64,000 bases of DNA from a virus. Below, piece by piece: positions 1-64,000 of the stretch (positions are counted from its first letter, which is position 1; each line of letters starts with the position of its first letter). The DNA lies in IMG/VR virus record IMGVR_UViG_3300020183_000014, positions 1 to 64,000 of that record; one strand, written 5' to 3'. Under the pieces are notes generated by a model, which saw nothing but the letters and a program-made list of their open reading frames with translations, had not been told where the DNA came from and made no database searches. The position numbers and the translations under genes are program-made.

Positions 1-1935
1 TGGTGTAACACTCGGAGTTACTGAAGGAGTAATCGATGATGTTGGTGTAACACTCGGTGTAACACTTGGTGTTTCAGATGGTGTAACACTCGGTGTAACT
101 GAACTTGTAGGTGTTACTGATGGTGTAACAGATGGTGTAATAGACGGTGTTACCGAACTAGTGGGGGTTACTGATGGAGTTACGGATGGCGTAACAGATG
201 GTGTAACTGATGATGTTGGTGTTATACTTGGTGTGACCGACGGTGTAACTGATGGAGTTACAGAACTAGTAGGTGTTATTGATGGTGTTATAGACGGTGT
301 TATTGAACTAGTAGGTGTTACTGATGGTGTAACAGACGGTGTAACAGACGGTGTTACGGAACTAGTAGGTGTAACAGATGGTGTAACGCTTGGTGTGACC
401 GATGGTGTGACAGAACTAGTGGGAGTTACAGAAGGTGTAACTGACGGAGTGACCGATGGTGTAACAGAACTAGTAGGGGTCACCGATGGTGTTTCAGATG
501 GTGTGACTGAACTAGTTGGTGTCACACTAGGAGTTACTGAAGGTGTTATACTTGGTGTCACAGAAGACGTTGGTGTAACGGAAGGTGTGATGCTTGGTGT
601 AACAGACGGTGTTACTGAACTAGTAGGTGTAACAGATGGTGTAACACTTGGTGTAACACTCGGAGTTACTGAAGGAGTAATCGATGATGTTGGTGTAACA
701 CTCGGTGTAACACTTGGTGTTTCAGATGGTGTAACACTCGGTGTAACTGAACTTGTAGGTGTTACTGATGGTGTAACAGATGGTGTGACTGAACTGGTTG
801 GAGTTACTGATGGTGTAACAGACGGTGTAACAGACGGTGTAACAGAACTAGTTGGAGTCACAGAAGGTGTTACGCTAGGTGTTTCAGATGGGGTTACAGA
901 ACTAGTTGGTGTAACGGAAGGTGTAACACTTGGTGTAATAGATGGTGTAATAGAACTAGTGGGAGTCACAGAAGGTGTTACGCTAGGTGTTTCAGATGGG
1001 GTTACAGAACTAGTGGGAGTTACTGATGGTGTAACAGAAGGTGTTACCGATGGTGTTACGGAACTAGTGGGAGTTACAGATGGTGTTTCAGATGGTGTAA
1101 CAGAAGGTGTAACGCTCGGAGTTATTGACGATGTTGGAGTAATTGAGGGTGTAACACTTGGAGTTATTGAAGGAGTTACCGACGATGTTGGTGTTACAGA
1201 TGGGGTAACACTTGGTGTTTCAGATGGTGTAACACTTGGTGTAACTGAACTAGTCGGGGTTACAGAAGGTGTTTCAGATGGGGTAATAGATGGTGTAGCA
1301 CTTGGTGTAACAGAACTAGTTGGTGTAACAGATGGTGTTACACTCGGTGTAACCGAAGGTGTAACAGAAGATGTAGGAGTTACAGAAGGTGTAACACTTG
1401 GTGTAACCGATGGTGTAACTGAACTAGTAGGTGTTACTGATGGTGTTTCAGATGGTGTAACACTTGGTGTAACTGAACTAGTTGGAGTTACAGAAGGTGT
1501 TTCAGACGGGGTAATAGACGGTGTAACACTTGGTGTAACAGAACTAGTAGGTGTTACTGATGGTGTAACAGAGGGTGTTACACTTGGTGTAATGGAACTA
1601 GTAGGTGTTACAGATGGTGTAACAGAGGGTGTTACTGATGGTGTAACACTTGGTGTAACCGATGATGTTGGTGTTACTGATGGAGTTACTGATGGTGTAA
1701 CACTTGGTGTTATTGAACTAGTAGGAGTTACAGAAGGTGTAAGTGATGGGGTGATGGAAGACGTGGGGGTTACTGATGGTGTTTTAGATGGTGTGATACT
1801 CGGAGTTACGGATGGTGTAACACTTGGTGTAACTGAACTAGTGGGTGTAACACTTGGTGTTCTACTTGGTGTAACAGAAGGTGTTACTGATGGTGTTTGT
1901 GTTAATGTTGGTGTAGGTGTGGGTGAAGGAGTGGG
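1..1935 (-). repeat. 12-bp-period minisatellite encoding SVTP/TPTSS repeats
   Basis: About 1.9 kb of imperfect 12-bp units (four codons, S-V/I-T-P), still running at the left edge. Units are grouped by the block PTSS, whose Thr-Ser codons ACT AGT create a regularly spaced ACTAGT. Positions 1-138 are an exact copy of 649-786 (offset 648 bp = 54 units), which points to duplication by slippage or unequal recombination. Copy number may be unstable or mis-assembled. Confidence 0.9.
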
Positions 1936-2130
1936 ACAAGGAATTTCAGCCACACAGGTTTTATCCAGTGATGGAAAATAAATTGAGTAAGTACCTAAAT
2001 AATAGTTTGTTTCGTAATAATATGGCATTAGGACGGAACCTAAATTTATGGTACCGCCAGTACAAGGATAAAATGTAATGTCACCGATTTCCTCATTAAA
2101 ATTACCCGCGTTTATTTTTATTAATGCCAT
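1..2130 (-). CDS. Thr-Pro-Ser repeat virion protein, probably tail/adhesin (partial, runs off left edge)
   Basis: The frame is open from the ATG at 2128-2130 to the window edge, 710 codons, with the C-terminus missing. Residues 1 to about 65 form a small non-repetitive domain (starts [17 protein letters not shown]). From about residue 66 everything is repeats of SVTP/TPS with regularly placed TPTSS. Similar Thr-Pro-Ser linkers occur in the virion proteins at 45647-47569 and 55816-57537, so a long stalk holding a distal C-terminal domain is the likely role. This is inference; no enzymatic motif is visible. The opposite strand is also open (161-1981, GVTDGV repeats), but only because a 12-bp repeat without stops in one frame can lack them in the antisense frame. 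The start overlaps a possible 40-codon ORF. The function is unproven; the coding strand is confident from the neighbouring genes and the unique N-terminus. Confidence 0.75.
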
Positions 2131-2224
2131 TTAAATCTAAAGTCTTATCTATATCTATTTTTACTATAAAAATATATTTATTTATTTGGGTATTGTCAAC
2201 GTCTATTTTTACAGTTTTTATCAT
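2102..2224 (-). CDS. Possible small 40-residue protein (translationally coupled)
   Basis: The ATG at 2222-2224 overlaps the TGA stop of the 1414-codon gene (ATGA overlap), and the frame stays open for 40 codons to a TAA at 2102-2104. It covers the otherwise empty gap and overlaps the first codons of the Thr-Pro-Ser gene in another frame. The peptide (starts [20 protein letters not shown]) alternates hydrophobic and charged residues and has no recognisable motif. Similar tight overlaps join other genes of this cluster. It could be chance in AT-rich DNA. Confidence 0.3.
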
Positions 2225-5200
2225 GGACAATCAAAAATGGAACTACTTAATTCCTCATTAGTTGGTTCTGTAGGACAATGGTTGGCATCGATATAATATT
2301 GACCGAGGTTGAATCCAATATTTGGATGTTTATCATATTTGTGTTTCATCAGAATTTTGTCACTGTTGTTTCCGTTAAAAACAACAACAAATTCATCATC
2401 TATTGGTGTATTGTCTAATTCAAAGTTTAGATTGAAGTATAATCCTGTATCGCAATAATTTAAATCGACATCAATTACTTCTATGGTTTCACCATATTTG
2501 TTTATTAAATAATCTCCGTGATTGTATAATTCTTTCGGATGGTCGCAACAAGGTTCAATAAAATCTATTGGTTTTTTCTGTAATTCCTCAGGAAATCTGT
2601 CGTCAAAAAAGTAAACACTATTTGTTGGTGTCCCAAAATTTTCAATAATTCTATTTGTATAAACTCTTAGTTGTGTTGTTGGTAAAACTTCAAAAACTTC
2701 ATAGGTGTTATTTTGGGTCAATCCCGTGATAATACTTTTCTTTATTGATGCTAAACATTCAATATCCGTGATTTCAAGTTTTTGATAGTTGTACGTAAAT
2801 GAATATCCTGATACAGGACCATTAACAATTTGTTGGTGACTATATTCTGTACATTGTTTATATGAAGCGGATAAAACATATTCCCCAACATTTAAATCAC
2901 AAACACTTTTACCACTTATCGTACCACCACTAATATAACTTTCAATATTACTATCGGTTGTTTGGTCATCAATGGTTAACCCACTATTAACCACCAAAAC
3001 AATAGAGTCACATTTTAGCCCATAGTTAAAGTTTGATTTGTATTGTACTTTTGGTTGTATAGTATAACCCGTGTAATTGTCACAGTATGTTGCACCTGAA
3101 ACAACTGAAATTGGTGAAGCGATTGTTCCTTGGTAACCAACAATACTGAATAACTCTACGTGACTCTTTCCTGATGGTGTTGGACATGGGTCATGTTCAA
3201 TTTTGGGTTGTAGACCTTCTATTTTGAATTTTACTTCTTTATTCGCAGCATCTACAATATTGAAATCTATTACATCATTTTCTGAAACACCAGTTAATTT
3301 GTATACACAATCACTAACTTTTTGAATGTGAACATCCGCATTTTCATTTGTTCCACTCACACAGTTAGCATAAATGTTAAATGGCCATGTTGAACCTTGT
3401 TGAATTCCTGTTTTATACCCAATTACCTCAAAAAATACATCACTTACTAAAGTGCACCCACTATTTGAGTCACAGTAAACGGTATTATCAGTATAAACTT
3501 TAACACTGATTCCATGTGTATTTTTTGTAATTTTATAATCAGCATCAAATCGATAATCAAAATAGTCAACCACCGAACATTCGTTTGGTCCTAATTTTAC
3601 GGATGAAAACTTAACTTTTTCGACACCATTTTCATCAGTGTATGTTGTGTATTTTATTAATGGTATTGTTTCTGAAAAATATGTTTGACCAGTGGTTCCC
3701 GTGAAAGCGGAATAGGGTTCATATCCCGCGCTATTTCTTGTAATAGTTACGTCATCAATCAATACAGATAATGCCGATAACCATAATTCTTTAATTTTAG
3801 TAACATCAGGTTCAAGATAATCTTTATAATCACATATTAAGGAAAGATTTACAGTATCACCACTTGTTACACCACTCGTACATCCTGTAAATGGTTGTGC
3901 GTCAAATAATTTTGCACTATTTGAAGTGTTACTTGTTCCACTAACAATTACATACATGGAAGATGTTAGTCCTGTGTAATTAGCACCACCATAAACTGTT
4001 CCGTCAATTTCAATTACCGGATAATAAGTAACACCGGTAAGGTTTATTAAACCTCTGAAATTATTTTCTTCGCCTAAAATGTTTTCTAAATCTTCTTCGA
4101 TTACGTTTTCAAAATCAGGGTATAATTCCTCGATAAATTCTAATGGTTGGCAATCATATCTATATTGATATTTTGGTCTACCAAAAACGTTATTTTCAAT
4201 TAAATTACCACCAGTCCATTGAGTGGTTGATGGTACTAATTGTTCTACTAATTGTGGCCAATATGGAGATAATTTATTTACAAATTCAGTGACATTTATT
4301 TGGTTATATGGTGTGAAACCTGTGGTTTGTGAAATATAATCTCTATAAACATCCTCTAACTGTATATAATTTTTATTGTAACGAATTTTGTTTGAATTAG
4401 TTACAAGACTATGAATAAATGTGTCTAAAAATTCAGCAAAAGTTTTACCTGTTTGAGGTAATAAAGTATTTGTACCAAAACTTATTAATAATTCTCTACT
4501 TTGTCTAAATATATCATAATCTATACCTCGTGATGGTGAGATATAAATTCCAATATTTTTTCTATTTAAAATTAATAAATAATCATCTTCAATTGGTTTT
4601 CCGTCTTTATTATCAACAGCAGACACCAATTCATAACCTGTATCTAAACCCGGTAATGTTCTATATAAATCAAAATATTCTTCTCCGTATGTATAGTTTT
4701 TATTCTTTGTTTTAATTGTTTTAGTGTTACCCGTCAATATTGAGTTACTACTATCTAAAACAAGTGGAGAACGATGTGATAATGTAATATCGTACCATCC
4801 TGAACCTTTACCAAAGAAAATGTTTTCAGTTTCATTATATGCTCTTCTTGGTAGTCCAGTTTTTTCGTCTACGGGGTAACCCTCTCTATCAAATGTTGTT
4901 GATGCTGAGTAGTAAACTTTAGAGTATGTGTAACCTGTGCTGTCAAAAGTTGCATAGGAATATCTTTTACTACCTTGAATCGCGTCGTATATATCTTGTT
5001 GTAAATTAAAACTAGACGGTATCGATGTGACTTTATAAATATACTCATCGATTCTAATTAAAGGTTCTGGTGCTCCTAAAAATTTCAAAAAGAAATCAAT
5101 AGAAGATTTTGTTCCTTTTGATTTATAAATGTGTGCGAGATTTATTAATAATCTTCGATAAAACTCATATTCAGATTCAATTAAATTAGTGCCGGTTGAC

Positions 5201-6465
5201 ACACCGTCATAGTTTGATTGTAACCTTGAATATAAAACATCATTTAAGCTATTCTCATCAAATAAATTTAATGTAGATAAACCTAAATTTTCTGATAAAT
5301 TCTTTAAAAGTACATCGGGTAGATTATTAATACCATCATAACTTACATTTCTCATTTGAGCTATGTTGTCTATATACTTCTTTACACTATCAAAACTTTG
5401 TCCGTATAGTTCAAATATACTTTCAGCCCTTTTATCTTCAGTATCAAATTCAAATAATTGTGGCGCAGCTAAAAATCTGACCATCAAATTAGATTTGTAT
5501 CCATCTATTTCATCAGCAATGTCTTTTAATTTACTAACGTATAAATCGAAATAAAACCCTGTTATTTCTATATTGTAACCATCTTCAGATATTGGCCAAG
5601 TTATTACCACATCAACCAAAGATGTTTTTGAATTATCTTCAACATCTTTAGGTACTTTAAATGAAGAGGTATAAATTGGATTTGTGTCTCTATTTAAAAG
5701 TGATTCTTCTAAATCATCTAATCCTTCAAAAAATTCTTCAACTAAACCATCATTTGGTCTTATTAATAAGTTTTCTGAATATGTTGTACCAGTAAATGGT
5801 TGTCCATATACTTTTAAGTAAATTCTGTTGTTTATATTTGGTTCAATATAATCTAAAATTGGATATGATGTGTTATTGGTAATAACAACATATTTTGTAT
5901 ATGACGAATAAAAATTTCTTAATTCGTTTTCAGTTTCTGGTTTAACCACAGAATTAGGTTCTATAAAAACTAAATTAAACGGATTAAATATTTTGCTTCT
6001 TTCAATGTAAAAAGTAGTGGTGTTGGTGCTATCATTATATGTTATTCCACTAGCACTAAAATTAGAAACACCAATAGGGGTGTCTGATAAAATCGAAATT
6101 GCACCCGGAAACTTATTAATAATTCGAGTTAGTGAAACTAAAATTCTATCTGTTAATGAACCAAATAAAGATTTATCGGCATATTTTTTGTTACCCTTAA
6201 ATCTTACTTCGTCAGTTCTTTTTTTTGAAGGTTTTACAGATGTTGTTTGAATACCTTCAACTTCCTTTAACGTATCTAATGTTAAAAATTGAGAGAATGG
6301 ATTACTTGTAAAATTTTTAGAATCTTTATCAGGAATAGACTTATCAAGCGCAAATACGGTGTTAGTTAGTGCAGATGAACCATCGGTTATCTGTCTACCA
6401 ACTAAGAAATCATTAAATGTTTCAGCTCCGCTTGACGCTTGACTAGGTACTTTTCTCCTTGCCAT
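2221..6465 (-). CDS. Giant baseplate wedge protein with P2 gpI-like segment (gp7-like role)
   Basis: A 1414-residue structural protein. Around residues 345-480 there is a stretch ending in a segment of the form HIYKSKGTKSSIDFFLKFLG, which matches the H..KGT..A...L..LG signature of P2 tail protein I, the wedge protein equivalent to T4 gp7. The C-terminal half is Thr/Gly/Tyr-rich with many TGxT turns and several Cys, typical of beta-rich extracellular virion domains. It starts 1 bp inside the end of the next upstream gene (ATG overlaps TAA) and so belongs to the gp25-gp6 wedge transcription unit. T4 gp7 is about 1030 residues, so this is longer, probably with added surface domains. The family call rests on one motif plus context. 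Confidence 0.55.
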   Translation of the reverse strand: MARRKVPSQASSGAETFNDFLVGRQITDGSSALTNTVFALDKSIPDKDSKNFTSNPFSQFLTLDTLKEVEGIQTTSVKPSKKRTDEVRFKGNKKYADKSLFGSLTDRILVSLTRIINKFPGAISILSDTPIGVSNFSASGITYNDSTNTTTFYIERSKIFNPFNLVFIEPNSVVKPETENELRNFYSSYTKYVVITNNTSYPILDYIEPNINNRIYLKVYGQPFTGTTYSENLLIRPNDGLVEEFFEGLDDLEESLLNRDTNPIYTSSFKVPKDVEDNSKTSLVDVVITWPISEDGYNIEITGFYFDLYVSKLKDIADEIDGYKSNLMVRFLAAPQLFEFDTEDKRAESIFELYGQSFDSVKKYIDNIAQMRNVSYDGINNLPDVLLKNLSENLGLSTLNLFDENSLNDVLYSRLQSNYDGVSTGTNLIESEYEFYRRLLINLAHIYKSKGTKSSIDFFLKFLGAPEPLIRIDEYIYKVTSIPSSFNLQQDIYDAIQGSKRYSYATFDSTGYTYSKVYYSASTTFDREGYPVDEKTGLPRRAYNETENIFFGKGSGWYDITLSHRSPLVLDSSNSILTGNTKTIKTKNKNYTYGEEYFDLYRTLPGLDTGYELVSAVDNKDGKPIEDDYLLILNRKNIGIYISPSRGIDYDIFRQSRELLISFGTNTLLPQTGKTFAEFLDTFIHSLVTNSNKIRYNKNYIQLEDVYRDYISQTTGFTPYNQINVTEFVNKLSPYWPQLVEQLVPSTTQWTGGNLIENNVFGRPKYQYRYDCQPLEFIEELYPDFENVIEEDLENILGEENNFRGLINLTGVTYYPVIEIDGTVYGGANYTGLTSSMYVIVSGTSNTSNSAKLFDAQPFTGCTSGVTSGDTVNLSLICDYKDYLEPDVTKIKELWLSALSVLIDDVTITRNSAGYEPYSAFTGTTGQTYFSETIPLIKYTTYTDENGVEKVKFSSVKLGPNECSVVDYFDYRFDADYKITKNTHGISVKVYTDNTVYCDSNSGCTLVSDVFFEVIGYKTGIQQGSTWPFNIYANCVSGTNENADVHIQKVSDCVYKLTGVSENDVIDFNIVDAANKEVKFKIEGLQPKIEHDPCPTPSGKSHVELFSIVGYQGTIASPISVVSGATYCDNYTGYTIQPKVQYKSNFNYGLKCDSIVLVVNSGLTIDDQTTDSNIESYISGGTISGKSVCDLNVGEYVLSASYKQCTEYSHQQIVNGPVSGYSFTYNYQKLEITDIECLASIKKSIITGLTQNNTYEVFEVLPTTQLRVYTNRIIENFGTPTNSVYFFDDRFPEELQKKPIDFIEPCCDHPKELYNHGDYLINKYGETIEVIDVDLNYCDTGLYFNLNFELDNTPIDDEFVVVFNGNNSDKILMKHKYDKHPNIGFNLGQYYIDANHCPTEPTNEELSSSIFDCP

Positions 6466-7382
6466 TATTCTGTGATAGTATCAAAGTTTAAGGTTTCGTC
6501 TATATCACCCCTCTCCTCACGAATTTCATATAATGTCTCATTAAATTCGTCTTTAACCTCGTAAAGATTGTATTGTCTATAGATGTTATTATTATTATCA
6601 TAAATGGTATAGATACCTTGTGAAACCGCTTTGCTTTGATTACCATAAAGGGCGTGTGCTATGGTTGAAGCGTCGTGTTCAACCATTTCTACTTCAATTG
6701 TGGTAGGATTTAAAAATGTATTTGTTAATATAATTTTTTGTGATGGTAAACCAATAAATGGAACCGTGTTTGGTTTATTTGTTGGTGCTGAAGATGGTGT
6801 TACTGTTAAAAACATTAAATTAGTTGCTTGTTCACTATACTGATATCTAATAGCTTTTTGTGATGTACTTGTTAAATTTGAAACAATAGGTGAGCAATAG
6901 AACGAAGATGTTACAATTCTATAAAAATTTGGAATTTTTTTATTGTCAGATGAATTAATATACTCAATTCTATACCCAACAAGTCCTTGTGGTGTAAATT
7001 TATTTCTATCATCAGCGGGAACATTGGATAAGTCAATAATCAATCCTCTAACTGAAGGTAGAGATGCTAAAATTCCACAATCGGTAATCGATGTTCTTAT
7101 TTGTTTTGGTCTTATATGAAGTGTATACACGCCTAAATCCGCAAAATCATCCGCGGTTAATTTTAAATTGTATAATCCACCTAAGATTTCAACATTAGGT
7201 GCTGAAGTATCATCCGTAGTATTCGAATTGTGATAAACAGGGGTTAATACTTCCGCTGAACTTAATTTCTTAAGAGTAACAGTCGAAGTGCTATTTCTAT
7301 CCGCAACATAATGAAAATAAATTTCAACGTCTTCGGGTGACACATCTGATGGTCTAATTATACCGTAACTACCTACTGCCAT
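6465..7382 (-). CDS. Baseplate/virion structural protein, unknown family
   Basis: 305 residues, not recognised. The N-terminal ~110 residues look like an Ig-like beta sandwich (SPEDVEIYFHYVADRNSTST onwards, alternating strands, ending LGVYTLHIRPKQ). The middle segment VRGLIIDLSNVPADDRNKFT followed by a Tyr/Ser-rich beta region also looks structural. The C-terminus is acidic (EIREERGDIDETLNF). A late-promoter-type element lies 11 bp before the ATG, and the stop overlaps the start of the 1414-residue wedge gene by 1 bp, suggesting translational coupling and a shared assembly role. Confidence 0.6.
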   Translation of the reverse strand: MAVGSYGIIRPSDVSPEDVEIYFHYVADRNSTSTVTLKKLSSAEVLTPVYHNSNTTDDTSAPNVEILGGLYNLKLTADDFADLGVYTLHIRPKQIRTSITDCGILASLPSVRGLIIDLSNVPADDRNKFTPQGLVGYRIEYINSSDNKKIPNFYRIVTSSFYCSPIVSNLTSTSQKAIRYQYSEQATNLMFLTVTPSSAPTNKPNTVPFIGLPSQKIILTNTFLNPTTIEVEMVEHDASTIAHALYGNQSKAVSQGIYTIYDNNNNIYRQYNLYEVKDEFNETLYEIREERGDIDETLNFDTITE

Positions 7383-7393
7383 GTTTTTTTATA

Positions 7394-7400
7394 ATAAATA
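7394..7400 (-). promoter_or_regulatory. Candidate late promoter/leader motif TATTTAT
   Basis: Sense-strand ATATTTATT, 11 bp before the ATG of the 305-residue structural gene; one of 14 such elements in front of virion genes. Confidence 0.4.
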
Positions 7401-7406
7401 TGAAAA

Positions 7407-8573
7407 TTATTGTTTTCTAATATTAAAATATCCGTTTCCGTAAATTGATAATTCACCTGTGTTGTCAATTTCAGATAATCGTAATGTTTTTTCCATTACA
7501 CCTTGTTTTCCTCTTTCAACAAAAATGTCAGAATAGATTACTGGTTCATCAATAAATCCTAAGAAATGTTCATTTCTTGTAATAACCTTATTGATGACTT
7601 CTTCTTTTGTAAATCCTGATGTTGTACCGGTAATTGTGGTAATTCCATCTTCGAAATCTTGATAATATAAATTATCAATTGTGTATGCACTGTAAGTCAC
7701 ACCATTTGTTACTCCTGTAGTTACACCTGAGTATATATTTGAACCGTATAATTTTAATTCACTAATTTTACTTTTACCAATTGCTGCGTATGTAAATGTG
7801 GTATAACCTGTGTTGGTTCCATTATAGTCTAAATCGTTTAGATAATTTTGACTTTGACCAGATATGTTGGTGTATGGTATTGTGAACCCGGAGAATGTCC
7901 CTAATGGGTTAGAGACAGTGGTATTTGAAGGTACTTGTACTTTCTTTTTAGTTTCAAACTGACTCCATGGTGTGTTGATTGAAATTGATATGGTTGTTTC
8001 GCCGGTGGATGAATATGTTTTTGTTGCGGTAATTCCAGTTGTTGATAGAATACTTGTAGTTCCATCTCCCCAACTGACAGTAAAATCGATATAATGTATT
8101 TCAGAAACTTTACTCGTGTCCACCGTATTGTAAACCTGAACTGTGTTACCGGTCTGAGTATAAGAAAAGTTACAAATTTGTTCAACTTGTTCAAGTTCCC
8201 CATCAAAACCAACCATTACACCCATTTCGTCAACGTGTGTTTCTAAAAATATCGGTAACATATGTTCACCATACGCCTCCCCTTTTGTAATATTGTTCCA
8301 ACCATATAGTTCTAAAGTTAAATCACAACCATTGTCTCCGTAAGAGTTGGTTGGTATGGTGGTTCCTGTCCACATGTAGTAACCATCACCGACGGTACCG
8401 CCGCTTACATTATATACTATTAAACCTTCTAACGGGTCAAGATATTTAGAATTTGACCAAGATATTAAACTACCCAAACTATTGTACCAATATGGACCAT
8501 CGATTGAATACAATTTGACATTAAGAATGTTTTTCCTTAGTATCTCAAATTTTGTTGGTGATTTAATATCCAT
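7407..8573 (-). CDS. Virion structural protein with PKD-like beta domain
   Basis: 388 residues. Residues roughly 160-205 carry a PKD-type signature: FTVSWGDGTTS followed by TKTYSSTGETTISISI, i.e. WGDG, then a Y-S-x-x-G turn and a final strand. PKD domains are common beta-sandwich spacers and carbohydrate-contacting modules in phage tail proteins. The rest is Gly/Thr/Tyr-rich and beta-predicted. The stop lies 24 bp before the next gene; the start overlaps the end of the 276-residue gene by 1 bp. Probably a baseplate-peripheral or fibre-attachment protein; the exact T4 equivalent is unclear. Confidence 0.6.
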   Translation of the reverse strand: MDIKSPTKFEILRKNILNVKLYSIDGPYWYNSLGSLISWSNSKYLDPLEGLIVYNVSGGTVGDGYYMWTGTTIPTNSYGDNGCDLTLELYGWNNITKGEAYGEHMLPIFLETHVDEMGVMVGFDGELEQVEQICNFSYTQTGNTVQVYNTVDTSKVSEIHYIDFTVSWGDGTTSILSTTGITATKTYSSTGETTISISINTPWSQFETKKKVQVPSNTTVSNPLGTFSGFTIPYTNISGQSQNYLNDLDYNGTNTGYTTFTYAAIGKSKISELKLYGSNIYSGVTTGVTNGVTYSAYTIDNLYYQDFEDGITTITGTTSGFTKEEVINKVITRNEHFLGFIDEPVIYSDIFVERGKQGVMEKTLRLSEIDNTGELSIYGNGYFNIRKQ

Positions 8574-9403
8574 TATTGTTTTCTTTCAAAAAAATTTATT
8601 GGTAAATTATAGGTACCTTTTCTTGAACCTAAAGAGCCATCGTATGCATATACTACAAATGAATAATTTGTTCTATCTACAATTACTTTATAGTAAACAT
8701 CTTGCTCTTCAATATAAGGTGTTGTTGCATTCACATTTTTTGATTTATTTACAAAATCTATTACACTTCCGTCTTTAGCGTTGTAATATTTTGCGGTCAT
8801 ATAAAAAGTGTTTCCTGTAATATTAGTTTCTTCGAATGGGGTGTCGTCGGAAAACCAAAAAAAGTACATATTTTCCGTGTTTCTATAATTAGACCCCGTA
8901 AAAACAGGCACGAAAACGTAATCATTTAATGGTAATGTAGCGCCTGATGGTGTGCCTGTATAAAATATTTTTTCACCAAGAGGTAATGATAAATTTTTTG
9001 CAAAAACCAATCTTCTATTTGTTTGATTTGGTGACGCGTCATGGTTGGTTTTGTAAAATTCTAACCTGAAGAAACTTTCTGTTGATTGTTTTAACATTTT
9101 TGAATTTTCTCTAAATGTTATTCCCACATCTTCATAGTTTTGTGAATAGTTACCCGAGGAATTTAGAAAATAAAAATTATATAATATGTCGCTTTGAATG
9201 AACGTAATGTCCGAATCAGAAACTACACTATAGGGTTCATGAATATACCTTACGGTTTCATAATTTTCAGTTGGATTAATAATTTCATATAAAATCTCTT
9301 GCTCCATTTGCTGAGCATTATCAGTCCAACCCAAATCTGTTTGAAACATTTGGTTTGGTTCAATTATAATTGATTGGTCATTATTTTTAACAAGAATTTT
9401 CAT
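8573..9403 (-). CDS. Virion structural protein, unknown family
   Basis: 276 residues, no recognised family. The sequence is beta-rich with Tyr/Phe/Asn-rich strands (VGITFRENSKMLKQSTESFF, VYYKVIVDRTNYSFVVYAYD) and no Cys. It is sandwiched in the wedge operon, one base from its upstream neighbour and overlapping its downstream neighbour by 1 bp, so co-translation with baseplate parts is likely. Its position resembles that of gp8 to gp10 in T4, but no sequence match could be established by eye. Confidence 0.55.
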   Translation of the reverse strand: MKILVKNNDQSIIIEPNQMFQTDLGWTDNAQQMEQEILYEIINPTENYETVRYIHEPYSVVSDSDITFIQSDILYNFYFLNSSGNYSQNYEDVGITFRENSKMLKQSTESFFRLEFYKTNHDASPNQTNRRLVFAKNLSLPLGEKIFYTGTPSGATLPLNDYVFVPVFTGSNYRNTENMYFFWFSDDTPFEETNITGNTFYMTAKYYNAKDGSVIDFVNKSKNVNATTPYIEEQDVYYKVIVDRTNYSFVVYAYDGSLGSRKGTYNLPINFFERKQ

Positions 9404-9404
9404 A

Positions 9405-11165
9405 TTAACATTTAAATTTATCTACATTCTTAACTTCATCCTGTTTATTCCTGTGAATATTTTCATTTCGCAAATAAAAATCAATGTCGCTTTTTACGTA
9501 ATGTAAATTATTAATAAAAGGAAAGTTGGTACCAAAACCATCTGGGTCAATAAATCCATGGTCATATAAATCTCTCCATTTCCATAAGGACTCATCTTCA
9601 AAATATTTTGAATTCTGTGGTAATCCATACACTTGATTTGTTTTTGAAGTCTCAATGTATGGGGACAATTGTCTCAGTTTTACTCTATGGTGTGGTTTAT
9701 AATAAAGACCATACATATTTGTTACTGAACCACCTGAAAAAGCCACAGTTGTACCCGTTTGTCCATAATCAAACACAAATAAAGGATTAGAAAATCTATG
9801 ATATGATTCACTTATAATTCTTTCATTTAATTCTGAATGATTGTATTCAACAAAGGCACCGTGTAAAACTGTACCAACAGGTAAATCTATACCTGTTGTA
9901 AAATTATAGGTTGTTGCACTAATCGTTCTTGAGAAACCACTTGTTAATATAGACGTTTCAGTAGTTCCTGTACCATTAAAATGCTCGTCAACCCACGTGT
10001 CATGAAAATTAAACTTCCACCCAACTTTAGGTGGATATTCAAAATAACCATTTCTATTGGCTAAAATGGTACTGACATAAACTTCAGTTGGTAAATAACC
10101 TAAGTTATTGGTTAATCCCGTGAGAACAAATGGTTCTTTAAAATCATAAATTAATGATTCCATCATATTTCTCTCAACTAAAACATCGGAAACACCAGCG
10201 CTATTTTCTAAAAGTAATTTTCTTTCGTTTTCCCAAATGGATGATTCAAATCCAATTTTGTCTAATATGTAATCTTCTCTCTCTGTTAATGTTTTGTGTT
10301 CGTGAACGTAATAAATTGAAGTGGAACCTGTAATATTATTTATATTAAGACATCTTTTACCAAAAACCACCGTGGATAGTGTTGAACCAGATGGTAATTC
10401 GGATTTAGATATTTCTAAAACATATTTTTCAGAATTATATATTGAATCACCGACACTTATAATTGTAAAAGTTTTACCTGTGACATTCACCGCACTGTTA
10501 AAACTTCCACCACTTAATATTATAAATTCACCTGATGACATTCCGTGTTCAACAGGGCTTGTTAACTTATATGTGTTACCAGTACTTTCAACTCGAAAAG
10601 GTATTCCATCACCTGATGTGAAACTAAAATAAGTTCCACCACTTAATGAATATTTCATTGGATAATCACTGTCTTGACCATATACATATGAAAGGTATAT
10701 GTTCCAATTATGATATGGCGCGTCAATACTTGAAATTGTGGTATGTTCGGACGCTCCTGAATAGGTAAAAACAGGAGTAATTGTTGTTAAAGATGAGATG
10801 GTTTGTATTGTATTTACTTGTCTTAAAACGTCTTTTCTTAAAAAAGCAAATTCTTGATAGGGTATAAATCCATCAAAATTATTATCACCACCGTCACCGA
10901 CTAAATACAATCTTTTTAATAATGGATTATATTCAGATGAACCACTATAAAGATTTCTAAAAACCATTTTAAGTTTACCATGAATTTTATAGCTATTACT
11001 TTCGTTCCTTTCTTTATTAAAGAGCTCCGCGTTACTTAGAATAATTGTTCTGTCACCTTCTCTTAAAAGATTCTCAGTTTCCTCTAACCCAACACGAATT
11101 GTTTGGTCTTCATTGATTGAACCAAAAAATTTTTTAGATGGTAATATAATTCTTTTTTTATCCAT
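9405..11165 (-). CDS. Baseplate structural protein, unknown family (possible gp8-position protein)
   Basis: 586 residues, starting MDKKRIILPSKKFFGSINED. It shows beta-rich segments with repeated SGGT/TGTT turns and an Asp/Asn-rich patch LVGDGGDNNFDGFIPYQEF near residue 90 that could be a cation-binding loop. It overlaps the upstream 1385-residue gene by 1 bp (ATG/TAA). In T4 the gene after gp7 is gp8; gene order suggests, but the sequence does not prove, a similar wedge role. No signal peptide or membrane segment is visible. Confidence 0.55.
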   Translation of the reverse strand: MDKKRIILPSKKFFGSINEDQTIRVGLEETENLLREGDRTIILSNAELFNKERNESNSYKIHGKLKMVFRNLYSGSSEYNPLLKRLYLVGDGGDNNFDGFIPYQEFAFLRKDVLRQVNTIQTISSLTTITPVFTYSGASEHTTISSIDAPYHNWNIYLSYVYGQDSDYPMKYSLSGGTYFSFTSGDGIPFRVESTGNTYKLTSPVEHGMSSGEFIILSGGSFNSAVNVTGKTFTIISVGDSIYNSEKYVLEISKSELPSGSTLSTVVFGKRCLNINNITGSTSIYYVHEHKTLTEREDYILDKIGFESSIWENERKLLLENSAGVSDVLVERNMMESLIYDFKEPFVLTGLTNNLGYLPTEVYVSTILANRNGYFEYPPKVGWKFNFHDTWVDEHFNGTGTTETSILTSGFSRTISATTYNFTTGIDLPVGTVLHGAFVEYNHSELNERIISESYHRFSNPLFVFDYGQTGTTVAFSGGSVTNMYGLYYKPHHRVKLRQLSPYIETSKTNQVYGLPQNSKYFEDESLWKWRDLYDHGFIDPDGFGTNFPFINNLHYVKSDIDFYLRNENIHRNKQDEVKNVDKFKC

Positions 11166-14100
11166 TATTCTTGAGATGGGAACGCACCTTTTGGTCCAAA
11201 TAATTTTATAAATTTATCAAGAGCGGTTGCCCCAGGTCTTAATCCAAAATAAAATAAGAATGGTGTTGATAATATTTGTTTATTACCGTTGTAATTGACT
11301 TGTGTTGGTTTTAATATAAAATCAACATCAAAATTCCAAGGTTTGGATGTCCATCCACCTACTTCACCGACTCTAATCCATAAAGTACCCGCGTATGCCG
11401 TTTCGGTATCTCCTGATGTAATATGTAAAAATGTAAACCCTTCTTCTTGATTATCAAAATTAAGATGATAGTCAGCCGTATCTTCTTCATCAAAATCAGC
11501 AAGTGCAACGTTCGCGCCGGAAATTGTAAACGTATCACCTGAATATGTTTTAGTCATTGGAAATAAAACATAATTATATGTCGAATCTCCCGTAAATGCG
11601 TAATTATGGGACATACCCTGAAGATTTTGAGCAACAACACTTGTATAATCCCACGACTGATTAATACCTTCACCAAATCCGGGACCTTTTTTATCCCAAT
11701 AAAAAAATGGTACCACCTGTGATGATTCTGTTAATCGTCCTGGCTCGTTCAAACAAACCCTAACTCTATAACCATCATCATCATCTAAAACAAAATTTAT
11801 AGGTAAAGGTCCGTTTGTAGTACCGCTTTGTGATTTGAAAATATTTGGATAATCTTCGGGGTCCAAAATTACTGGACTGTATTGACCATAATACCTATTT
11901 TGTAAATCGAACTCATCGATACCGACTTCGTTATTAATTGAAATTAATTGTAGAACATCACCATTCATTATTTGGTTGTTTGTAAAATAAGGATAAGTAG
12001 TAAAACCATTGTTTTGGAAAAAACTTTTATACGTGTAATTTGGGTTAGTATCCATTCGATAATTAATGTATAGACCTAACATTTCCTTAAAATTTTGAAA
12101 TGACGTTGAACCAATACTTCTAACCACGGAACAATTAGGGTCTAAAGATGGGTCTACACAAATTTCTTTTATAAATTCATCTCTTGGACCTAAGTCCATG
12201 ACCGTGGTTGGGTATCTTAGTGTTGTAAATTGAGTTCCAACATCTTTTGTTATTTGAAATTGTGATGTTGTATTATTCCATTTTGTTGACCTATAATAAA
12301 ACCTTTTTACAGCACTTTTTGATGATGCCTCATCAACTTTATAGTATACTAAGTCTTTACAATAATTTGTACCCCTAAAATTTAAATCTAAAATTTCCTC
12401 ATTATCCCATCTTACTTTAGCTTTGAATGGGAACATATATAAAGAACCTGCTAACCAATTTTCAAAAAAAGAATATTTAGCGAGTCCTTCACAAAATACT
12501 TTGTTAACCAATTTTCTTCTACAGTATTCATTAATTAATTTAAATTGTGTTTCCCTATTAAAATCGTTGGCTGCGGGAATTATTGTATATATACCAAATC
12601 TGAATTCAGAAAAACCTGTTCGAGTGTCACATCTACCACAAGGATTTAAACCACTTTGGTTTACGTAAGCAACCTGACCTACTATTATTTTATTTAAACT
12701 AATACAATTGGTACCTGGATTTAAAATAACTTGAGAGGGGTCACTATAATTGTCTGCAACATCTGTTGCACAATAAGTTGCCGGTACAGAAACCGTATTG
12801 TCGTAAATAGTATTATTAGATAAACAACCTTCGGGTAAAGACGTTGTATCCATCGCGGTTGCTGCTGTAACTCCTACTGGATGTCCACTATCATAAATTT
12901 CGTAAGTAAATCCCGACCAAACAAAATCCTCAATAACCCCACTTGAATTATAACGATATGGTATATTAGTACTTTCTATTCCTTTATATCCTGTTGTTGC
13001 CCCCACAGAATATGTACCTAATGTGAATGAAGTTGTTATGCCTGTGGTGATATTGGCATTTAGATAATTAATATCGGATGTTTGAGCATTTCCATGCGGA
13101 CTATATGAAATTATTTTAATGAAATAAGTTCTACCCGTGGCCAAACCATTTAAATAATTTATATATAATTGGGTTGGGGATTGTCCATAGGTATATCCGG
13201 TGTAATTATATATCGTTAGACCTGAGGAAGGTGTTTCCGTTAAAATAAATTCATTTGTTCCATTTATTGGGTCGGCAATAAAAATATCTGTAACAGTTTG
13301 GTCACACGTACCCGTTACTACCGGTACACCGTCTCCGCCAGCATATGACATTGACCCGTCTCTTGCACAAATTCCTGTTACCGATGACCCACCGGAGGGT
13401 ATCGATTGAGATTGAATTGAGTTGTTAGTACAATCTCTCCAAGTGTAAGTGGTTGTACCAACACTTGGTGGCGGTAAATTGTATGTTGTACAGTTAACTA
13501 AAAATGTCAACTCATCCCTAACCGCGTAACCATCGACAACTTTTTCATAAAGAACGGAGGGGTCACTAGTGGTATCAACAGATTGATTAAAAACTTCAAT
13601 TTCATCGCACGACTGACATTCTGGATAAATCACTAAACTAAGGTGAACGGTGCCCAATTGTTGTAAAAATTCAATAATATCATCGAGGAATTGAAATCTA
13701 CCGAAGCCAAATACTGTACTACCAAACACCCTTATCCTAAAATACAATATATCATATAACCATTGAAAAGGTCTAATCAATATTTGCATTGCCCCAATAA
13801 ACGCGGTGTATATTACTTTTTCAAAAGCATTTATAATAATTGCTAAAAGAATTGAAAAATTAAATTGTTTATATGCGTAATTTGTGGGTGGGGTAAGAAC
13901 ACTTGATTCACAATCATCTTCTTCTTTAGGTGCAATATCCTTTATTCCAAGAAACGAAGACGGTGAAATAGTCCCTAATGGACCTTCAATATGTGAACTT
14001 ATATACGATGTTACCGCGTAAACTTTATTATATGTGAATCTATAAAAATAATCTTGGGGGTAATAACTACCATACGTTTGATTGAATATTATCGATGTGT

Positions 14101-15322
14101 TTTTTGCACTAGTTGGATAATCGTTCCAATCAAGTGAAAACGCATAAGATTTATCCACATCATTTTGATATTCACGTATGTTTGGTACTAAGAAACTACC
14201 TACGGAGCGAACCCTACCTAATGTTTGATTTTTACCCGATATTCTAAATCTATAACAAGCTGATGTTGGAATACCTTTGTTTGGGTCGTTTGTTATTTCG
14301 TTTTCACCAAATTCATTTGTGAATATAAAATCCATATTCATTGGTAATGGGACAACGAAAGAACCATCTTCTTCAATATCTTCTTGTATTTCATATCTTT
14401 CGAGTATAGGGAAACCATTACCGTCTTTATTTGGTGTAAACCTTATCATTTCAATAACCGCGTCAAATGTGGTTAAATCACACTTTCTACCCATAGCGTT
14501 TTTAGGGGTGCAAGTTTTATTTAATGTGTTTTTACCTTTATCTGAGTAAATTGAACCTAAGAAATATGCCTTTGGTTCCACTTTTACACCCTGACTAGAT
14601 AAATCAAAATCAGTTCTGGTTAATCCAATTTCACATAAATCTTCATTACCCCAAAAAGGATAAACCTCCACGGTTTGATTAAATGAAACTATTTGTGGTA
14701 AAGAATCAATATCGTTTGATGCTTTGTATGTATAAGTGTTTTTAAACTTATCTACACCCGTACCTTGTCTGATAAAGTCATCTGGTCTAAGTGAAAAACA
14801 ACCAATATCAGATAAGTCGACATCTACGTGAATTGTTTGTGTACCAACAGGTACACCCCAAATCATAAAGTCACCAGCATCATTTGTTTTTACTGTGTAT
14901 TTGTAATATTTTTCATAAACCTCAAGGACCTCTTCCCTTGTTAGAATGTCTTTTTGGTCAGGGAATGTTCCGGTTGGTTCATGTCCACCATGTTGTTTTC
15001 GACTTGGTAAAAGATTATATTTATAACCATCTTGATTTTTATCATCCACAGTTGTATATGGATATAAAACAGATATCACAGGGTCGTTTGTGTCTTCTTC
15101 TGATATTGGTATAAAAATTGAAACTCTAGCATTTGGAACACCAAAACCATTGTTTACAAATATTCTACCACAAACCACACCGTAGTCTGAACACATTGAC
15201 GAGTAAACTTCGGTCTGTGTAAATTTTAGAGATAATATCTCCAATAAGTCAAAATCGTTTTTTAATTCGACAACGACTTTTTGGTCTTTACCTATATTTG
15301 TGGAAATTCTGTGTTTCTGCAT
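11165..15322 (-). CDS. Large baseplate protein with carboxypeptidase-regulatory-like domain and hydrophobic segment
   Basis: 1385 residues, directly after gp6. Residues about 48-180 look like a carboxypeptidase-regulatory-type beta sandwich: VCGRIFVNNGFGVPNARVSI, then TNDAGDFMIWGVPVGTQTIHV. Around residues 486-545 there is an unusual hydrophobic run (SILLAIIINAFEKVIYTAF and following, then WLYDILYFRIRVFGSTVFGF) that could form one or two membrane helices. The central part is Cys-rich and Thr/Gly-rich (several CxxC, for example CQSC and CGRC), suggesting disulphides or metal sites. By position it replaces T4 gp7/gp10, but the family is not certain. A late-promoter-type element precedes it. Confidence 0.6.
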   Translation of the reverse strand: MQKHRISTNIGKDQKVVVELKNDFDLLEILSLKFTQTEVYSSMCSDYGVVCGRIFVNNGFGVPNARVSIFIPISEEDTNDPVISVLYPYTTVDDKNQDGYKYNLLPSRKQHGGHEPTGTFPDQKDILTREEVLEVYEKYYKYTVKTNDAGDFMIWGVPVGTQTIHVDVDLSDIGCFSLRPDDFIRQGTGVDKFKNTYTYKASNDIDSLPQIVSFNQTVEVYPFWGNEDLCEIGLTRTDFDLSSQGVKVEPKAYFLGSIYSDKGKNTLNKTCTPKNAMGRKCDLTTFDAVIEMIRFTPNKDGNGFPILERYEIQEDIEEDGSFVVPLPMNMDFIFTNEFGENEITNDPNKGIPTSACYRFRISGKNQTLGRVRSVGSFLVPNIREYQNDVDKSYAFSLDWNDYPTSAKNTSIIFNQTYGSYYPQDYFYRFTYNKVYAVTSYISSHIEGPLGTISPSSFLGIKDIAPKEEDDCESSVLTPPTNYAYKQFNFSILLAIIINAFEKVIYTAFIGAMQILIRPFQWLYDILYFRIRVFGSTVFGFGRFQFLDDIIEFLQQLGTVHLSLVIYPECQSCDEIEVFNQSVDTTSDPSVLYEKVVDGYAVRDELTFLVNCTTYNLPPPSVGTTTYTWRDCTNNSIQSQSIPSGGSSVTGICARDGSMSYAGGDGVPVVTGTCDQTVTDIFIADPINGTNEFILTETPSSGLTIYNYTGYTYGQSPTQLYINYLNGLATGRTYFIKIISYSPHGNAQTSDINYLNANITTGITTSFTLGTYSVGATTGYKGIESTNIPYRYNSSGVIEDFVWSGFTYEIYDSGHPVGVTAATAMDTTSLPEGCLSNNTIYDNTVSVPATYCATDVADNYSDPSQVILNPGTNCISLNKIIVGQVAYVNQSGLNPCGRCDTRTGFSEFRFGIYTIIPAANDFNRETQFKLINEYCRRKLVNKVFCEGLAKYSFFENWLAGSLYMFPFKAKVRWDNEEILDLNFRGTNYCKDLVYYKVDEASSKSAVKRFYYRSTKWNNTTSQFQITKDVGTQFTTLRYPTTVMDLGPRDEFIKEICVDPSLDPNCSVVRSIGSTSFQNFKEMLGLYINYRMDTNPNYTYKSFFQNNGFTTYPYFTNNQIMNGDVLQLISINNEVGIDEFDLQNRYYGQYSPVILDPEDYPNIFKSQSGTTNGPLPINFVLDDDDGYRVRVCLNEPGRLTESSQVVPFFYWDKKGPGFGEGINQSWDYTSVVAQNLQGMSHNYAFTGDSTYNYVLFPMTKTYSGDTFTISGANVALADFDEEDTADYHLNFDNQEEGFTFLHITSGDTETAYAGTLWIRVGEVGGWTSKPWNFDVDFILKPTQVNYNGNKQILSTPFLFYFGLRPGATALDKFIKLFGPKGAFPSQE

Positions 15323-15328
15323 TATTCT

Positions 15329-15335
15329 ATAAATA
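15329..15335 (-). promoter_or_regulatory. Candidate late promoter/leader motif TATTTAT
   Basis: Sense-strand CTATTTATAGAATAATG: the element ends 6 bp before the ATG of the 1385-residue baseplate gene. Confidence 0.4.
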
Positions 15336-15374
15336 GAAAATTATGGATTTCCAGAAAAATAAATAAAAATTAAA

Positions 15375-17207
15375 TTAGAATGTAGTCGTTCCTAATGTTT
15401 TTACTCTGACTTTTATGTCTTTCTGAGGAAATCTTATTTGATATATTTGGTTAGATTTCATATAGATAGTCATATCAGATTGAGCGATTTCTTTTGTGTT
15501 AGGGTCAATATATGACTGTAACACCTCAGAAGATGAATATACCCCACCTACGTTATTAAAAACTCTTATATCAACAGCGTTTACCACACCGTTTACTTCA
15601 CCTATTGTTTTATATAAATCACCAACAAATAATGGGTCACCCATTTTTCTTTTTTCAATTGAAAAGTAACTAACAATATCCTCGATAATGGTTTTAACAA
15701 TTTCTGTCTGATTACCATTTTTATCAATGACAACATCAATTTCCAATGTAAAATCAACCACTTCACCGCTCTGAACCTCTAAGAAATCATTTACCATCCT
15801 ATATTCAGCTAAGTAAGATAAAATATTATTTTTTAATGTATTTGAAACTGTATCAATAAGATTACCATTTTCATCATACGATAATAATTTAATTTTTATT
15901 TTATTGTCCTCTTCCATCACATTTACCTTAGCTGGTGCTCCATAGGTTGATGGCATTGTCTCAATTAAAGATTTGTAATCATTAAGAGTTACCGCCCTAT
16001 TTTGTGCCGAGAAGTTATATGCAATCATATTTCTAACTTCTTCAATTGTAGGTTGGTCCGCACCACCAACAGCTGGTGTTACGTTTGTTACAATTAATGA
16101 ATTCTGTACTTGAGTATTCGTTGATGAATTGGGTCCATTGATTGAAAATTCAACGTTATCCACACTTGTAATAATATCAATACCAAGATTACTGTCTTTA
16201 CCACCACCAATTCTGTATTTTATGAATAATGTTGTATTTGATTTTGGTAAAGCACCTAATGATAAGTTATTTAAATAAGTTCCAAGACTTACTTTTAAAT
16301 TGCCTTGATTATAGTTATCTAAATTATCTAATGGATTAACATTACCAGAGCCAAATGTTACCGAAAAATAATTTTCGGGAGTATATTCTGTAATAAATTT
16401 ATTTGTAACTGGAACGTATGTTCCCGATATGAAATTATCACTATCAGATGCTGATGTTGGGTCGGGTACGAATACTTTATCTTGTATTAATGATTTTACT
16501 TCGTACCATTTATTTTCAGAACTTAAAAATTCAGAGTTAGTTGGATTATTTACAAAGTTTGTTCCCTCTTTGTGAATTACTCCACTCACCCCTAATATGT
16601 TTTGTTCAGGTAAGAATATTTTTAAGAAAGGTTTTTGGTCAACTTCTGTTATAACTTTTCTATATATTCTTGTTACACCATTTACAACCGCTTCTCTTTT
16701 TACAATTGAGTATGATATGAGTCTATTATTACCATCGAAATTTGGAATTTTTAATCTGTTTGGTTCTCCCCTTTTATTAAAAGGATTTGAGAAATCAATA
16801 TCTTCAATTGTTTCAAAAACTTGCCCCCCACCAGATACCTGAGCCCCTGATTTAATGTTTCCCAAATAACGTTCATCTTCCTTATCCCCCCTTACGGGTA
16901 CTTGTATAGTAAAATCACACAAAGAAACAGATGGTCTATTTCCTGGTATTCTCATACCATATGTTTTAGCAATATGATACAATGATTTCCTTTGTGTTGC
17001 GAAATCCAACATTGTTTCTTGCCAAACCCTATCAATATGAAAATGTAAATTATCTGTCACAGCGGCATTTAAATCTAATAAAACAGAATAAATTGACGCG
17101 TCATTTGTATTCTTAATTAAATCGGGATAATATTCCCTTGTAAGATTAACTAATTCCTGTCTTAAACCAGCAAAGTCTCTGACGGCGTATGATATTTTTT
17201 TACTCAT
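15375..17207 (-). CDS. 6: Baseplate wedge protein gp6-like (baseplate J family)
   Basis: 610 residues (T4 gp6 is 660). The N-terminus, YAVRDFAGLRQELVNLTREY then PDLIKNTNDASIYSVLLDLN and an early conserved helix pair, is typical of gp6/P2 gpJ wedge proteins. The region QNRAVTLNDYKSLIETMPS near residue 400 and the C-terminal EVNGVVNAVDIRVFNN region match the baseplate J core and C-terminal alpha/beta domain. It forms the inner wedge ring with the gp25 and gp7/gpI equivalents. It starts 1 bp after the gp25 stop, as in T4-type wedge clusters, and is followed by the 1385-residue baseplate gene. Confidence 0.85.
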   Translation of the reverse strand: MSKKISYAVRDFAGLRQELVNLTREYYPDLIKNTNDASIYSVLLDLNAAVTDNLHFHIDRVWQETMLDFATQRKSLYHIAKTYGMRIPGNRPSVSLCDFTIQVPVRGDKEDERYLGNIKSGAQVSGGGQVFETIEDIDFSNPFNKRGEPNRLKIPNFDGNNRLISYSIVKREAVVNGVTRIYRKVITEVDQKPFLKIFLPEQNILGVSGVIHKEGTNFVNNPTNSEFLSSENKWYEVKSLIQDKVFVPDPTSASDSDNFISGTYVPVTNKFITEYTPENYFSVTFGSGNVNPLDNLDNYNQGNLKVSLGTYLNNLSLGALPKSNTTLFIKYRIGGGKDSNLGIDIITSVDNVEFSINGPNSSTNTQVQNSLIVTNVTPAVGGADQPTIEEVRNMIAYNFSAQNRAVTLNDYKSLIETMPSTYGAPAKVNVMEEDNKIKIKLLSYDENGNLIDTVSNTLKNNILSYLAEYRMVNDFLEVQSGEVVDFTLEIDVVIDKNGNQTEIVKTIIEDIVSYFSIEKRKMGDPLFVGDLYKTIGEVNGVVNAVDIRVFNNVGGVYSSSEVLQSYIDPNTKEIAQSDMTIYMKSNQIYQIRFPQKDIKVRVKTLGTTTF

Positions 17208-17208
17208 A

Positions 17209-17661
17209 TTATATATTAATAATTACAAAATCGGACGAAACAAAAGGTTCATTATTTATGTCATAGTCAATTCGAACTTTTGCAGTATAGGGTTTTGTTG
17301 AAAAATCAGAGACTCTAAACAATCTTGAATCCTCATCTTCTTGTGGACTAATAGGTTCTTCAGGTTCTTGGTCAGCCGGGGTTACTCTGATAGATTTTAT
17401 TTCTAAATTTGGGATATATTTTTTTACTGATGTTCTAATTTCATCCTCTATTTGTCCCCACGTAACAGCGTCGTTTGGTTCAAAAATAAATTCAATTAAT
17501 TTAGTTCCAAAATCGGGTAAATAATATCTCGTACCCTTTCTTGTTAATAATAAGTGAATTAAGTTTGCACGAATCTCCCTTTCAGGGGTTTCGGTCATAA
17601 CCAAAAAATCACCCTTAGGACTAATTCTGAATGGAAAATCTATACCATATGTAATCGCCAT
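17209..17661 (-). CDS. 25: Baseplate wedge protein gp25-like
   Basis: 150 residues from MAITYGIDFPFRISPKGDFL; T4 gp25 is 132. The segments LLTRKGTRYYLPDFGTKL and EDEIRTSVKKYIPNLEIKSI are hallmarks of the gp25/GPW family that closes the wedge around the hub. The same frame is open upstream to 17760, but that stretch runs through the nrdA terminator hairpin, and a late-promoter-type element sits 4 bp before the ATG at 17659-17661, so this start is preferred. The C-terminus has an acidic insert (PEEPISPQEDED). First gene of the wedge late unit. Confidence 0.88.
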   Translation of the reverse strand: MAITYGIDFPFRISPKGDFLVMTETPEREIRANLIHLLLTRKGTRYYLPDFGTKLIEFIFEPNDAVTWGQIEDEIRTSVKKYIPNLEIKSIRVTPADQEPEEPISPQEDEDSRLFRVSDFSTKPYTAKVRIDYDINNEPFVSSDFVIINI

Positions 17662-17665
17662 ACTA

Positions 17666-17672
17666 ATAAATA
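17666..17672 (-). promoter_or_regulatory. Candidate late promoter/leader motif TATTTAT
   Basis: Sense-strand ATATTTATTAGTATG: 4 bp before the gp25 ATG and immediately after the nrdA terminator, so it would restart transcription for the wedge genes. Confidence 0.45.
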
Positions 17673-17690
17673 TAACTAAACAACAAATAC

Positions 17691-17724
17691 TAATAAATAA
17701 AAAATCCCAACCTAAGTTGGGATT
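17691..17724 (-). terminator. Rho-independent terminator after nrdA
   Basis: A 9-bp perfect stem (AATCCCAAC / GTTGGGATT, 17716-17724 and 17703-17711) with a 4-nt loop, followed on the minus strand by TTTTATTTATT. It lies about 90 bp past the nrdA stop and before gp25, separating the replication operon from the baseplate genes. Confidence 0.85.
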
Positions 17725-17810
17725 ATATATTGTTTGATTTTTTTGCTCTTGTATAATCAAACAAAGTAGATGTATTGTTAATTATAAAATGTCAATGGAG
17801 CCACCTACAG

Positions 17811-20243
17811 TTACGAGCCACAACCTTCACATTCAAAAGGAGAGTCTGTTGGTCTTGATGATATGGACACCTCCACGACTTCTTCTTCTTTTTGATTATT
17901 TTGGTTATATGAAGTATTTTGTACTTCTTTAGCTTCAACTGTGGGTTTTGATGTTGAGGTGTCAATTCCTAAACCCTTTAATGGGTCAACAGCGGCTCTG
18001 GTTCGTAAATAATACATACCCGTTTTTAAACCAAGTTTCCATCCATAAATATGTGCGGCTAAAACTTTGGCTTTGTTTGCGTTGTCAATAAATAAATTTA
18101 AAGACTGTGATTGGTCGATATAAATTGACCTGTTAGATGCCATGGTTAAGATTCTTTTTTGAGACATTTCCCAAACTGTTTTGTAAACTTCTTTTATATC
18201 GACAGGTATTTCGGGAATATTTTGAACAGAACCATTCTCTATGATTAATTTTTTCTTTAATTCATCTGACCATAATCCTCTTTCTAATAATTCATTTACA
18301 AGGTGTTTGTTTATTACTATAAACTCACCACCTAATGTTCTTCTTGAATATAAATTAGAGGTAAATGGTTCAAACGCTTCGTTGTTACCAAGAATTTGAG
18401 CTGTGGACGCTGTCGGCATGGGTGCAACTAACAAAGAGTTTCTTACACCGTGTTTAACAACATCTTTTCTTAATGATTTCCAATTCCATCTTCCACTTGT
18501 GTCCTTGTCTGTTTTACCCCATAATTCGTATTGAAATTTACCCTCAGATAAGGGGGAACCCTCGAATGAAGAATATGCACCATTTTTAATCGCTAAATCT
18601 TTAGATGATGTAATCGCCGCGAAATAAATTGTTTCAAATATTTCCACTTGTAATTTATCCGCCTCCTCACTTTCAAAAGGTAATTTTAACATACAAAACA
18701 CATCTGCCAATCCTTGTACCCCTAAACCAACTGGTCTATGTTTCATGTTTGAAAGTTTTGTTTCCTCGGTGGGATAAAAATTTAAATCAATAACGTTGTT
18801 TAGGTTTTTTACAACTTGATACACATTATCATAAAGTAATTCATGATTAAATTCTTTATCAATAATGTATTTTGGTAATGCAATTGATGCTAAATTACAA
18901 ACCGCTTGTTCTGTTGGACTTGAGTATTCAATAATCTCAGTACACAAATTAGATGATTTAATCGTGCCTAAGTTCTTTTGATTTGACTTGTAATTAGCGG
19001 CGTCCTTATACAACATATATGGGGTTCCGGTCTCAATTTGTGCCGTTAAAATTGCGTCCATTAATTTTCTCGCTTTAACAACTTTTCTCGCTCGACCTTC
19101 TTTCTCATATCTTTCGTACAATTGAGTGAATTCTTGAGTAAAAGAAAATGGGTCATCATAAGCGTCTGACAAACCAGGAGCTTCGTCAGGTGAAAATAGT
19201 GACCAATCTCCGTCTTCCTCAACTCTTTTCATAAAAAGATTGGGTGTCCACATTGCTAAGAATAAATCACGAGCCCTTAATTCTTCTTTACCGTGATTTT
19301 TTCTCAAATCAATAAATTCAAAAACGTCTGCGTGCCATGGCTCGAGATAAATCGCGAAAGAGCCTTTTCTTTTACCGCCCTGATTAATCCAACGAGCAAC
19401 TTCATTGTATGTTTTCATCATTGGGAGTAGACCGTCTGATTCACCACCTGTTCCTTTAATATATGAACCCTTAGCTCTAACATCATGAACATGTAGTCCA
19501 ATACCACCAGCCCATTTTGAAATTTTAGCAACATCTTTAATTGTGTCAAATAAACCATCAATGTCATCACCTTTATTACCAATTAAGAAACAAGAAGACA
19601 TTTGTGGTCTACGAGTACCAGCATTAAAGAGTGTTGGGGTTGCGTGAGTGTAGAAATGTTGTGATAAATCATTATAAATTCTCAAAGCCATTTCTAAGTC
19701 ACCATTACAAATACCAACAGCAACTCTCATGTACATATATTGAGGTCTTTCAACAATTCTTCTACCGATTTTCAAAAAGTAAGAACGTTCAAGGGTTTTA
19801 AATCCAAAATAATCAAAATCAAAATCTCTTTCTTGGATTATCGCCCCATCTAAAGATTCTTTGTTCTGAATTACAAATTGATAAACCTCATCTGAAATTA
19901 AAGATGATTCTTTTCCTGTTCTTGGTTCAATAAAACAATAAAGTTCTTTAATACATTGAGAAAACTTTTTAGGTGTTGTTTTATGTAAGTTTGACACCGC
20001 TAATCTTCCGGCTAATTTAGCGTAATCTGAGTGTGTTGTTACCATAGACGCCGCTGTCTCAGCGGCTAATGTGTCTAGCTCGATTGTAGAGATACCATCG
20101 TAAATGCCCTGAGTAACTTTAAGAGTTACTAATGTTGGGTCAATGTATTCTAAATTTAAATCACCACAGAAATATTGTATTCTTCTGGTGATTTTGTCAT
20201 ATCTCATTTCTTCTAATGAGCCATCTCTCTTTTTTACTTTCAT
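17811..20243 (-). CDS. nrdA: Class I ribonucleotide reductase large subunit
   Basis: 810 residues. Reduces ribonucleoside diphosphates to deoxyribonucleotides with the radical from NrdB. An ATP-cone lies at residues 1 to about 90 (VKKRDGSLEEMRYDKITRRI). Visible catalytic features are the SSCFLIGNKGDD cysteine, SNLCTEI with the active-site Cys, PMPTASTAQILGNNEAFEP, the paired radical-transfer tyrosines in GMYYLRTRAA, and the C-terminal redox pair C805/C808 (CEGC). All key residues are present, so it should be active. It is the last gene of the uvsX-to-nrdA operon, 7 bp after nrdB, and is followed by a terminator. The intact ATP-cone implies dATP/ATP control. Confidence 0.97.
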   Translation of the reverse strand: MKVKKRDGSLEEMRYDKITRRIQYFCGDLNLEYIDPTLVTLKVTQGIYDGISTIELDTLAAETAASMVTTHSDYAKLAGRLAVSNLHKTTPKKFSQCIKELYCFIEPRTGKESSLISDEVYQFVIQNKESLDGAIIQERDFDFDYFGFKTLERSYFLKIGRRIVERPQYMYMRVAVGICNGDLEMALRIYNDLSQHFYTHATPTLFNAGTRRPQMSSCFLIGNKGDDIDGLFDTIKDVAKISKWAGGIGLHVHDVRAKGSYIKGTGGESDGLLPMMKTYNEVARWINQGGKRKGSFAIYLEPWHADVFEFIDLRKNHGKEELRARDLFLAMWTPNLFMKRVEEDGDWSLFSPDEAPGLSDAYDDPFSFTQEFTQLYERYEKEGRARKVVKARKLMDAILTAQIETGTPYMLYKDAANYKSNQKNLGTIKSSNLCTEIIEYSSPTEQAVCNLASIALPKYIIDKEFNHELLYDNVYQVVKNLNNVIDLNFYPTEETKLSNMKHRPVGLGVQGLADVFCMLKLPFESEEADKLQVEIFETIYFAAITSSKDLAIKNGAYSSFEGSPLSEGKFQYELWGKTDKDTSGRWNWKSLRKDVVKHGVRNSLLVAPMPTASTAQILGNNEAFEPFTSNLYSRRTLGGEFIVINKHLVNELLERGLWSDELKKKLIIENGSVQNIPEIPVDIKEVYKTVWEMSQKRILTMASNRSIYIDQSQSLNLFIDNANKAKVLAAHIYGWKLGLKTGMYYLRTRAAVDPLKGLGIDTSTSKPTVEAKEVQNTSYNQNNQKEEEVVEVSISSRPTDSPFECEGCGS

Positions 20244-20250
20244 ACTCTAA

Positions 20251-21228
20251 TTAAAAATCTATATCTTCAAACGCTGTGTGCATATCTTCAATTGACACGT
20301 TACTATTTACACCGGCTTTTTGATATTCAGCAACTCTTTTTTCAAAAAAATTAGTTTTACCTTGAAGAGCAATATTTTGCATGAAATCAAATGGGTTTTC
20401 AACATTATAAACCTTTGAACAATTTAATGACATTAATAATCTATCGGTTACAAATTCCAAATATTGGCTCATCAAATCTGAATTCATACCAATTAATTTT
20501 ACGGGTAACGCCTCTAAAATAAATTCTTTTTCAATCTTCAACGCGCCACATATAATATCTTTAATTCTCTTCTCGCTTAATTTATTTTCAACGTGGTGAT
20601 TAAACAAATGACAAGCAAAGTCACAGTGCATTCCTTCATCTCTAGAAATAAGTTCATTTGAAAAGGTTAAACCCGGCATTAATCCACGTTTTTTGAGCCA
20701 AAAAATAGAACAGAATGAGCCAGAAAAGAAAATACCCTCGACAGCGGCGAAAGCGATAAGTCTTTCAACAAAAGTACCCTTTTCAATGTACTTTAACGCC
20801 CATTCAGCCTTTTTCTTAACAGCGGGAATTGTGTCAATTGCATTAAATAATCTACTTTGTTCTTGTTTGTCCTTAATGTATGTATCAATCAATAAAGAAT
20901 AAGTTTCACTGTGAATATTTTCCATCATTATTTGAAATCCGTAAAACATTTTAGCTTCTGTATATTGCACCACGTTGACAAAATTCATCGCGATGTTTTC
21001 ATTAACAATACCATCCGAGGCGGCGAAAAACGCTAATACATTTTTAACAAAATGTTGTTCGTCTTCGTTTAGTTTGTTTTCCCAATCATAAATGTCTTGG
21101 GCTAAATCAATCTCTTCGGCGGTCCAAAAACAAGATTCTTGTTGTTTGTAAAGTTTCCAAATATCGTGATGTTCGATAGGAAAAAGGACAAAACGTCCCG
21201 GATTTTGTTTCAAAATCTTCTCTGTCAT
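20251..21228 (-). CDS. nrdB: Class I ribonucleotide reductase small (radical) subunit
   Basis: 325 residues. Di-iron ferritin-like subunit that makes the tyrosyl radical for NrdA. Ligand and radical residues are visible: D72 in [13 protein letters not shown]103 and H106 with Y110 in ENIHSETYS, a Glu in [12 protein letters not shown], and Glu and His in [15 protein letters not shown]. The Tyr is present, so this is a tyrosyl-radical rather than a Phe-type enzyme. The [12 protein letters not shown] form resembles the eukaryote-like R2 branch, which also occurs in Bacteroidota. It sits 14 bp after the gp41 stop and 7 bp before nrdA. Confidence 0.96.
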
Positions 21229-21242
21229 AGTAATAATAATTA

Positions 21243-22619
21243 TTAATTTCTGTTTAAGGTTTCCTGTCTTTGCATAAAGGCCTCTTTCATTCTTTCGGAA
21301 ACATTTTTTTGTTTGTCTTCCTTGTGTCCAAGGAGTGTTGTTTGAGACTCGGTATTAATAACTAACAGTCTATTGTCAAACTTACAATTCTGCCATATAA
21401 TTCCGTCACGACCAATTCTTGACTTCAGTAAAGTCATAGTTGCTAAGTTGTGTTCTTTTTGTTCTATAGTTTTACCTATTGATAAAATTACGTGAGCAAT
21501 TTGCGCTTTTTTAATTGAACCACCCATTTGGTCACTATTTACAACTTCAGATGAAATAGATTCCCTGTTACCCTGAGTCGCGGTCCAAATAACGATTCCA
21601 AATTCACTTGTCATAGCTTCCAAACTTCTCATTACGGAGCCCTCACCTTTCCACTCTTCTCCGAAATTTAATTTTTCAGGACTGATACAATCTACGTAAT
21701 CAATAACTAAAAGGTCAATTTTTTTACCTTCTGAAATTCTTTTTCTCAATCGAGATTTAATTTCGGATATTGAAACCGAATCACTTGGTAATTTTAAAAT
21801 ATCCAATGTCCCTTTACTTTGAGTTTGAACTACGTTTATCTTTTCTTTAACAAAATCTTTATTTTCAGATTGTTCGTCAGGTGCGATTCCTGACCAAATT
21901 GTATAATGTTTCTTTTTGATATTATCGGGATTGTCTTCAAAAAATATTTGAAGGACATTGTACCCATATAGGTATGCAGTATTTGCGAATAGTGATAATA
22001 TAGTCGTTTTACCCGTACCGGTTGGAGCTAATACAACACCAAGCTCCCCAATACCCAATCCACCCTTTAAAGCGGTATCAAGACCCTCTATACCTGTTGG
22101 TATTGCTTGTCTATTATCTTTTTCTAAAGCGGCATCGATATTGTGAAAAACATCCATACATTCTTCAGGTGGTAATCCTACTTGTAGTGCCTTTTGAATA
22201 ATACCTTCAATCTTATGGTATTCTTGAAATTTACCATTCTCAATAATAGTGGTTACCATTTTAAGTTCCTTCTTTAAATTTTGTTGTTTACAAAAATTAA
22301 GAGCTTCTTCTCTCACCATCGGGTCATCTACTGTATTTTCTTTAATATCGTGAATTGTATCTAAATGTATTCTCGCATTTTCTTGTGAACCTATTTCAAG
22401 AATTATAGTTTGACACAAGCTCTGATAATCGGGAATTTTCCCATATTTATGATAGTATTCTTTGATATGCGAGGTGATAAATCTAAAAGAACTATTATCA
22501 AAATATTTGCTCTCAATTACATCAATAATCTGTTCACCATACTTTTTATCCTCTACGATAGATTTAATCAACGTTTGTTGAAATGACGCTCCGAGAAAAC
22601 CAAAATTTTTTTCTGACAT
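21243..22619 (-). CDS. 41: Replicative DNA helicase, gp41/DnaB family
   Basis: 458 residues; hexameric 5'-3' helicase that unwinds the fork. It has an N-terminal all-helical domain (to about residue 160), a RecA-fold C-terminal half with Walker [10 protein letters not shown] at about 198-206, an EDN motif in IFFEDNPDN, Walker [11 protein letters not shown] (D307), and the Gln-rich sensor [10 protein letters not shown] followed by [15 protein letters not shown] and the arginine-finger region LKSRIGRDG. Length matches T4 gp41 (475). It belongs to the uvsX-rnh-gp41-nrdB-nrdA operon with 14-15 bp gaps on both sides. Confidence 0.92.
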
Positions 22620-22633
22620 AGTTTTTTATTTTT

Positions 22634-23077
22634 TTATAATTTATAGTTTAAATAAGTTGTTTCCAAATTTTTAGATGATAAAATGTTGGTTAAATCTGAC
22701 AAATATCTTTTTAAATATGGACGAATGTCTACCGTATATCTAACCTTTGGATGATATAATTTAGCGGAAAACATTCTTTGAATAAATACATCGTCACCCA
22801 TCTTAATCTCGAGCAAAAAATACTCTTTTTCATTTTGTTCATCGGTTTCTACATTGTCCAAACCACAAAAATAATCACGATTTTCATGTAAATAATCCAA
22901 TGTTTTTGTTTTCAAATCTACACCAATATTGTCACAAATATTTTTAACATAATAGTGTAAATCCATGGAACGTCTAGACTTTGGGTTATGTTCTCTTACA
23001 TTGAAAAATCTCTGACAGATAATGTTTCCTTCTAATGTTAAAAGAAACTCAAACTTTGTTACTTCTTGATTACTCAT
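22634..23077 (-). CDS. Unknown protein with an internal duplication, in the replication operon
   Basis: 147 residues, not recognised. It consists of two similar halves: residues ~9-60 (FLLTLEGNIICQRFF... HNPKSRRSMDL) and ~86-140 (FLLEIKMGDDVFIQRMF... YHPKVRYTVDI). Shared features are FLL, QR-F, HPK-R, an acidic strand end and a following helix with repeated Leu/Ile. It overlaps the rnh 3' end by 8 bp and lies 15 bp before gp41, so it is co-expressed with replication proteins. A gp59-like loader or a small nucleic-acid-binding factor is possible, but there is no motif evidence. Confidence 0.8.
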   Translation of the reverse strand: MSNQEVTKFEFLLTLEGNIICQRFFNVREHNPKSRRSMDLHYYVKNICDNIGVDLKTKTLDYLHENRDYFCGLDNVETDEQNEKEYFLLEIKMGDDVFIQRMFSAKLYHPKVRYTVDIRPYLKRYLSDLTNILSSKNLETTYLNYKL

Positions 23078-24092
23078 TGTTTTTAATTTTAATTAATTTT
23101 TTATTCTTTTCTTTTCTTGTTAATCTTAAAAATGGATTTAGAAAATTTATCCATGCGTCATCCGATTTTGGAAGTAATAAAAATATACCATCTTCCATCA
23201 TCATCTTCATGGTGTTTTTATATGACCGACCTTCTGGGTCAATCAAATCGTTTATTAATGAAGTTATAGATTCCTTTGCTTCATCGGTTAAAAAAGGATT
23301 ATCAAGACTTACAATACGACTATTTACATCAAAAAATTCTTCACCCAATATCCCATATTTGGTAACGCCTGTCAAAAAATTCTTTACAATATGATTATCA
23401 TTGTCTTCCTCAAATAAATTATTAAATCTTTCAAGAATAAATTCAACGGTAATTTCTTCAGTTTTAATCTCGGGAACTAATGATATTAATCTCCTGACAC
23501 CTAAATTTTTAATACCCGCAATGTTATCCGATGGGTCTCCACAAATTATTTTAACCAATTTTATATTCTGTATAAGAATTTGTTCATGGTCATAAACGAA
23601 CATATCATTAGGTTGATATATTTTACTGTGTGATGGATTAAAAAGTTTGGTGTTTTCGGAAACTAATTGGGTCAAATCACCGTCTGAAGAAAAAATTATT
23701 TTATTTTCTTTTGGTGAGTTATGAACATAATAAGCGATTGAATCATCTGACTCACAGAATTCATATTCACCTTGCCTAACAAAAAGTTCTTCAAGGTATT
23801 GTTTTATCCTGTTTCTTTGTTTTCCATAAGAATGTAATTCTTCCTCGGACCTTATTCGGGATTTTCTATTCTCTTTGTATTGATGATAGAATCTTTTTCT
23901 CGTTATAGAACCATCTTGCCCATCCCAAAAAATAACAATCTTATCTAAGTGGTGGATTTCAATTGCTCGTCTTAAAGTGTTTATAAAATGATATATCCCA
24001 CCAATATGCTCCCCCTTATAAAAGTGATTTTTTAATCCAAAAAAACCAATAGTAAGTAAATTGTCACCATCTACTAATAATACATTAGACAT
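23070..24092 (-). CDS. rnh: RNase H-like 5'-3' flap nuclease (T4 rnh/FEN family)
   Basis: 340 residues; removes RNA primers and 5' flaps during lagging-strand maturation. PIN-like nuclease core: acidic residues D8 and D10 in LLVDGDNL, then FWDGQDGSITRKRFYHQYKE (helical-arch basic residues), ESDDSIAYYV, IIFSSDGDLTQL, and the helix-hairpin-helix entry CGDPSDNIAGIKNLG. The metal-binding acidic residues appear complete. T4 RNase H is 305 residues. It starts 31 bp after uvsX and overlaps the duplicated-domain gene by 8 bp. Confidence 0.9.
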   Translation of the reverse strand: MSNVLLVDGDNLLTIGFFGLKNHFYKGEHIGGIYHFINTLRRAIEIHHLDKIVIFWDGQDGSITRKRFYHQYKENRKSRIRSEEELHSYGKQRNRIKQYLEELFVRQGEYEFCESDDSIAYYVHNSPKENKIIFSSDGDLTQLVSENTKLFNPSHSKIYQPNDMFVYDHEQILIQNIKLVKIICGDPSDNIAGIKNLGVRRLISLVPEIKTEEITVEFILERFNNLFEEDNDNHIVKNFLTGVTKYGILGEEFFDVNSRIVSLDNPFLTDEAKESITSLINDLIDPEGRSYKNTMKMMMEDGIFLLLPKSDDAWINFLNPFLRLTRKEKNKKLIKIKNNE

Positions 24093-24123
24093 TAATTATC
24101 ACTCTTATGGTATTAAACAAAAA

Positions 24124-25125
24124 TTAATCTTCCTCTTCTTCGTAATCGTAAGTTATTGATTCCTCTAAATTAAAGTCAATAGACCCTAATTTTTCTCTCC
24201 AAAAACTCGAATATTCTTTTTTATACAATTCTAACGCTTCTTTAGTATCAGCAATATATCCGTTATGAACAACGATAACTTTACCATCTTTGTATCCTAA
24301 TCCGTTAACGTGGTTTTTAAGGATTGAAATTTTGGTTCTAACAGCATAAACAATTTTTCTACCATCTTTAGTTGCGTCGATTTGATTAATACCTGATTTT
24401 TTCTGATTACCAAATAAAAAAATAAGTGTAGAAGCTAATTTTATGGCTTCACCACCTTTTGGTTTGATTTCAGGTTGACCCATCGGACTGTCGGGTAATT
24501 CTACCCACGGCTGATTTACTATAACCATTGTTAGATAATATGACGAGTCTTTTGATGGATAATCTTCTTTTTTTGATTTGGTAATTCTTGAATGAATACC
24601 CATACCAATTTTATCAGATAATGCACTTGCGTTGTGTTGTTTACCACCTTTACCATCAAAGGTCATCTTACATGGTATTGAACCAATTGAATCCCAGCAA
24701 AATAAAACGTGTCTTGGAATTTCACCCTTTTCGTGAGCATCAATGATATCGTTTATAAAATCGGTTGCTTGTTCAATGTAGTCAAATGAATCATTGAAGA
24801 TAAAGTCACCCGTCCATTCACCATTCGCGTCTTTTTCAGCTTGAAAACCCAACTCAATAGCGTGTTCCCATTTCCATTTTCTTTCGGTGATAATAAGAAC
24901 GGGTAAATGACCTTTCTTTTGTGCGTCAACCGCAGCTAAAATCATAGCGGTTGTTTTTGATGAGTTTGTATGTCCTAAGAACATATTAATACCTCCCATC
25001 ACGGGTCCAGGTAAACCACAAGCACTATTAAAAGCTTCACCACAATAATAAAAATTTTCATCCTTATATTTTGTTTTCGATGAGAATTTGGATATATAAT
25101 CGAATTCTTTTTTCTTAATTGCCAT
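24124..25125 (-). CDS. uvsX: UvsX/RecA-family recombinase
   Basis: 333 residues; strand-exchange protein for recombination-dependent replication. The Walker A loop is GHTNSSKTT (about 51-59), with Ser in place of the usual Gly before Lys, as in T4 UvsX, which also has a non-canonical loop. Walker B is HVLFCWDSIG (~149). The motif TMVIVNQPWVELPDSPMGQP and the loop GEAIKLASTLIFLFG match the RecA L1/L2 area. The C-terminus is acidic (YDYEEEED), as usual for RecA proteins. First gene of the operon running to nrdA, just after the ssb terminator. Confidence 0.93.
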   Translation of the reverse strand: MAIKKKEFDYISKFSSKTKYKDENFYYCGEAFNSACGLPGPVMGGINMFLGHTNSSKTTAMILAAVDAQKKGHLPVLIITERKWKWEHAIELGFQAEKDANGEWTGDFIFNDSFDYIEQATDFINDIIDAHEKGEIPRHVLFCWDSIGSIPCKMTFDGKGGKQHNASALSDKIGMGIHSRITKSKKEDYPSKDSSYYLTMVIVNQPWVELPDSPMGQPEIKPKGGEAIKLASTLIFLFGNQKKSGINQIDATKDGRKIVYAVRTKISILKNHVNGLGYKDGKVIVVHNGYIADTKEALELYKKEYSSFWREKLGSIDFNLEESITYDYEEEED

Positions 25126-25148
25126 TGTATGTTTTGTATTATTTTTAA

Positions 25149-25197
25149 TTAAAAAAAGAAGAACTTGGACACGTGATTACAACTAGTGTCCAAGTTC
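25149..25197 (-). terminator. Rho-independent terminator after ssb
   Basis: Perfect 12-bp inverted repeat (25161-25172 / 25186-25197, GAACTTGGACAC and its complement), 13-nt loop, then TTCTTTTTTTAATT on the minus strand. It begins 8 bp past the ssb stop and precedes uvsX; read-through may feed uvsX because little room is left for another promoter. Confidence 0.88.
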
Positions 25198-25204
25198 GTT
25201 TTAA

Positions 25205-26062
25205 TTAGAATGGTAAATCGTCATCCCCATCCATGTCTTCTTGTGGGTCAATTTGAGGAATTGATGTATTTGTTGGTGAAGATGGTTTAGACATTTCAAT
25301 TTCTTGAGTAGAATTTGAAACGTATTTACCTGTAGTGGTGTCCCATCTTGGCACTTCACCTTTAGCAATCATTTCTAAATATTCTTCAGGTTTTTTAGAA
25401 TACACATCAGACCAAATCAATTCATCATTAATCCAAGAGTCCGCAATAACTGAATCACTATGTAGTGGAGATTGGTCCTCAGGGATGATAGATGTTATGG
25501 TGGTATATTCTCTACCGTTACCCGCCTTAGTTAGGTTTAGATTAATAATTAAATCCCTTCCCGTCTGTGAGTCAGTAATGTCGCCTTTATTTCTAAAAAG
25601 TGGTGCAATTTTATCTAAAACGCCTTCACTTTTAGTGTTTCTTTTGAATCTCCAAAATTTAACACCATCTTGTTCTCTATCTCTATCAATAACTTTTACA
25701 ATATAGAACATTTTAGACCTGTATTGACGAGCTAAAATTGCGTCTTGTTCGTCACCTGTCATTTTTAATCCTTCGTGTACTTCGTTCAGTGGTGAGCGTT
25801 TACCCTCTTGGTTTGGGTCATAAAGTTTAACCCAATTACCATCAACCTGTACCTCATGGAAATACACGGGAACAAATGGACTACTACCGTCTTTGATAGG
25901 TAGGATTCTAATTCTTCTTTCACCGCTTCTTTCACCTTTTGGGAGGAGGGTGGTAAAATACTTTTTCATTCTATCCTCTTGGGATACCTTGTTTGCGTTG
26001 CCGCTTGCGACTTGTTTGTCTTTTTCGTACTGCGCCAGTACTGATTCTGTTGTTGACATCAT
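25205..26062 (-). CDS. 32: Single-stranded DNA-binding protein, gp32-like
   Basis: 285 residues. It has an N-terminal basic cooperative region (QEDRMKKYFTTLLPKGERSG), an OB-fold core with RRIRILPIKDGSSPFVPVYF, FWRFKRN and GRDLIINLNLTKAG, and a C-terminal acidic tail ending in DMDGDDDLPF, the typical interaction tail. It contains no cysteine, so the zinc site of T4 gp32 is absent. Alternative starts are the two adjacent ATGs (26062 and 26059). It is flanked by terminators on both sides, so it is an independent unit suited to very high expression. Confidence 0.92.
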   Translation of the reverse strand: MMSTTESVLAQYEKDKQVASGNANKVSQEDRMKKYFTTLLPKGERSGERRIRILPIKDGSSPFVPVYFHEVQVDGNWVKLYDPNQEGKRSPLNEVHEGLKMTGDEQDAILARQYRSKMFYIVKVIDRDREQDGVKFWRFKRNTKSEGVLDKIAPLFRNKGDITDSQTGRDLIINLNLTKAGNGREYTTITSIIPEDQSPLHSDSVIADSWINDELIWSDVYSKKPEEYLEMIAKGEVPRWDTTTGKYVSNSTQEIEMSKPSSPTNTSIPQIDPQEDMDGDDDLPF

Positions 26063-26106
26063 ATTTTTGTTTTTTAAAAGTTAGAAAATATTTCTATGTA
26101 AAGTAT

Positions 26107-26148
26107 AAACAAAAAAAGTCAGATTACAAAATCTGACTCTCTTTTTTT
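26107..26148. terminator. Bidirectional terminator hairpin
   Basis: Stem AGTCAGAT / ATCTGACT (26117-26124 and 26131-26138) with a 6-nt loop, preceded by seven A and followed by CTCTTTTTTT, so it works on either strand. It ends the 27376-26171 unit ahead of ssb. Confidence 0.8.
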
Positions 26149-26170
26149 AAAATTTATTTTTAATGGTTAA

Positions 26171-26545
26171 TTACTCAAGAGTTAAAAGATACAGCAATTT
26201 ATTCAATAAACCAAGTATCTCATCTCTTAAATTTAACAAATCTGTGTCTAACCTATCATCTAAGTCATATGAAAACTCAATAAGGGCTTCAATACAAACT
26301 TTGACCATATCAACGGGATTAATCTCTGAAATATTTACTAAATTAATAGTTTTAGTATCCTCGTCAAGTGTAAACCTACCATATTTACCCATAGCAATCT
26401 CAACAAATTCGTCAATAGGCTCTGTTAAAGCATCATAAGTTTTACCAAAAGCTTCGTGTCTAGCAATACCTTTTGTTTGAAAATGGTTTATTTTCATCTG
26501 TAATTGTAAACCTAACAATAAGTTTACTTTAGAACTCAAATTCAT
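26171..26545 (-). CDS. Small helical protein, ferritin/Dps-like in appearance
   Basis: 124 residues. The N-terminal helix LLLGLQLQMKINHFQTKGIA, then RHEAFGKTYDALTEPIDEFV and EIAMGKYG, resembles the paired-helix pattern of Dps/ferritin-like proteins (His/Asp/Glu spacing as in H..H..Y..L....D...E). Similar small helical proteins occur in large phages (I associate the pattern with a DUF5856-type family, from memory). The remaining helices are Leu/Asp-rich. It overlaps the upstream gene by 17 bp. A metal site is possible but not shown; a structural helical bundle is the alternative. Confidence 0.6.
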   Translation of the reverse strand: MNLSSKVNLLLGLQLQMKINHFQTKGIARHEAFGKTYDALTEPIDEFVEIAMGKYGRFTLDEDTKTINLVNISEINPVDMVKVCIEALIEFSYDLDDRLDTDLLNLRDEILGLLNKLLYLLTLE

Positions 26546-27167
26546 CTTCCTCTGTTTCTGGATTAAAACTATCTCTTATTGTATCGTTTGAATAATCCTC
26601 AATATCTTGTTTTGTAAGTATGTATTCATTTTTACCTGTTTGTCGCATCTCGCCTTGTTTTTGTGCAAAAAACTCCTGAGGATTTAAATTAAAGGGGTAT
26701 GAATCCAAAGAACGTAACTCCAATTTTTCTTGGGGTGTTCTTTCTTTCATCGTTTCAACTTTACTTCCTAATTCATCAATTTTGTTTATTACGGCATCCA
26801 TCTGAGATAGTTTTTGTTCTAAATCTGTTAGTTTGGTAAATACCGTTTCCATTTTATCAACAACATTTGTGTTATTAGACTTACTGTCATCCAAATCCTT
26901 TTTAATTGATTTAGTCATGTTAACTAAATCCGTAATATCTATTTCTTCAGTATCATCAGCGGGTGCTGTAGGTGCTGTAGGTGCTGTAGGTGCTGTTGGA
27001 GCTCCGGCCGGCATAGGTGCCTCTGGTGGGACATCACCAGGTGGTGGAATTGGTGAGTCCGTGGCGGGAGGTGGTACTTCACCCTGTTCCATTAAGTTTT
27101 TTGTATATTTATTAATCGCGTTATATCTCGCGAGTTCTTCCATAAGTGATTTTTCTAATCTTTTCAT
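26529..27167 (-). CDS. Pro/Ala-rich coiled-coil protein, unknown
   Basis: 212 residues. A short N-terminal helix (KRLEKSLMEELARYNAINKY) is followed by a proline-rich low-complexity linker (~30-75) containing tandem APT units from a 9-bp DNA repeat, an acidic segment, a long coiled coil (~85-145, TKLTDLEQKLSQMDAVINKI), and an acidic end ETEEDEFEF. This layout suits a scaffold, core or tail-assembly protein, but nothing specific is recognised. It starts 2 bp after the 68-residue gene and overlaps the next gene. Confidence 0.7.
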   Translation of the reverse strand: MKRLEKSLMEELARYNAINKYTKNLMEQGEVPPPATDSPIPPPGDVPPEAPMPAGAPTAPTAPTAPTAPADDTEEIDITDLVNMTKSIKKDLDDSKSNNTNVVDKMETVFTKLTDLEQKLSQMDAVINKIDELGSKVETMKERTPQEKLELRSLDSYPFNLNPQEFFAQKQGEMRQTGKNEYILTKQDIEDYSNDTIRDSFNPETEEDEFEF

Positions 27168-27169
27168 AG

Positions 27170-27376
27170 TTAGTCTTGTAAAAGTTGTCTACCGTCTTCG
27201 GTTATAAATTTTTTATTTATCCTTTCTACTATACCATCTTTAGACCTGATTACATAACATTCACCGGTGTTAAGGTCACATTCTTCTTTTTCCATTCCAT
27301 CGTTTGAAATGTACTTAATTTGTTTTGGATTATCTATAAAGTTGTCCAATGTTTTATTTAATTTTTCGTTATTCAT
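27170..27376 (-). CDS. Small unknown protein
   Basis: 68 residues, acidic and basic mixed, with two Cys in DGMEKEECDLNTGECYVIRS. Not recognised. It is the first gene of a three-gene unit with the Pro/Ala-rich coiled-coil gene 2 bp downstream. A late-promoter-type element lies 13 bp before the ATG, which groups it with the virion genes. Confidence 0.65.
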   Translation of the reverse strand: MNNEKLNKTLDNFIDNPKQIKYISNDGMEKEECDLNTGECYVIRSKDGIVERINKKFITEDGRQLLQD

Positions 27377-27389
27377 GGTATTTTATTTA

Positions 27390-27396
27390 ATAAATA
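27390..27396 (-). promoter_or_regulatory. Candidate late promoter/leader motif TATTTAT
   Basis: Sense-strand AGATATTTATTAAATAA, 13 bp before the ATG of the 68-residue gene, in the 44-bp gap behind the hub gene. Confidence 0.4.
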
Positions 27397-27420
27397 TCTA
27401 AAAAAATTAAAAACTTTAAA

Positions 27421-30400
27421 TTAATCCATTTTAAAATATACTACATCCCCATCATATAACCCCAAATCGGACATAAGTTTCGATGACATACCCATACCAA
27501 TTTGGGTAGATTTCGGTCCTCTGCTAATTGGTCCTTCAACTATTATTGAACCAACGGTTTTGTCTAATTGGTAATTAGGATTTACCGTTAATTGCACATT
27601 GTTTTTTGGGTTTTTAAATGTTGTTTTAGCTGTTTTTATAACATCATTAGTGATTGTTCTTGACAATTGAAAATCCACATTAAAAAATCTGTAATTTGAA
27701 TCCTTAACATCAGACCATTGAATTCCATTTGTGAGATTGAATCCCTGTGTATCTTCTATTGGGTACTTTGCTCCACCCATTCTATATACAATAGTTCTAA
27801 ACCATTCCTCATTACCGTTTCTAACTTTTTGTATTAGACGAGTTTCATTATATCCATTATATGGTACGCCGAATCTGTTAATACCAACTTCTTGGATAAC
27901 CGTTTCACCTTGTATATTTTTACCTTGTCTGTCCGTAACATATGGTATTCCTTGGTATATAACTGTTTGGTCGGTATCGGTATCGTTAGCGGCTCTCTGT
28001 TTGATTTTAGCAATTGCTTTTGATTGAATCTTATCAAACAAAACTCTATAACTCGCAACAAATGAATCCCTCGGGTCGGGTAATGAGGAGTATGGTATTC
28101 GTGTTCCTGAAAAACTTGTTGAAATACTATTACCCTTTATCTGATGAGAAACCTCGGTAATCCAATACGAGCCCCTAAACATAGGTATGTTTTTTAAATA
28201 AAAATACATAGTTGGTTGAATCATAACATTACCCATAGCTGTAACACCACATTTATATGATGCTTGTTTGTAATAATCAAACAAACTAACATCAACATTG
28301 TGCACACCGGCGCCAGAAGCGGACCTTGACAAATTTTCTAAAACCTCAAAGGATTCTGATGTATTTTTTAATGTGCTTTGGTCCAGTGTAACTCCTTTGA
28401 ATATACCTTGATTTTGGTCACCGAAGCTTACCTCAAACGCAACTACTCTATTAGATTTAGATAAATCGTTTTGTGAAAAACTTTCTAAAGATGTTATCAA
28501 TAATGGATTCGGTGTTTGCCCGCCAATGTAAAAACTATCATCAACAAACTTATATGGTTTACTATTGGACATATCAATTCTTTTCGATGTTTGTCCGGCT
28601 AATTGTATGATAACTTTTGGTGTCGCCTCTTGATAATCAACCTCTAAGAATGTACCAAATAAATTTGAGGCAACCTTTTTTGATGGTGTTATTTTGTTCT
28701 TATTTGTCAAATTATTACCGTAAAAATTTATATAAGCGGGTAAAGCCCTCATATCTAATCCGGTACCTTGAATTATCATGGAAATAGCGTTGTATAAAGG
28801 AAGTTTAGAGTTGTTTGGGTTCAATAAAGGTGTAAACTTATCTATGTTTAAATAAAATTTATCACCAATGTCTCTATTAGCTTTGTCTAAGAATAAAAAT
28901 TCCTCTAGTAATAAACGTTGACCAATTGAATTACCGGCGGTCCATTTATCGTTAAATGATTTGAAAGTGTTATACAATTCTAACTTTGTTTGAGTTGAAT
29001 TGTAACCTCTAAACATATCAATACTAGCAGCAGGATTACCCGTGGCATTACTCGTTAAACCACCTAATAATGGTAAAAGTGTATTCAAATACAAAGCAAG
29101 TCTAGCTTCGGCCCCTTTTGGGGTATTTGTTTCACCTGTACTTTTAAGTATTATCGAATCTTGTAAATAAGTTAAAAAAGCGGCTTTGGTGTTGGTTCCT
29201 CCCGCTTCTCGATATCCACCATATATCTGAGCTAATGGTCTATGTTTTTTTATATTATCTTCAGTTAATTTTATATCTAATAAACTAAAGAAATTAACAT
29301 AGTAACTATCGATATCTTCACCAATGTATAATTTGATAAAATTAAGATTTGGTGTTGTTAAATCCGCAGCACTGAAAGGTTGTGGTTTATACGTTGTAAG
29401 AGCACGATAAGGGTCTACCGCGGTTAAACCATATAAAGAATTTGCGTCAATTTCTTTTGGATTAGCTAAGGTAAATTTTATTAAATTAGTGGTGTTTAAT
29501 ATATCTGTGGTAATTGATTGTGCATTTTTCTTTTGTCTTTCTTTCAGAGTGTTACCAATTAATAAATCAATATCGTTGCTATCATCATCTTTTTTTTCAA
29601 CAACAGATAATTTTTTTAAAATGTCTTGAAATTTAGAGTAATTTAAATTTCTAAAAATTGCATATGGTATTTCTTCATTCATTTTTTCACTAGCAAAATC
29701 AATAAAAAAACTTTCGAAGTACTCAAGTATCTGAGGACTAAATGTACCAATTAAGTCTAATGCTTTTTTGTAATTGGTTGATATCGAATACGTGTTACCT
29801 GTTGTCCTAAAATAATCATATGGACTTGGGAAGGTTTGTCCACTAAAACTAGTTGATAGGTTATCGTTTAGATACCAAAGTGTTTTGAATGTTAATTCTT
29901 CGGCTAATGTAAATGTGTTACTATCGGATATTTCACTATTTTTATGACCACCAAGAGATGGTAATAAGGTGTAATTTTTATCTGATGAGACGTATTTGGA
30001 ATTATCCATTACCACGTCCCAATAATTCATACCACTTTTTTGTGTAACCCTGTGTAGTAATTTATCTGAAGTACTTGTGGAAGAATATGAAACATTTCCT
30101 AACGTTATGTCGTAAGTGGCATAATCATTTACTATTTGACTGTAAACAGTTTGATAAAATGGTCTTATGCCCACATTTGTGAAACCGGTATATGTGACAC
30201 CTGATGTGGAGCCAGATGATGTTGATATTTTTGGTATTACATCAAAAGTTACATACTCATCAGAAACCGCTAATACTGTTGCACCTGTTAGTCCCGTAAG
30301 TGGTGTTTGTGAAATTGTAAATCCTGTAGTGCTTGTAATATTTGTAATATATGTGTTTGGCGCCGTTTGTCCTGTACCGGCAATAACTGTTACGGTCATT

Positions 30401-33400
30401 CCTGTTTGTAAATTCACCGTGCTTGTTACATTAATCGTTGTACCACTACTACTTGCGTTCGTTAATGTTTCTGATATTAACACTCCGTTATTATCAAAAA
30501 GAGTTTTACCCGATAACGGTCTGGTTAAATAACTCGAGTTTATACACCCATTTAAAATATCATAACCATCTATTAGGTGTGTTTTATATCTATGATAAAT
30601 TGAACCCCATTTCAATATCAAATGATATGGAATAAAATGAGTGGACGATACCTCTCTAAATAAAGATGATGTTAATATTTTTTTATTCTCGAAGGTTATT
30701 TCCTCGTCTAAATCAATAAATGGTAATGAATTTAATAACAAATACGAAGAACCAACATACTTACCTTGTGGGGTTGATTTATTGAAATCATTAAATAATT
30801 GATTGTGAAAATAAGGGGTGTTTAATATTGAGGTTGTGTTTCCTGATACAGATAATGTGTTAGTAAACATGTCAACTTCACCCGATAATAATTTTGATAC
30901 GTCATTATAACCTGTTTTCAACCAACTGTTTATCTCTATCGGCGAACAAATAAATCCTTGTGAACTATTAACCTTTAGAATTCCATTGAATTTAAAATTG
31001 TCTCTCGTAAAGTTTGTCTTACCTAAATAATTCAAATATGTTGTTGAATTAAAAGGATATATGTCTGTTCTATATGCTTCAGGTTCGTAATCAATTAAAA
31101 TCTTATTTAAATCGTCTTCTTTTAAATCACCCGTAGGATTAGTGGCGGATTCGTCATATTTTTCAAATTTGAATGGTTCTTCGATTACGTTTGATATGTA
31201 ATTTGTTGTTGGTAAATGGTCTTTAAAATAATTAAACCTTTCAAATGGTGACAGACCTGGTAAGTATCCATTATATACGGTAGTGGTTTTGGGTGTCCCA
31301 TCTTCATTTTTTTGAATAACACCATTTTCTAATAAATTTGTTTTTGTAACAGGAGCAATCAATTTATTTTTATTAGTTATTGTTTTTGCTAACTCAATAA
31401 TGTCATTATCGTCTTTTATTAATTCTTGAATATTTTTAAACTCTTCGTTGGCTAATTGTATAATCATTTGGTCATTAAAAGAATCAAACAGTGTTGTATA
31501 AAGAGCCCTTTCGTAAAGTTCATAAACAAATGCCGCGTAACTTTTATCAATAAATGGTATTGATTCATTTATAACGTCAATACCTGATAAGTCTTCAATT
31601 TTTTGATTTTCAGTGTTCGAATCAAAAACATAGTTTACGTCATTTCTTGTGGGTTCGTTATTTACATTTGTTTCTACCCTATTAGTAACAATTTTAATAT
31701 ATTCTTCAATAAAATCAACTTCAGGCCAAAGGGTTTTGTCATAAGATTTTAATTTGTGAACTAATTCTTCATCACCAGGATATGCAATTACATTTTGTTT
31801 ACCACCACCTTGGGGTTTTTTTACTTCAGGCCATGGATATATATTTTCACCCTTAGATTCTTTTGATAAGTTTGTGAGTGTTTTTTTTCTATTGTTCGCG
31901 GCTTCAAACGCTTTATTATGAACGTCCTTCATTAATCTTATGAAAACTTCGGCATTGGCCAATAGGACCGCGAACATGTTTCTAACGGTAGGTTCAAACC
32001 CAAATCCATATTCATTACTTTTAATGACCTTGTTCATTTCTCTTTCAACATCGTCTTCAACTTTTTTTCTTTGTTCCTCAAATGATTTTCTGATTTGAAA
32101 TATGTCTTCAAAAATTCCATCAATATAAACGACAACTTTTTTGTCATTGAGAACCTTATAATATGAACTAATATTTTTTACGTTTCTAATTGAGATTCTT
32201 TTAAAATCCCCACTTGTTTTATTTATTAAGACATTATTATTGTATAATTCTTGGGTTAAAAGCTTGGTTTTACCCATCGCGGTATTGAAACTGGTTAAAA
32301 GAAGTTCAAGAGCTCCCGCACCATTACCTAATATGTGTTTTGTTTCTGTTTTATCTTTTGCATTCAAATAAAACCACAAATCACTAACAGTCTCGTTGTT
32401 TGTTGAGGTTTTAGTAAATGATGTATATTCTTGTGATAGATACTGTTTACCCCAAGCTTTTATTGAATTTTCAAAATCATTGAGAAGGGTGTCCATTTCT
32501 TTTATACCAGAAAAGACATCCATACTGACTTTACTAAAAATTTGTTGTTCTAGTATTTTATCAAGACTTTCCGCGATGTACCCAATTTCTTTTAGTGTAC
32601 GAACAGGAAAACCTTTCGGGATTAAACCTTTTTGTTCATACTGCCTATATACTGATTTTAATATCGAATAACCTCTTGATGATTGTTTTACTGTCGTTTC
32701 GTATAATCCAGTGTTTTGATTAAATTTTGTATTGTCTTTTTCTTCAACCAAAAACATATAAGGACAGTTAATAATCGCTGATAGAGGAATGTCATTCAAC
32801 CACGCAAAAGTGGAACCCACAAATTTTGTTGTGATTTCAAAATTACCATTAGAATCATTAAATCTAGATTTGAAATCAATCATATGTAATCTGTATCGAA
32901 TAGCTTTACCATAATAACCTTTAACAGTTAAATAAAAGATTGGCCATGGTAAATGGAAAAAAGCCCTGTATGGTGAATTTTCTGAGGATTCAAAAAGTGT
33001 TTTTCCTCTTACGTCAACAAAGTTTATAGTAATTTGTGGAACAAAGTTAGCCCCTTTTACATCGATGTTTATTGAATCAATACCAAATGTTTGTGCGGTT
33101 GGGTCTTTAAATTGGTCTTCACCAAATGTTACATCATATCCGTCTTTATATGTGGATTCTTGTCCTTGAATTGGTTTTGGAACAAAGGCATCCGTCCATG
33201 TTGTGTCAAAGTTACCGTCTCCACTAGCGTTTCTTAAGAAATTAAGATTACCCTTAGCAATTTGTGTTAAGGTATTTCCTAAATTATCATCAGCAATGAG
33301 AGTCGTTCTTGGAATTAAATCAGCTTCCAAGTTCGCATACATGACTAAGTTTTCTTGTTTATGTCCTCTTGGTTGAACTTCTCCGTTTGAATCGACAACA

Positions 33401-33486
33401 CTATTTGGGTCAACATAAATAAGATTGTTTTGGTCAACTTTTACAAGTATGTTTTCATTATTTGGGTAATCATTATTGCTCGCCAT
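27421..33486 (-). CDS. Giant baseplate hub protein (gp27/gpD-like C-terminal part)
   Basis: 2021 residues, the largest gene here. The N-terminal third contains FGIDSINIDVKGANFVPQIT and a segment on ring-like beta structure (YRAFFHLPWPIFYLTVKGYY). A Thr/Gly-rich insert of Ig-like character lies near residues 985-1075. The C-terminal section GNVMIQPTMYFYLKNIPMFR, then GSYWITEVSHQIKGNSISTS, resembles the end of phage hub proteins of the gp27/late control D type. No lysozyme domain like that of T4 gp5 was recognised. It overlaps the gp53-like gene by 14 bp. The hub role is inferred from the C-terminal pattern and position. Confidence 0.6.
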   Translation of the reverse strand: MASNNDYPNNENILVKVDQNNLIYVDPNSVVDSNGEVQPRGHKQENLVMYANLEADLIPRTTLIADDNLGNTLTQIAKGNLNFLRNASGDGNFDTTWTDAFVPKPIQGQESTYKDGYDVTFGEDQFKDPTAQTFGIDSINIDVKGANFVPQITINFVDVRGKTLFESSENSPYRAFFHLPWPIFYLTVKGYYGKAIRYRLHMIDFKSRFNDSNGNFEITTKFVGSTFAWLNDIPLSAIINCPYMFLVEEKDNTKFNQNTGLYETTVKQSSRGYSILKSVYRQYEQKGLIPKGFPVRTLKEIGYIAESLDKILEQQIFSKVSMDVFSGIKEMDTLLNDFENSIKAWGKQYLSQEYTSFTKTSTNNETVSDLWFYLNAKDKTETKHILGNGAGALELLLTSFNTAMGKTKLLTQELYNNNVLINKTSGDFKRISIRNVKNISSYYKVLNDKKVVVYIDGIFEDIFQIRKSFEEQRKKVEDDVEREMNKVIKSNEYGFGFEPTVRNMFAVLLANAEVFIRLMKDVHNKAFEAANNRKKTLTNLSKESKGENIYPWPEVKKPQGGGKQNVIAYPGDEELVHKLKSYDKTLWPEVDFIEEYIKIVTNRVETNVNNEPTRNDVNYVFDSNTENQKIEDLSGIDVINESIPFIDKSYAAFVYELYERALYTTLFDSFNDQMIIQLANEEFKNIQELIKDDNDIIELAKTITNKNKLIAPVTKTNLLENGVIQKNEDGTPKTTTVYNGYLPGLSPFERFNYFKDHLPTTNYISNVIEEPFKFEKYDESATNPTGDLKEDDLNKILIDYEPEAYRTDIYPFNSTTYLNYLGKTNFTRDNFKFNGILKVNSSQGFICSPIEINSWLKTGYNDVSKLLSGEVDMFTNTLSVSGNTTSILNTPYFHNQLFNDFNKSTPQGKYVGSSYLLLNSLPFIDLDEEITFENKKILTSSLFREVSSTHFIPYHLILKWGSIYHRYKTHLIDGYDILNGCINSSYLTRPLSGKTLFDNNGVLISETLTNASSSGTTINVTSTVNLQTGMTVTVIAGTGQTAPNTYITNITSTTGFTISQTPLTGLTGATVLAVSDEYVTFDVIPKISTSSGSTSGVTYTGFTNVGIRPFYQTVYSQIVNDYATYDITLGNVSYSSTSTSDKLLHRVTQKSGMNYWDVVMDNSKYVSSDKNYTLLPSLGGHKNSEISDSNTFTLAEELTFKTLWYLNDNLSTSFSGQTFPSPYDYFRTTGNTYSISTNYKKALDLIGTFSPQILEYFESFFIDFASEKMNEEIPYAIFRNLNYSKFQDILKKLSVVEKKDDDSNDIDLLIGNTLKERQKKNAQSITTDILNTTNLIKFTLANPKEIDANSLYGLTAVDPYRALTTYKPQPFSAADLTTPNLNFIKLYIGEDIDSYYVNFFSLLDIKLTEDNIKKHRPLAQIYGGYREAGGTNTKAAFLTYLQDSIILKSTGETNTPKGAEARLALYLNTLLPLLGGLTSNATGNPAASIDMFRGYNSTQTKLELYNTFKSFNDKWTAGNSIGQRLLLEEFLFLDKANRDIGDKFYLNIDKFTPLLNPNNSKLPLYNAISMIIQGTGLDMRALPAYINFYGNNLTNKNKITPSKKVASNLFGTFLEVDYQEATPKVIIQLAGQTSKRIDMSNSKPYKFVDDSFYIGGQTPNPLLITSLESFSQNDLSKSNRVVAFEVSFGDQNQGIFKGVTLDQSTLKNTSESFEVLENLSRSASGAGVHNVDVSLFDYYKQASYKCGVTAMGNVMIQPTMYFYLKNIPMFRGSYWITEVSHQIKGNSISTSFSGTRIPYSSLPDPRDSFVASYRVLFDKIQSKAIAKIKQRAANDTDTDQTVIYQGIPYVTDRQGKNIQGETVIQEVGINRFGVPYNGYNETRLIQKVRNGNEEWFRTIVYRMGGAKYPIEDTQGFNLTNGIQWSDVKDSNYRFFNVDFQLSRTITNDVIKTAKTTFKNPKNNVQLTVNPNYQLDKTVGSIIVEGPISRGPKSTQIGMGMSSKLMSDLGLYDGDVVYFKMD

Positions 33487-33799
33487 AATATAGATTATAT
33501 AATTCTATACTTCTTTTATAATCTTGTAAAGACGTTGTAAGAGGAAAGGGTACTCTAATAACAGTATTATCAGGTATTTCAAATTCAATACTTCCCGCCG
33601 TTGGATTTGCCTGTAATATTAACCATCCAAACACTGGTGAACCATAATAATCTTGCGATATTTTATCAAACCTATCTCTACCCTTTTTATAAAACATATA
33701 TCTATCCGAAGATTTTATTGGGATTTCAATCCCTGGTACAATCCTAAATTTACCGTCTTCAATAAAAAACTGATATCTATCAAAATACTGTCTACTCAT
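33473..33799 (-). CDS. 53: Baseplate wedge protein gp53-like (LysM-type fold)
   Basis: 108 residues (T4 gp53 is 196). The core GRDRFDKISQDYYGSPVFGW, ILQANP, then IPDNTVIRVPFPL follows the LysM/gpX pattern (D..I...YYG.....W.I..AN......I..G..I.IP). gp53 clamps wedges together around the hub, and its LysM-like fold is known. It overlaps the hub gene by 14 bp and abuts the 1615-residue gene (shared base at 33799), consistent with co-translated baseplate parts. Confidence 0.7.
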   Translation of the reverse strand: MSRQYFDRYQFFIEDGKFRIVPGIEIPIKSSDRYMFYKKGRDRFDKISQDYYGSPVFGWLILQANPTAGSIEFEIPDNTVIRVPFPLTTSLQDYKRSIELYNLYYGEQ

Positions 33800-36700
33800 T
33801 ATTGTGGTCTATAATAATTTAATTTATCTGTAACTTCGTTTGATGTTGAAAAGATTTGGTTCGCTTCATCTATTATTGTTTGGTTTGTTTCATCTGTTGT
33901 GGATGAAATTCCAAACTTAATTTCTTTATCGCTTTTCCTTTTTTTGAATTTTGTTAATTTAAATTTCTGTTCTTCTGGTTTTTCAACAAATTTATTTAAT
34001 CTTTTTTTCAATTGATTTTTTAAATGGTCTTTATATAACAAAGGGTCTTTTAGCTCTGATATAAATGCTTCTACTTTATCGAATAACAATTGTTTCATCA
34101 TAAATTCAAAATCCGCCGATTGTATTGTTGGATTTAAAAATGTAATATTGGTAGATAAACCATCAACTAATTTCGGTGCGTTTGTCTCAATATAATCAAC
34201 ACATGTACTGTATTCGTTATATAACAAATCCGAAGTAAAACCACTTATTGCAACAGATTTAACAATACTATCTTGTACTGTTGAATCTTTACCATTTTTA
34301 ATAACAAAATTAACCCTATCTAAATCAGATATTAATTGATTTCTTGATTTTTCCAATTCATCCAATATTTGAGTAGAATCGGTGAGTTCATTTATTTTAT
34401 TTTCAATTATCTCTTTAGTTATAAAATCTTTTAATTTGACATTTGTATCTGTAAGTATTGAGCCGGTCATTTCTTTATCAAACTCAACCATATTAACTAA
34501 ATAAGTTGAAGACGAGTCATTAAGAAAATTAGCCAACCCTGTTTTTAATCCTGATGTATAAACGGTTAATTCTTGTGTCTTTTTATATAAACCAAGTAAT
34601 GATAATGTTTTACCCGGTGTTGGTGATGTTGAGGTGTAAATGTCGTATTGATTTATTGGTCTATATTCACCCTTAAATAAAAGAGCAGTAATATCTTTAC
34701 CGTATTTTGTATAAACTTTGTTATACGTGTCTTGATACTTATCAAAATAACTTTCTGTTGAGGTGAAGACGGATTTAATTATGTCCGTATATTTTATACT
34801 GTTACCATCAAGGGTACCCATATAATTTCCATCTTTTACATTTTTAGTATTTTGAGATTGATTGTTTTTGTTAATGGCGTTTGTATAAGTTTTGTTCAAA
34901 TCTGCTAAAAATTCACGAGTAAATTCTTCAGCATTTCTACCTCCAATAGTTTCGTTTGTTGCGATTGACCTCTCATCGTACATTTCTGTGTTTGCAAAGA
35001 AATTAGATGATAAGGCGTTTTGTAATCTTTCAACAGGTTTAGATAATCCTTGTCCACCAATAAAATTTATAGATAATGTTACCGACGCAATCATAGGTTG
35101 AACTCCAATGCCTTCGGGGTTCAAATCAAATAGTATTTGCCCACCGTCATCATAAGAAATGTTTACATCTCTAATTACTATTTTTGAGTGATAAAAATCG
35201 CCAATTCTTAAGACACAAACAGGCGGTGGTCCAAACGCGGTGTTTCTTGCTCTAACATCTGATTCTTCCGAAATACCTTTAATTGGGATGGTGTCTCCCG
35301 GTCTAATACATTGTTGTAAAAATGTAAGTCTAGCATTTAAACCTTCAGGTGTTGTTGAATGAAATGCTGGATGAAAATATTTTAATTTTTCTTTAAGTGA
35401 TGAGAAAACAATCGGGTCAGTTTCTTCTAATTTTTTAAAGTAAAAACATTCGGATAGTGTTTTTGCGATAATTCTTTTTAGTGGGTCAATGGCGGGTTTT
35501 CTTGTTGGTGGGTTCACAACAACCTGTCCATTTTCTTCTATTTTTGTTATAGGTGGTTGTGGTGTTGGTGTATCGGGTTGTTTCTTCTCTGATTTATTAT
35601 TGTACTTTAAAGACATTGCCGTTTGTCTACAATAGAACGCAATTGGTGAGTATTGTTTTAATTTTGGTACTCTAACGAAATCTTTATTAACACAATCTTT
35701 ATCAGGTTGGGTCCCAGTTAATGTTTCACCATAATTGACCGATTCTACAATAATTTTAGTATCATGTTCAAATCCAAAATCTTTTGTATTATACTCTTTT
35801 AATATAACAATCGGTTGTCCTTGTTGAATTATTTCTTTATCGTTTTCAGAGTTATCTTTGTTTACTAAATTTAAATTTTCTGGCCATTTTATTTGCCATT
35901 CTTTTTTTCCTCCGACAGCCGATAATCTATCAAAAATATCTTGAATTACGGAGTGACTTCTTCTTAGTGATAATCTTTCGTTGTAATCATTAGTCGCAAC
36001 TGATGAACATGAAGATAAAATTTGAAATCTAATTGTTTCCGCCGTTTTACCAGATATGTCTGATATTAAACTATTTAAACTAGATACGTATTTATTAAAT
36101 GACACATCAGCTTGGTCAAAATAATCACCGATTTTTGTTTTTTGAGCATCAATGTCGGATTGTGTTATAACGTGATTAGCATCACCAAAAATAAAAGATT
36201 TTTCTGTTTTTACTTGAGTGTCTGTTTGAGACAAACCAGTTAAAGTATTTAACGCGGCACCTAATTCATCAATATAAGCTTGTTTTTGGCCTTTGTAATC
36301 GTCGTATAATTCTGTATAATTTTTTGTGGTATCAAGGTCTAAACTTGGTCCCGGTCTATCATTTTCATACTTTAATTTAATTATAACCTCATCAACAGGT
36401 TTAGAATCTGCTTCGTTACCTTGTGTTGTCGTGTTTGTTGGTGTTGTCTCTGTTGGGTACTCAGTGGTTACCTTATATTGTTTGATAGTTTCAGGGTCTT
36501 GTCCTTGATTTAATAAACTTTGAATCAGTTTTATATCGTTTGTATCTAATTGAGTAAATCTTCTAATTAATTCGTAGAAATCCAATTCCTTACAACCAGC
36601 AAAAAAAGCGTTGATATAATTTTCAGATTCTTCCTCTGACATTCCTTTGAAAAGTTCTCTCACTAATAAATTTAAGATACTCGGGTGGTCAACAACAACC

Positions 36701-38646
36701 TTAAATGATAATTGCCCACTTCTTGATGTGTCTTGATATGTATATATTGGTTCGGGTCTACCCAAAAAAGTATTGTCTTGCCATCTCGCTTGGTTGTTTT
36801 CACTAATCTTTAAATCGTATGGTGGAAACCACATAACCCTACCCCCATTGTTACCTCTTTCACAAAATGGTAAATCATTGTATGTAAATCCTGGTGTATT
36901 TGATGTTCTCCATGCTAAGTTTTCAATTGAAAACATATATTTTTTAGCATAAAATCCATCACCCGTTCCGACACCGTTTGGTGTTTCAAATATATTTGTT
37001 GAGTTTTTAGACCCAAATGAATTTTTAAAACTATTTTTTGCATCATAGTTTCCGCTTGATATAGGTGCAATATTAATATTATACGGTCTACTATCACCAC
37101 CCATTACACTATCATCGAACTTTCTAATATTAGCGGTTCTTTTCATTGTATCTGAATAGTTCATATAGGACCTATCTTTAGTCCAAACACGACAATATTC
37201 AGCTCCTGTTTCTTGTTTATACTTATCAACAAACTTAATTGCGGAACCTCGTGACAACATACTATCACCCTCTTTAAAGATTCTACTGGTTTGGTCAATA
37301 ACGTTACCAACATGTGTTCTTGTTGCTTGACCATCTTTAGGCATTGAATCCAATATTTCTTGAGTTTTACCTAAAATTGAATCTTCTCTAAATCCGTATT
37401 TTGTTGAAATTGAATTGTTATAATCGTTACTTTCTCTTGATTGGAATTCCTCGTTCCATAATCCAATCTTATTCTTTGAGTTTTTACTAATCCACGTAAG
37501 TTTACCACTAATTGGTCCACCTTGGGAAATATTTCTTTGTCTCTCAAATAAAGCGGCTTGTACCGGGTCAAACATTAAACTTAAGAAGTAACTACTTTTA
37601 ACCATGTTGTCATTAAAATCTGACATAGTATATTTTACGTCTTCCGCTCTATCGTCTCCAATATAAGCAACACCTTTTGGTGCTTCAAGTCCTAAAAAGT
37701 TTTTAATTCCACCGGCAACATTGTTTGCAAAATTAAAAAGTTTTGATGATTGTTGTGACCTTGCTGTTGTTGTGTAATTTGGTGCGTATGTTGAATATGA
37801 TAATTGGTCAAACAAAATTTGTTTCTGACCCTCACCTAAGTATTCAACCATTAAGTCAGATGGTTTTCTACCTAATTTTGGTCTTCTTTGAATACCAACT
37901 AAACTACCTAAAACACCTGTTACATCTTGTAATATCGCACCCGCTTCGGTTTTTGGTGTCGGTCTATTTACAATAGGGTTTCTTGGGTTGCTTAAATAAT
38001 CTCCTGGTATTTCACTAAATGGAAATTCAATACCCGCAACCGTTTGGAGAAAATCTACACCTTTACCTAATAAACTTTTAGCAACAGTAATTTTATAGTT
38101 TTTTTCAATTAGAGGTTCTCTTCCTGTAACTATGTTTATCGCTGTTGCGATGTTACCATCCAATGCGTCAAGTATTCTAGCCCTACCTAAAGTTGCTGAT
38201 TCTAAATTTTGTTGTAGTCTGGCTAATACAGGACCTTGTTTGTTTTCTCTAATATTTTGTGTAGCAAATTTCATTAACCTCGAATCGTCATCGAAGTTTT
38301 GACCCGCCATAATACTAACTAAATTAGTTGTTTGGGGTTCAAACGAATTAATATAACCCGCAGATAAAATACCACCATTTAGTTGTGATAAAGTTGGTAA
38401 AGACGTGTTTGTGTATTCCTCAATAGTGCTATTTGGTGGAATATATAGGTTAATAAAATTTTGACCAAAGTATACCGACCAATTTGTTTTAACATCACCA
38501 GGGTCAACATTAGCAAAATTGTTTAGATTTTGAACAACGTAATTTGTATCAGTAAACGTTTGAGGTCCATTGGGTCTGTTTAGGGTTTTTGAAATTAAAA
38601 AATCTCTAAACGCTTTGGTAGTATTAAAATCTAAATATGTTGGCAT
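33799..38646 (-). CDS. Giant tube/baseplate junction protein with OmpA-like domain (gp48/gp54-type segments)
   Basis: 1615 residues. Two segments look like tube-initiator (gp48/gp54) domains: residues ~595-655 (RVMWFPPYDLKISE, FLGRPEPIYTYQDTSRSGQL, FKVVVDHPS) and ~1140-1210 (VLRIGDFYHSKIVIRDVNIS, MIASVTLSINFIGGQG). Between them, residues ~845-915, lies a match to the OmpA C-terminal fold: IRFQILSSCSSVA then YNERLSLRRSHSVIQDIFDR, i.e. the N-x-x-L-S-x-x-R-x-x-x-V core. That fold binds peptidoglycan. The rest includes coiled-coil-rich segments at the C-terminus. Likely bridges tail tube and baseplate. Confidence 0.6.
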   Translation of the reverse strand: MPTYLDFNTTKAFRDFLISKTLNRPNGPQTFTDTNYVVQNLNNFANVDPGDVKTNWSVYFGQNFINLYIPPNSTIEEYTNTSLPTLSQLNGGILSAGYINSFEPQTTNLVSIMAGQNFDDDSRLMKFATQNIRENKQGPVLARLQQNLESATLGRARILDALDGNIATAINIVTGREPLIEKNYKITVAKSLLGKGVDFLQTVAGIEFPFSEIPGDYLSNPRNPIVNRPTPKTEAGAILQDVTGVLGSLVGIQRRPKLGRKPSDLMVEYLGEGQKQILFDQLSYSTYAPNYTTTARSQQSSKLFNFANNVAGGIKNFLGLEAPKGVAYIGDDRAEDVKYTMSDFNDNMVKSSYFLSLMFDPVQAALFERQRNISQGGPISGKLTWISKNSKNKIGLWNEEFQSRESNDYNNSISTKYGFREDSILGKTQEILDSMPKDGQATRTHVGNVIDQTSRIFKEGDSMLSRGSAIKFVDKYKQETGAEYCRVWTKDRSYMNYSDTMKRTANIRKFDDSVMGGDSRPYNINIAPISSGNYDAKNSFKNSFGSKNSTNIFETPNGVGTGDGFYAKKYMFSIENLAWRTSNTPGFTYNDLPFCERGNNGGRVMWFPPYDLKISENNQARWQDNTFLGRPEPIYTYQDTSRSGQLSFKVVVDHPSILNLLVRELFKGMSEEESENYINAFFAGCKELDFYELIRRFTQLDTNDIKLIQSLLNQGQDPETIKQYKVTTEYPTETTPTNTTTQGNEADSKPVDEVIIKLKYENDRPGPSLDLDTTKNYTELYDDYKGQKQAYIDELGAALNTLTGLSQTDTQVKTEKSFIFGDANHVITQSDIDAQKTKIGDYFDQADVSFNKYVSSLNSLISDISGKTAETIRFQILSSCSSVATNDYNERLSLRRSHSVIQDIFDRLSAVGGKKEWQIKWPENLNLVNKDNSENDKEIIQQGQPIVILKEYNTKDFGFEHDTKIIVESVNYGETLTGTQPDKDCVNKDFVRVPKLKQYSPIAFYCRQTAMSLKYNNKSEKKQPDTPTPQPPITKIEENGQVVVNPPTRKPAIDPLKRIIAKTLSECFYFKKLEETDPIVFSSLKEKLKYFHPAFHSTTPEGLNARLTFLQQCIRPGDTIPIKGISEESDVRARNTAFGPPPVCVLRIGDFYHSKIVIRDVNISYDDGGQILFDLNPEGIGVQPMIASVTLSINFIGGQGLSKPVERLQNALSSNFFANTEMYDERSIATNETIGGRNAEEFTREFLADLNKTYTNAINKNNQSQNTKNVKDGNYMGTLDGNSIKYTDIIKSVFTSTESYFDKYQDTYNKVYTKYGKDITALLFKGEYRPINQYDIYTSTSPTPGKTLSLLGLYKKTQELTVYTSGLKTGLANFLNDSSSTYLVNMVEFDKEMTGSILTDTNVKLKDFITKEIIENKINELTDSTQILDELEKSRNQLISDLDRVNFVIKNGKDSTVQDSIVKSVAISGFTSDLLYNEYSTCVDYIETNAPKLVDGLSTNITFLNPTIQSADFEFMMKQLLFDKVEAFISELKDPLLYKDHLKNQLKKRLNKFVEKPEEQKFKLTKFKKRKSDKEIKFGISSTTDETNQTIIDEANQIFSTSNEVTDKLNYYRPQ

Positions 38647-38653
38647 TTACATT

Positions 38654-38660
38654 ATAAATA
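38654..38660 (-). promoter_or_regulatory. Candidate late promoter/leader motif TATTTAT
   Basis: Sense-strand CTATTTATAATGTAAATG, 7 bp before the ATG of the 1615-residue gene. Confidence 0.4.
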
Positions 38661-38674
38661 GAAACTTTTTAATT

Positions 38675-40636
38675 TTAATTAAATTGAGGTGGCAAGGTAA
38701 AAGATGTGTAATCTAATTGTGAAGGTGTAACCGTTTGACGCATTTCATTTACCACTGATGGACTTTTATACATTTCCCGAACAACCGCATCCAAAACAGG
38801 ACCATTTGTTTTAAAGTTATGTTCGTGTTTATAATTAACCACTGCGGCCGTTTGATTTGAGTTTTGATTATTGGTATTACCTTTTAATTTATTTTCCAAA
38901 TCAGATTCACTTACACCCATACTTTTAGCAACCAAAGCTTTAGCGGGTGCAACTGCTTCACTAACCATCTTAGAAAATAACTCTTCGTCCGTTTTTTGTA
39001 ACCCACCTAAACTTGTTTTTTCTTTTAAATTTTCAGATAACTCTAACCCTTCAATGTATTTGTCAAATTCAGCTAAAGGTTGTCTTATTGTCGCGGCCGC
39101 TTGTACCTTAGCAACTGTTAATAATGCACTTATGTCTTTTTGCATATTTTGGGTTGCGGTATATTGGTCTCTTGCAATATCTTCAACAGACATATCTTCA
39201 AAAGCTTTTTGGTTCTCTAATAAACCTTTTGCAATTGTTGGACTTAATTCATCTAATGCAACTTTAGTATCCTGCAATCCTAATTCTTTTGCCAAGGATT
39301 GAGGGATGTCAATAACCATTCTACCACCCTCCATTTTAGAGATGTTGGTTAAGAACTCTTTTTCTTTTTCGTCAATTTGTAGACCTGATGATAACAACGC
39401 GGTTGCTGCTGACGACCTTTCCGCAGCTTTGATTGCGGTTTTAGACATCTCTTCCATACTCATACCCATTTGGTCCGCTAATGCTTTAGATTTTCTAAGA
39501 TTAGCTCCTGTGATTTCAAACCTACCTAATTCAGTATTATATGTGGCTAATGAACCTGCAACACCTATCATAGCATCTTGTAATCCACCAGCATCGTTGG
39601 TCGCCATATACATTAATTTTAATGGGTCATTAAAGTCACCAATAGCGCCTCCTATAGCTTGTAATTCAGCAGATAACGCAATTGCTTGGTCCGGGTCAAA
39701 AAGTTTTTCCGCCATTGTTTTAACCTTTTCAATATTCATATTAAATTCAATAGACTTCTGAACCATTCTGGTTAATCCCTCAACACCATTTTTAAATCCA
39801 ATGGTATTTAATTTGTCCATATTAGCACCAACATCCGCCACTACTTTTCTTGCATTTAAACCAAGAGTTAATGAACTTTTACCCGCTTTGTCAATTTCTT
39901 TGATTGCATCTTTTGCACCAATACCTATTTTGTCAAAACTATCTAACGCGGCACCCAATCTATATAAATCACCATAAAATGCTCTTGCTGTTTTTTGAGA
40001 TTCTTGTAAAACATCTTTACCGAATGTTGTCATCTTACCAGTTTGTTCAACCATTTGTACTGAATAATCTTTCACATCCTCAAAACTAAATCCCATGGCG
40101 GTTGCGGCTGGTAATGTTTCAAATATATTGTTTCTAAATTGTCTCGATAATTCACCGGTTAAACCAAGTTCAGAATTAATTTTATTTCTTAATTCCACTT
40201 CTTGTTTTTGTATTTTTTCCAATTCTTTACCGAGAAAAGACACCATTTCACTAGTTCCTTTAACACCTAATTGAACCATAAAATCAGGTAGATTTTTTGA
40301 TTCTCTCGCTATTTTACCTATTGTTTCAGATATGGTGCTAAATTGAAATACAGTATCTTTTTGTAATGATAATGATGAAACAGGATTTGAATACCCTAAG
40401 TCCGCAATGTCTTGTGTTTTTAGTAAGTCGGTTGCATAAGACGCTGTTTTACTACCCGCACCTCCTGTGTTCCCTCCGCTTGATGGTTCTTTTTGGTTAT
40501 AAAATGACCAATAATCATCTACTTTACCCATTAAAGAACTATTATTCTGTACTGATTGCAATTTTAAGAACTCGTTTTTGAATTGAGTATAATTTAAACC
40601 TGCTCTTAGTTTGGATACCTCTTCATTAATTGTCAT
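38675..40636 (-). CDS. Tail tape measure protein (gp29-like)
   Basis: 653 residues (T4 gp29 is 590). Almost entirely helical, with long amphipathic heptad-rich segments and small-residue-rich stretches (AIALSAELQAIGGAIGDFND, MSKTAIKAAERSSAATALLS), typical of tape measure proteins that set tail length inside the tube. Its position directly after the gp26/gp51-like chaperone pair is the classic place for a tape measure gene. The C-terminus (NYKHEHNFKTNGPVLDAVVR) is less helical and may contact the baseplate hub. No lytic domain is visible. Confidence 0.72.
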   Translation of the reverse strand: MTINEEVSKLRAGLNYTQFKNEFLKLQSVQNNSSLMGKVDDYWSFYNQKEPSSGGNTGGAGSKTASYATDLLKTQDIADLGYSNPVSSLSLQKDTVFQFSTISETIGKIARESKNLPDFMVQLGVKGTSEMVSFLGKELEKIQKQEVELRNKINSELGLTGELSRQFRNNIFETLPAATAMGFSFEDVKDYSVQMVEQTGKMTTFGKDVLQESQKTARAFYGDLYRLGAALDSFDKIGIGAKDAIKEIDKAGKSSLTLGLNARKVVADVGANMDKLNTIGFKNGVEGLTRMVQKSIEFNMNIEKVKTMAEKLFDPDQAIALSAELQAIGGAIGDFNDPLKLMYMATNDAGGLQDAMIGVAGSLATYNTELGRFEITGANLRKSKALADQMGMSMEEMSKTAIKAAERSSAATALLSSGLQIDEKEKEFLTNISKMEGGRMVIDIPQSLAKELGLQDTKVALDELSPTIAKGLLENQKAFEDMSVEDIARDQYTATQNMQKDISALLTVAKVQAAATIRQPLAEFDKYIEGLELSENLKEKTSLGGLQKTDEELFSKMVSEAVAPAKALVAKSMGVSESDLENKLKGNTNNQNSNQTAAVVNYKHEHNFKTNGPVLDAVVREMYKSPSVVNEMRQTVTPSQLDYTSFTLPPQFN

Positions 40637-40640
40637 ATCT

Positions 40641-40647
40641 ATAAATA
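40641..40647 (-). promoter_or_regulatory. Candidate late promoter/leader motif TATTTAT
   Basis: Sense-strand ATATTTATAGATATG, 4 bp before the tape measure ATG, in the 11-bp gap after the gp51-like stop. Confidence 0.4.
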
Positions 40648-40791
40648 TTATTTAGGAGCGTTTTCTAATTCAATAATATACTCCACGTAATATCTACGTA
40701 TGAAAACGGGCATGGTGATAATATCACCATAACTAAAACCTCTTTTGATTAAAAATAAAATTTCATCTAACTGTCCTTTCTTATAAGCCAT
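40648..40791 (-). CDS. gp51-like small protein / frameshift extension of the gp26-like chaperone
   Basis: 47 residues from the ATG at 40789-40791, which overlaps the end of the gp26-like frame by 11 bp. The frame stays open upstream without a stop through the overlap, in the +1 frame of the gp26-like gene, so the product may instead be made as a fusion of about 293 residues (243 + 50) by a +1 shift at TTT TTT CGC (40799-40807). Helical sequence DEILFLIKRGFSYGDIITMP. In T4, gene 51 follows gene 26; tail assembly chaperones of other phages are made as frameshift pairs immediately before the tape measure gene, exactly this layout. Confidence 0.65.
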   Translation of the reverse strand: MAYKKGQLDEILFLIKRGFSYGDIITMPVFIRRYYVEYIIELENAPK

Positions 40792-41530
40792 AGAAAGGGC
40801 GAAAAAACTCAACCCCGAACCCAATTTCAACTTGGGTGTCTTCTCCTGACGGGGTTTTTACTGTTTTTGTTAAATCTAATCCTGGTTTATTTTCTTTTAC
40901 AAATTTTTTGAAATCTTGGGAATCTTTGATTGGTAATCTTTCCACAAAATTGTGAATATTCATCATATCCTTGTTTCCTGCAACAGATTTAATCATCATT
41001 TCTAATTGTTTTGTCACGATAGGTGCAACACCTTGACCGTTCCAACTTCTTTTTAAATCATCAAGTTCTTTTTCTTGTTTTGGTGTTAAAAATTTAAATG
41101 TAATTTGAACTTTTGATTTTTCCATAAAATATGGGTATTCACCATTCGAATCGCATTCTAAATTAAAATCTTTGAATTTTAATTCACTCATATCAACAGA
41201 TACTTCAAATTCCTTTTCGGTTTTAGGGTCTGTTAAATAGAATTTATATTCAGGACCGAAAGCGGTGTTTCTTAAAAATATTAATACCGCTTGTCTATCT
41301 TCTTCAACAATATCTTCAATTTGAATATCTCTATCCAAAATTTTTCTTTTTAATAATTCATCTATTACACCATTCGAGGCAATAAGATTTTGAGCTGATA
41401 ATATATTTTCATCGGCGGCTGTTAAATACGCAACCTTGAGTGATTTCTTTTTATTTTGATAGTGTATACCTCTTGAGGGTAGTTCAACAACATCATATGC
41501 AATTGTTGGGTCAACTCTAAATTCTTCCAT
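40781..41530 (-). CDS. 26: Baseplate hub/tail assembly protein, gp26-like (T4 baseplate family)
   Basis: 249 residues (T4 gp26 is about 208). The N-terminal VVELPSRGIHYQNKKKSLKV carries the L-P-S-(K/R)-G-x-x-Y pattern of the T4 gp26-type family, followed by YLTAADENILSAQNLIASNG and DIVEEDRQAVLIFLRNTAFG. Acts in hub or tube assembly rather than in the mature tail, by analogy. Followed by a gp51-sized frame and the tape measure. Preceded by the gp19 terminator; no TATTTAT element within 100 bp, so its promoter is unclear. Confidence 0.65.
   Translation of the reverse strand: MEEFRVDPTIAYDVVELPSRGIHYQNKKKSLKVAYLTAADENILSAQNLIASNGVIDELLKRKILDRDIQIEDIVEEDRQAVLIFLRNTAFGPEYKFYLTDPKTEKEFEVSVDMSELKFKDFNLECDSNGEYPYFMEKSKVQITFKFLTPKQEKELDDLKRSWNGQGVAPIVTKQLEMMIKSVAGNKDMMNIHNFVERLPIKDSQDFKKFVKENKPGLDLTKTVKTPSGEDTQVEIGFGVEFFRPFYGL
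40799..40807 (-). other. Candidate programmed +1 frameshift site UUU_UUU_CGC
   Basis: In the gp26-like frame the codons read GAG TTT TTT CGC. Peptidyl-tRNA-Phe can slide from UUU onto UUC, with a rare Arg codon (CGC) waiting in the A site of this AT-rich genome; the same logic as the UUU_CGU shift site of influenza PA-X. The +1 frame then runs into GCC CTT TCT ATG and the gp51-like frame, giving a ~293-residue fusion. Confidence 0.5.
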
Positions 41531-41569
41531 ATTTTTTATTTTATAACTAGTATAGTTTACGAAAACTTT

Positions 41570-41604
41570 TAAAAAAAGTAAAGGTCTCCTTTTGAGAGAC
41601 CTTT
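41570..41604 (-). terminator. Terminator after gp19
   Basis: Stem AAAGGTCTC / GAGACCTTT (41580-41588 and 41596-41604), 7-nt loop, followed on the minus strand by ACTTTTTTTAAAAG. Lies 26 bp past the gp19 stop. Confidence 0.85.
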
Positions 41605-41629
41605 TATTGACAGATTTTTTATTATTTGA

Positions 41630-42118
41630 TTAGTAAACTAAAATACATCTATCCATTCTTAACGAACATGTGATAGATGCAATATCATCTCTTGAATAAT
41701 CAAGTTCGTTAAAGTTTAAGTCGGTTATGAAAGAACCTTGAAGTATCCATTTTTCAACCACAACCCCCGTTGGGTCTAACATCTCTAATTCAATATCCTT
41801 TTTATAACCAGCTGCGTAACCCATACGACCTGTTACTGATTCGGCGTGTAGACGGAACCATTCCATCAACGCTTGTGACGCTGAAGGACCAATTGGGTCT
41901 TTGAAGGTTACTCTTATTTCACTCCATTCAAATCTACCAGCAACATATGTTGAGGTGTTTATAAAAGGAATTGCAACTGAATTTATTTTTGCGCTTGGTC
42001 TTGCACTTGATGTTACATACCATTCATTTATTCCTAATGATGAAGGAAATCTAAGTATGAATCGGTTAACTCTTTTCGGTTCGTAAGGAACCGGCATTTT
42101 CATTAATAAATCTGCCAT
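41630..42118 (-). CDS. 19: Tail tube protein gp19-like
   Basis: 162 residues (T4 gp19 is 163). The pattern ADLLMKMPVPYEPKRVNRFI, FSSLGINEWYV-type strand, then FEWSEIRVTFKDPIGPSASQ and MEWFRLHAESVTGRMGYAAG is characteristic of T4-type tube proteins, as is the ending DIASITCSLRMDRCILVY. Stacked hexamers line the tail for DNA passage. It has its own terminator and a late element 42 bp upstream, and is separated from the sheath gene by a 348-bp intergenic region, so its level can be set independently. Confidence 0.92.
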   Translation of the reverse strand: MADLLMKMPVPYEPKRVNRFILRFPSSLGINEWYVTSSARPSAKINSVAIPFINTSTYVAGRFEWSEIRVTFKDPIGPSASQALMEWFRLHAESVTGRMGYAAGYKKDIELEMLDPTGVVVEKWILQGSFITDLNFNELDYSRDDIASITCSLRMDRCILVY

Positions 42119-42160
42119 GTCAATATTTGTTTTTTATTTTTTTTATTTTTAATCTTTCTT

Positions 42161-42167
42161 ATAAATA
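42161..42167 (-). promoter_or_regulatory. Candidate late promoter/leader motif TATTTAT
   Basis: Sense-strand ATATTTATAAGAAAG, 42 bp before the gp19 ATG. The longer spacing leaves room for a real 5' leader. Confidence 0.4.
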
Positions 42168-42241
42168 TGTTGTATATGAAAAAACAAAAAAAATCTTCTC
42201 AATACTTGATTTTGTGAAAATTATTTCGTATTTTTTCCATA

Positions 42242-42338
42242 CTAGTACTAGATGCTAGTAAATTAAGAACTAGATTAAAGAAACTAGAATAACTAGAAAG
42301 AAATAAACTAGATAAAAATAAACTAGAACTAGAACTAG
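42242..42338. repeat. Cluster of ten CTAG tetranucleotides in the gp18-gp19 gap
   Basis: Within 97 bp, CTAG occurs at 42242, 42248, 42255, 42270, 42284, 42293, 42308, 42323, 42329 and 42335, most inside (A)ACTAGA(A/T). The region is non-coding on both strands. CTAG is usually one of the rarest tetranucleotides in bacterial DNA, so this density is striking; it looks like an array of protein-binding half-sites. Confidence 0.8.
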
Positions 42339-42417
42339 AATACTGGTGCATATACTGGGTAATTTATAATTTTATTTTTTTTATATTTAGTAGTTCCGTA
42401 GGTCACACTATATTATA

Positions 42418-42435
42418 ATGTTCCACGTGGAACAT
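42418..42435. promoter_or_regulatory. parS-like centromere palindrome
   Basis: Perfect 18-bp palindrome ATGTTCCACGTGGAACAT. Its inner 16 bp (42419-42434) equals the ParB-binding parS form TGTTCCACGTGGAACA known from Pseudomonas-type chromosomes and is two bases from the common TGTTTCACGTGAAACA. It lies 7 bp beyond the sheath-gene terminator on the minus strand. No parA or parB gene is in this window. Confidence 0.6.
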
Positions 42436-42441
42436 AAAATA

Positions 42442-42459
42442 GGGAGGGTTTCCCCTCCC
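42442..42459 (-). terminator. Terminator after gp18 with GAAA tetraloop
   Basis: Minus-strand stem GGGAGGG-GAAA-CCCTCCC, a 7-bp GC-only stem closed by a stable GNRA loop, followed by TATTTTATG. It sits 8 bp past the sheath stop. The U-run is short, so partial read-through into the gp19 gene is possible. Confidence 0.75.
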
Positions 42460-42466
42460 CTTTTTA

Positions 42467-45322
42467 TTAGATATCATCAAATGATGCTCCTGTTGGTGTA
42501 ATTATGAACTCAACATCTATGAATTCTAGAGCTCTTGTTGGTTTGATATAAATCTTACCTCTCAAAGTATTAGAGTCAATGTCTTCTGGGTCGTTGGAAA
42601 CCGTAACACGGAATTCATATAAACCCCTTTCCCTTTTAATTGCATCTAATATTGGGTTAACCAATCTCAAGAATTCATTACGAACTTGTTCGTCATTTTG
42701 TTCGAATAACAATCTTACCGCTACTGCCGAAATTAATTTTCTAGCCCTTAACAATAATCTTCTTACGTTAATTCTATCCAACGCCGATTCACGAATTTGA
42801 AGGGTTTTGTTACCCCATATAATTGTGCCGGTATCTGCGTATGTTGCTATTGGGTTAATTCTAGCTTTGTATAGGTCATCTCTTTCATCTAAAGTTAATT
42901 TCTTAACCGCTTTAATTGAATTTACTAATCCTCTTGAATAACCCGCTACCGCAAACCAAGGGAAAGATACGTTATCGGTTAACGCAATATTTCTTAAAAC
43001 TTCACCAGTTGGTGGTAGATATATTTGTACGGCGTTGTCTACGTCTCTAACTTGAATCCAAGGCCAATAAACAGCTGAATAATTACTATCAATCGACACA
43101 CCGTCCAAAGCGTCTATTACTTCATCCGCAGTACTGTAGTTTGGTGGTGAAATTACGTAAAGAGAATCCGCTCTATCGTCTTCAATCATATCAATTGCAT
43201 ATGACGTTAAAGAACTATTGTCATAGAAGTTAATACCCGGTGTTGCAAAAATGTTTATATCAACTGATTCAGGATTTGAGAAGGTGTCAATACCTTGGGC
43301 GTAAGCGTAGTAATCAGAGTTTCCCGATACCGTGCTAAACACGCCTCCATTATTGGTATTACCACTTGTGTAAGTGTTTTTACCAAAGATGAATCCATCA
43401 CCGTAGGTTCTCACATTTCTATAGATATCCCAACCATCAAATCCTCCAGCAGCGGTAAAAGTGAACTTACGATAATTGATGTTTGTCAATACGTTACTAA
43501 CTCCACCTGTTTGACCCTCTAAATCATACGATGTAGTTAAGAAAGTTGTTCCTGTGATTGTAGACGCGTTTGTTGATAAGTGGAAACCCTTAGTCGTACC
43601 AGCCGCTGAAGTTCCTTTGAATTTAAATAAGTCCCTATCGTATGTTACTTTATTGGTTGGACTTGATAAACCAAAGTATGTTTTTCTCACTTTATCACCT
43701 GAAGATAAAACCGGTGTTCCATCTGCGAGATAAGATTCGGTATCACCAGCATTAAAGAATGTAGTTTTGTAAATCACAGAACCCAAAGTGTCTGAACCGA
43801 AAGTACTGTTATTCGGGAATCCTTTAAATCCGGCGGGATATGCGTCAACGGGGTGATTATCAGACATTAACAGCATAATGTATTTTGAACGTATTTCATA
43901 TTCACCATCGGATGTACCAACCTTTTTAGCCACATAATTAGGTAAATCTGGATTCATACTACATCTACTAAATTTTTCAAGTACGACAATATTATTGTCT
44001 GTATCGTTAAAATCTCTAACAATTAAGTCAAAGTCACCCGTGTCTATATTGATATTAATAATAGAAATTTTTACCTCAAAGTTCGCTGCGTCCCCGTCTG
44101 ATATTGTAATTACATCAAATAAATCATTGACTTCACCACCTCTTACTTCAGAAACAACAGTTGGTGATATTGGAGTATCATAAGACGTTTTAAAGTCATT
44201 ACCAACAGTTTCATAAGATTCTGTTAAGCTTAAACCTCTAATATATCCTTCTTCATAAGCTCTTAACAAATAATTTGGATAAGCTTCAAATACATAAATA
44301 GGAACGTCACCTTTTAATTTGTCATAAACATCTGTACCAAATACTTTTGTTACATATTTTGATGACGACGCATCCATACTACAAGTAAATGATTTTGCTC
44401 CGCTCGTTGAACCTGTAATATTCACTGTAAATTCAGCTAAAGGATTTGTAGTAATTCCTGAACCTGTCACAATGAAATTAGCATTCCCCGTGGACTCTAA
44501 GTTTAAAGTTTGTTGGCTGTAAGAGCCTCTTGGTCTGAACGCTAAAACAACCTGATTATTATATGCCGTATTGAGTGTTGCGTTGTAGGTGAACTTAGTC
44601 ACATCAAATCTACTTGCACCACTGTTGTATACAAATAAGTAAGAATACACTTCAGAACCCGCGGAATTTACTAAAACATTATACCATTCCTTATTGTTAT
44701 TATTATTTGCGTTATTTAAACCTGTTAGAGGAGAAAGTTCTTCAAGTGATGCGGTTTGACCAGAGGTTTGTGAAGTTGGTACTTCACCCATAACAAACCA
44801 CTCTCCATGATTAGATGATGTGTTACCACTAAAGTTTGCCACAATATAATCTGTAATATAATTTCCATCTACAGATATTTTATCTGATAGTTCACTATAA
44901 ATCGTACTTGCCGTGATTGTTGTGGTCTGTGCTGACATTGTTAAACCCGTGGTTGTACCACTAAGCGATTCCAATATAACACCAGCAATTGTCTTAACCC
45001 CGTAAGTTTTAACAGGTAAGTAACCCGTTAAACCCAATATTTTTGTTACAAATAATTGGTTTGATTCTTCTAAATAAGATTTTGCAAAATAAGGTAATTC
45101 ATATTTTGGGTTATTGTTGTTGTCTTTTAAGGGACTTGTTCCTCCAAAATATGACTTGAATTCGTCAAAATTAGTTATTAATAAAGGTTCAAAAGCGGGA
45201 CCCTTTAAGGTTTCACCCACCAAACCTAATGTGCTGACACCAACACTTTGTGCCACGAATGTTAAGTCTTTTTCGGATGTGTATACACCCGGAGATACAA
45301 AAACTCTATTTGAATTTGCCAT
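42467..45322 (-). CDS. 18: Tail sheath protein gp18-like
   Basis: 951 residues (T4 gp18 is 659, so there are large surface insertions). N-terminus FVSPGVYTSEKDLTFVAQSV is the classic sheath start. The C-terminal contractile core has PWFAVAGYSRGLVNSIKAVK, IIWGNKTLQIRESALDRINV, RRLLLRARKLISAVAVRLLF and the final DVEFIITPTGASFDD. Long Thr/Ser/Gly-rich middle segments probably form outer decorations. A late element lies 39 bp upstream and a GAAA-loop terminator just downstream, so it is a single-gene unit, as expected for the most abundant tail protein. Confidence 0.93.
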   Translation of the reverse strand: MANSNRVFVSPGVYTSEKDLTFVAQSVGVSTLGLVGETLKGPAFEPLLITNFDEFKSYFGGTSPLKDNNNNPKYELPYFAKSYLEESNQLFVTKILGLTGYLPVKTYGVKTIAGVILESLSGTTTGLTMSAQTTTITASTIYSELSDKISVDGNYITDYIVANFSGNTSSNHGEWFVMGEVPTSQTSGQTASLEELSPLTGLNNANNNNNKEWYNVLVNSAGSEVYSYLFVYNSGASRFDVTKFTYNATLNTAYNNQVVLAFRPRGSYSQQTLNLESTGNANFIVTGSGITTNPLAEFTVNITGSTSGAKSFTCSMDASSSKYVTKVFGTDVYDKLKGDVPIYVFEAYPNYLLRAYEEGYIRGLSLTESYETVGNDFKTSYDTPISPTVVSEVRGGEVNDLFDVITISDGDAANFEVKISIININIDTGDFDLIVRDFNDTDNNIVVLEKFSRCSMNPDLPNYVAKKVGTSDGEYEIRSKYIMLLMSDNHPVDAYPAGFKGFPNNSTFGSDTLGSVIYKTTFFNAGDTESYLADGTPVLSSGDKVRKTYFGLSSPTNKVTYDRDLFKFKGTSAAGTTKGFHLSTNASTITGTTFLTTSYDLEGQTGGVSNVLTNINYRKFTFTAAGGFDGWDIYRNVRTYGDGFIFGKNTYTSGNTNNGGVFSTVSGNSDYYAYAQGIDTFSNPESVDINIFATPGINFYDNSSLTSYAIDMIEDDRADSLYVISPPNYSTADEVIDALDGVSIDSNYSAVYWPWIQVRDVDNAVQIYLPPTGEVLRNIALTDNVSFPWFAVAGYSRGLVNSIKAVKKLTLDERDDLYKARINPIATYADTGTIIWGNKTLQIRESALDRINVRRLLLRARKLISAVAVRLLFEQNDEQVRNEFLRLVNPILDAIKRERGLYEFRVTVSNDPEDIDSNTLRGKIYIKPTRALEFIDVEFIITPTGASFDDI

Positions 45323-45361
45323 TTTTAAATTGTTTGGTTAATTAATTTTATTTCTTTATCA

Positions 45362-45368
45362 ATAAATA
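45362..45368 (-). promoter_or_regulatory. Candidate late promoter/leader motif TATTTAT
   Basis: Sense-strand AAAGATATTTATTGATAAA, 39 bp before the sheath ATG. The 18-base context is nearly identical to the element before the gp13-like gene at 51049, on the other strand. Confidence 0.5.
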
Positions 45369-45445
45369 TCTTTGTTTTTAGCAAAGATTCCCTTGATTTT
45401 TTTAAAAATGGTACTTATGGATACTAATTTATACTTTAATATCTA

Positions 45446-45452
45446 TATTTAT
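45446..45452 (+). promoter_or_regulatory. Candidate late promoter/leader motif TATTTAT
   Basis: CTATATTTATCTTTATCATG: 7 bp before the ATG of the 58-residue plus-strand gene. Confidence 0.4.
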
Positions 45453-45459
45453 CTTTATC

Positions 45460-45636
45460 ATGAAAAACTCCTCGAAAAATATAAAGGTTAGTGAAAATCA
45501 TCATAAAATGTTAAAAGAACATTGCGATAAAAATGGATTAAAAATTTACAAGGTTGTTCAAAAATGGATTGATGAGTTTTGTAAAACAGGAAAGGTGAAT
45601 GATTCACCTAAGAAAAAAGACCTATACGGGGATTAA
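45460..45636 (+). CDS. Small DNA-binding-like protein (ribbon-helix-helix type?)
   Basis: 58 residues, running opposite to the surrounding tail genes. After a basic start, the stretch KVSENHHKMLKEHCDKNGLK, then IYKVVQKWIDEF, fits the strand-helix-helix layout of Arc/CopG-like repressors (I-V-S-E..H..LKE.C...G..I...V..WI.E); the tail is Lys/Asp-rich. It has its own TATTTAT element and ends 10 bp before the stop of the gp15-like gene, which converges on it. A regulator of late genes is plausible but unproven. Confidence 0.65.
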   Translation: MKNSSKNIKVSENHHKMLKEHCDKNGLKIYKVVQKWIDEFCKTGKVNDSPKKKDLYGD

Positions 45637-45646
45637 TTGAATATTA

Positions 45647-47569
45647 TTAAGCACCATTTGTTGAAGACGGTGTTGGAGTAACAGATGGTGTAGGAGTAAC
45701 ACTTGGAGTAACAGATGGTGTTATCGATGCACTTACTGATGGGGTAAGAGAACTTGTTGGGGTCACAGATGGCGTTGGGGATGGTGGGGTGACTAAATCA
45801 ATTTGCAACGTATCATTATCACCGATACTTTGAGTTAAAATATATGTTTCAGTGTTCGGTGCATTACCGGTATATCCACTTATTAGGTGACCATTTTCAT
45901 AAACACGTAGAACATATCCGGTTCCACCAGTAATCGAGACAAACAAAAAATCACCAGCAACGCTTGAATTAATAAACGCGTTTTGACTTACCCCATATAA
46001 AATAGGAAATTCAAAGTTCCACATAGCCGAAAAACTACTACCAAAAGATGATATTACAGAACCATTAGTATTAGTATTTGTAAACAATAAATTTCTGAAA
46101 GGCGTGGGTGTTGGTGTTAATGTTGGAGTTGGGGTTGGGGTTAATGATGGAGTTAATGATGGTGTTGGTGTTATTGATGGTGTAATAGAAGGGGTAATTG
46201 TTGGTGTAACAGATGGTGTCATGGATGGTGTGGTAGATGGCGTTATCGACGGTGTGACTGAACTAGTTTGAGTTACAGAAGGTGTAATTGATGGTGTTGG
46301 TGTTATCGACGAACTTACTGATGGGGTAATAGAACTTGTTGGGGTTACTGACGGAGTTAATGATGGTGTTGGTGTTATCGACGAACTTACTGATGGGGTA
46401 ATAGAACTTGTTGGGGTTACTGACGGAGTTAATGATGGTGTTGGTGTCGGTGTTGGAGGTATCGTAAAAGTTGATTGGGTGATTACATCGTACCTATATT
46501 TTGTTTTTCCAATTGTATCGACTTCAATGGAACCAAAAGTGTTTGTTTGTGTTAAATTACTAAATGTACCATCAATAGTATATTGAGTGGTTCCACTATA
46601 TTGATTTGATTCAATAAAAATTTTCACTGGTATACTTATAGAACTACCAGTAACCGTCGATAACGTATCTGTAAAAGATATTTCAACGGTTTTATCCACT
46701 TTTTTAGTTGATGTTGCAGTGTATTGTGCAATGATTGAACCACTTGAGTAATTTGATGATATAGTTATTATATTTTCAGATTTATCGATTGATGGTATAC
46801 TTCTTAAATCAGGTTCAATCATCGTTATACTTCTATTTACCGCTGGTGAAACTTCGAACTCCTCATCATCAATTAGAAACCCTAACATTGTAAATCCATA
46901 ATTTTGAACGTAGAATCTTCTACCATCCAAGGTGTCCATTGGGGTATTATCTTCAATTCTATCTAACACGATTGGAATGTAGTGTCCTTTCACTCGGGTG
47001 TATCCCTGACGAGACGAAAACTTTTGTAAAACCTTTTGATTGAATTTATTTATGTCTCTAAATTTTGTACAGACAATTGTTACATCAAAACTAATGTCAA
47101 CCGCAATTGGTTGAGGGATTTTATAGATATCAGCACCCATTTGGTTTCCATCCCAAGTTGGAACCGAAGCGTAAAAGAAATCTCTTCTATCAGGGATGGT
47201 TCTTTGAATTGATGGATTAGTACCTAATTGAACTTCAGGTTTTCTTACAACCGCGATAAACGGTAATTTAATATTTCCATCTTCATCACTAAAAGACCAA
47301 TTATTGGTGTATTCACCCCACCTTTGAATTGTTAAAATTTTTGGAATCATAGGTATTTGGTCACCATCGGAAATTACTTTGAAATTTTCTTTCACAAATT
47401 CCAACATACCTAAATCAAGGTCGTCATGTAATATTGAATCAGGAAGGAATGTGTCAGATTTTATAATTTCTTCTAACAATTCTTTTCTTCTACCCATTAT
47501 TGCAGGACCATCGGCGTTTTGGTTTGCGCCATATACTTTAATATCTTTTTTTCTTTTTGGTAATCCCAT
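45647..47569 (-). CDS. Tail completion/sheath-terminator protein, gp15-like, with Thr-Pro-Ser extension
   Basis: 640 residues. The N-terminal ~250 residues ([94 protein letters not shown]) resemble T4-type gp15 tail-terminator proteins, which cap sheath and tube. After ~residue 370 come Thr-Pro-Ser repeats to ~490, a ~105-residue beta domain ([20 protein letters not shown] onward) and a second short Thr-Pro-Ser tail. T4 gp15 is only 272 residues, so the extension is an added, probably surface-exposed, module. 3 bp from the gp14-like gene. Confidence 0.55.
46108..46455 (-). repeat. Thr-Pro-Ser minisatellite with an exact 72-bp duplication
   Basis: 12-bp-period repeats like those at 1-1935. 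Within it a 72-bp (24-codon) unit, centred on [18 protein letters not shown], is present twice in a row at about 46294-46437. Confidence 0.8.
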
Positions 47570-47571
47570 AA

Positions 47572-48084
47572 TTAAATTCCTCTAAATTCAGATTCTTGGG
47601 CTATTGCACAAGTGATGGTTCTATAATGAGGTCTGAAACCAAACATATTATGTTTATTATCTGAAGTAACCTTTCCATCGTTTACTACCGTATAGTATCT
47701 AATTCTTTCTTCTGATTCGGGATATCCAATAAAGTCACCATATCTAATATCAATATCCATTTCTTCAAGATGTTTGATGTATACGGATACTGTCATATTA
47801 CCAGGTTCCAAATATCTATTTACACCTTTAGTGTATGAATTATTTTTAGGTTCTTCAATTTTAACCAATCCAAAAAATTCAGTAGGTGGTAAAAATTTAA
47901 TTTGGTCTTTACCCACCTCACCATAAACATCATCTGTGTCGGTTTTTTGTCTATCTACCCTAAATAGAACTAATTTCATACCCAAATCACCATGCAAATA
48001 TTCTTCACCTAACTGAACATTTAAATCAAAATCAGTTTCAGAAAAGAACTTACTTAGCCTGGTTATTGGTAGTTTATTTTTCAT
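47572..48084 (-). CDS. Neck/connector protein, gp14-like position
   Basis: 170 residues. Contains [20 protein letters not shown] followed by [20 protein letters not shown], then a beta-rich part with [20 protein letters not shown], and an ending [17 protein letters not shown]. The D-V-Y-G-E motif and size suit a neck or head-tail connector protein; T4 gp14 is 256 residues. It is the first gene of the unit leading to the gp15-like gene (3 bp gap). Assigned by context more than by sequence. Confidence 0.45.
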
Positions 48085-48089
48085 TTCTT

Positions 48090-48096
48090 ATAAATA
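48090..48096 (-). promoter_or_regulatory. Candidate late promoter/leader motif TATTTAT
   Basis: Sense-strand CTATTTATAAGAAATG, 5 bp before the ATG of the 170-residue neck gene, in the divergent gap shared with the SNF2 gene. Confidence 0.4.
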
Positions 48097-48137
48097 GTTC
48101 ATTTATTGATTCTATTTTAGTATATTTAATTTATTGT

Positions 48138-49892
48138 ATGCAGAGTCAGATTCCTGAGATAGAAGCGAGAAAAATTTTATCAACTTATCAAGGTTTTAAT
48201 AACCAACTAATTGAGTGGAAAAGAAAATTATCCGAAGTGAGAGGTTTTCAGTTAACAAGACCTCAAGCCGATTATGTTTTAAAATACCATGATGTGGTCC
48301 CCCGAGTTGCAAAAAAATATATTAGTATTGTTGATGGGTTTGCGGACAAGTTGATGGAATCTAAATATCTAACAAAACCACCCGAAAAAATATGGTGTGA
48401 AAAGTTATTATGTGAAAGTGATATGGCGTATCACATATGGGGTAAAATTTTTGAAAGTGAAAAAAATTCAGCTATGTGGGTTCCCAAATCTGCTATTATA
48501 CAAGAAGAAAAAAAATTAAATAGAGTAGTTGATTATTCCCCTTACGATAATAGACCTCCATTATCACATCAAAAAACGGCGATTGAAAAATTATTAGCCA
48601 ACGACAAATATATTCTCGCTGATGATATGGGATTAGGTAAAACGACTTCAGCGATTATTGCTTCGTTAGAAAGCGGCGCAAAAAAGATTTTAATAATATG
48701 TCCAGCGTCTCTAAAGATTAATTGGCAAAGAGAAATTGAAAATTACTCAGACAAGAAAACTTTAATTGTTGAGGGTCGTAAGTGGGGTTCAACATTTAAT
48801 TACTACATTATTAATTATGATATTATAAAGAACTATCATTCAACTGATACACATGAAATTGGTCAAGAAAATACCAATTTAATAACTAATGAAAAATTTG
48901 ATTTAGTAATAGTAGATGAGGCTCACTATATATCAAATACAAGTGCTCAGAGAACTAAATTAATAAATGACATGTTAAAAAATATACCAAAAGTTTGGTT
49001 ACTAACAGGCACACCCATAACCTCTAAACCAATCAATTATTATAATCTATTAAGAATTGTAAATTCAAATGTTACATTAAATTGGCAAGGTTATGTTAAG
49101 AGATATTGTGGTGGTTACCAATTTACAGTAAACAAAAAAAAAATATGGAACACTAACGGTGCAACAAATTTAGATGAACTTAGGATGAGAACAAAAAATC
49201 TTGTTCTGAGAAGGATGAAAACAGACATTTTGGATTTACCTGATAAAATTATTACACCAATTTTCTTAGATTTAAAAAGCACTTATTACGATGAAGAACT
49301 TGAAGACTTTTTAAGAATTACAAGTGAGGCTAAAAACAAAGAATCATTATCGGTGACAATTAATCGTTTAATGAAAGTTAGACAGATAATTTCACAAGAA
49401 AAAATTAATTACACGTGTGAGATTATTGATAAGTGTTTAGAACAGGGTAAAAAAGTAATCGTGTTTACTAATTTTACAATGTCATTGAATACGATACACG
49501 AAAAATACAAAAAGAACTCGGTAGTTTTAGATGGTAAAATGTCCAAAGATAAAAGACAACAATCAGTTGACCGTTTTCAAAGTGAGGATAAAGTTAAGGT
49601 ATTTATTTCAAATATAGTTGCGGGAGGAGTTGGTATTACCTTAACATCTGCGGAGGTTGTAATTATGAATGACCTATCATTTGTGCCCGCACATCATAGC
49701 CAAGCGGAAGACAGAGCTTTTAGGTACGGACAGAAAAAAAATGTGTTAGTATACTATCCAATTTTTGAAAACACCATAGAAAAAATAGTTTATAATATGC
49801 TTCAAAAGAAAAAGAACATTATTGACCAAGTGATGGGTGATGGTGATTATTCTGAAAGTTTTGCCCAATCAATTCTTAAAGAGATTCTTTAA
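48138..49892 (+). CDS. SNF2-family DNA-dependent ATPase/helicase
   Basis: 584 residues from ATG 48138 (the frame extends to a TTG at 48066, but that stretch covers the divergent promoter gap). All SNF2 motifs are visible: I ADDMGLGKTTSA (~159), Ia ILIICPASLKINWQ, II VIVDEAHYIS (~258), III LLTGTPITSKPINYY, then the second RecA lobe with VIVFTNFTMSLNTI, VAGGVGITLTSAEVVI and VI QAEDRAFRYGQ. SNF2 enzymes remodel protein-DNA complexes or anneal and branch-migrate DNA; in T4 the fork-remodelling role belongs to UvsW, a different family. Its 3' end overlaps that of the convergent nuclease-like gene by 24 bp. Confidence 0.93.
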   Translation: MQSQIPEIEARKILSTYQGFNNQLIEWKRKLSEVRGFQLTRPQADYVLKYHDVVPRVAKKYISIVDGFADKLMESKYLTKPPEKIWCEKLLCESDMAYHIWGKIFESEKNSAMWVPKSAIIQEEKKLNRVVDYSPYDNRPPLSHQKTAIEKLLANDKYILADDMGLGKTTSAIIASLESGAKKILIICPASLKINWQREIENYSDKKTLIVEGRKWGSTFNYYIINYDIIKNYHSTDTHEIGQENTNLITNEKFDLVIVDEAHYISNTSAQRTKLINDMLKNIPKVWLLTGTPITSKPINYYNLLRIVNSNVTLNWQGYVKRYCGGYQFTVNKKKIWNTNGATNLDELRMRTKNLVLRRMKTDILDLPDKIITPIFLDLKSTYYDEELEDFLRITSEAKNKESLSVTINRLMKVRQIISQEKINYTCEIIDKCLEQGKKVIVFTNFTMSLNTIHEKYKKNSVVLDGKMSKDKRQQSVDRFQSEDKVKVFISNIVAGGVGITLTSAEVVIMNDLSFVPAHHSQAEDRAFRYGQKKNVLVYYPIFENTIEKIVYNMLQKKKNIIDQVMGDGDYSESFAQSILKEIL

Positions 49893-51017
49893 GGTATTTG
49901 TCATAAAGTCAATATCTTCTTTTTTCTGAGAAATACTATTAATTATTTCAATCCATGTATCGTGAATTTTATTGATATCAAAATTTTCGACACTTGAAGG
50001 TAAACTCACACAAACTTTTCTTTCTTCTTCTATAAAATTTAAGTTTGTGTTTTCAGAAACTTCAAGAGAAAACTCTACATCGTTTTTTGAACAATACATA
50101 AAAAACTCAAAGAAAATTTTTGAGTTAAAAACATCATCAATTTTTTCTTCCATAAGTACATTATTTTTGTTATATGTATACCAACCATTTAATTCGGGTA
50201 TAATTGTATCTTCTTTAAGATGTAAAAAAACCATTCTCGTTGGGCTCACAGTATGAAATCTAAAATCATAGTTCAATGATACCAAAACCAAAAAATCAAT
50301 GTTTTTACCAATGTAGTCCTTTACATCTATTATGTTTTTAAAACTATCACCTTGAAATTTAACAACCTTACTTTGAATCCTTTTTACTTTTGTGTCATCC
50401 TTATTATTCACCGTGAACAAATCACAACCATTAATCATATCTATCAAAGAACCTCTATATAAAGATGTCCTGTAAATATTCACCGATTTTACATTTTTTT
50501 TAAAATAGTACTCAATACATAATTCTGCAAACGTACCTATTCCCATAGTTTTCGATGCGATGTTAAAAAGTTCATATAAAAAATCATTTATCCCAATAAT
50601 TTTATGGTCAATTAATATACGGTCTTTGTATTCTCTAAACCATTTAAAATAGTTAATTATTTCTTCTTCAACTGATAAACTATCATCAAAAGTGATATCC
50701 CTTAATGGTTTTCCATTTAGGTTATTAATTCCTTTAAAAAAATAATCCTGAAAAATCCATTCATTTAATTTTTCAATTATTTTTATATTGATAAGATAGT
50801 TTGTGTTAAACTGATTCACGGGTGACCAAGAACCTTTAGGGGTTAATACACCATAAGTTCCATTTTTTTGACAAAAACCATATTGATTTTTATTAAAATA
50901 ACATTCTTTAAAAACCTCTCTCCACTCACTCAAAAAAAGGTCCTTAGTGGGTCCCTTTATTGTGCAAATCTTTTTTATATGATTTTCAATGTTTTTTGAG
51001 ATTTCAGCAGAATACAT
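49869..51017 (-). CDS. Candidate PD-(D/E)XK-type nuclease, unknown family
   Basis: 382 residues, no clear family. The middle part fits a restriction-endonuclease-like core: helix with Glu in GTFAELCIEYYFKK (E165), strand with Asp in SLIDMINGCDLFTVN (D199), strand QSK in RIQSKVVKF (Q215, K217), and then a hydrophobic strand DFLVLVSLNYD. This E-D-QxK spacing is only suggestive. It converges on the SNF2 gene (24-bp overlap of coding ends) and diverges from the gp13-like gene. Together they look like a DNA-processing or defence insert among structural genes. It could equally be a recombination factor. No TATTTAT element precedes it. Confidence 0.6.
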   Translation of the reverse strand: MYSAEISKNIENHIKKICTIKGPTKDLFLSEWREVFKECYFNKNQYGFCQKNGTYGVLTPKGSWSPVNQFNTNYLINIKIIEKLNEWIFQDYFFKGINNLNGKPLRDITFDDSLSVEEEIINYFKWFREYKDRILIDHKIIGINDFLYELFNIASKTMGIGTFAELCIEYYFKKNVKSVNIYRTSLYRGSLIDMINGCDLFTVNNKDDTKVKRIQSKVVKFQGDSFKNIIDVKDYIGKNIDFLVLVSLNYDFRFHTVSPTRMVFLHLKEDTIIPELNGWYTYNKNNVLMEEKIDDVFNSKIFFEFFMYCSKNDVEFSLEVSENTNLNFIEEERKVCVSLPSSVENFDINKIHDTWIEIINSISQKKEDIDFMTNTLKNLFKN

Positions 51018-51048
51018 GTCATTTAAAATATTAAAACAAATATAAAGA

Positions 51049-51055
51049 TATTTAT
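51049..51055 (+). promoter_or_regulatory. Candidate late promoter/leader motif TATTTAT
   Basis: AAAGATATTTATTGATAAA, 16 bp before the ATG of the gp13-like gene; nearly the same 19 bases as the sheath-gene element on the other strand. Confidence 0.5.
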
Positions 51056-51071
51056 TGATAAATAAAAATCA

Positions 51072-52190
51072 ATGTCAACCACTGTAATTTCAAATACTGA
51101 AAAACAAAAATTGTACTCGCAAGTCTTTCACTTGTTAGGTCTACCAGTTAGAGGTGTGGAACTAACGGAGGAACAGATGGACACTTTTTTGGAATTATCC
51201 GTGTCTGAGTATGAACAATACGTAAGTGATTGGTTAATTGAATCACAATGGTCAGCGCTTGCGGGTCTTAACGTTGATACACAATCATTGTCGCGAGCGT
51301 TTACAACAAGAAGTTTAGATTATGAAACACAATACACCCATTCTTATTCCAAGATTGTTGGATTACAGACGGGAGGTAATAGTGAATTAAAAAAAGATTA
51401 CATTTCATTGTCCGCAAATACACAAACTTATGTAGTACCGGCCGGTAGAGAAATTAACGAGTTGCTATGGTTCTCAAGGGCAGAATTGACCGACTCTATT
51501 GTTGACCCGTTTTTAGGTGGTTTTGGTGGTCTTGGAGGTGTGGCTTTTGGTGGTGTTGGTGGATTTGCACAACAAGGCGCGTCTGGCTCATATTTCTTAT
51601 TACCCGCTTATGATTTACTTTTAAGAATGGGTGATAGAAATATTAAAAATCGTTTAATAGGTGGCGACTTAACATATAGAATTACAGCAGGACCTAACGG
51701 AACGAAAATAGTTCACTTATATAACGTACCGGGTGGCAGATTTGATTTTGGTTCAATTCAAAATAATAGACAAAAAGTTTGGTATTGGTATTATGACACT
51801 ACAGACCCTGATACGTGTTTAGATAAAAATAGTGGTATAGTAAAATTACCATCAGATGTAGAAACCGAAGAACTAACTTGGGATATGTTAAATAAACCTG
51901 CACAAAACTGGGTTAGAAAATACTTGATTGCATATTCTAAAGAGGGTTTAGGTAGGATATATGGTAAATTTTCAGGTGATTTACAAGTGCCCGATAGCTC
52001 GGTAAAATTAGATTATTCAAGTCTGCTCCAAGAAGGTAAAGACGAAAAATTAAAACTGATAGAGGAATTAATGAATCGTTTAGAAAGACTAAGACCCGAC
52101 AAATTATTGGAAAGAAAAGGTATGGAAGCTGAAAACATAAACAAAGCTCTTAAATACAGACCTTTCCAATCACCATTTAACGTTATATAA
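51072..52190 (+). CDS. 13: Neck protein gp13-like
   Basis: 372 residues (T4 gp13 is 309). The N-terminus LLGLPVRGVELTEEQMDTFL with ELSVSEYEQY, and the C-terminal WVRKYLIAYSKEGLGRIYGK, FSGDLQVPDSSVKLDYSSLL, QEGKDEKLKLIEELMNRLER, match the T4-type gp13 neck family that joins head and tail. A Gly-rich insert (FLGGFGGLGGVAFGGVGGFA, ~residue 155) is unusual. It is on the plus strand alone, between the candidate nuclease and the polymerase gene, whose stop lies 1 bp away (convergent ends 52190/52192). Confidence 0.68.
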   Translation: MSTTVISNTEKQKLYSQVFHLLGLPVRGVELTEEQMDTFLELSVSEYEQYVSDWLIESQWSALAGLNVDTQSLSRAFTTRSLDYETQYTHSYSKIVGLQTGGNSELKKDYISLSANTQTYVVPAGREINELLWFSRAELTDSIVDPFLGGFGGLGGVAFGGVGGFAQQGASGSYFLLPAYDLLLRMGDRNIKNRLIGGDLTYRITAGPNGTKIVHLYNVPGGRFDFGSIQNNRQKVWYWYYDTTDPDTCLDKNSGIVKLPSDVETEELTWDMLNKPAQNWVRKYLIAYSKEGLGRIYGKFSGDLQVPDSSVKLDYSSLLQEGKDEKLKLIEELMNRLERLRPDKLLERKGMEAENINKALKYRPFQSPFNVI

Positions 52191-52191
52191 T

Positions 52192-55089
52192 TCAGATATT
52201 AGTTGCGTGGTAAGCGAAATCGTTACCATTTGTTTGTATTATTTCGTCTTCATTACTCCTAATACTTTCGGCTTGAAGAGAAACTACCTTTCTATTTAAA
52301 TCAACCCAATATGGGTCAGCAAGATTTAAACTATCTTCTACATACATAAAAAATGGGTCCTTATTTACTCTATTCCAAAACAAAACTTCACTGTCAGAAA
52401 GAGTCATGACATCATCGTATTTGTCTTGGCCATCTTCTTTTAATGGGAATCCACCCACTAATTCACATTGTGTTCTGGTAAAATACTGTCTATCCTCAGG
52501 TTTTTCAACCAAAATATCGTGACGTATTTCAGGTTTAAAGACAACTAAAAGTGTTTCGATTCTTTTGTTAAAATTGGTCAAATATCTAGACACATTATAA
52601 TTTCCCGTCATATCTGGATTGTCAGATAATTCTTTTTCAGAAATCATATAACAATTGATTTGAATGTAATTATCTGGCATTGGTTTACCATTTTGTTGAG
52701 TAAACTCTTCCTGTTGTTTTTTACTTGGTTTAGTTATCTTTTGCACATCGCCATCAGATTTATTCTGACCATTATTAATATAATAAATTGTCTCACCAAG
52801 AGTTGCGGGGTAGTTATTTTTAATAACCAATTCCATATGTGCTTGACGAGACATTAATGACCCCGCTTTTGTTGTTTTCTTGATGTGTTTCTTATAATCC
52901 TCTACCGATTGTTTAACACGAGATTTGTTAGCCATTTTAGACAATGGTATTTTTTTATCATAAATTTCTTGAACATATTTGTAATAAAGTTCAACAAAAG
53001 ACAATCCATCACCATTTAATAAATGTTTTAAACCCTCATCCAAAAATTCAACAACATACTGTTGTAGTTTTTTTGATTTAATCGTATTTCCGGTTAATTT
53101 AATCTTCTCTTTTCCCTTCTTAATAATTTTGATGATGTAGTTTTTTCTTGATACATTAATACAAGCCGGTGCGGTGTAATCAATATCAAGACCCATTTCA
53201 TTTCTCATAAATGTATCATTAAATTCTGCGGTGTCGGCTTCAATACCCACATATTCTATACCATCTTGTACTAATTCATTTAAACCTTTACCAACGTAAA
53301 TGTGGGTATCAACATCATCAGGAGTAGAAAAATTTACTCCGTCCGTATCCATAACCAATGGAACATAACCTTTTTTCTCAAAAAACATAATCATCATACG
53401 GAGACATTGACGGCCAGTACAAGTAATTGTTTCACCCATATTCATATCGCCCCACGGAAATACTTGAGGAGCCGATAATGAACCAAAATATGCATTAATG
53501 AAAATTTTAATTGGTAATTGTTTACGGTCATACATTTCGGCCTCATCTGGATTTGATTTTGATAATTGACTTGCGAGTCTTTTGTATTTGATACGAATGT
53601 TTCGGAAATACTTTAACATTGATTTCTGAACACCCATAACATCACACTCAGGAAAAACATCATAAACCAATTGAATTGATGGATAAAGTGAAGCATAGTC
53701 AAACTTCACAATATTCTTAGAGTATCCAACATTCAATAGTCTTGAAAGACCCCCTGTGATTGCTCTTTTCTCATCTTTAGTAGGAATTGCTAACCCATTT
53801 TCATACGACCACGCTAACATGATAATTTTCCAAAGAGTCGCTGTACCCATGGTTGCAATTCTTTCATAAGTGGTTGGTACCAATTTAGATAGTAAAAATG
53901 TTGATTGTGAAAATGAATCATCAACAATCATTGTTTCATATAAGTCATCGTCAAGATATTGTTCCACAATTCTTTGACCGGGCCATATTTCATACTTATT
54001 TGGGTACTTGTCCAATAAGTTTTCGGTACCAAGTTCACCAATTCTTTTATATTTACCTGTTTTAGGATTAACGTAATAACTATGGTTTTCTAAATATATT
54101 TTGGAAATGAACGCACCATCAACATACACTCTATTAGGTTTTTCTTTCTCTAAATACTGAGTGATATATTTCAATCCCCAAGATTTAATTTCTGAATTGA
54201 TTGCTTGGGCTCTTCTAACCGCGTGTGAGATGTCTACAATATTGTGACCCCAAATCACGTGTTGTGTATAAGGTTCAATTTCGTTTGCTAATTTAAGTAG
54301 ACCCTCTTTTTGTTTAATACCATCAGATGTCAATATTGAAGTACACTCAACAATGTCAACACCTAAAATTTCCGCTCTTTTAAGTATAAATGGAAAGTCA
54401 AATGATGCTGAGTTATAACCACCAATAATTGTTGGTTTCAATTCTTTTATGATTTCAAAAAACTCCTCAATACATTTCTTTTCACCATCAGGACCAAAAG
54501 CGGAGATTGTTTTTTGTAAACCACGATTGTCTTTAACTCCAATAAGAATTATCTCATTAGTTATTGGTTCAAGACCAGTGGTCTCAATATCAAATACAAA
54601 TCTGTGTACACCCGAGTAATCATCAATACCCTTGAAAAGTCTTTTTTTCTTTTGAATTAGATATTGTTCAACAGGAGACAATATAGTAAATAGATGTTTA
54701 AACTTATCACCCCATGGGTCAACTCCACCCTGTTTGAAAAAATTGATTAGTTCTCGGTATCCTTTTAAACTCTTTATCAAATAGTTTTGACCATTTTCGA
54801 GCCTTTCGTTACCGTAAGTCTTAAGTTTATCAATAATAATCCCATATTCACCCATTTTTTTCTTTTGAGTGGATTTACTACCTTGATAAAAATTACAAGA
54901 ACTTAAATCGCCAACCCAAAGGAATGGCGTGAAAGAATCTGGTTTAACCAATTTACCCCTTTCAGGGTCTTGAATAATTTTGTAAATTTTGTTGTTTTGA
55001 TAATCGTATTCAACCCCAACAATAAATTCTTCAGGGTCCCACCCGTTTAAAAAGTTCTCGATTACCTCTTGAGAAATAACTTCTGACAT
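52192..55089 (-). CDS. 43: Family B DNA polymerase (gp43-like) with 3'-5' exonuclease
   Basis: 965 residues (T4 gp43 is 898). Exonuclease motifs: Exo I VFDIETTGLEP (D167, E169), Exo II GGYNSASFDFPF (D231); the region EIKSWGLKYITQYLEKEK follows. Polymerase motifs: A KFDYASLYPSIQL (~462), B KIFINAYFGSLSAP, C MDTDG (~578). All catalytic acidic residues are present, so both activities are expected. It carries out genome replication with the gp41/gp32 proteins encoded at 17-26 kb. A small RNA hairpin precedes the start codon and may be an autoregulatory operator, as in T4 gp43. Stop abuts the convergent gp13-like stop. Confidence 0.97.
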   Translation of the reverse strand: MSEVISQEVIENFLNGWDPEEFIVGVEYDYQNNKIYKIIQDPERGKLVKPDSFTPFLWVGDLSSCNFYQGSKSTQKKKMGEYGIIIDKLKTYGNERLENGQNYLIKSLKGYRELINFFKQGGVDPWGDKFKHLFTILSPVEQYLIQKKKRLFKGIDDYSGVHRFVFDIETTGLEPITNEIILIGVKDNRGLQKTISAFGPDGEKKCIEEFFEIIKELKPTIIGGYNSASFDFPFILKRAEILGVDIVECTSILTSDGIKQKEGLLKLANEIEPYTQHVIWGHNIVDISHAVRRAQAINSEIKSWGLKYITQYLEKEKPNRVYVDGAFISKIYLENHSYYVNPKTGKYKRIGELGTENLLDKYPNKYEIWPGQRIVEQYLDDDLYETMIVDDSFSQSTFLLSKLVPTTYERIATMGTATLWKIIMLAWSYENGLAIPTKDEKRAITGGLSRLLNVGYSKNIVKFDYASLYPSIQLVYDVFPECDVMGVQKSMLKYFRNIRIKYKRLASQLSKSNPDEAEMYDRKQLPIKIFINAYFGSLSAPQVFPWGDMNMGETITCTGRQCLRMMIMFFEKKGYVPLVMDTDGVNFSTPDDVDTHIYVGKGLNELVQDGIEYVGIEADTAEFNDTFMRNEMGLDIDYTAPACINVSRKNYIIKIIKKGKEKIKLTGNTIKSKKLQQYVVEFLDEGLKHLLNGDGLSFVELYYKYVQEIYDKKIPLSKMANKSRVKQSVEDYKKHIKKTTKAGSLMSRQAHMELVIKNNYPATLGETIYYINNGQNKSDGDVQKITKPSKKQQEEFTQQNGKPMPDNYIQINCYMISEKELSDNPDMTGNYNVSRYLTNFNKRIETLLVVFKPEIRHDILVEKPEDRQYFTRTQCELVGGFPLKEDGQDKYDDVMTLSDSEVLFWNRVNKDPFFMYVEDSLNLADPYWVDLNRKVVSLQAESIRSNEDEIIQTNGNDFAYHATNI

Positions 55090-55119
55090 ATCATATAAAT
55101 TTGTTTTGACACATTTGCT

Positions 55120-55136
55120 TACAACAAAATGTTGTA
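55120..55136 (-). promoter_or_regulatory. Small hairpin upstream of the polymerase start (possible translational operator)
   Basis: Inverted repeat TACAACA-AAA-TGTTGTA, 30 bp before the polymerase ATG at 55089 and not followed by a T-run, so it is not a terminator. T4 gp43 represses its own mRNA through a hairpin near its ribosome site; position fits, sequence is different. Confidence 0.35.
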
Positions 55137-55176
55137 GTTTGTCTTACTAACAAATATACGAAACTTTTCTCACATC

Positions 55177-55545
55177 TTAAAAAATGGTAATAAATAGTTT
55201 TTCTTTAACGGGAAGTATCAGTTTTGTGGTTGGATTTAAACTTGTATTTAAAAATTGAACGGTTATTTTACCTTCGTATTTACCAACTATAGCGGTTTGA
55301 GATTCGGTAAATTGATGAGTGATATAATATTCGTCGGTCGTTTGATTGTATTTTTTATCTCTTGTTGTAATCAAACATGTGGAGTTCAATATCTCGGGTT
55401 CACCCGTTTCCACATCGTACATATCAAAAGTAATGTCACAACTTTCTAACATGTCATTAAATCCTGACTTATCATTTTTTCCATCATCAATAAGTCTCAT
55501 TTTTAAAATTGGTTGCGACGCTCCCTGTCTTATAAAAAATTCCAT
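55177..55545 (-). CDS. Small virion-type beta protein (BppU-like appearance)
   Basis: 122 residues: FFIRQGASQPILKMRLIDDG, then DMLESCDITFDMYDVETGEP, a Cys-containing strand and a YEGKITVQFLN ending. The pattern 'RQG...P.L.M.L..DG.....M..S...TF.M.D..TG' resembles N-terminal domains of phage baseplate attachment proteins (BppU-type). Preceded by a TATTTAT element 5 bp before the ATG, which supports late expression. Confidence in the gene is high, in the domain low. Confidence 0.65.
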   Translation of the reverse strand: MEFFIRQGASQPILKMRLIDDGKNDKSGFNDMLESCDITFDMYDVETGEPEILNSTCLITTRDKKYNQTTDEYYITHQFTESQTAIVGKYEGKITVQFLNTSLNPTTKLILPVKEKLFITIF

Positions 55546-55550
55546 ATTTT

Positions 55551-55557
55551 ATAAATA
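55551..55557 (-). promoter_or_regulatory. Candidate late promoter/leader motif TATTTAT
   Basis: Sense-strand ATATTTATAAAATATG, 5 bp before the ATG of the 122-residue gene. Confidence 0.4.
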
Positions 55558-55629
55558 TTTTAAAATTAGTAAATTATTATTATTTAACAGATTCAACTTC
55601 AGAACAACAAAATGCACTAATAGGGCCGA

Positions 55630-55812
55630 TTACTTATAGTGGTTGTATAATGTACTACTAGCTCTTCTGTTTGAAATTGGTGTGGGATATCTACCTGAAA
55701 CAGGTTTGTTCGCACCACTATAAGTCTTACTTGGTCGTGGCATGTTAATCTGAGCCTTCATTTGTTTTTGAAGGTACTCAGCAATATCCAACATCATTCC
55801 ATCAACCGCCAT
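55630..55812 (-). CDS. Small unknown protein in the virion gene cluster
   Basis: 60 residues. An N-terminal amphipathic helix (MMLDIAEYLQKQMKAQ) is followed by a Pro/Ser/Tyr/Arg-rich basic tail (RPSKTYSGANKPVSGRYPTP). Not recognised. It lies 3 bp after the stop of the 573-residue structural gene, suggesting translational coupling. A minor virion or assembly peptide is a guess. Confidence 0.5.
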   Translation of the reverse strand: MAVDGMMLDIAEYLQKQMKAQINMPRPSKTYSGANKPVSGRYPTPISNRRASSTLYNHYK

Positions 55813-55815
55813 AGA

Positions 55816-57537
55816 TTAGTAAATTACAATATAGTTAGGGCATGGGTCAAACACAGAGTTAATTGTTACTGATACAAGATTTTCACCAGGTATTAACGAA
55901 TTGATATTAACTTGTTTGTGATGCTGGTTTGTTGACATAACTGTCGTAGCGTTTGCTGTCCCACCTAAACTACCCAAAACACTAAAGTTTATTGTGACAT
56001 TACATAACGCTTGTGCTGGTATTGTATGACCGCTGTCTTCCCATAAATGGAAATCTGCGTTATTATTATTCAATCTAACCCCCGTTAAGTATTGGGTTGT
56101 TATAGAAGTAGATGTCGGGGTTGGAGTGGGAGTAGGAGTCGCAGTTGGTGTAATTGAAGGAGTCGGTGTAGAGGTTGTTGTTAAAGAGGTCATACTATCA
56201 ATACAATCTGTGACACACTCAGTTATATTATAATATGGTTTAGTGGATACTAAATAATTGTGACTAACTCTAACAAAATTTAATGGTTCTTCATAGTATC
56301 TAATTCTTTTATAATTAAAACATGAAATTCCCATATTATGTATTCCTCCCGAATATTGGGTACCACCCGCCCACGATTGAATCATAGGTTGATACCCCCT
56401 TGTTGAGGGTATAACTTCCTCCCACCCTTTTAATTTATATATTGTTCTACCATTTAAGTAAATTTTCAAAGTACCCACTCTTCTTCCTCTTTCTAAAGCC
56501 CATTTTTTATTTAAAACTTCAATGTCTTCAAATGTTGGGGTGGCTCCGGTTAACCAATCACTAATTGCGGTTGTAAGTGTTCGTCCAGTAATTAAATCGT
56601 TCCAACCACCATCATTTTCTATTCTACAATCTGTATAATATTTGTCTCTTTCAAAAGAAATTGTGATATTAAAATCATTTGACGTTCCGTCTGTACATAA
56701 AACAGGTGTTTGTCCTGAGGAAGTATAAAAGGTTTCGGTGAATCCGCTATTTGTTACACATATTCCCGAATATCTAATTGACCTCCATTGTATTCTACCA
56801 TCATTTGTAAATGAAAATGATAAATTATTATCGGCATAATCTAATAAATCGTTCTCACCACGAACACCTAAATAATAAATAGTTCTACCGCTTATCCAAT
56901 CTAAACCATTTCTATTTAGTACTAGGTCAATAGTCCAACCTTTTTCTGTTCTTCTATGTACTTTATATGAACAGTTATCAGCGCCGGCACCGTGGTTAAT
57001 TTGATAAGCCCATGGTTTCGCTTCGGGTATGGAATCTTGAGGGCAACAATTATCTGTATCGGCTAATTTAGCGACACAAGCGTAAGACGCTCCCGTTATT
57101 CCTGTTGTGAAACCTGAAGTGTTGAGTGAAAATGGGTTTGAAATTGAATTATTGTATCCGTTATTCCTCAAATAGTGAGTATTACTATAAAGTTTGTAAG
57201 AGTATACGTCGTTTTGTAAAATAATATCTGAATTTCCTAATGTGTTGGTAAACGCCGAGTAACTTAAAGTCCAAGTTAATGCAGAATACGTGTAACCACT
57301 GTCATTCACACTATTGTTATACTCAATTAAAGATATCGTATCTCTAACGCAATCAGTGTTTTGTAGCGATGTTGTATTAATTGTTAGTGCGGTATAAGTT
57401 ATGGCGGTATTTAAATCTAAAACTAATTCATCATAGTCGTCTTGAGTTTTTGATATTTCATAATCATAGTACTCCGATGAATCTAATTGTAAATCTAACC
57501 TACTACCATAATATTTGAGTATGTTTTGACTATTCAT
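55816..57537 (-). CDS. Virion protein with lectin-like region and Thr-Pro-Ser linker
   Basis: 573 residues. The middle (~200-400) alternates strands with paired Cys and segments such as GWTIDLVLNRNGLDWISGRT, IYYLGVRGENDLLDY and LKIYLNGRTIYKLKGW, which resemble a concanavalin/laminin-G-type sandwich. A short Thr-Pro-Ser linker (~460-480, [18 protein letters not shown]) leads to a ~90-residue C-terminal beta domain. The linker relates it to the proteins at 1-2130 and 45647-47569. Likely a surface-exposed fibre or decoration protein recognising host glycans. A late element lies 8 bp before its ATG. Confidence 0.6.
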   Translation of the reverse strand: MNSQNILKYYGSRLDLQLDSSEYYDYEISKTQDDYDELVLDLNTAITYTALTINTTSLQNTDCVRDTISLIEYNNSVNDSGYTYSALTWTLSYSAFTNTLGNSDIILQNDVYSYKLYSNTHYLRNNGYNNSISNPFSLNTSGFTTGITGASYACVAKLADTDNCCPQDSIPEAKPWAYQINHGAGADNCSYKVHRRTEKGWTIDLVLNRNGLDWISGRTIYYLGVRGENDLLDYADNNLSFSFTNDGRIQWRSIRYSGICVTNSGFTETFYTSSGQTPVLCTDGTSNDFNITISFERDKYYTDCRIENDGGWNDLITGRTLTTAISDWLTGATPTFEDIEVLNKKWALERGRRVGTLKIYLNGRTIYKLKGWEEVIPSTRGYQPMIQSWAGGTQYSGGIHNMGISCFNYKRIRYYEEPLNFVRVSHNYLVSTKPYYNITECVTDCIDSMTSLTTTSTPTPSITPTATPTPTPTPTSTSITTQYLTGVRLNNNNADFHLWEDSGHTIPAQALCNVTINFSVLGSLGGTANATTVMSTNQHHKQVNINSLIPGENLVSVTINSVFDPCPNYIVIY

Positions 57538-57545
57538 GCTATTCT

Positions 57546-57552
57546 ATAAATA
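57546..57552 (-). promoter_or_regulatory. Candidate late promoter/leader motif TATTTAT (minus)
   Basis: Sense-strand AAGATATTTATAGAATAG, 8 bp before the ATG of the 573-residue gene; half of a divergent pair with the element at 57570. Confidence 0.45.
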
Positions 57553-57569
57553 TCTTTCCTTTCTTTTGA

Positions 57570-57576
57570 TATTTAT
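57570..57576 (+). promoter_or_regulatory. Candidate late promoter/leader motif TATTTAT (plus)
   Basis: TTGATATTTATTATAAAAAG, 17 bp before the ATG at 57594; paired back to back with the minus-strand element 18 bp away. Confidence 0.45.
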
Positions 57577-57593
57577 TATAAAAAGATTATTGC

Positions 57594-58352
57594 ATGGATA
57601 AATACATTAAAAATATTATTGAGGAAACATTTGCATCAAAAAAACAACAAAGATTCTTCTACGCAAAAGCCAATGACAAGTCAACATCAAAGAAGGAAAG
57701 AAATAAATGGTCAAAATGGGCTAAAGAATATTCTGACGATACTGACTTTAAAAAAATACCAGAAAAGGTTGAAACCGAGGTAGATGAAATTGTGGACGAA
57801 AAGGGTAATGTGGCCAGAAAAAAAATTCCTCTTACCAAAGCAACTAAAGGGGGTTCTCGTTCAATAACCGACAAAGTTGTTAAAACCAGTGCCGGTAGTA
57901 TGGGTACTCACGGGGTTCACGGTACTCACACATCCTTAAGATATTGGGCCGAATCAGACTTAAGTAAGGCTTTAGGATTTGAAAAAACTTTAGGTCAAGA
58001 CGAGAATATTGAAGGGGCTTATGAATACTTTGAAGATGATTTAGGTATGAGTGATGATGAAACCGAGGAAAGATTATCTTCTTATGGTTACGATAAAAAA
58101 TTAAAAGGAGATAAAGTAAGACTTATTGAAAACCCCAAAAAATTTGTAAATGACTATGTTGAAAGTGTTTTGAATAAAAAATCAACTCATAGTGATTTAG
58201 TAAAAAAAGACCAAACAGAAGATATTGAAGTTGAATTAAGTCCAATCATAAAAAGACAAGTAATGTCTTTAAAAAATACCATGTCAAAAAACAATATATC
58301 TGTTGAAGATGTGATAAATATTCTTAAAAAAGAAGAAAATACCGGTGAATAA
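57594..58352 (+). CDS. Unknown basic/acidic mixed phage protein
   Basis: 252 residues, not recognised. A Lys/Arg-rich first third (NDKSTSKKERNKWSKWAKEY) is followed by a Gly/His motif MGTHGVHGTHTSLRYWAESD, an acidic patch and a C-terminal helical tail (KRQVMSLKNTMSKNNISVED). It heads a plus-strand run of five closely packed genes and is preceded by a late-type element, so a virion or packaging-associated role is likelier than an early one. It overlaps the next gene by 8 bp. Confidence 0.65.
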   Translation: MDKYIKNIIEETFASKKQQRFFYAKANDKSTSKKERNKWSKWAKEYSDDTDFKKIPEKVETEVDEIVDEKGNVARKKIPLTKATKGGSRSITDKVVKTSAGSMGTHGVHGTHTSLRYWAESDLSKALGFEKTLGQDENIEGAYEYFEDDLGMSDDETEERLSSYGYDKKLKGDKVRLIENPKKFVNDYVESVLNKKSTHSDLVKKDQTEDIEVELSPIIKRQVMSLKNTMSKNNISVEDVINILKKEENTGE

Positions 58353-58842
58353 AGAATTAAAAGATAGAATTTTTGATATTCCACAAGATATTTTAGACAA
58401 GATAAACCATACAGTAATCGGTTTAAATGGTGAAAATACGCGAGGTATCGAAAGAGCTAAAAAACTTTTAATCGATAAAAAAGTAAAATATGGTCAACTG
58501 AAAAGAATTATTCACGATATCCAAAATATGGATAAAACAAAAGATAAAACCAAGTATGACTTATGTGGTGGAGACCTAATGGAAAAATGGGCTAAACAAT
58601 TTTTACAAGGAGAACGAGATTTAATAAGTGGTAGAAAAGATTCAAGAAAAAAAGCCGATGAAATCACATCAATAACAGGAGAAAGAAAAAATAGTCATCT
58701 CAAAACTCATAAAAAAAGATTTGGTTTTAAAATTCCAACCAATTTAGTTAAAAGTAATTCTCATAAAACAAGTGTATCTCCACTCACATCAATGAAATTA
58801 TTTGAAGAAATAGACAAAATAAAAAAATTAATTAGTTATTAA
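58345..58842 (+). CDS. Unknown basic helical protein
   Basis: 165 residues from a GTG start that overlaps the previous stop by 8 bp; no ATG alternative lies nearby. Strongly basic, with IERAKKLLIDKKVKYGQLKR, IIHDIQNMDKTKDKTKYDLC and a Lys/Arg/Ser-rich tail; the segment LCGGDLMEKWAKQFLQGERD is distinctive. It could bind DNA or be an internal head protein. Not recognised. Confidence 0.6.
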   Translation: MNKELKDRIFDIPQDILDKINHTVIGLNGENTRGIERAKKLLIDKKVKYGQLKRIIHDIQNMDKTKDKTKYDLCGGDLMEKWAKQFLQGERDLISGRKDSRKKADEITSITGERKNSHLKTHKKRFGFKIPTNLVKSNSHKTSVSPLTSMKLFEEIDKIKKLISY

Positions 58843-58843
58843 T

Positions 58844-59506
58844 ATGCCAACACAATTAGAAATAATCGGAGATAGAGAAAGAAATATTCTCATGTCTAAA
58901 AATGAGTACAATCTTGGAGATTTGTATAGTTCAAATAATACTGGAGCGCTGTCAGATGGCGATGAAAGAGGTAAAGGAGAATTAAATAATAGTATTGGTT
59001 CTAAAACAGATATTGTAGAAAGAACTTCTTTAGTTGCAAAAAATCTTTACGGCCCAACAAATGAATACAGTTCAAATAATGCCGGCGCGTTATCAGATGG
59101 CGATGAAAGAGGTAAAGGAGAGTTAAATAATAGTGTTGGTTCTAAAACAGATATTGTAGAAAGAACTTCTTTAGTTGCAAAAAATCTTTACGGCCCAACA
59201 AATGAATACAGTAGTGGTAACCCCAATGCACTATCAGATGGCGATGAAAGAGGTAAAGGAGAATTAAATAATAGTATTGGTTCTAAAACAGATATTGTAG
59301 AAAGAAACGGTCTTTTGTCTAAAAACATTTATAATAATTCTTTTGAATATTCTTCGGGCAACCCTAACGCCTTATCAGATGGCGACGAGAAAGGTAGAGG
59401 AGAAAACAATACGGGTGGAGTTGGTACCTTAACAGATATTAACGAAAGAACGACTTTAGGCGCTAAAAACAAATACGGTAGTACAAAAACTTACCCCGAT
59501 TTTTAA
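58844..59506 (+). CDS. 47-residue tandem-repeat protein
   Basis: 220 residues made of four copies of a 47-residue unit after a 26-residue lead (the lead itself resembles the end of a unit). Each unit reads approximately EYSSNNAGALSDGDERGKGE, LNNSIGSKTDIVERTSLVAK, NLYGPTN. Units 1 and 2 are almost identical in DNA; unit 4 is most diverged. The unit is acidic/Gly-rich near LSDGDERGKGE, and each has a T-D-I-x-E-R turn and an L-Y-G-P end. It lies 1 bp past the previous gene's stop and its stop overlaps the next start. Function unknown; a filamentous or decorating virion protein is one possibility. Confidence 0.8.
   Translation: MPTQLEIIGDRERNILMSKNEYNLGDLYSSNNTGALSDGDERGKGELNNSIGSKTDIVERTSLVAKNLYGPTNEYSSNNAGALSDGDERGKGELNNSVGSKTDIVERTSLVAKNLYGPTNEYSSGNPNALSDGDERGKGELNNSIGSKTDIVERNGLLSKNIYNNSFEYSSGNPNALSDGDEKGRGENNTGGVGTLTDINERTTLGAKNKYGSTKTYPDF
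58922..59487 (+). repeat. Four tandem 141-bp units inside the repeat-protein gene
   Basis: Units begin at 58922, 59063, 59204 and 59345. A run of more than 100 bp in the first two units is nearly unchanged, so the array grew recently by tandem duplication. Confidence 0.9.
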
Positions 59507-60360
59507 TGATAAAATTTCAATCAATATTAACAAACATTTTATCCGAAGCGCCTACAAGAAGTACACAAAAAACCCTTGAAAACGCAATCAAAAATAGAAT
59601 GCCTGTGTCTTTTGATTATAGAGGACCCAAAGGAGAGGTTCAACCTGGTAGAAGAATCAAAACGGAATTAGTTGCATCGGGATTAACAAAAAAAGGAAAT
59701 TTAGCGGTAAGGGGTTATGTTAAACCACCATCAGTATCTAAAAAAGGATTTAGAAAACATGGATGGAGAACATTTATTATAGATAGAATATCGTCAGGTT
59801 CAATCCAAGTTTATGAGGATGAACAATTCAATCAGAAAAGACCCGGATATAAAGAAGGTGATGATAATAGTTTTTCTACAACATATGTTACAAGTGATTG
59901 GGGAGCAATGAAACAACCCCAACAAACAAAACCAACACCATCACCAGAACCAAAAAGAAAAGAAGAACCCAAAAAACAAGAACTACCACAACCAAAACCA
60001 AAAGAAAAACCATCCACTGTCCCTGTTGAAACACCAAAAAGAGAAGTTGAGGTTTTCAATGATTTAAAAACAAAGGTTAAAGTTGTTGACAATATCAAAC
60101 AAATTAGTCCTGAAGAATTTAAAACCGCCATTGAAGATTTATACAAAAAGAAAATGGACGATTGGAAAAAATCTCAAGTAGATATTGGGGGAAATTTAAA
60201 CGCTGGCGAAGGTACGAGAAGAAGAATTGAAAAAGACTCGGAATTAGATTTAGATAGATTATTAAAACAAGATAACATTAAAGTTATTGAACCCCCATCA
60301 GAAGAAACTGTTGAGTTACAAGAACAATTAAAAAGAATCAAGACTTTAATTTTGTTTTAA
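59506..60360 (+). CDS. WYL-like domain protein with Pro/Lys-rich linker
   Basis: 284 residues. Residues ~20-115 look like a WYL-type beta fold: LENAIKNRMPVSFDYRGPKG, EVQPGRRIKTELVASGLTKK, GNLAVRGYVKPPSVSKKGF, WRTFIIDRISSGSIQVYEDE (the V-F-Y.....R.V.P..L......L..RGY.....R.F..DRI pattern). WYL domains often bind ligands or nucleic acids and regulate transcription. A Pro/Lys/Glu linker (~145-180) leads to a helical C-terminal domain with KTAIEDLYKKKMDDWKKSQV. Its ATG overlaps the previous stop (TAATG). A phage regulator is possible; no helix-turn-helix was recognised. Confidence 0.6.
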   Translation: MIKFQSILTNILSEAPTRSTQKTLENAIKNRMPVSFDYRGPKGEVQPGRRIKTELVASGLTKKGNLAVRGYVKPPSVSKKGFRKHGWRTFIIDRISSGSIQVYEDEQFNQKRPGYKEGDDNSFSTTYVTSDWGAMKQPQQTKPTPSPEPKRKEEPKKQELPQPKPKEKPSTVPVETPKREVEVFNDLKTKVKVVDNIKQISPEEFKTAIEDLYKKKMDDWKKSQVDIGGNLNAGEGTRRRIEKDSELDLDRLLKQDNIKVIEPPSEETVELQEQLKRIKTLILF

Positions 60361-60387
60361 AAATACTTATTTTATAAAAAAATCAAT

Positions 60388-60969
60388 ATGGAAAAAACAG
60401 GACAAGGCGTAATATCACAAAATGATTTAATGCAAAGATTAGTGCAAGCCAAAAAAGTGTTGAACAAAGTTGAGACTGGTGACTTTGAAACAGGTAATGT
60501 TAATGAAGAAATACTAAGAAGTAACCCTGAAGATATTTTATCGTCAACAACTCAAAACCTACAAGTAAGACAACCACAACAACCAAATTTACAAAAAATA
60601 CAAGAATCTAAATTACCCGAAGTAATCAAAAGAGCGATGATTGAAAATCCAATACCACAAATTAGTTTATCGGATTCTTTAGATTTAAACTTTGTCGAAA
60701 AAACAAAAAAACTAATGGAATCAGAGGGTGTTGTCACAAAAAAATCTACACAACAAAGGAGTTCACAAGTAGATAGTTCAGATTTGGTTAAACAACTTAC
60801 ACCAATAATTGAAAACATTGTAAGAAAAACTGTAGTCGAAATAATGGATTCCAAACTTAATCAAATTTTAACAGCGCAACAAACCATGAGTATTAATGAA
60901 AATTTAGTATTAAAGGTTGGTGATTCCGTCTTTAAAGGTAAAATTACAGGGGTAAATAAATCTAAGTAA
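60388..60969 (+). CDS. Unknown Gln-rich protein with small C-terminal beta motif
   Basis: 193 residues. An N-terminal helix (NDLMQRLVQAKKVLNKVETG) is followed by a Gln/Pro-rich middle, a predicted helical pair around VKQLTPIIENIVRKTVVEIM and a short strand motif LVLKVGDSVFKGKITGVN at the end. Not recognised; such helical-plus-beta proteins occur as minor virion or scaffold proteins in large phages. It lies 27 bp after the WYL-like gene on the same strand; no TATTTAT motif precedes it. Confidence 0.55.
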   Translation: MEKTGQGVISQNDLMQRLVQAKKVLNKVETGDFETGNVNEEILRSNPEDILSSTTQNLQVRQPQQPNLQKIQESKLPEVIKRAMIENPIPQISLSDSLDLNFVEKTKKLMESEGVVTKKSTQQRSSQVDSSDLVKQLTPIIENIVRKTVVEIMDSKLNQILTAQQTMSINENLVLKVGDSVFKGKITGVNKSK

Positions 60970-60986
60970 GTTTGACTTTTTCAATT

Positions 60987-61016
60987 TCTTTTCTTATAAT
61001 TTATAAAAAGAAAAGA
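60987..61016. repeat. AT-rich inverted repeat before the glycosyltransferase gene
   Basis: TCTTTTCTT / AAGAAAAGA, 9-bp arms with a 12-nt loop, 6 bp before the ATG at 61022. It lacks GC and a U-tail, so it is more likely an operator or leader structure than a terminator. Confidence 0.4.
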
Positions 61017-61021
61017 TTTGA

Positions 61022-62242
61022 ATGTCAAAAATTAAAATTTTAGCAATACCCCCCGATACACATGGTGTAGGTAAATATAGAATATTAGACCCATATAAAT
61101 TTATTGGAGACCATTATAGTGACGAATTTCATGTCGACATTACATTCTCTGCTGAAAACAACGATAATTTCTTTAAGAACTACGATATTGTGGTCTTCCA
61201 CAGTTTTATCCATCAAACGAGTCACGAAGAAAATATTTCAAGAATTAAGTGGTTAAAATCTCAGGGTATTAAAACCGTAATGGATATTGATGACCATTGG
61301 TCTCCCGACCACAGACACCCAATGTATTTTCACATTAGAGAAAGTGAGCTACCAAAGAAAAAAGCTGACATGATGAAAGAGTCGGACTACGTTACGTGTA
61401 CGACTGAATATTTTGCCGATACTTTAAGAAAAAGATTAAATTTAAAAAATGTTTTAGTATTCCCTAACGCAATCGACCCAAATGAGAGCCAATTTAAACC
61501 TAAACCCACACAATCAGATAGACTTAGATTTGGGTGGCTTGGAGGTTCAACCCACTTACATGATTTAGAACAAATTAGAGGTGGAATTTCAATGATTAAT
61601 AATGAATACGATAATATTCAATTTGTCTTGTGTGGTTACGATTTAAGGGGTTCTATTACTGAGGTAAATCAACAAACAGGTGAAAAAAAAACACGACAAA
61701 TTCAACCCACGGAAACGGTTTGGTACAAATACGAACAAATATTTACGGACAATTACAAAACAATTGACTCTGAGTATAAATCATATTTAATGAATTTTAC
61801 ACAAACACCAGAAATTGACGATAGTGATAAAAAATATAGAAGAGTTTGGACACAACCAATTGGAAAATATGGTTATAATTATAACTTATTTGATGTATCT
61901 TTAGCACCAATTATACCCTCACAATTCAACTCCTGTAAATCACAGTTAAAAATAATCGAGGCGGGTTTCCATAAAAAACCTATTATTGCAAGTGAAACAT
62001 TGCCCTATACGATTGATTTAAAAACAGCATACAAAGAAGGTAAGTTGTTAGATAACGGTAACGCTTTATTAGTACATGAAAACAAAAACCATAAACTGTG
62101 GTCAAAGTATATGAAATTATTAATAAATAATCCAAATATGGTTGAAGATTTGGGTAATAGATTATACGAGACAGTGAAAGACAAATACTCTTTAGTAACA
62201 GTTTCAAAAAACAGAACAGAATTTTTCAAATCAATAATTTAA
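61022..62242 (+). CDS. Glycosyltransferase, GT-B type (GT4-like)
   Basis: 406 residues. N-terminal lobe with HGVGKYRILDPYKFIG and the Asp-rich MDIDDHWSPDHRHPMY motif; C-terminal lobe with RLRFGWLGGSTHLHDLEQIR, VLCGYDL and APIIPSQFNSCKSQLKIIEA, the sugar-nucleotide site motif (FN..KS.LK..E.G....P..AS) of GT4-like enzymes. Long enough for a complete enzyme. The substrate may be modified phage DNA bases, a virion protein or a cell-surface glycan; the sequence does not tell. The next gene starts 12 bp later. No signal peptide is seen, so it is cytoplasmic. Confidence 0.82.
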   Translation: MSKIKILAIPPDTHGVGKYRILDPYKFIGDHYSDEFHVDITFSAENNDNFFKNYDIVVFHSFIHQTSHEENISRIKWLKSQGIKTVMDIDDHWSPDHRHPMYFHIRESELPKKKADMMKESDYVTCTTEYFADTLRKRLNLKNVLVFPNAIDPNESQFKPKPTQSDRLRFGWLGGSTHLHDLEQIRGGISMINNEYDNIQFVLCGYDLRGSITEVNQQTGEKKTRQIQPTETVWYKYEQIFTDNYKTIDSEYKSYLMNFTQTPEIDDSDKKYRRVWTQPIGKYGYNYNLFDVSLAPIIPSQFNSCKSQLKIIEAGFHKKPIIASETLPYTIDLKTAYKEGKLLDNGNALLVHENKNHKLWSKYMKLLINNPNMVEDLGNRLYETVKDKYSLVTVSKNRTEFFKSII

Positions 62243-62254
62243 AAACAAAAAACC

Positions 62255-62488
62255 ATGCATTATTTAGTAACAGTAGGTTATGAAACCGAAAATTTAGACA
62301 GAAACGGTAATTCAAGATTGCAAAAAGTTAAGTACATTGTAGAAGCTGAGTCGGTTGAAGAAGCAACTTTGGTTGTTTCAAAGTACAGAGCCGGAGACAC
62401 GAGGTCTTCAGAAAGTTTGGCGATTGTAAAGATGCCAATCGAATGTATTATTGACCCACAAAATACTCCTGAGTACTTTAAAAAATAA
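62255..62488 (+). CDS. Small conserved-type unknown protein
   Basis: 77 residues: HYLVTVGYETENLDRNGNSR, LQKVKYIVEAESVEEATLVV. The layout (strand, K..YIV.A.S..EA) resembles a short version of a family common in Bacteroidota (DUF4494-like appearance), which would support the host guess, but the match is weak. It lies 12 bp after the glycosyltransferase and 5 bp before the HD-like gene. Confidence 0.55.
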   Translation: MHYLVTVGYETENLDRNGNSRLQKVKYIVEAESVEEATLVVSKYRAGDTRSSESLAIVKMPIECIIDPQNTPEYFKK

Positions 62489-62493
62489 TTAAA

Positions 62494-63060
62494 ATGTTAA
62501 CCGCAGAGCAAATAGAGTCAAACAAGAAAAAGTTTCTTGAAACAAACTCGAAATATAAAATTTTTACAGAAGAGTTGTTAGACTTTTTGGGTAATGACTT
62601 TTTTTTAGCACCAGCTTCCACATCTTTAGACATGTATGGGTGTTTTCCAGGTGGATTATTGGGTCATTGTTTTAAAGCCGCGAAGTATTCGGTTAAAACC
62701 AATGAACTACTCCCTGAAACAATGAGGGTAGAAACGTCTTCTATTTTGAAGTGTATATTTTTATCACAGATTGGTAAAACTTTTATGTTTAAACCAAACC
62801 CAAGTGAATGGCATAGAAAAAACCTTGGTAAAATGTACGAATTCAACGAACAGGAAGTTTCAATGAAATCAGGTGAAAGGGCAATATATTATGCGGTAAA
62901 CAACGGGGTAAAATTATCAGAAGACGAATTCCAATCAATCATGAACTCGGATAAAGAATCGGATGATAAAATGGCTAAGTATCGTTCTGGTACTTTATCT
63001 AATGTAATAAGAGTCGGTTTTGAACTATCAATATTAGAAGAAAAAAATGGACAAAAATGA
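62494..63060 (+). CDS. HD-domain-like protein with degenerate catalytic site
   Basis: 188 residues. The layout fits an HD-hydrolase: YGCFPGGLLGHCFKAAKYSV (H58), a helix ending ILKCIFLSQIGKTF, then WHRKNLGKMYEFNEQEVSMK and SGERAIYYAVN. In normal HD proteins the second motif reads ...HDIGK; here the paired His-Asp is replaced by Ser-Gln (residues 91-92), while IGK is kept. It may be inactive or use other ligands. It overlaps the dUTPase gene by 14 bp, linking it to nucleotide metabolism. Family assignment is by pattern only. Confidence 0.55.
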   Translation: MLTAEQIESNKKKFLETNSKYKIFTEELLDFLGNDFFLAPASTSLDMYGCFPGGLLGHCFKAAKYSVKTNELLPETMRVETSSILKCIFLSQIGKTFMFKPNPSEWHRKNLGKMYEFNEQEVSMKSGERAIYYAVNNGVKLSEDEFQSIMNSDKESDDKMAKYRSGTLSNVIRVGFELSILEEKNGQK

Positions 63061-63646
63061 AATTGAGTCGTATATTAAACGACTCCAAGAATTAGAAAAA
63101 GAAATCCTTAACGATAACTCCGATGATACGTCAATTATGGGAGACTTAAATAATTTGTTATTTAGTCTTGGTGATGATATCAAAAATCAAGTTGAGGAAC
63201 AAGTTAATCGATTTGAAGTAAAAGTTAAAAAATTACATCCTGACGCAGTGATTCCCAAATACGCAAAAGATGGAGACGCGGGAATGGATTTAGTTGCAAC
63301 ATCAATCTTATCGGAAACCACAACTCATGTTACTTATGGTACAGGAATCTCTATTGAAATTCCAAAAGGTTTTGTTGGGTTAATATTTCCTCGCTCATCT
63401 ATTAGAAAATATGATTTATCATTAACAAATTGTGTCGGTGTAGTTGATAGTGGATATAGGGGGGAATTACAAGCAACATTCAAAAAATCTAATTGGTTAA
63501 AAGGAAATGAATCTGAAAAATATCAAATCGGTGATAGGATTGTTCAAATAATGATAATTCCATATCCTTCAGTCACTTTTGTTTGGGTAGACGAATTATC
63601 TCAAACAGACAGGGGGGAAGGGGGGTTTGGTTCTACGGGTTCATAA
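63047..63646 (+). CDS. dut: dUTPase (trimeric type)
   Basis: 199 residues. Hydrolyses dUTP to dUMP, lowering uracil in phage DNA. All trimeric-dUTPase motifs are visible: 1 DAGMDL (~77-82), 2 PRSSIR (~114), 3 GVVDSGYRGE (~131), 4 GDRIVQI, 5 GEGGFGSTG at the C-terminus. An additional N-terminal helix of ~55 residues (KRLQELEKEILNDN and following) is not part of the enzyme and may tether it to another protein. It overlaps the HD-like gene by 14 bp. Confidence 0.95.
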   Translation: MDKNEIESYIKRLQELEKEILNDNSDDTSIMGDLNNLLFSLGDDIKNQVEEQVNRFEVKVKKLHPDAVIPKYAKDGDAGMDLVATSILSETTTHVTYGTGISIEIPKGFVGLIFPRSSIRKYDLSLTNCVGVVDSGYRGELQATFKKSNWLKGNESEKYQIGDRIVQIMIIPYPSVTFVWVDELSQTDRGEGGFGSTGS

Positions 63647-63669
63647 TAATTTTATTAAAAAAAACTGAA

Positions 63670-64000
63670 TTGAGAAAATCAACAATAAAAACCGTAAATG
63701 TAGTGGAAGATAAAAAAACATCTAAAAAAGATAGAATTAGGCAAATTATAAAACAACCTAAAGAAAAATTTCTTAACAAAAATCAAGAAAATTATTGGAA
63801 AACTTTAGGTGAAAATGAAATAACATTTTGTTTTGGACCCGCCGGTGTTGGTAAATCTTATATTGCAATGAAAAGGGCTGTTGATTTACTTTGGGACGAA
63901 AATAATAAATATGAAAAAATTATTATCGTTAGGCCAGCGGTCGAAGCGGAGGAAAAATTAGGTTCACTACCCGGTGGATTAGAAGAAAAACTAGACCCAT
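63670..64000 (+). CDS. phoH: PhoH-like ATPase (partial, runs off right edge)
   Basis: 110 codons visible from a TTG at 63670; no ATG lies in frame nearby, so a non-ATG start or an alternative is uncertain. Walker A is FGPAGVGKSYIAMKRAVDLL and the following IIIVRPAVEAEEKLGSLPGG, LEEKLDP is diagnostic of PhoH, an ATPase of unclear role common in phages. The C-terminal part is outside the window. The gap after dUTPase is only 23 bp. Confidence 0.9.
   Translation, partial: MRKSTIKTVNVVEDKKTSKKDRIRQIIKQPKEKFLNKNQENYWKTLGENEITFCFGPAGVGKSYIAMKRAVDLLWDENNKYEKIIIVRPAVEAEEKLGSLPGGLEEKLDP

Follow-up and report, generated by a model that had tools for sequence, protein, structure and literature searches.

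The window analysed here, 64 kb in length, is the first part of a 133,999-base virus record whose source is a T4-like myovirus with recognisable genes for the sheath, the tube, the baseplate hub, a family-B polymerase and an SNF2-type helicase. The region of interest is the gap between two minus-strand genes, an upstream neighbour that encodes a tail sheath protein of 951 aa (42467–45322), and a downstream neighbour that encodes a tail tube protein of 162 aa (41630–42118). Both assignments are based on PHROGs matches, and agree with the names gp18 and gp19 used for these genes in an earlier note on the same DNA. Read along the minus strand, the sheath stop codon is followed by a terminator-like hairpin (42441–42460; the plus strand is terminator-like too, at 42442–42459), and directly downstream of this hairpin lies the palindrome ATGTTCCACGTGGAACAT (42418–42435, assigned to neither strand). 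Next come a TATAA element (42413–42417, minus strand), a CTAG/CCAG-rich array that starts with CCCAGTAT (42240–42360, minus strand), an A-rich segment, GGAAAAAATACGAAA...TCAAG, that is conserved in relatives (42205–42238, minus strand), and finally the motif TATTTATA (42160–42167, minus strand) ahead of the tube start. The length of the gap varies; from the coordinates, it is only 94 and 45 nt in the cultured relatives Mel-JY01 and immuto, and in six loci (L154, L219, L148, L190, L265 and L165) it has grown to 1.8–2.2 kb by insertions. The motif TATTTATA is found 10–120 nt upstream of 19 of the 113 genes of at least 100 aa (its reverse complement before 9 of the 113), and 13 of the 19 occurrences sit 11–21 nt before the start codon. 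A possible role is that of a late promoter of leaderless mRNAs, or of a translation signal.

The palindrome is perfect over 18 bp, with the half-sites GTTCCAC and GTGGAAC in the letters of the window, and its inner 16 bp (42419–42434) are identical to the parS 16-mer TGTTCCACGTGGAACA. The site also agrees exactly with the 16-bp chromosomal-type parS pattern TGTTYCACGTGRAACA, and each half is a perfect half-parS heptamer when this is defined as GTTCCAC or GTTTCAC. When up to three mismatches to parS are allowed, the 64-kb window contains two matches, one of them exact, compared with 0.26 expected in shuffles. TGTTNCACGTGNAACA has a single occurrence in the whole 134-kb record, as does the looser pattern GTTYCACNNGRAAC, and no further copy of the palindrome is present elsewhere in the record. 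The description of a lone, exact parS 16-mer between gp18 and gp19, not to be expected by chance, is thus borne out by the letters, by the single copy in 134 kb and by the mismatch scan. Its designation as an established parS sequence is likewise sound, as TGTTCCACGTGGAACA is listed as a Pseudomonas parS in PMC7022226, and forms small clusters in Bacteroidota genomes.

Relatives were collected by four protein searches of viral contigs, and the best 80 of about 600 matches from each gave 305 partly overlapping loci. The gap is spanned by 264 of these, and the counts below refer to 133 distinct gap sequences (one contig can carry several locus ids). With a score cut-off of 17 for dyad carriers, the dyad GTTYCACnnGRAAC is found at the same place in 89 of the 133 distinct gaps; the remaining 44 are without it, which implies that the dyad is dispensable in some lineages. 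The carriers comprise 62 distinct 40-mers, where the centre is CACGTG in 25, CACATG in 13, CATGTG in three, and of other types in the rest. A GT centre is present in 35 of the distinct forms, the pattern TGTTYCACGTGRAACA in six and exact parS in five. Conservation of parS throughout the family, a point that the earlier note had proposed to check, does not hold in view of these numbers, and a strict parS reading for the whole family was rejected because the centre drifts among relatives. The exact site recurs in L514, L466 and L066, whose gaps agree with those of L517 and L128 at 58–63% of the aligned positions; the L517 gap is identical to that of the window. L014 has the exact site as well, and its 1.9-kb gap was omitted from the identity comparison. 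In 19 records of 60–311 kb, the pattern GTTYYAYNNGRAAC is rare, and the exact GTTCCACGTGGAAC occurs once each in seven of them. When 24 kb of the window served as query, a similarity search of phage records returned no matches.

What the relatives do retain is the half-site. At least one perfect half-parS copy is kept in 57 of the 62 distinct 40-mers (42 left, 29 right, 14 both), compared with a shuffle mean of 51.4, and a value of 57 was reached by 6 of 2000 shuffles, in a calculation that ignores shared ancestry. There is a negative association between intact left and intact right halves (Fisher p=0.003, and p=0.04 on the 36 distinct 16-mers, again with shared ancestry ignored). Since shared ancestry is left out of these statistics, we regard them as supportive of half-site preservation, not as decisive. 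Within 60 nt of the dyad, 11 additional half-sites are present in 82 sequences, against 0.95 expected.

The host is likely a member of the Bacteroidota, because Shine-Dalgarno-like motifs are rare (they precede just 4 of 91 ATG starts, genome-wide) and because of weak similarity to cultured phages. The distant cultured relatives are phages of Flavobacterium, Rhodothermus and Salinibacter, but include cyanophages too, all at weak similarity. A search of genome contigs with the tube protein found no relative, for which reason the host stays inferred. In seven of seven Bacteroidota genomes, all of them picked for an exact site detected in a scan, the exact 16-mer is present at 1–5 sites, and in five of these genomes 2–5 sites fall within 14 kb. 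In the family to which a Flavobacterium soli genome belongs, 57 of 60 genomes match TGTTYCACNNGRAACM; three of these 57 (G027, G041 and G083) do so only with another centre. Among the host sites listed for the 60 genomes, most are TGTTYCACGTGRAACA, often as two sites about 1.9 kb apart; Y/R freedom is seen at positions 5 and 12, and three of the listed sites end in C, as do many phage dyads. The clustered sites among those listed nearly all have the CACGTG centre, the exception being G044, where a CACCAG match lies 2.7 kb from parS, and the listed matches with other centres are mostly isolated singles. CACATG, the centre of 13 of the 62 phage forms, is absent among the host sites listed. Phage dyads and host parS are thus alike in the half-site, in the Y/R freedom and in the variable terminal letter, but the fixed centre of host parS is not a feature of the phage dyads.

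A palindrome of this kind can be read as DNA or act as RNA. In the latter case, a hairpin with the stem GTTCC/GGAAC and the loop ACNN would form part of a terminator, take part in mRNA processing or belong to the tube leader. The dyad does follow a terminator-like hairpin with its orientation kept, other hairpin-forming sequence is present in the same gap, and in another viral group a match to the Mu-gpT-DE RNA encloses the parS-like sequence (L671). A maintained RNA stem should, however, show compensation beyond shuffles, and none is clear. All five stem pairs are complete in 45 of the 62 forms, compared with 43.0 when the right halves are shuffled, and 280 of 2000 shuffles score as high. C–A mismatches are common in the stem, with ten at pair 3/14, and a control palindrome that has this stem but a swapped centre seldom falls between genes (see below). 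The hairpin was set aside on these grounds, and we consider it improbable. Together, the intact halves, the extra half-sites and the absence of RNA stem compensation favour a protein-bound DNA site, possibly read by the ParB of the host.

A DNA site does not have to be a ParB site. TATAA is found 6–7 nt past the 16-mer in 35 of the 62 distinct forms, compared with 2.3 expected in shuffles, and this link suggests that a promoter of the array or the tube gene is controlled here. The dyad might then be the operator of a transcription factor, either encoded by the phage or another one of the host, at such a promoter, and its likeness to parS would be a matter of convergence. The tie to the promoter-like TATAA, the drift of the centre away from parS among relatives, and the constant position of the dyad in the gap are all compatible with an operator. 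The half-site, the Y/R position and the terminal A/C, on the other hand, resemble host parS, and a single phage regulator would not explain exact intergenic parS sites elsewhere, some also beside a second variant. In addition, the window has its TATAA at offset 1 instead of 6–7, and a promoter consensus scan of 41500–42700 gave no more matches than shuffles. On balance, an operator of this type seems rather unlikely to us. The location of the site beside virion genes, with TATAA next to it, speaks for regulation as much as for the positioning, condensation or interference considered in the earlier note.

Of the 99 CTAG tetramers in the record, ten fall in the sheath–tube gap, and in 78 distinct gaps shorter than 450 nt the total is 426, compared with 46 in shuffles. 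At least three CTAG/CCAG elements are present in 123 of the 133 distinct gaps, 82 of the 89 with a dyad and 41 of the 44 without, so that the array has a wider distribution than the dyad. In many relatives the array forms long imperfect hairpins in single folds, or consists of tandem CTAG repeats. As judged by eye, the outer arms of the hairpins change in step in some members (CCCAGTAT...ATACTGGG versus CCCGGTAT...ATTACCGGG), but RNAalifold on 50 aligned gaps recovers the terminator stem only, the array hairpins being visible in single folds. An Rfam search of 38000–48000 in the window gave no match at E values up to 1. A T4-type promoter-linked origin and a leader RNA are offered only as ideas for the array. 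Apart from the first 2 kb of the window, CTAG is nowhere denser than in the array. Those first 2 kb are CTAG-rich too and hold a 606-aa ORF (161–1981, plus strand) with no Pfam match and one weak PHROG match, and with a GC content of 0.44 and a GC skew of 0.48, compared with a GC content of about 0.32 elsewhere in the window.

Beyond the family of the window, the exact 16-mer was found in at least 120 stretches of viral contigs, compared with 54 and 2 in complete scans for two palindromes of the same composition. The control with 54 has its centre swapped and the one with 2 keeps the CACGTG core, so the controls themselves differ 27-fold, and the enrichment calculated from at least 120 stretches is a lower bound. 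Sheath or tube genes are found in just two of the 120, L014 and L066, so that 18 contigs that carry the exact site according to the protein searches (30 loci, merged by contig name) are missing from them. Provided that no record was withheld from the scan, the 120 are therefore a small part of the total. The placement relative to genes differs sharply between parS and the control. Of 127 parS occurrences, 51 touch no ORF of at least 60 aa, 56 are enclosed by long ORFs, and the other 20 fall in small ORFs or at edges; the corresponding numbers for the centre-swapped control are 1, 51 and 2 of 54. We regard this wider pattern in viral contigs as a stronger result than that for the window's own family. 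A minority of intergenic parS sites lie beside terminators (5 of 48, against 0.96 expected).

Several of these sites recur in similar surroundings. TGTTCCACGTGGAACA and TGTTTCACGTGAAACA are 7–8 bp apart in five of the at least 120 loci, and in L049, L071, L108 and L109 the first of the paired variants is 61 nt from the start of the gene for the terminase large subunit. The pairs just upstream of terminase, with variants 8 bp apart, occupy 310–349 in L049 and 3372–3411 in L071. Of the 120 loci listed, 16 code for a terminase large subunit that resembles that of L049; in L002 a single site lies about 40 nt before terminase, and in several other loci the site is far away. The capsid-type gene of L045 has relatives in nine of the 120 loci listed, itself included, and parS is found within about 100 nt after a capsid-type gene in L029, L032, L045, L055, L074, L090, L095 and L096; in L037 the distance is about 800 nt. 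The L074 stretch matches annotated major capsid protein genes of Planktothrix phage Pag-Yong1 and phage DSL-LC04. These recurrent capsid and terminase contexts are largely those of one related phage group. Ten proteins encoded downstream of sites comprise two terminases, two that match only families of unknown function and six with no match, and that the sites generally prefer virion and packaging genes is no more than suggested. The 28,949-base contig of L105 has five exact parS copies, several of them just upstream of ORFs with the TGCTACGNT motif. Similarity searches of phage records returned nothing for 11 kb of L105, and weak, short matches only for a capsid-gap stretch.

In the capsid-adjacent group, a parS-like site is found upstream of the post-capsid gene in 6 of 61 members, query contig included, at three different places. 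This count is based on 62 of 80 loci, 61 of which have 100 nt upstream; 17 loci where the match does not start at residue 1 were left out, as was L653, which is near a contig end. In L671–L673, the parS-like TGTTTCACATGGAACA is located in the gap after the capsid-type gene, upstream of position 1501 (1093 in L673), and that of L671 is inside a sub-threshold match to the Mu-gpT-DE RNA (44.7 bits, where the cut-off is 49). The small number of members with a site, and the possibility for it to be located inside an RNA stem in this group, count against a reading by ParB. A scatter over three places of one gap, in a minority of members, is what would be expected for a palindrome that moves, or is copied time and again, from one phage gap to another, or for functionless noise. 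In the family of the window, by contrast, the place is fixed and half-sites are preserved, and the host genomes examined have only a few copies each. Of the alternatives weighed here, mobility or noise is the one to which we assign the lowest probability, and we regard it as improbable.

As for the protein that reads the site, the earlier note had allowed for a phage ParB encoded outside the window. The ParB_N domain (PF02195) was not found in the 134-kb record, which is possibly a fragment, and the same search was positive in 10 of 14 control genomes. A profile search also failed to detect ParB_N in 17 related records and the 351-kb contig of L023, some of which may be fragments, and in 50 chosen parS contigs of 4.9–116 kb, many of them fragments. 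The 50 contigs were hand-picked from loci with a site outside a long ORF (72 occurrences), and L014 and L066 among them are from the window's own family. Given these negative results with PF02195 in the record, the 17 relatives and the 50 chosen contigs, a phage-encoded ParB of this type was rejected as the reader. The other proposal of the earlier note, recruitment of host ParB, fares unevenly. It fits the excess of orphan parS between viral genes, but is weakened by the drift of the parS centre in the family and by the gaps that lack the dyad.

ParB acts as a clamp that depends on CTP, is loaded at parS and spreads from there (PMC12704722). Several chromosomal ParBs bind the half-parS GTTCCAC/GTTTCAC in vivo, as described in PMC7022226 and PMC10419367, and in P. 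aeruginosa this binding is independent of spreading (PMC10419367). Half-parS binding was not seen for 9 of the 19 ParBs compared in PMC7022226. Because ParB loads at parS, and several ParBs bind half-parS, host ParB is the reader that we favour. We give about even chances to the palindrome being an orphan parS/half-parS site that is recognised by the chromosomal ParB of the host rather than by a phage protein. Host ParB would bind the palindrome during infection, and the degenerate dyads of relatives would be bound through their remaining half-parS. With less confidence, bound ParB may act on the adjacent late-gene control region, where it could occupy or roadblock the promoter-like TATAA and the array. 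Alternatively, and also with less confidence, the site may serve to load sliding clamps close to the virion and packaging genes of the phage, with a role in organising or packaging its DNA, or ParB could be titrated by the many phage copies. A wider proposition is that phages of different groups carry intergenic orphan parS/half-parS dyads, preferably near packaging or virion genes, and load host ParB without a ParB of their own, for late-gene control, for DNA organisation and packaging hand-over, or to draw ParB off the host chromosome. This generalisation is more tentative than host ParB binding at the palindrome itself, and we consider it less likely than not.

Compared with the bacterial chromosomal ParABS system, the phage site has the same exact 16-bp palindrome, with the Y/R freedom in each half (PMC7022226 lists the sequence). 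The phage site differs from ParABS in being single, in its location beside tail genes, in the absence of a detected ParB_N in the record, and in the unconserved centre of its relatives. The half-parS heptamer GTTCCAC/GTTTCAC of P. aeruginosa and some other ParBs is the one retained in 57 of the 62 distinct phage dyads. Known half-parS sites are on chromosomes, and moderate expression changes are described in PMC10419367 when 25 of them are mutated, whereas the phage half-sites are paired as a dyad in a control region. The Mu-gpT-DE RNA (Rfam RF03012) has a parS-like palindrome within or beside its match in another viral group (L671 and L607), but 38000–48000 of the window is without an Rfam match. 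Phage DNA as such is a known carrier of partition sites. P1 carries parS, mycobacterial extrachromosomal prophages reportedly have parABS on phage DNA, and parABS phages and prophages of these types encode their own partition proteins. The presence of parS on phage DNA is thus shared with them, and the difference is that no ParB is detected here with PF02195. parS is usually regarded as the centromere of a chromosome or plasmid and as a companion of its ParB. A literature search, with few subscription journals covered, found no published report of an excess of orphan parS in phage gaps. If such an excess between phage genes, with no ParB_N detected alongside, is genuine, phages would exploit a near-universal clamp of their hosts.
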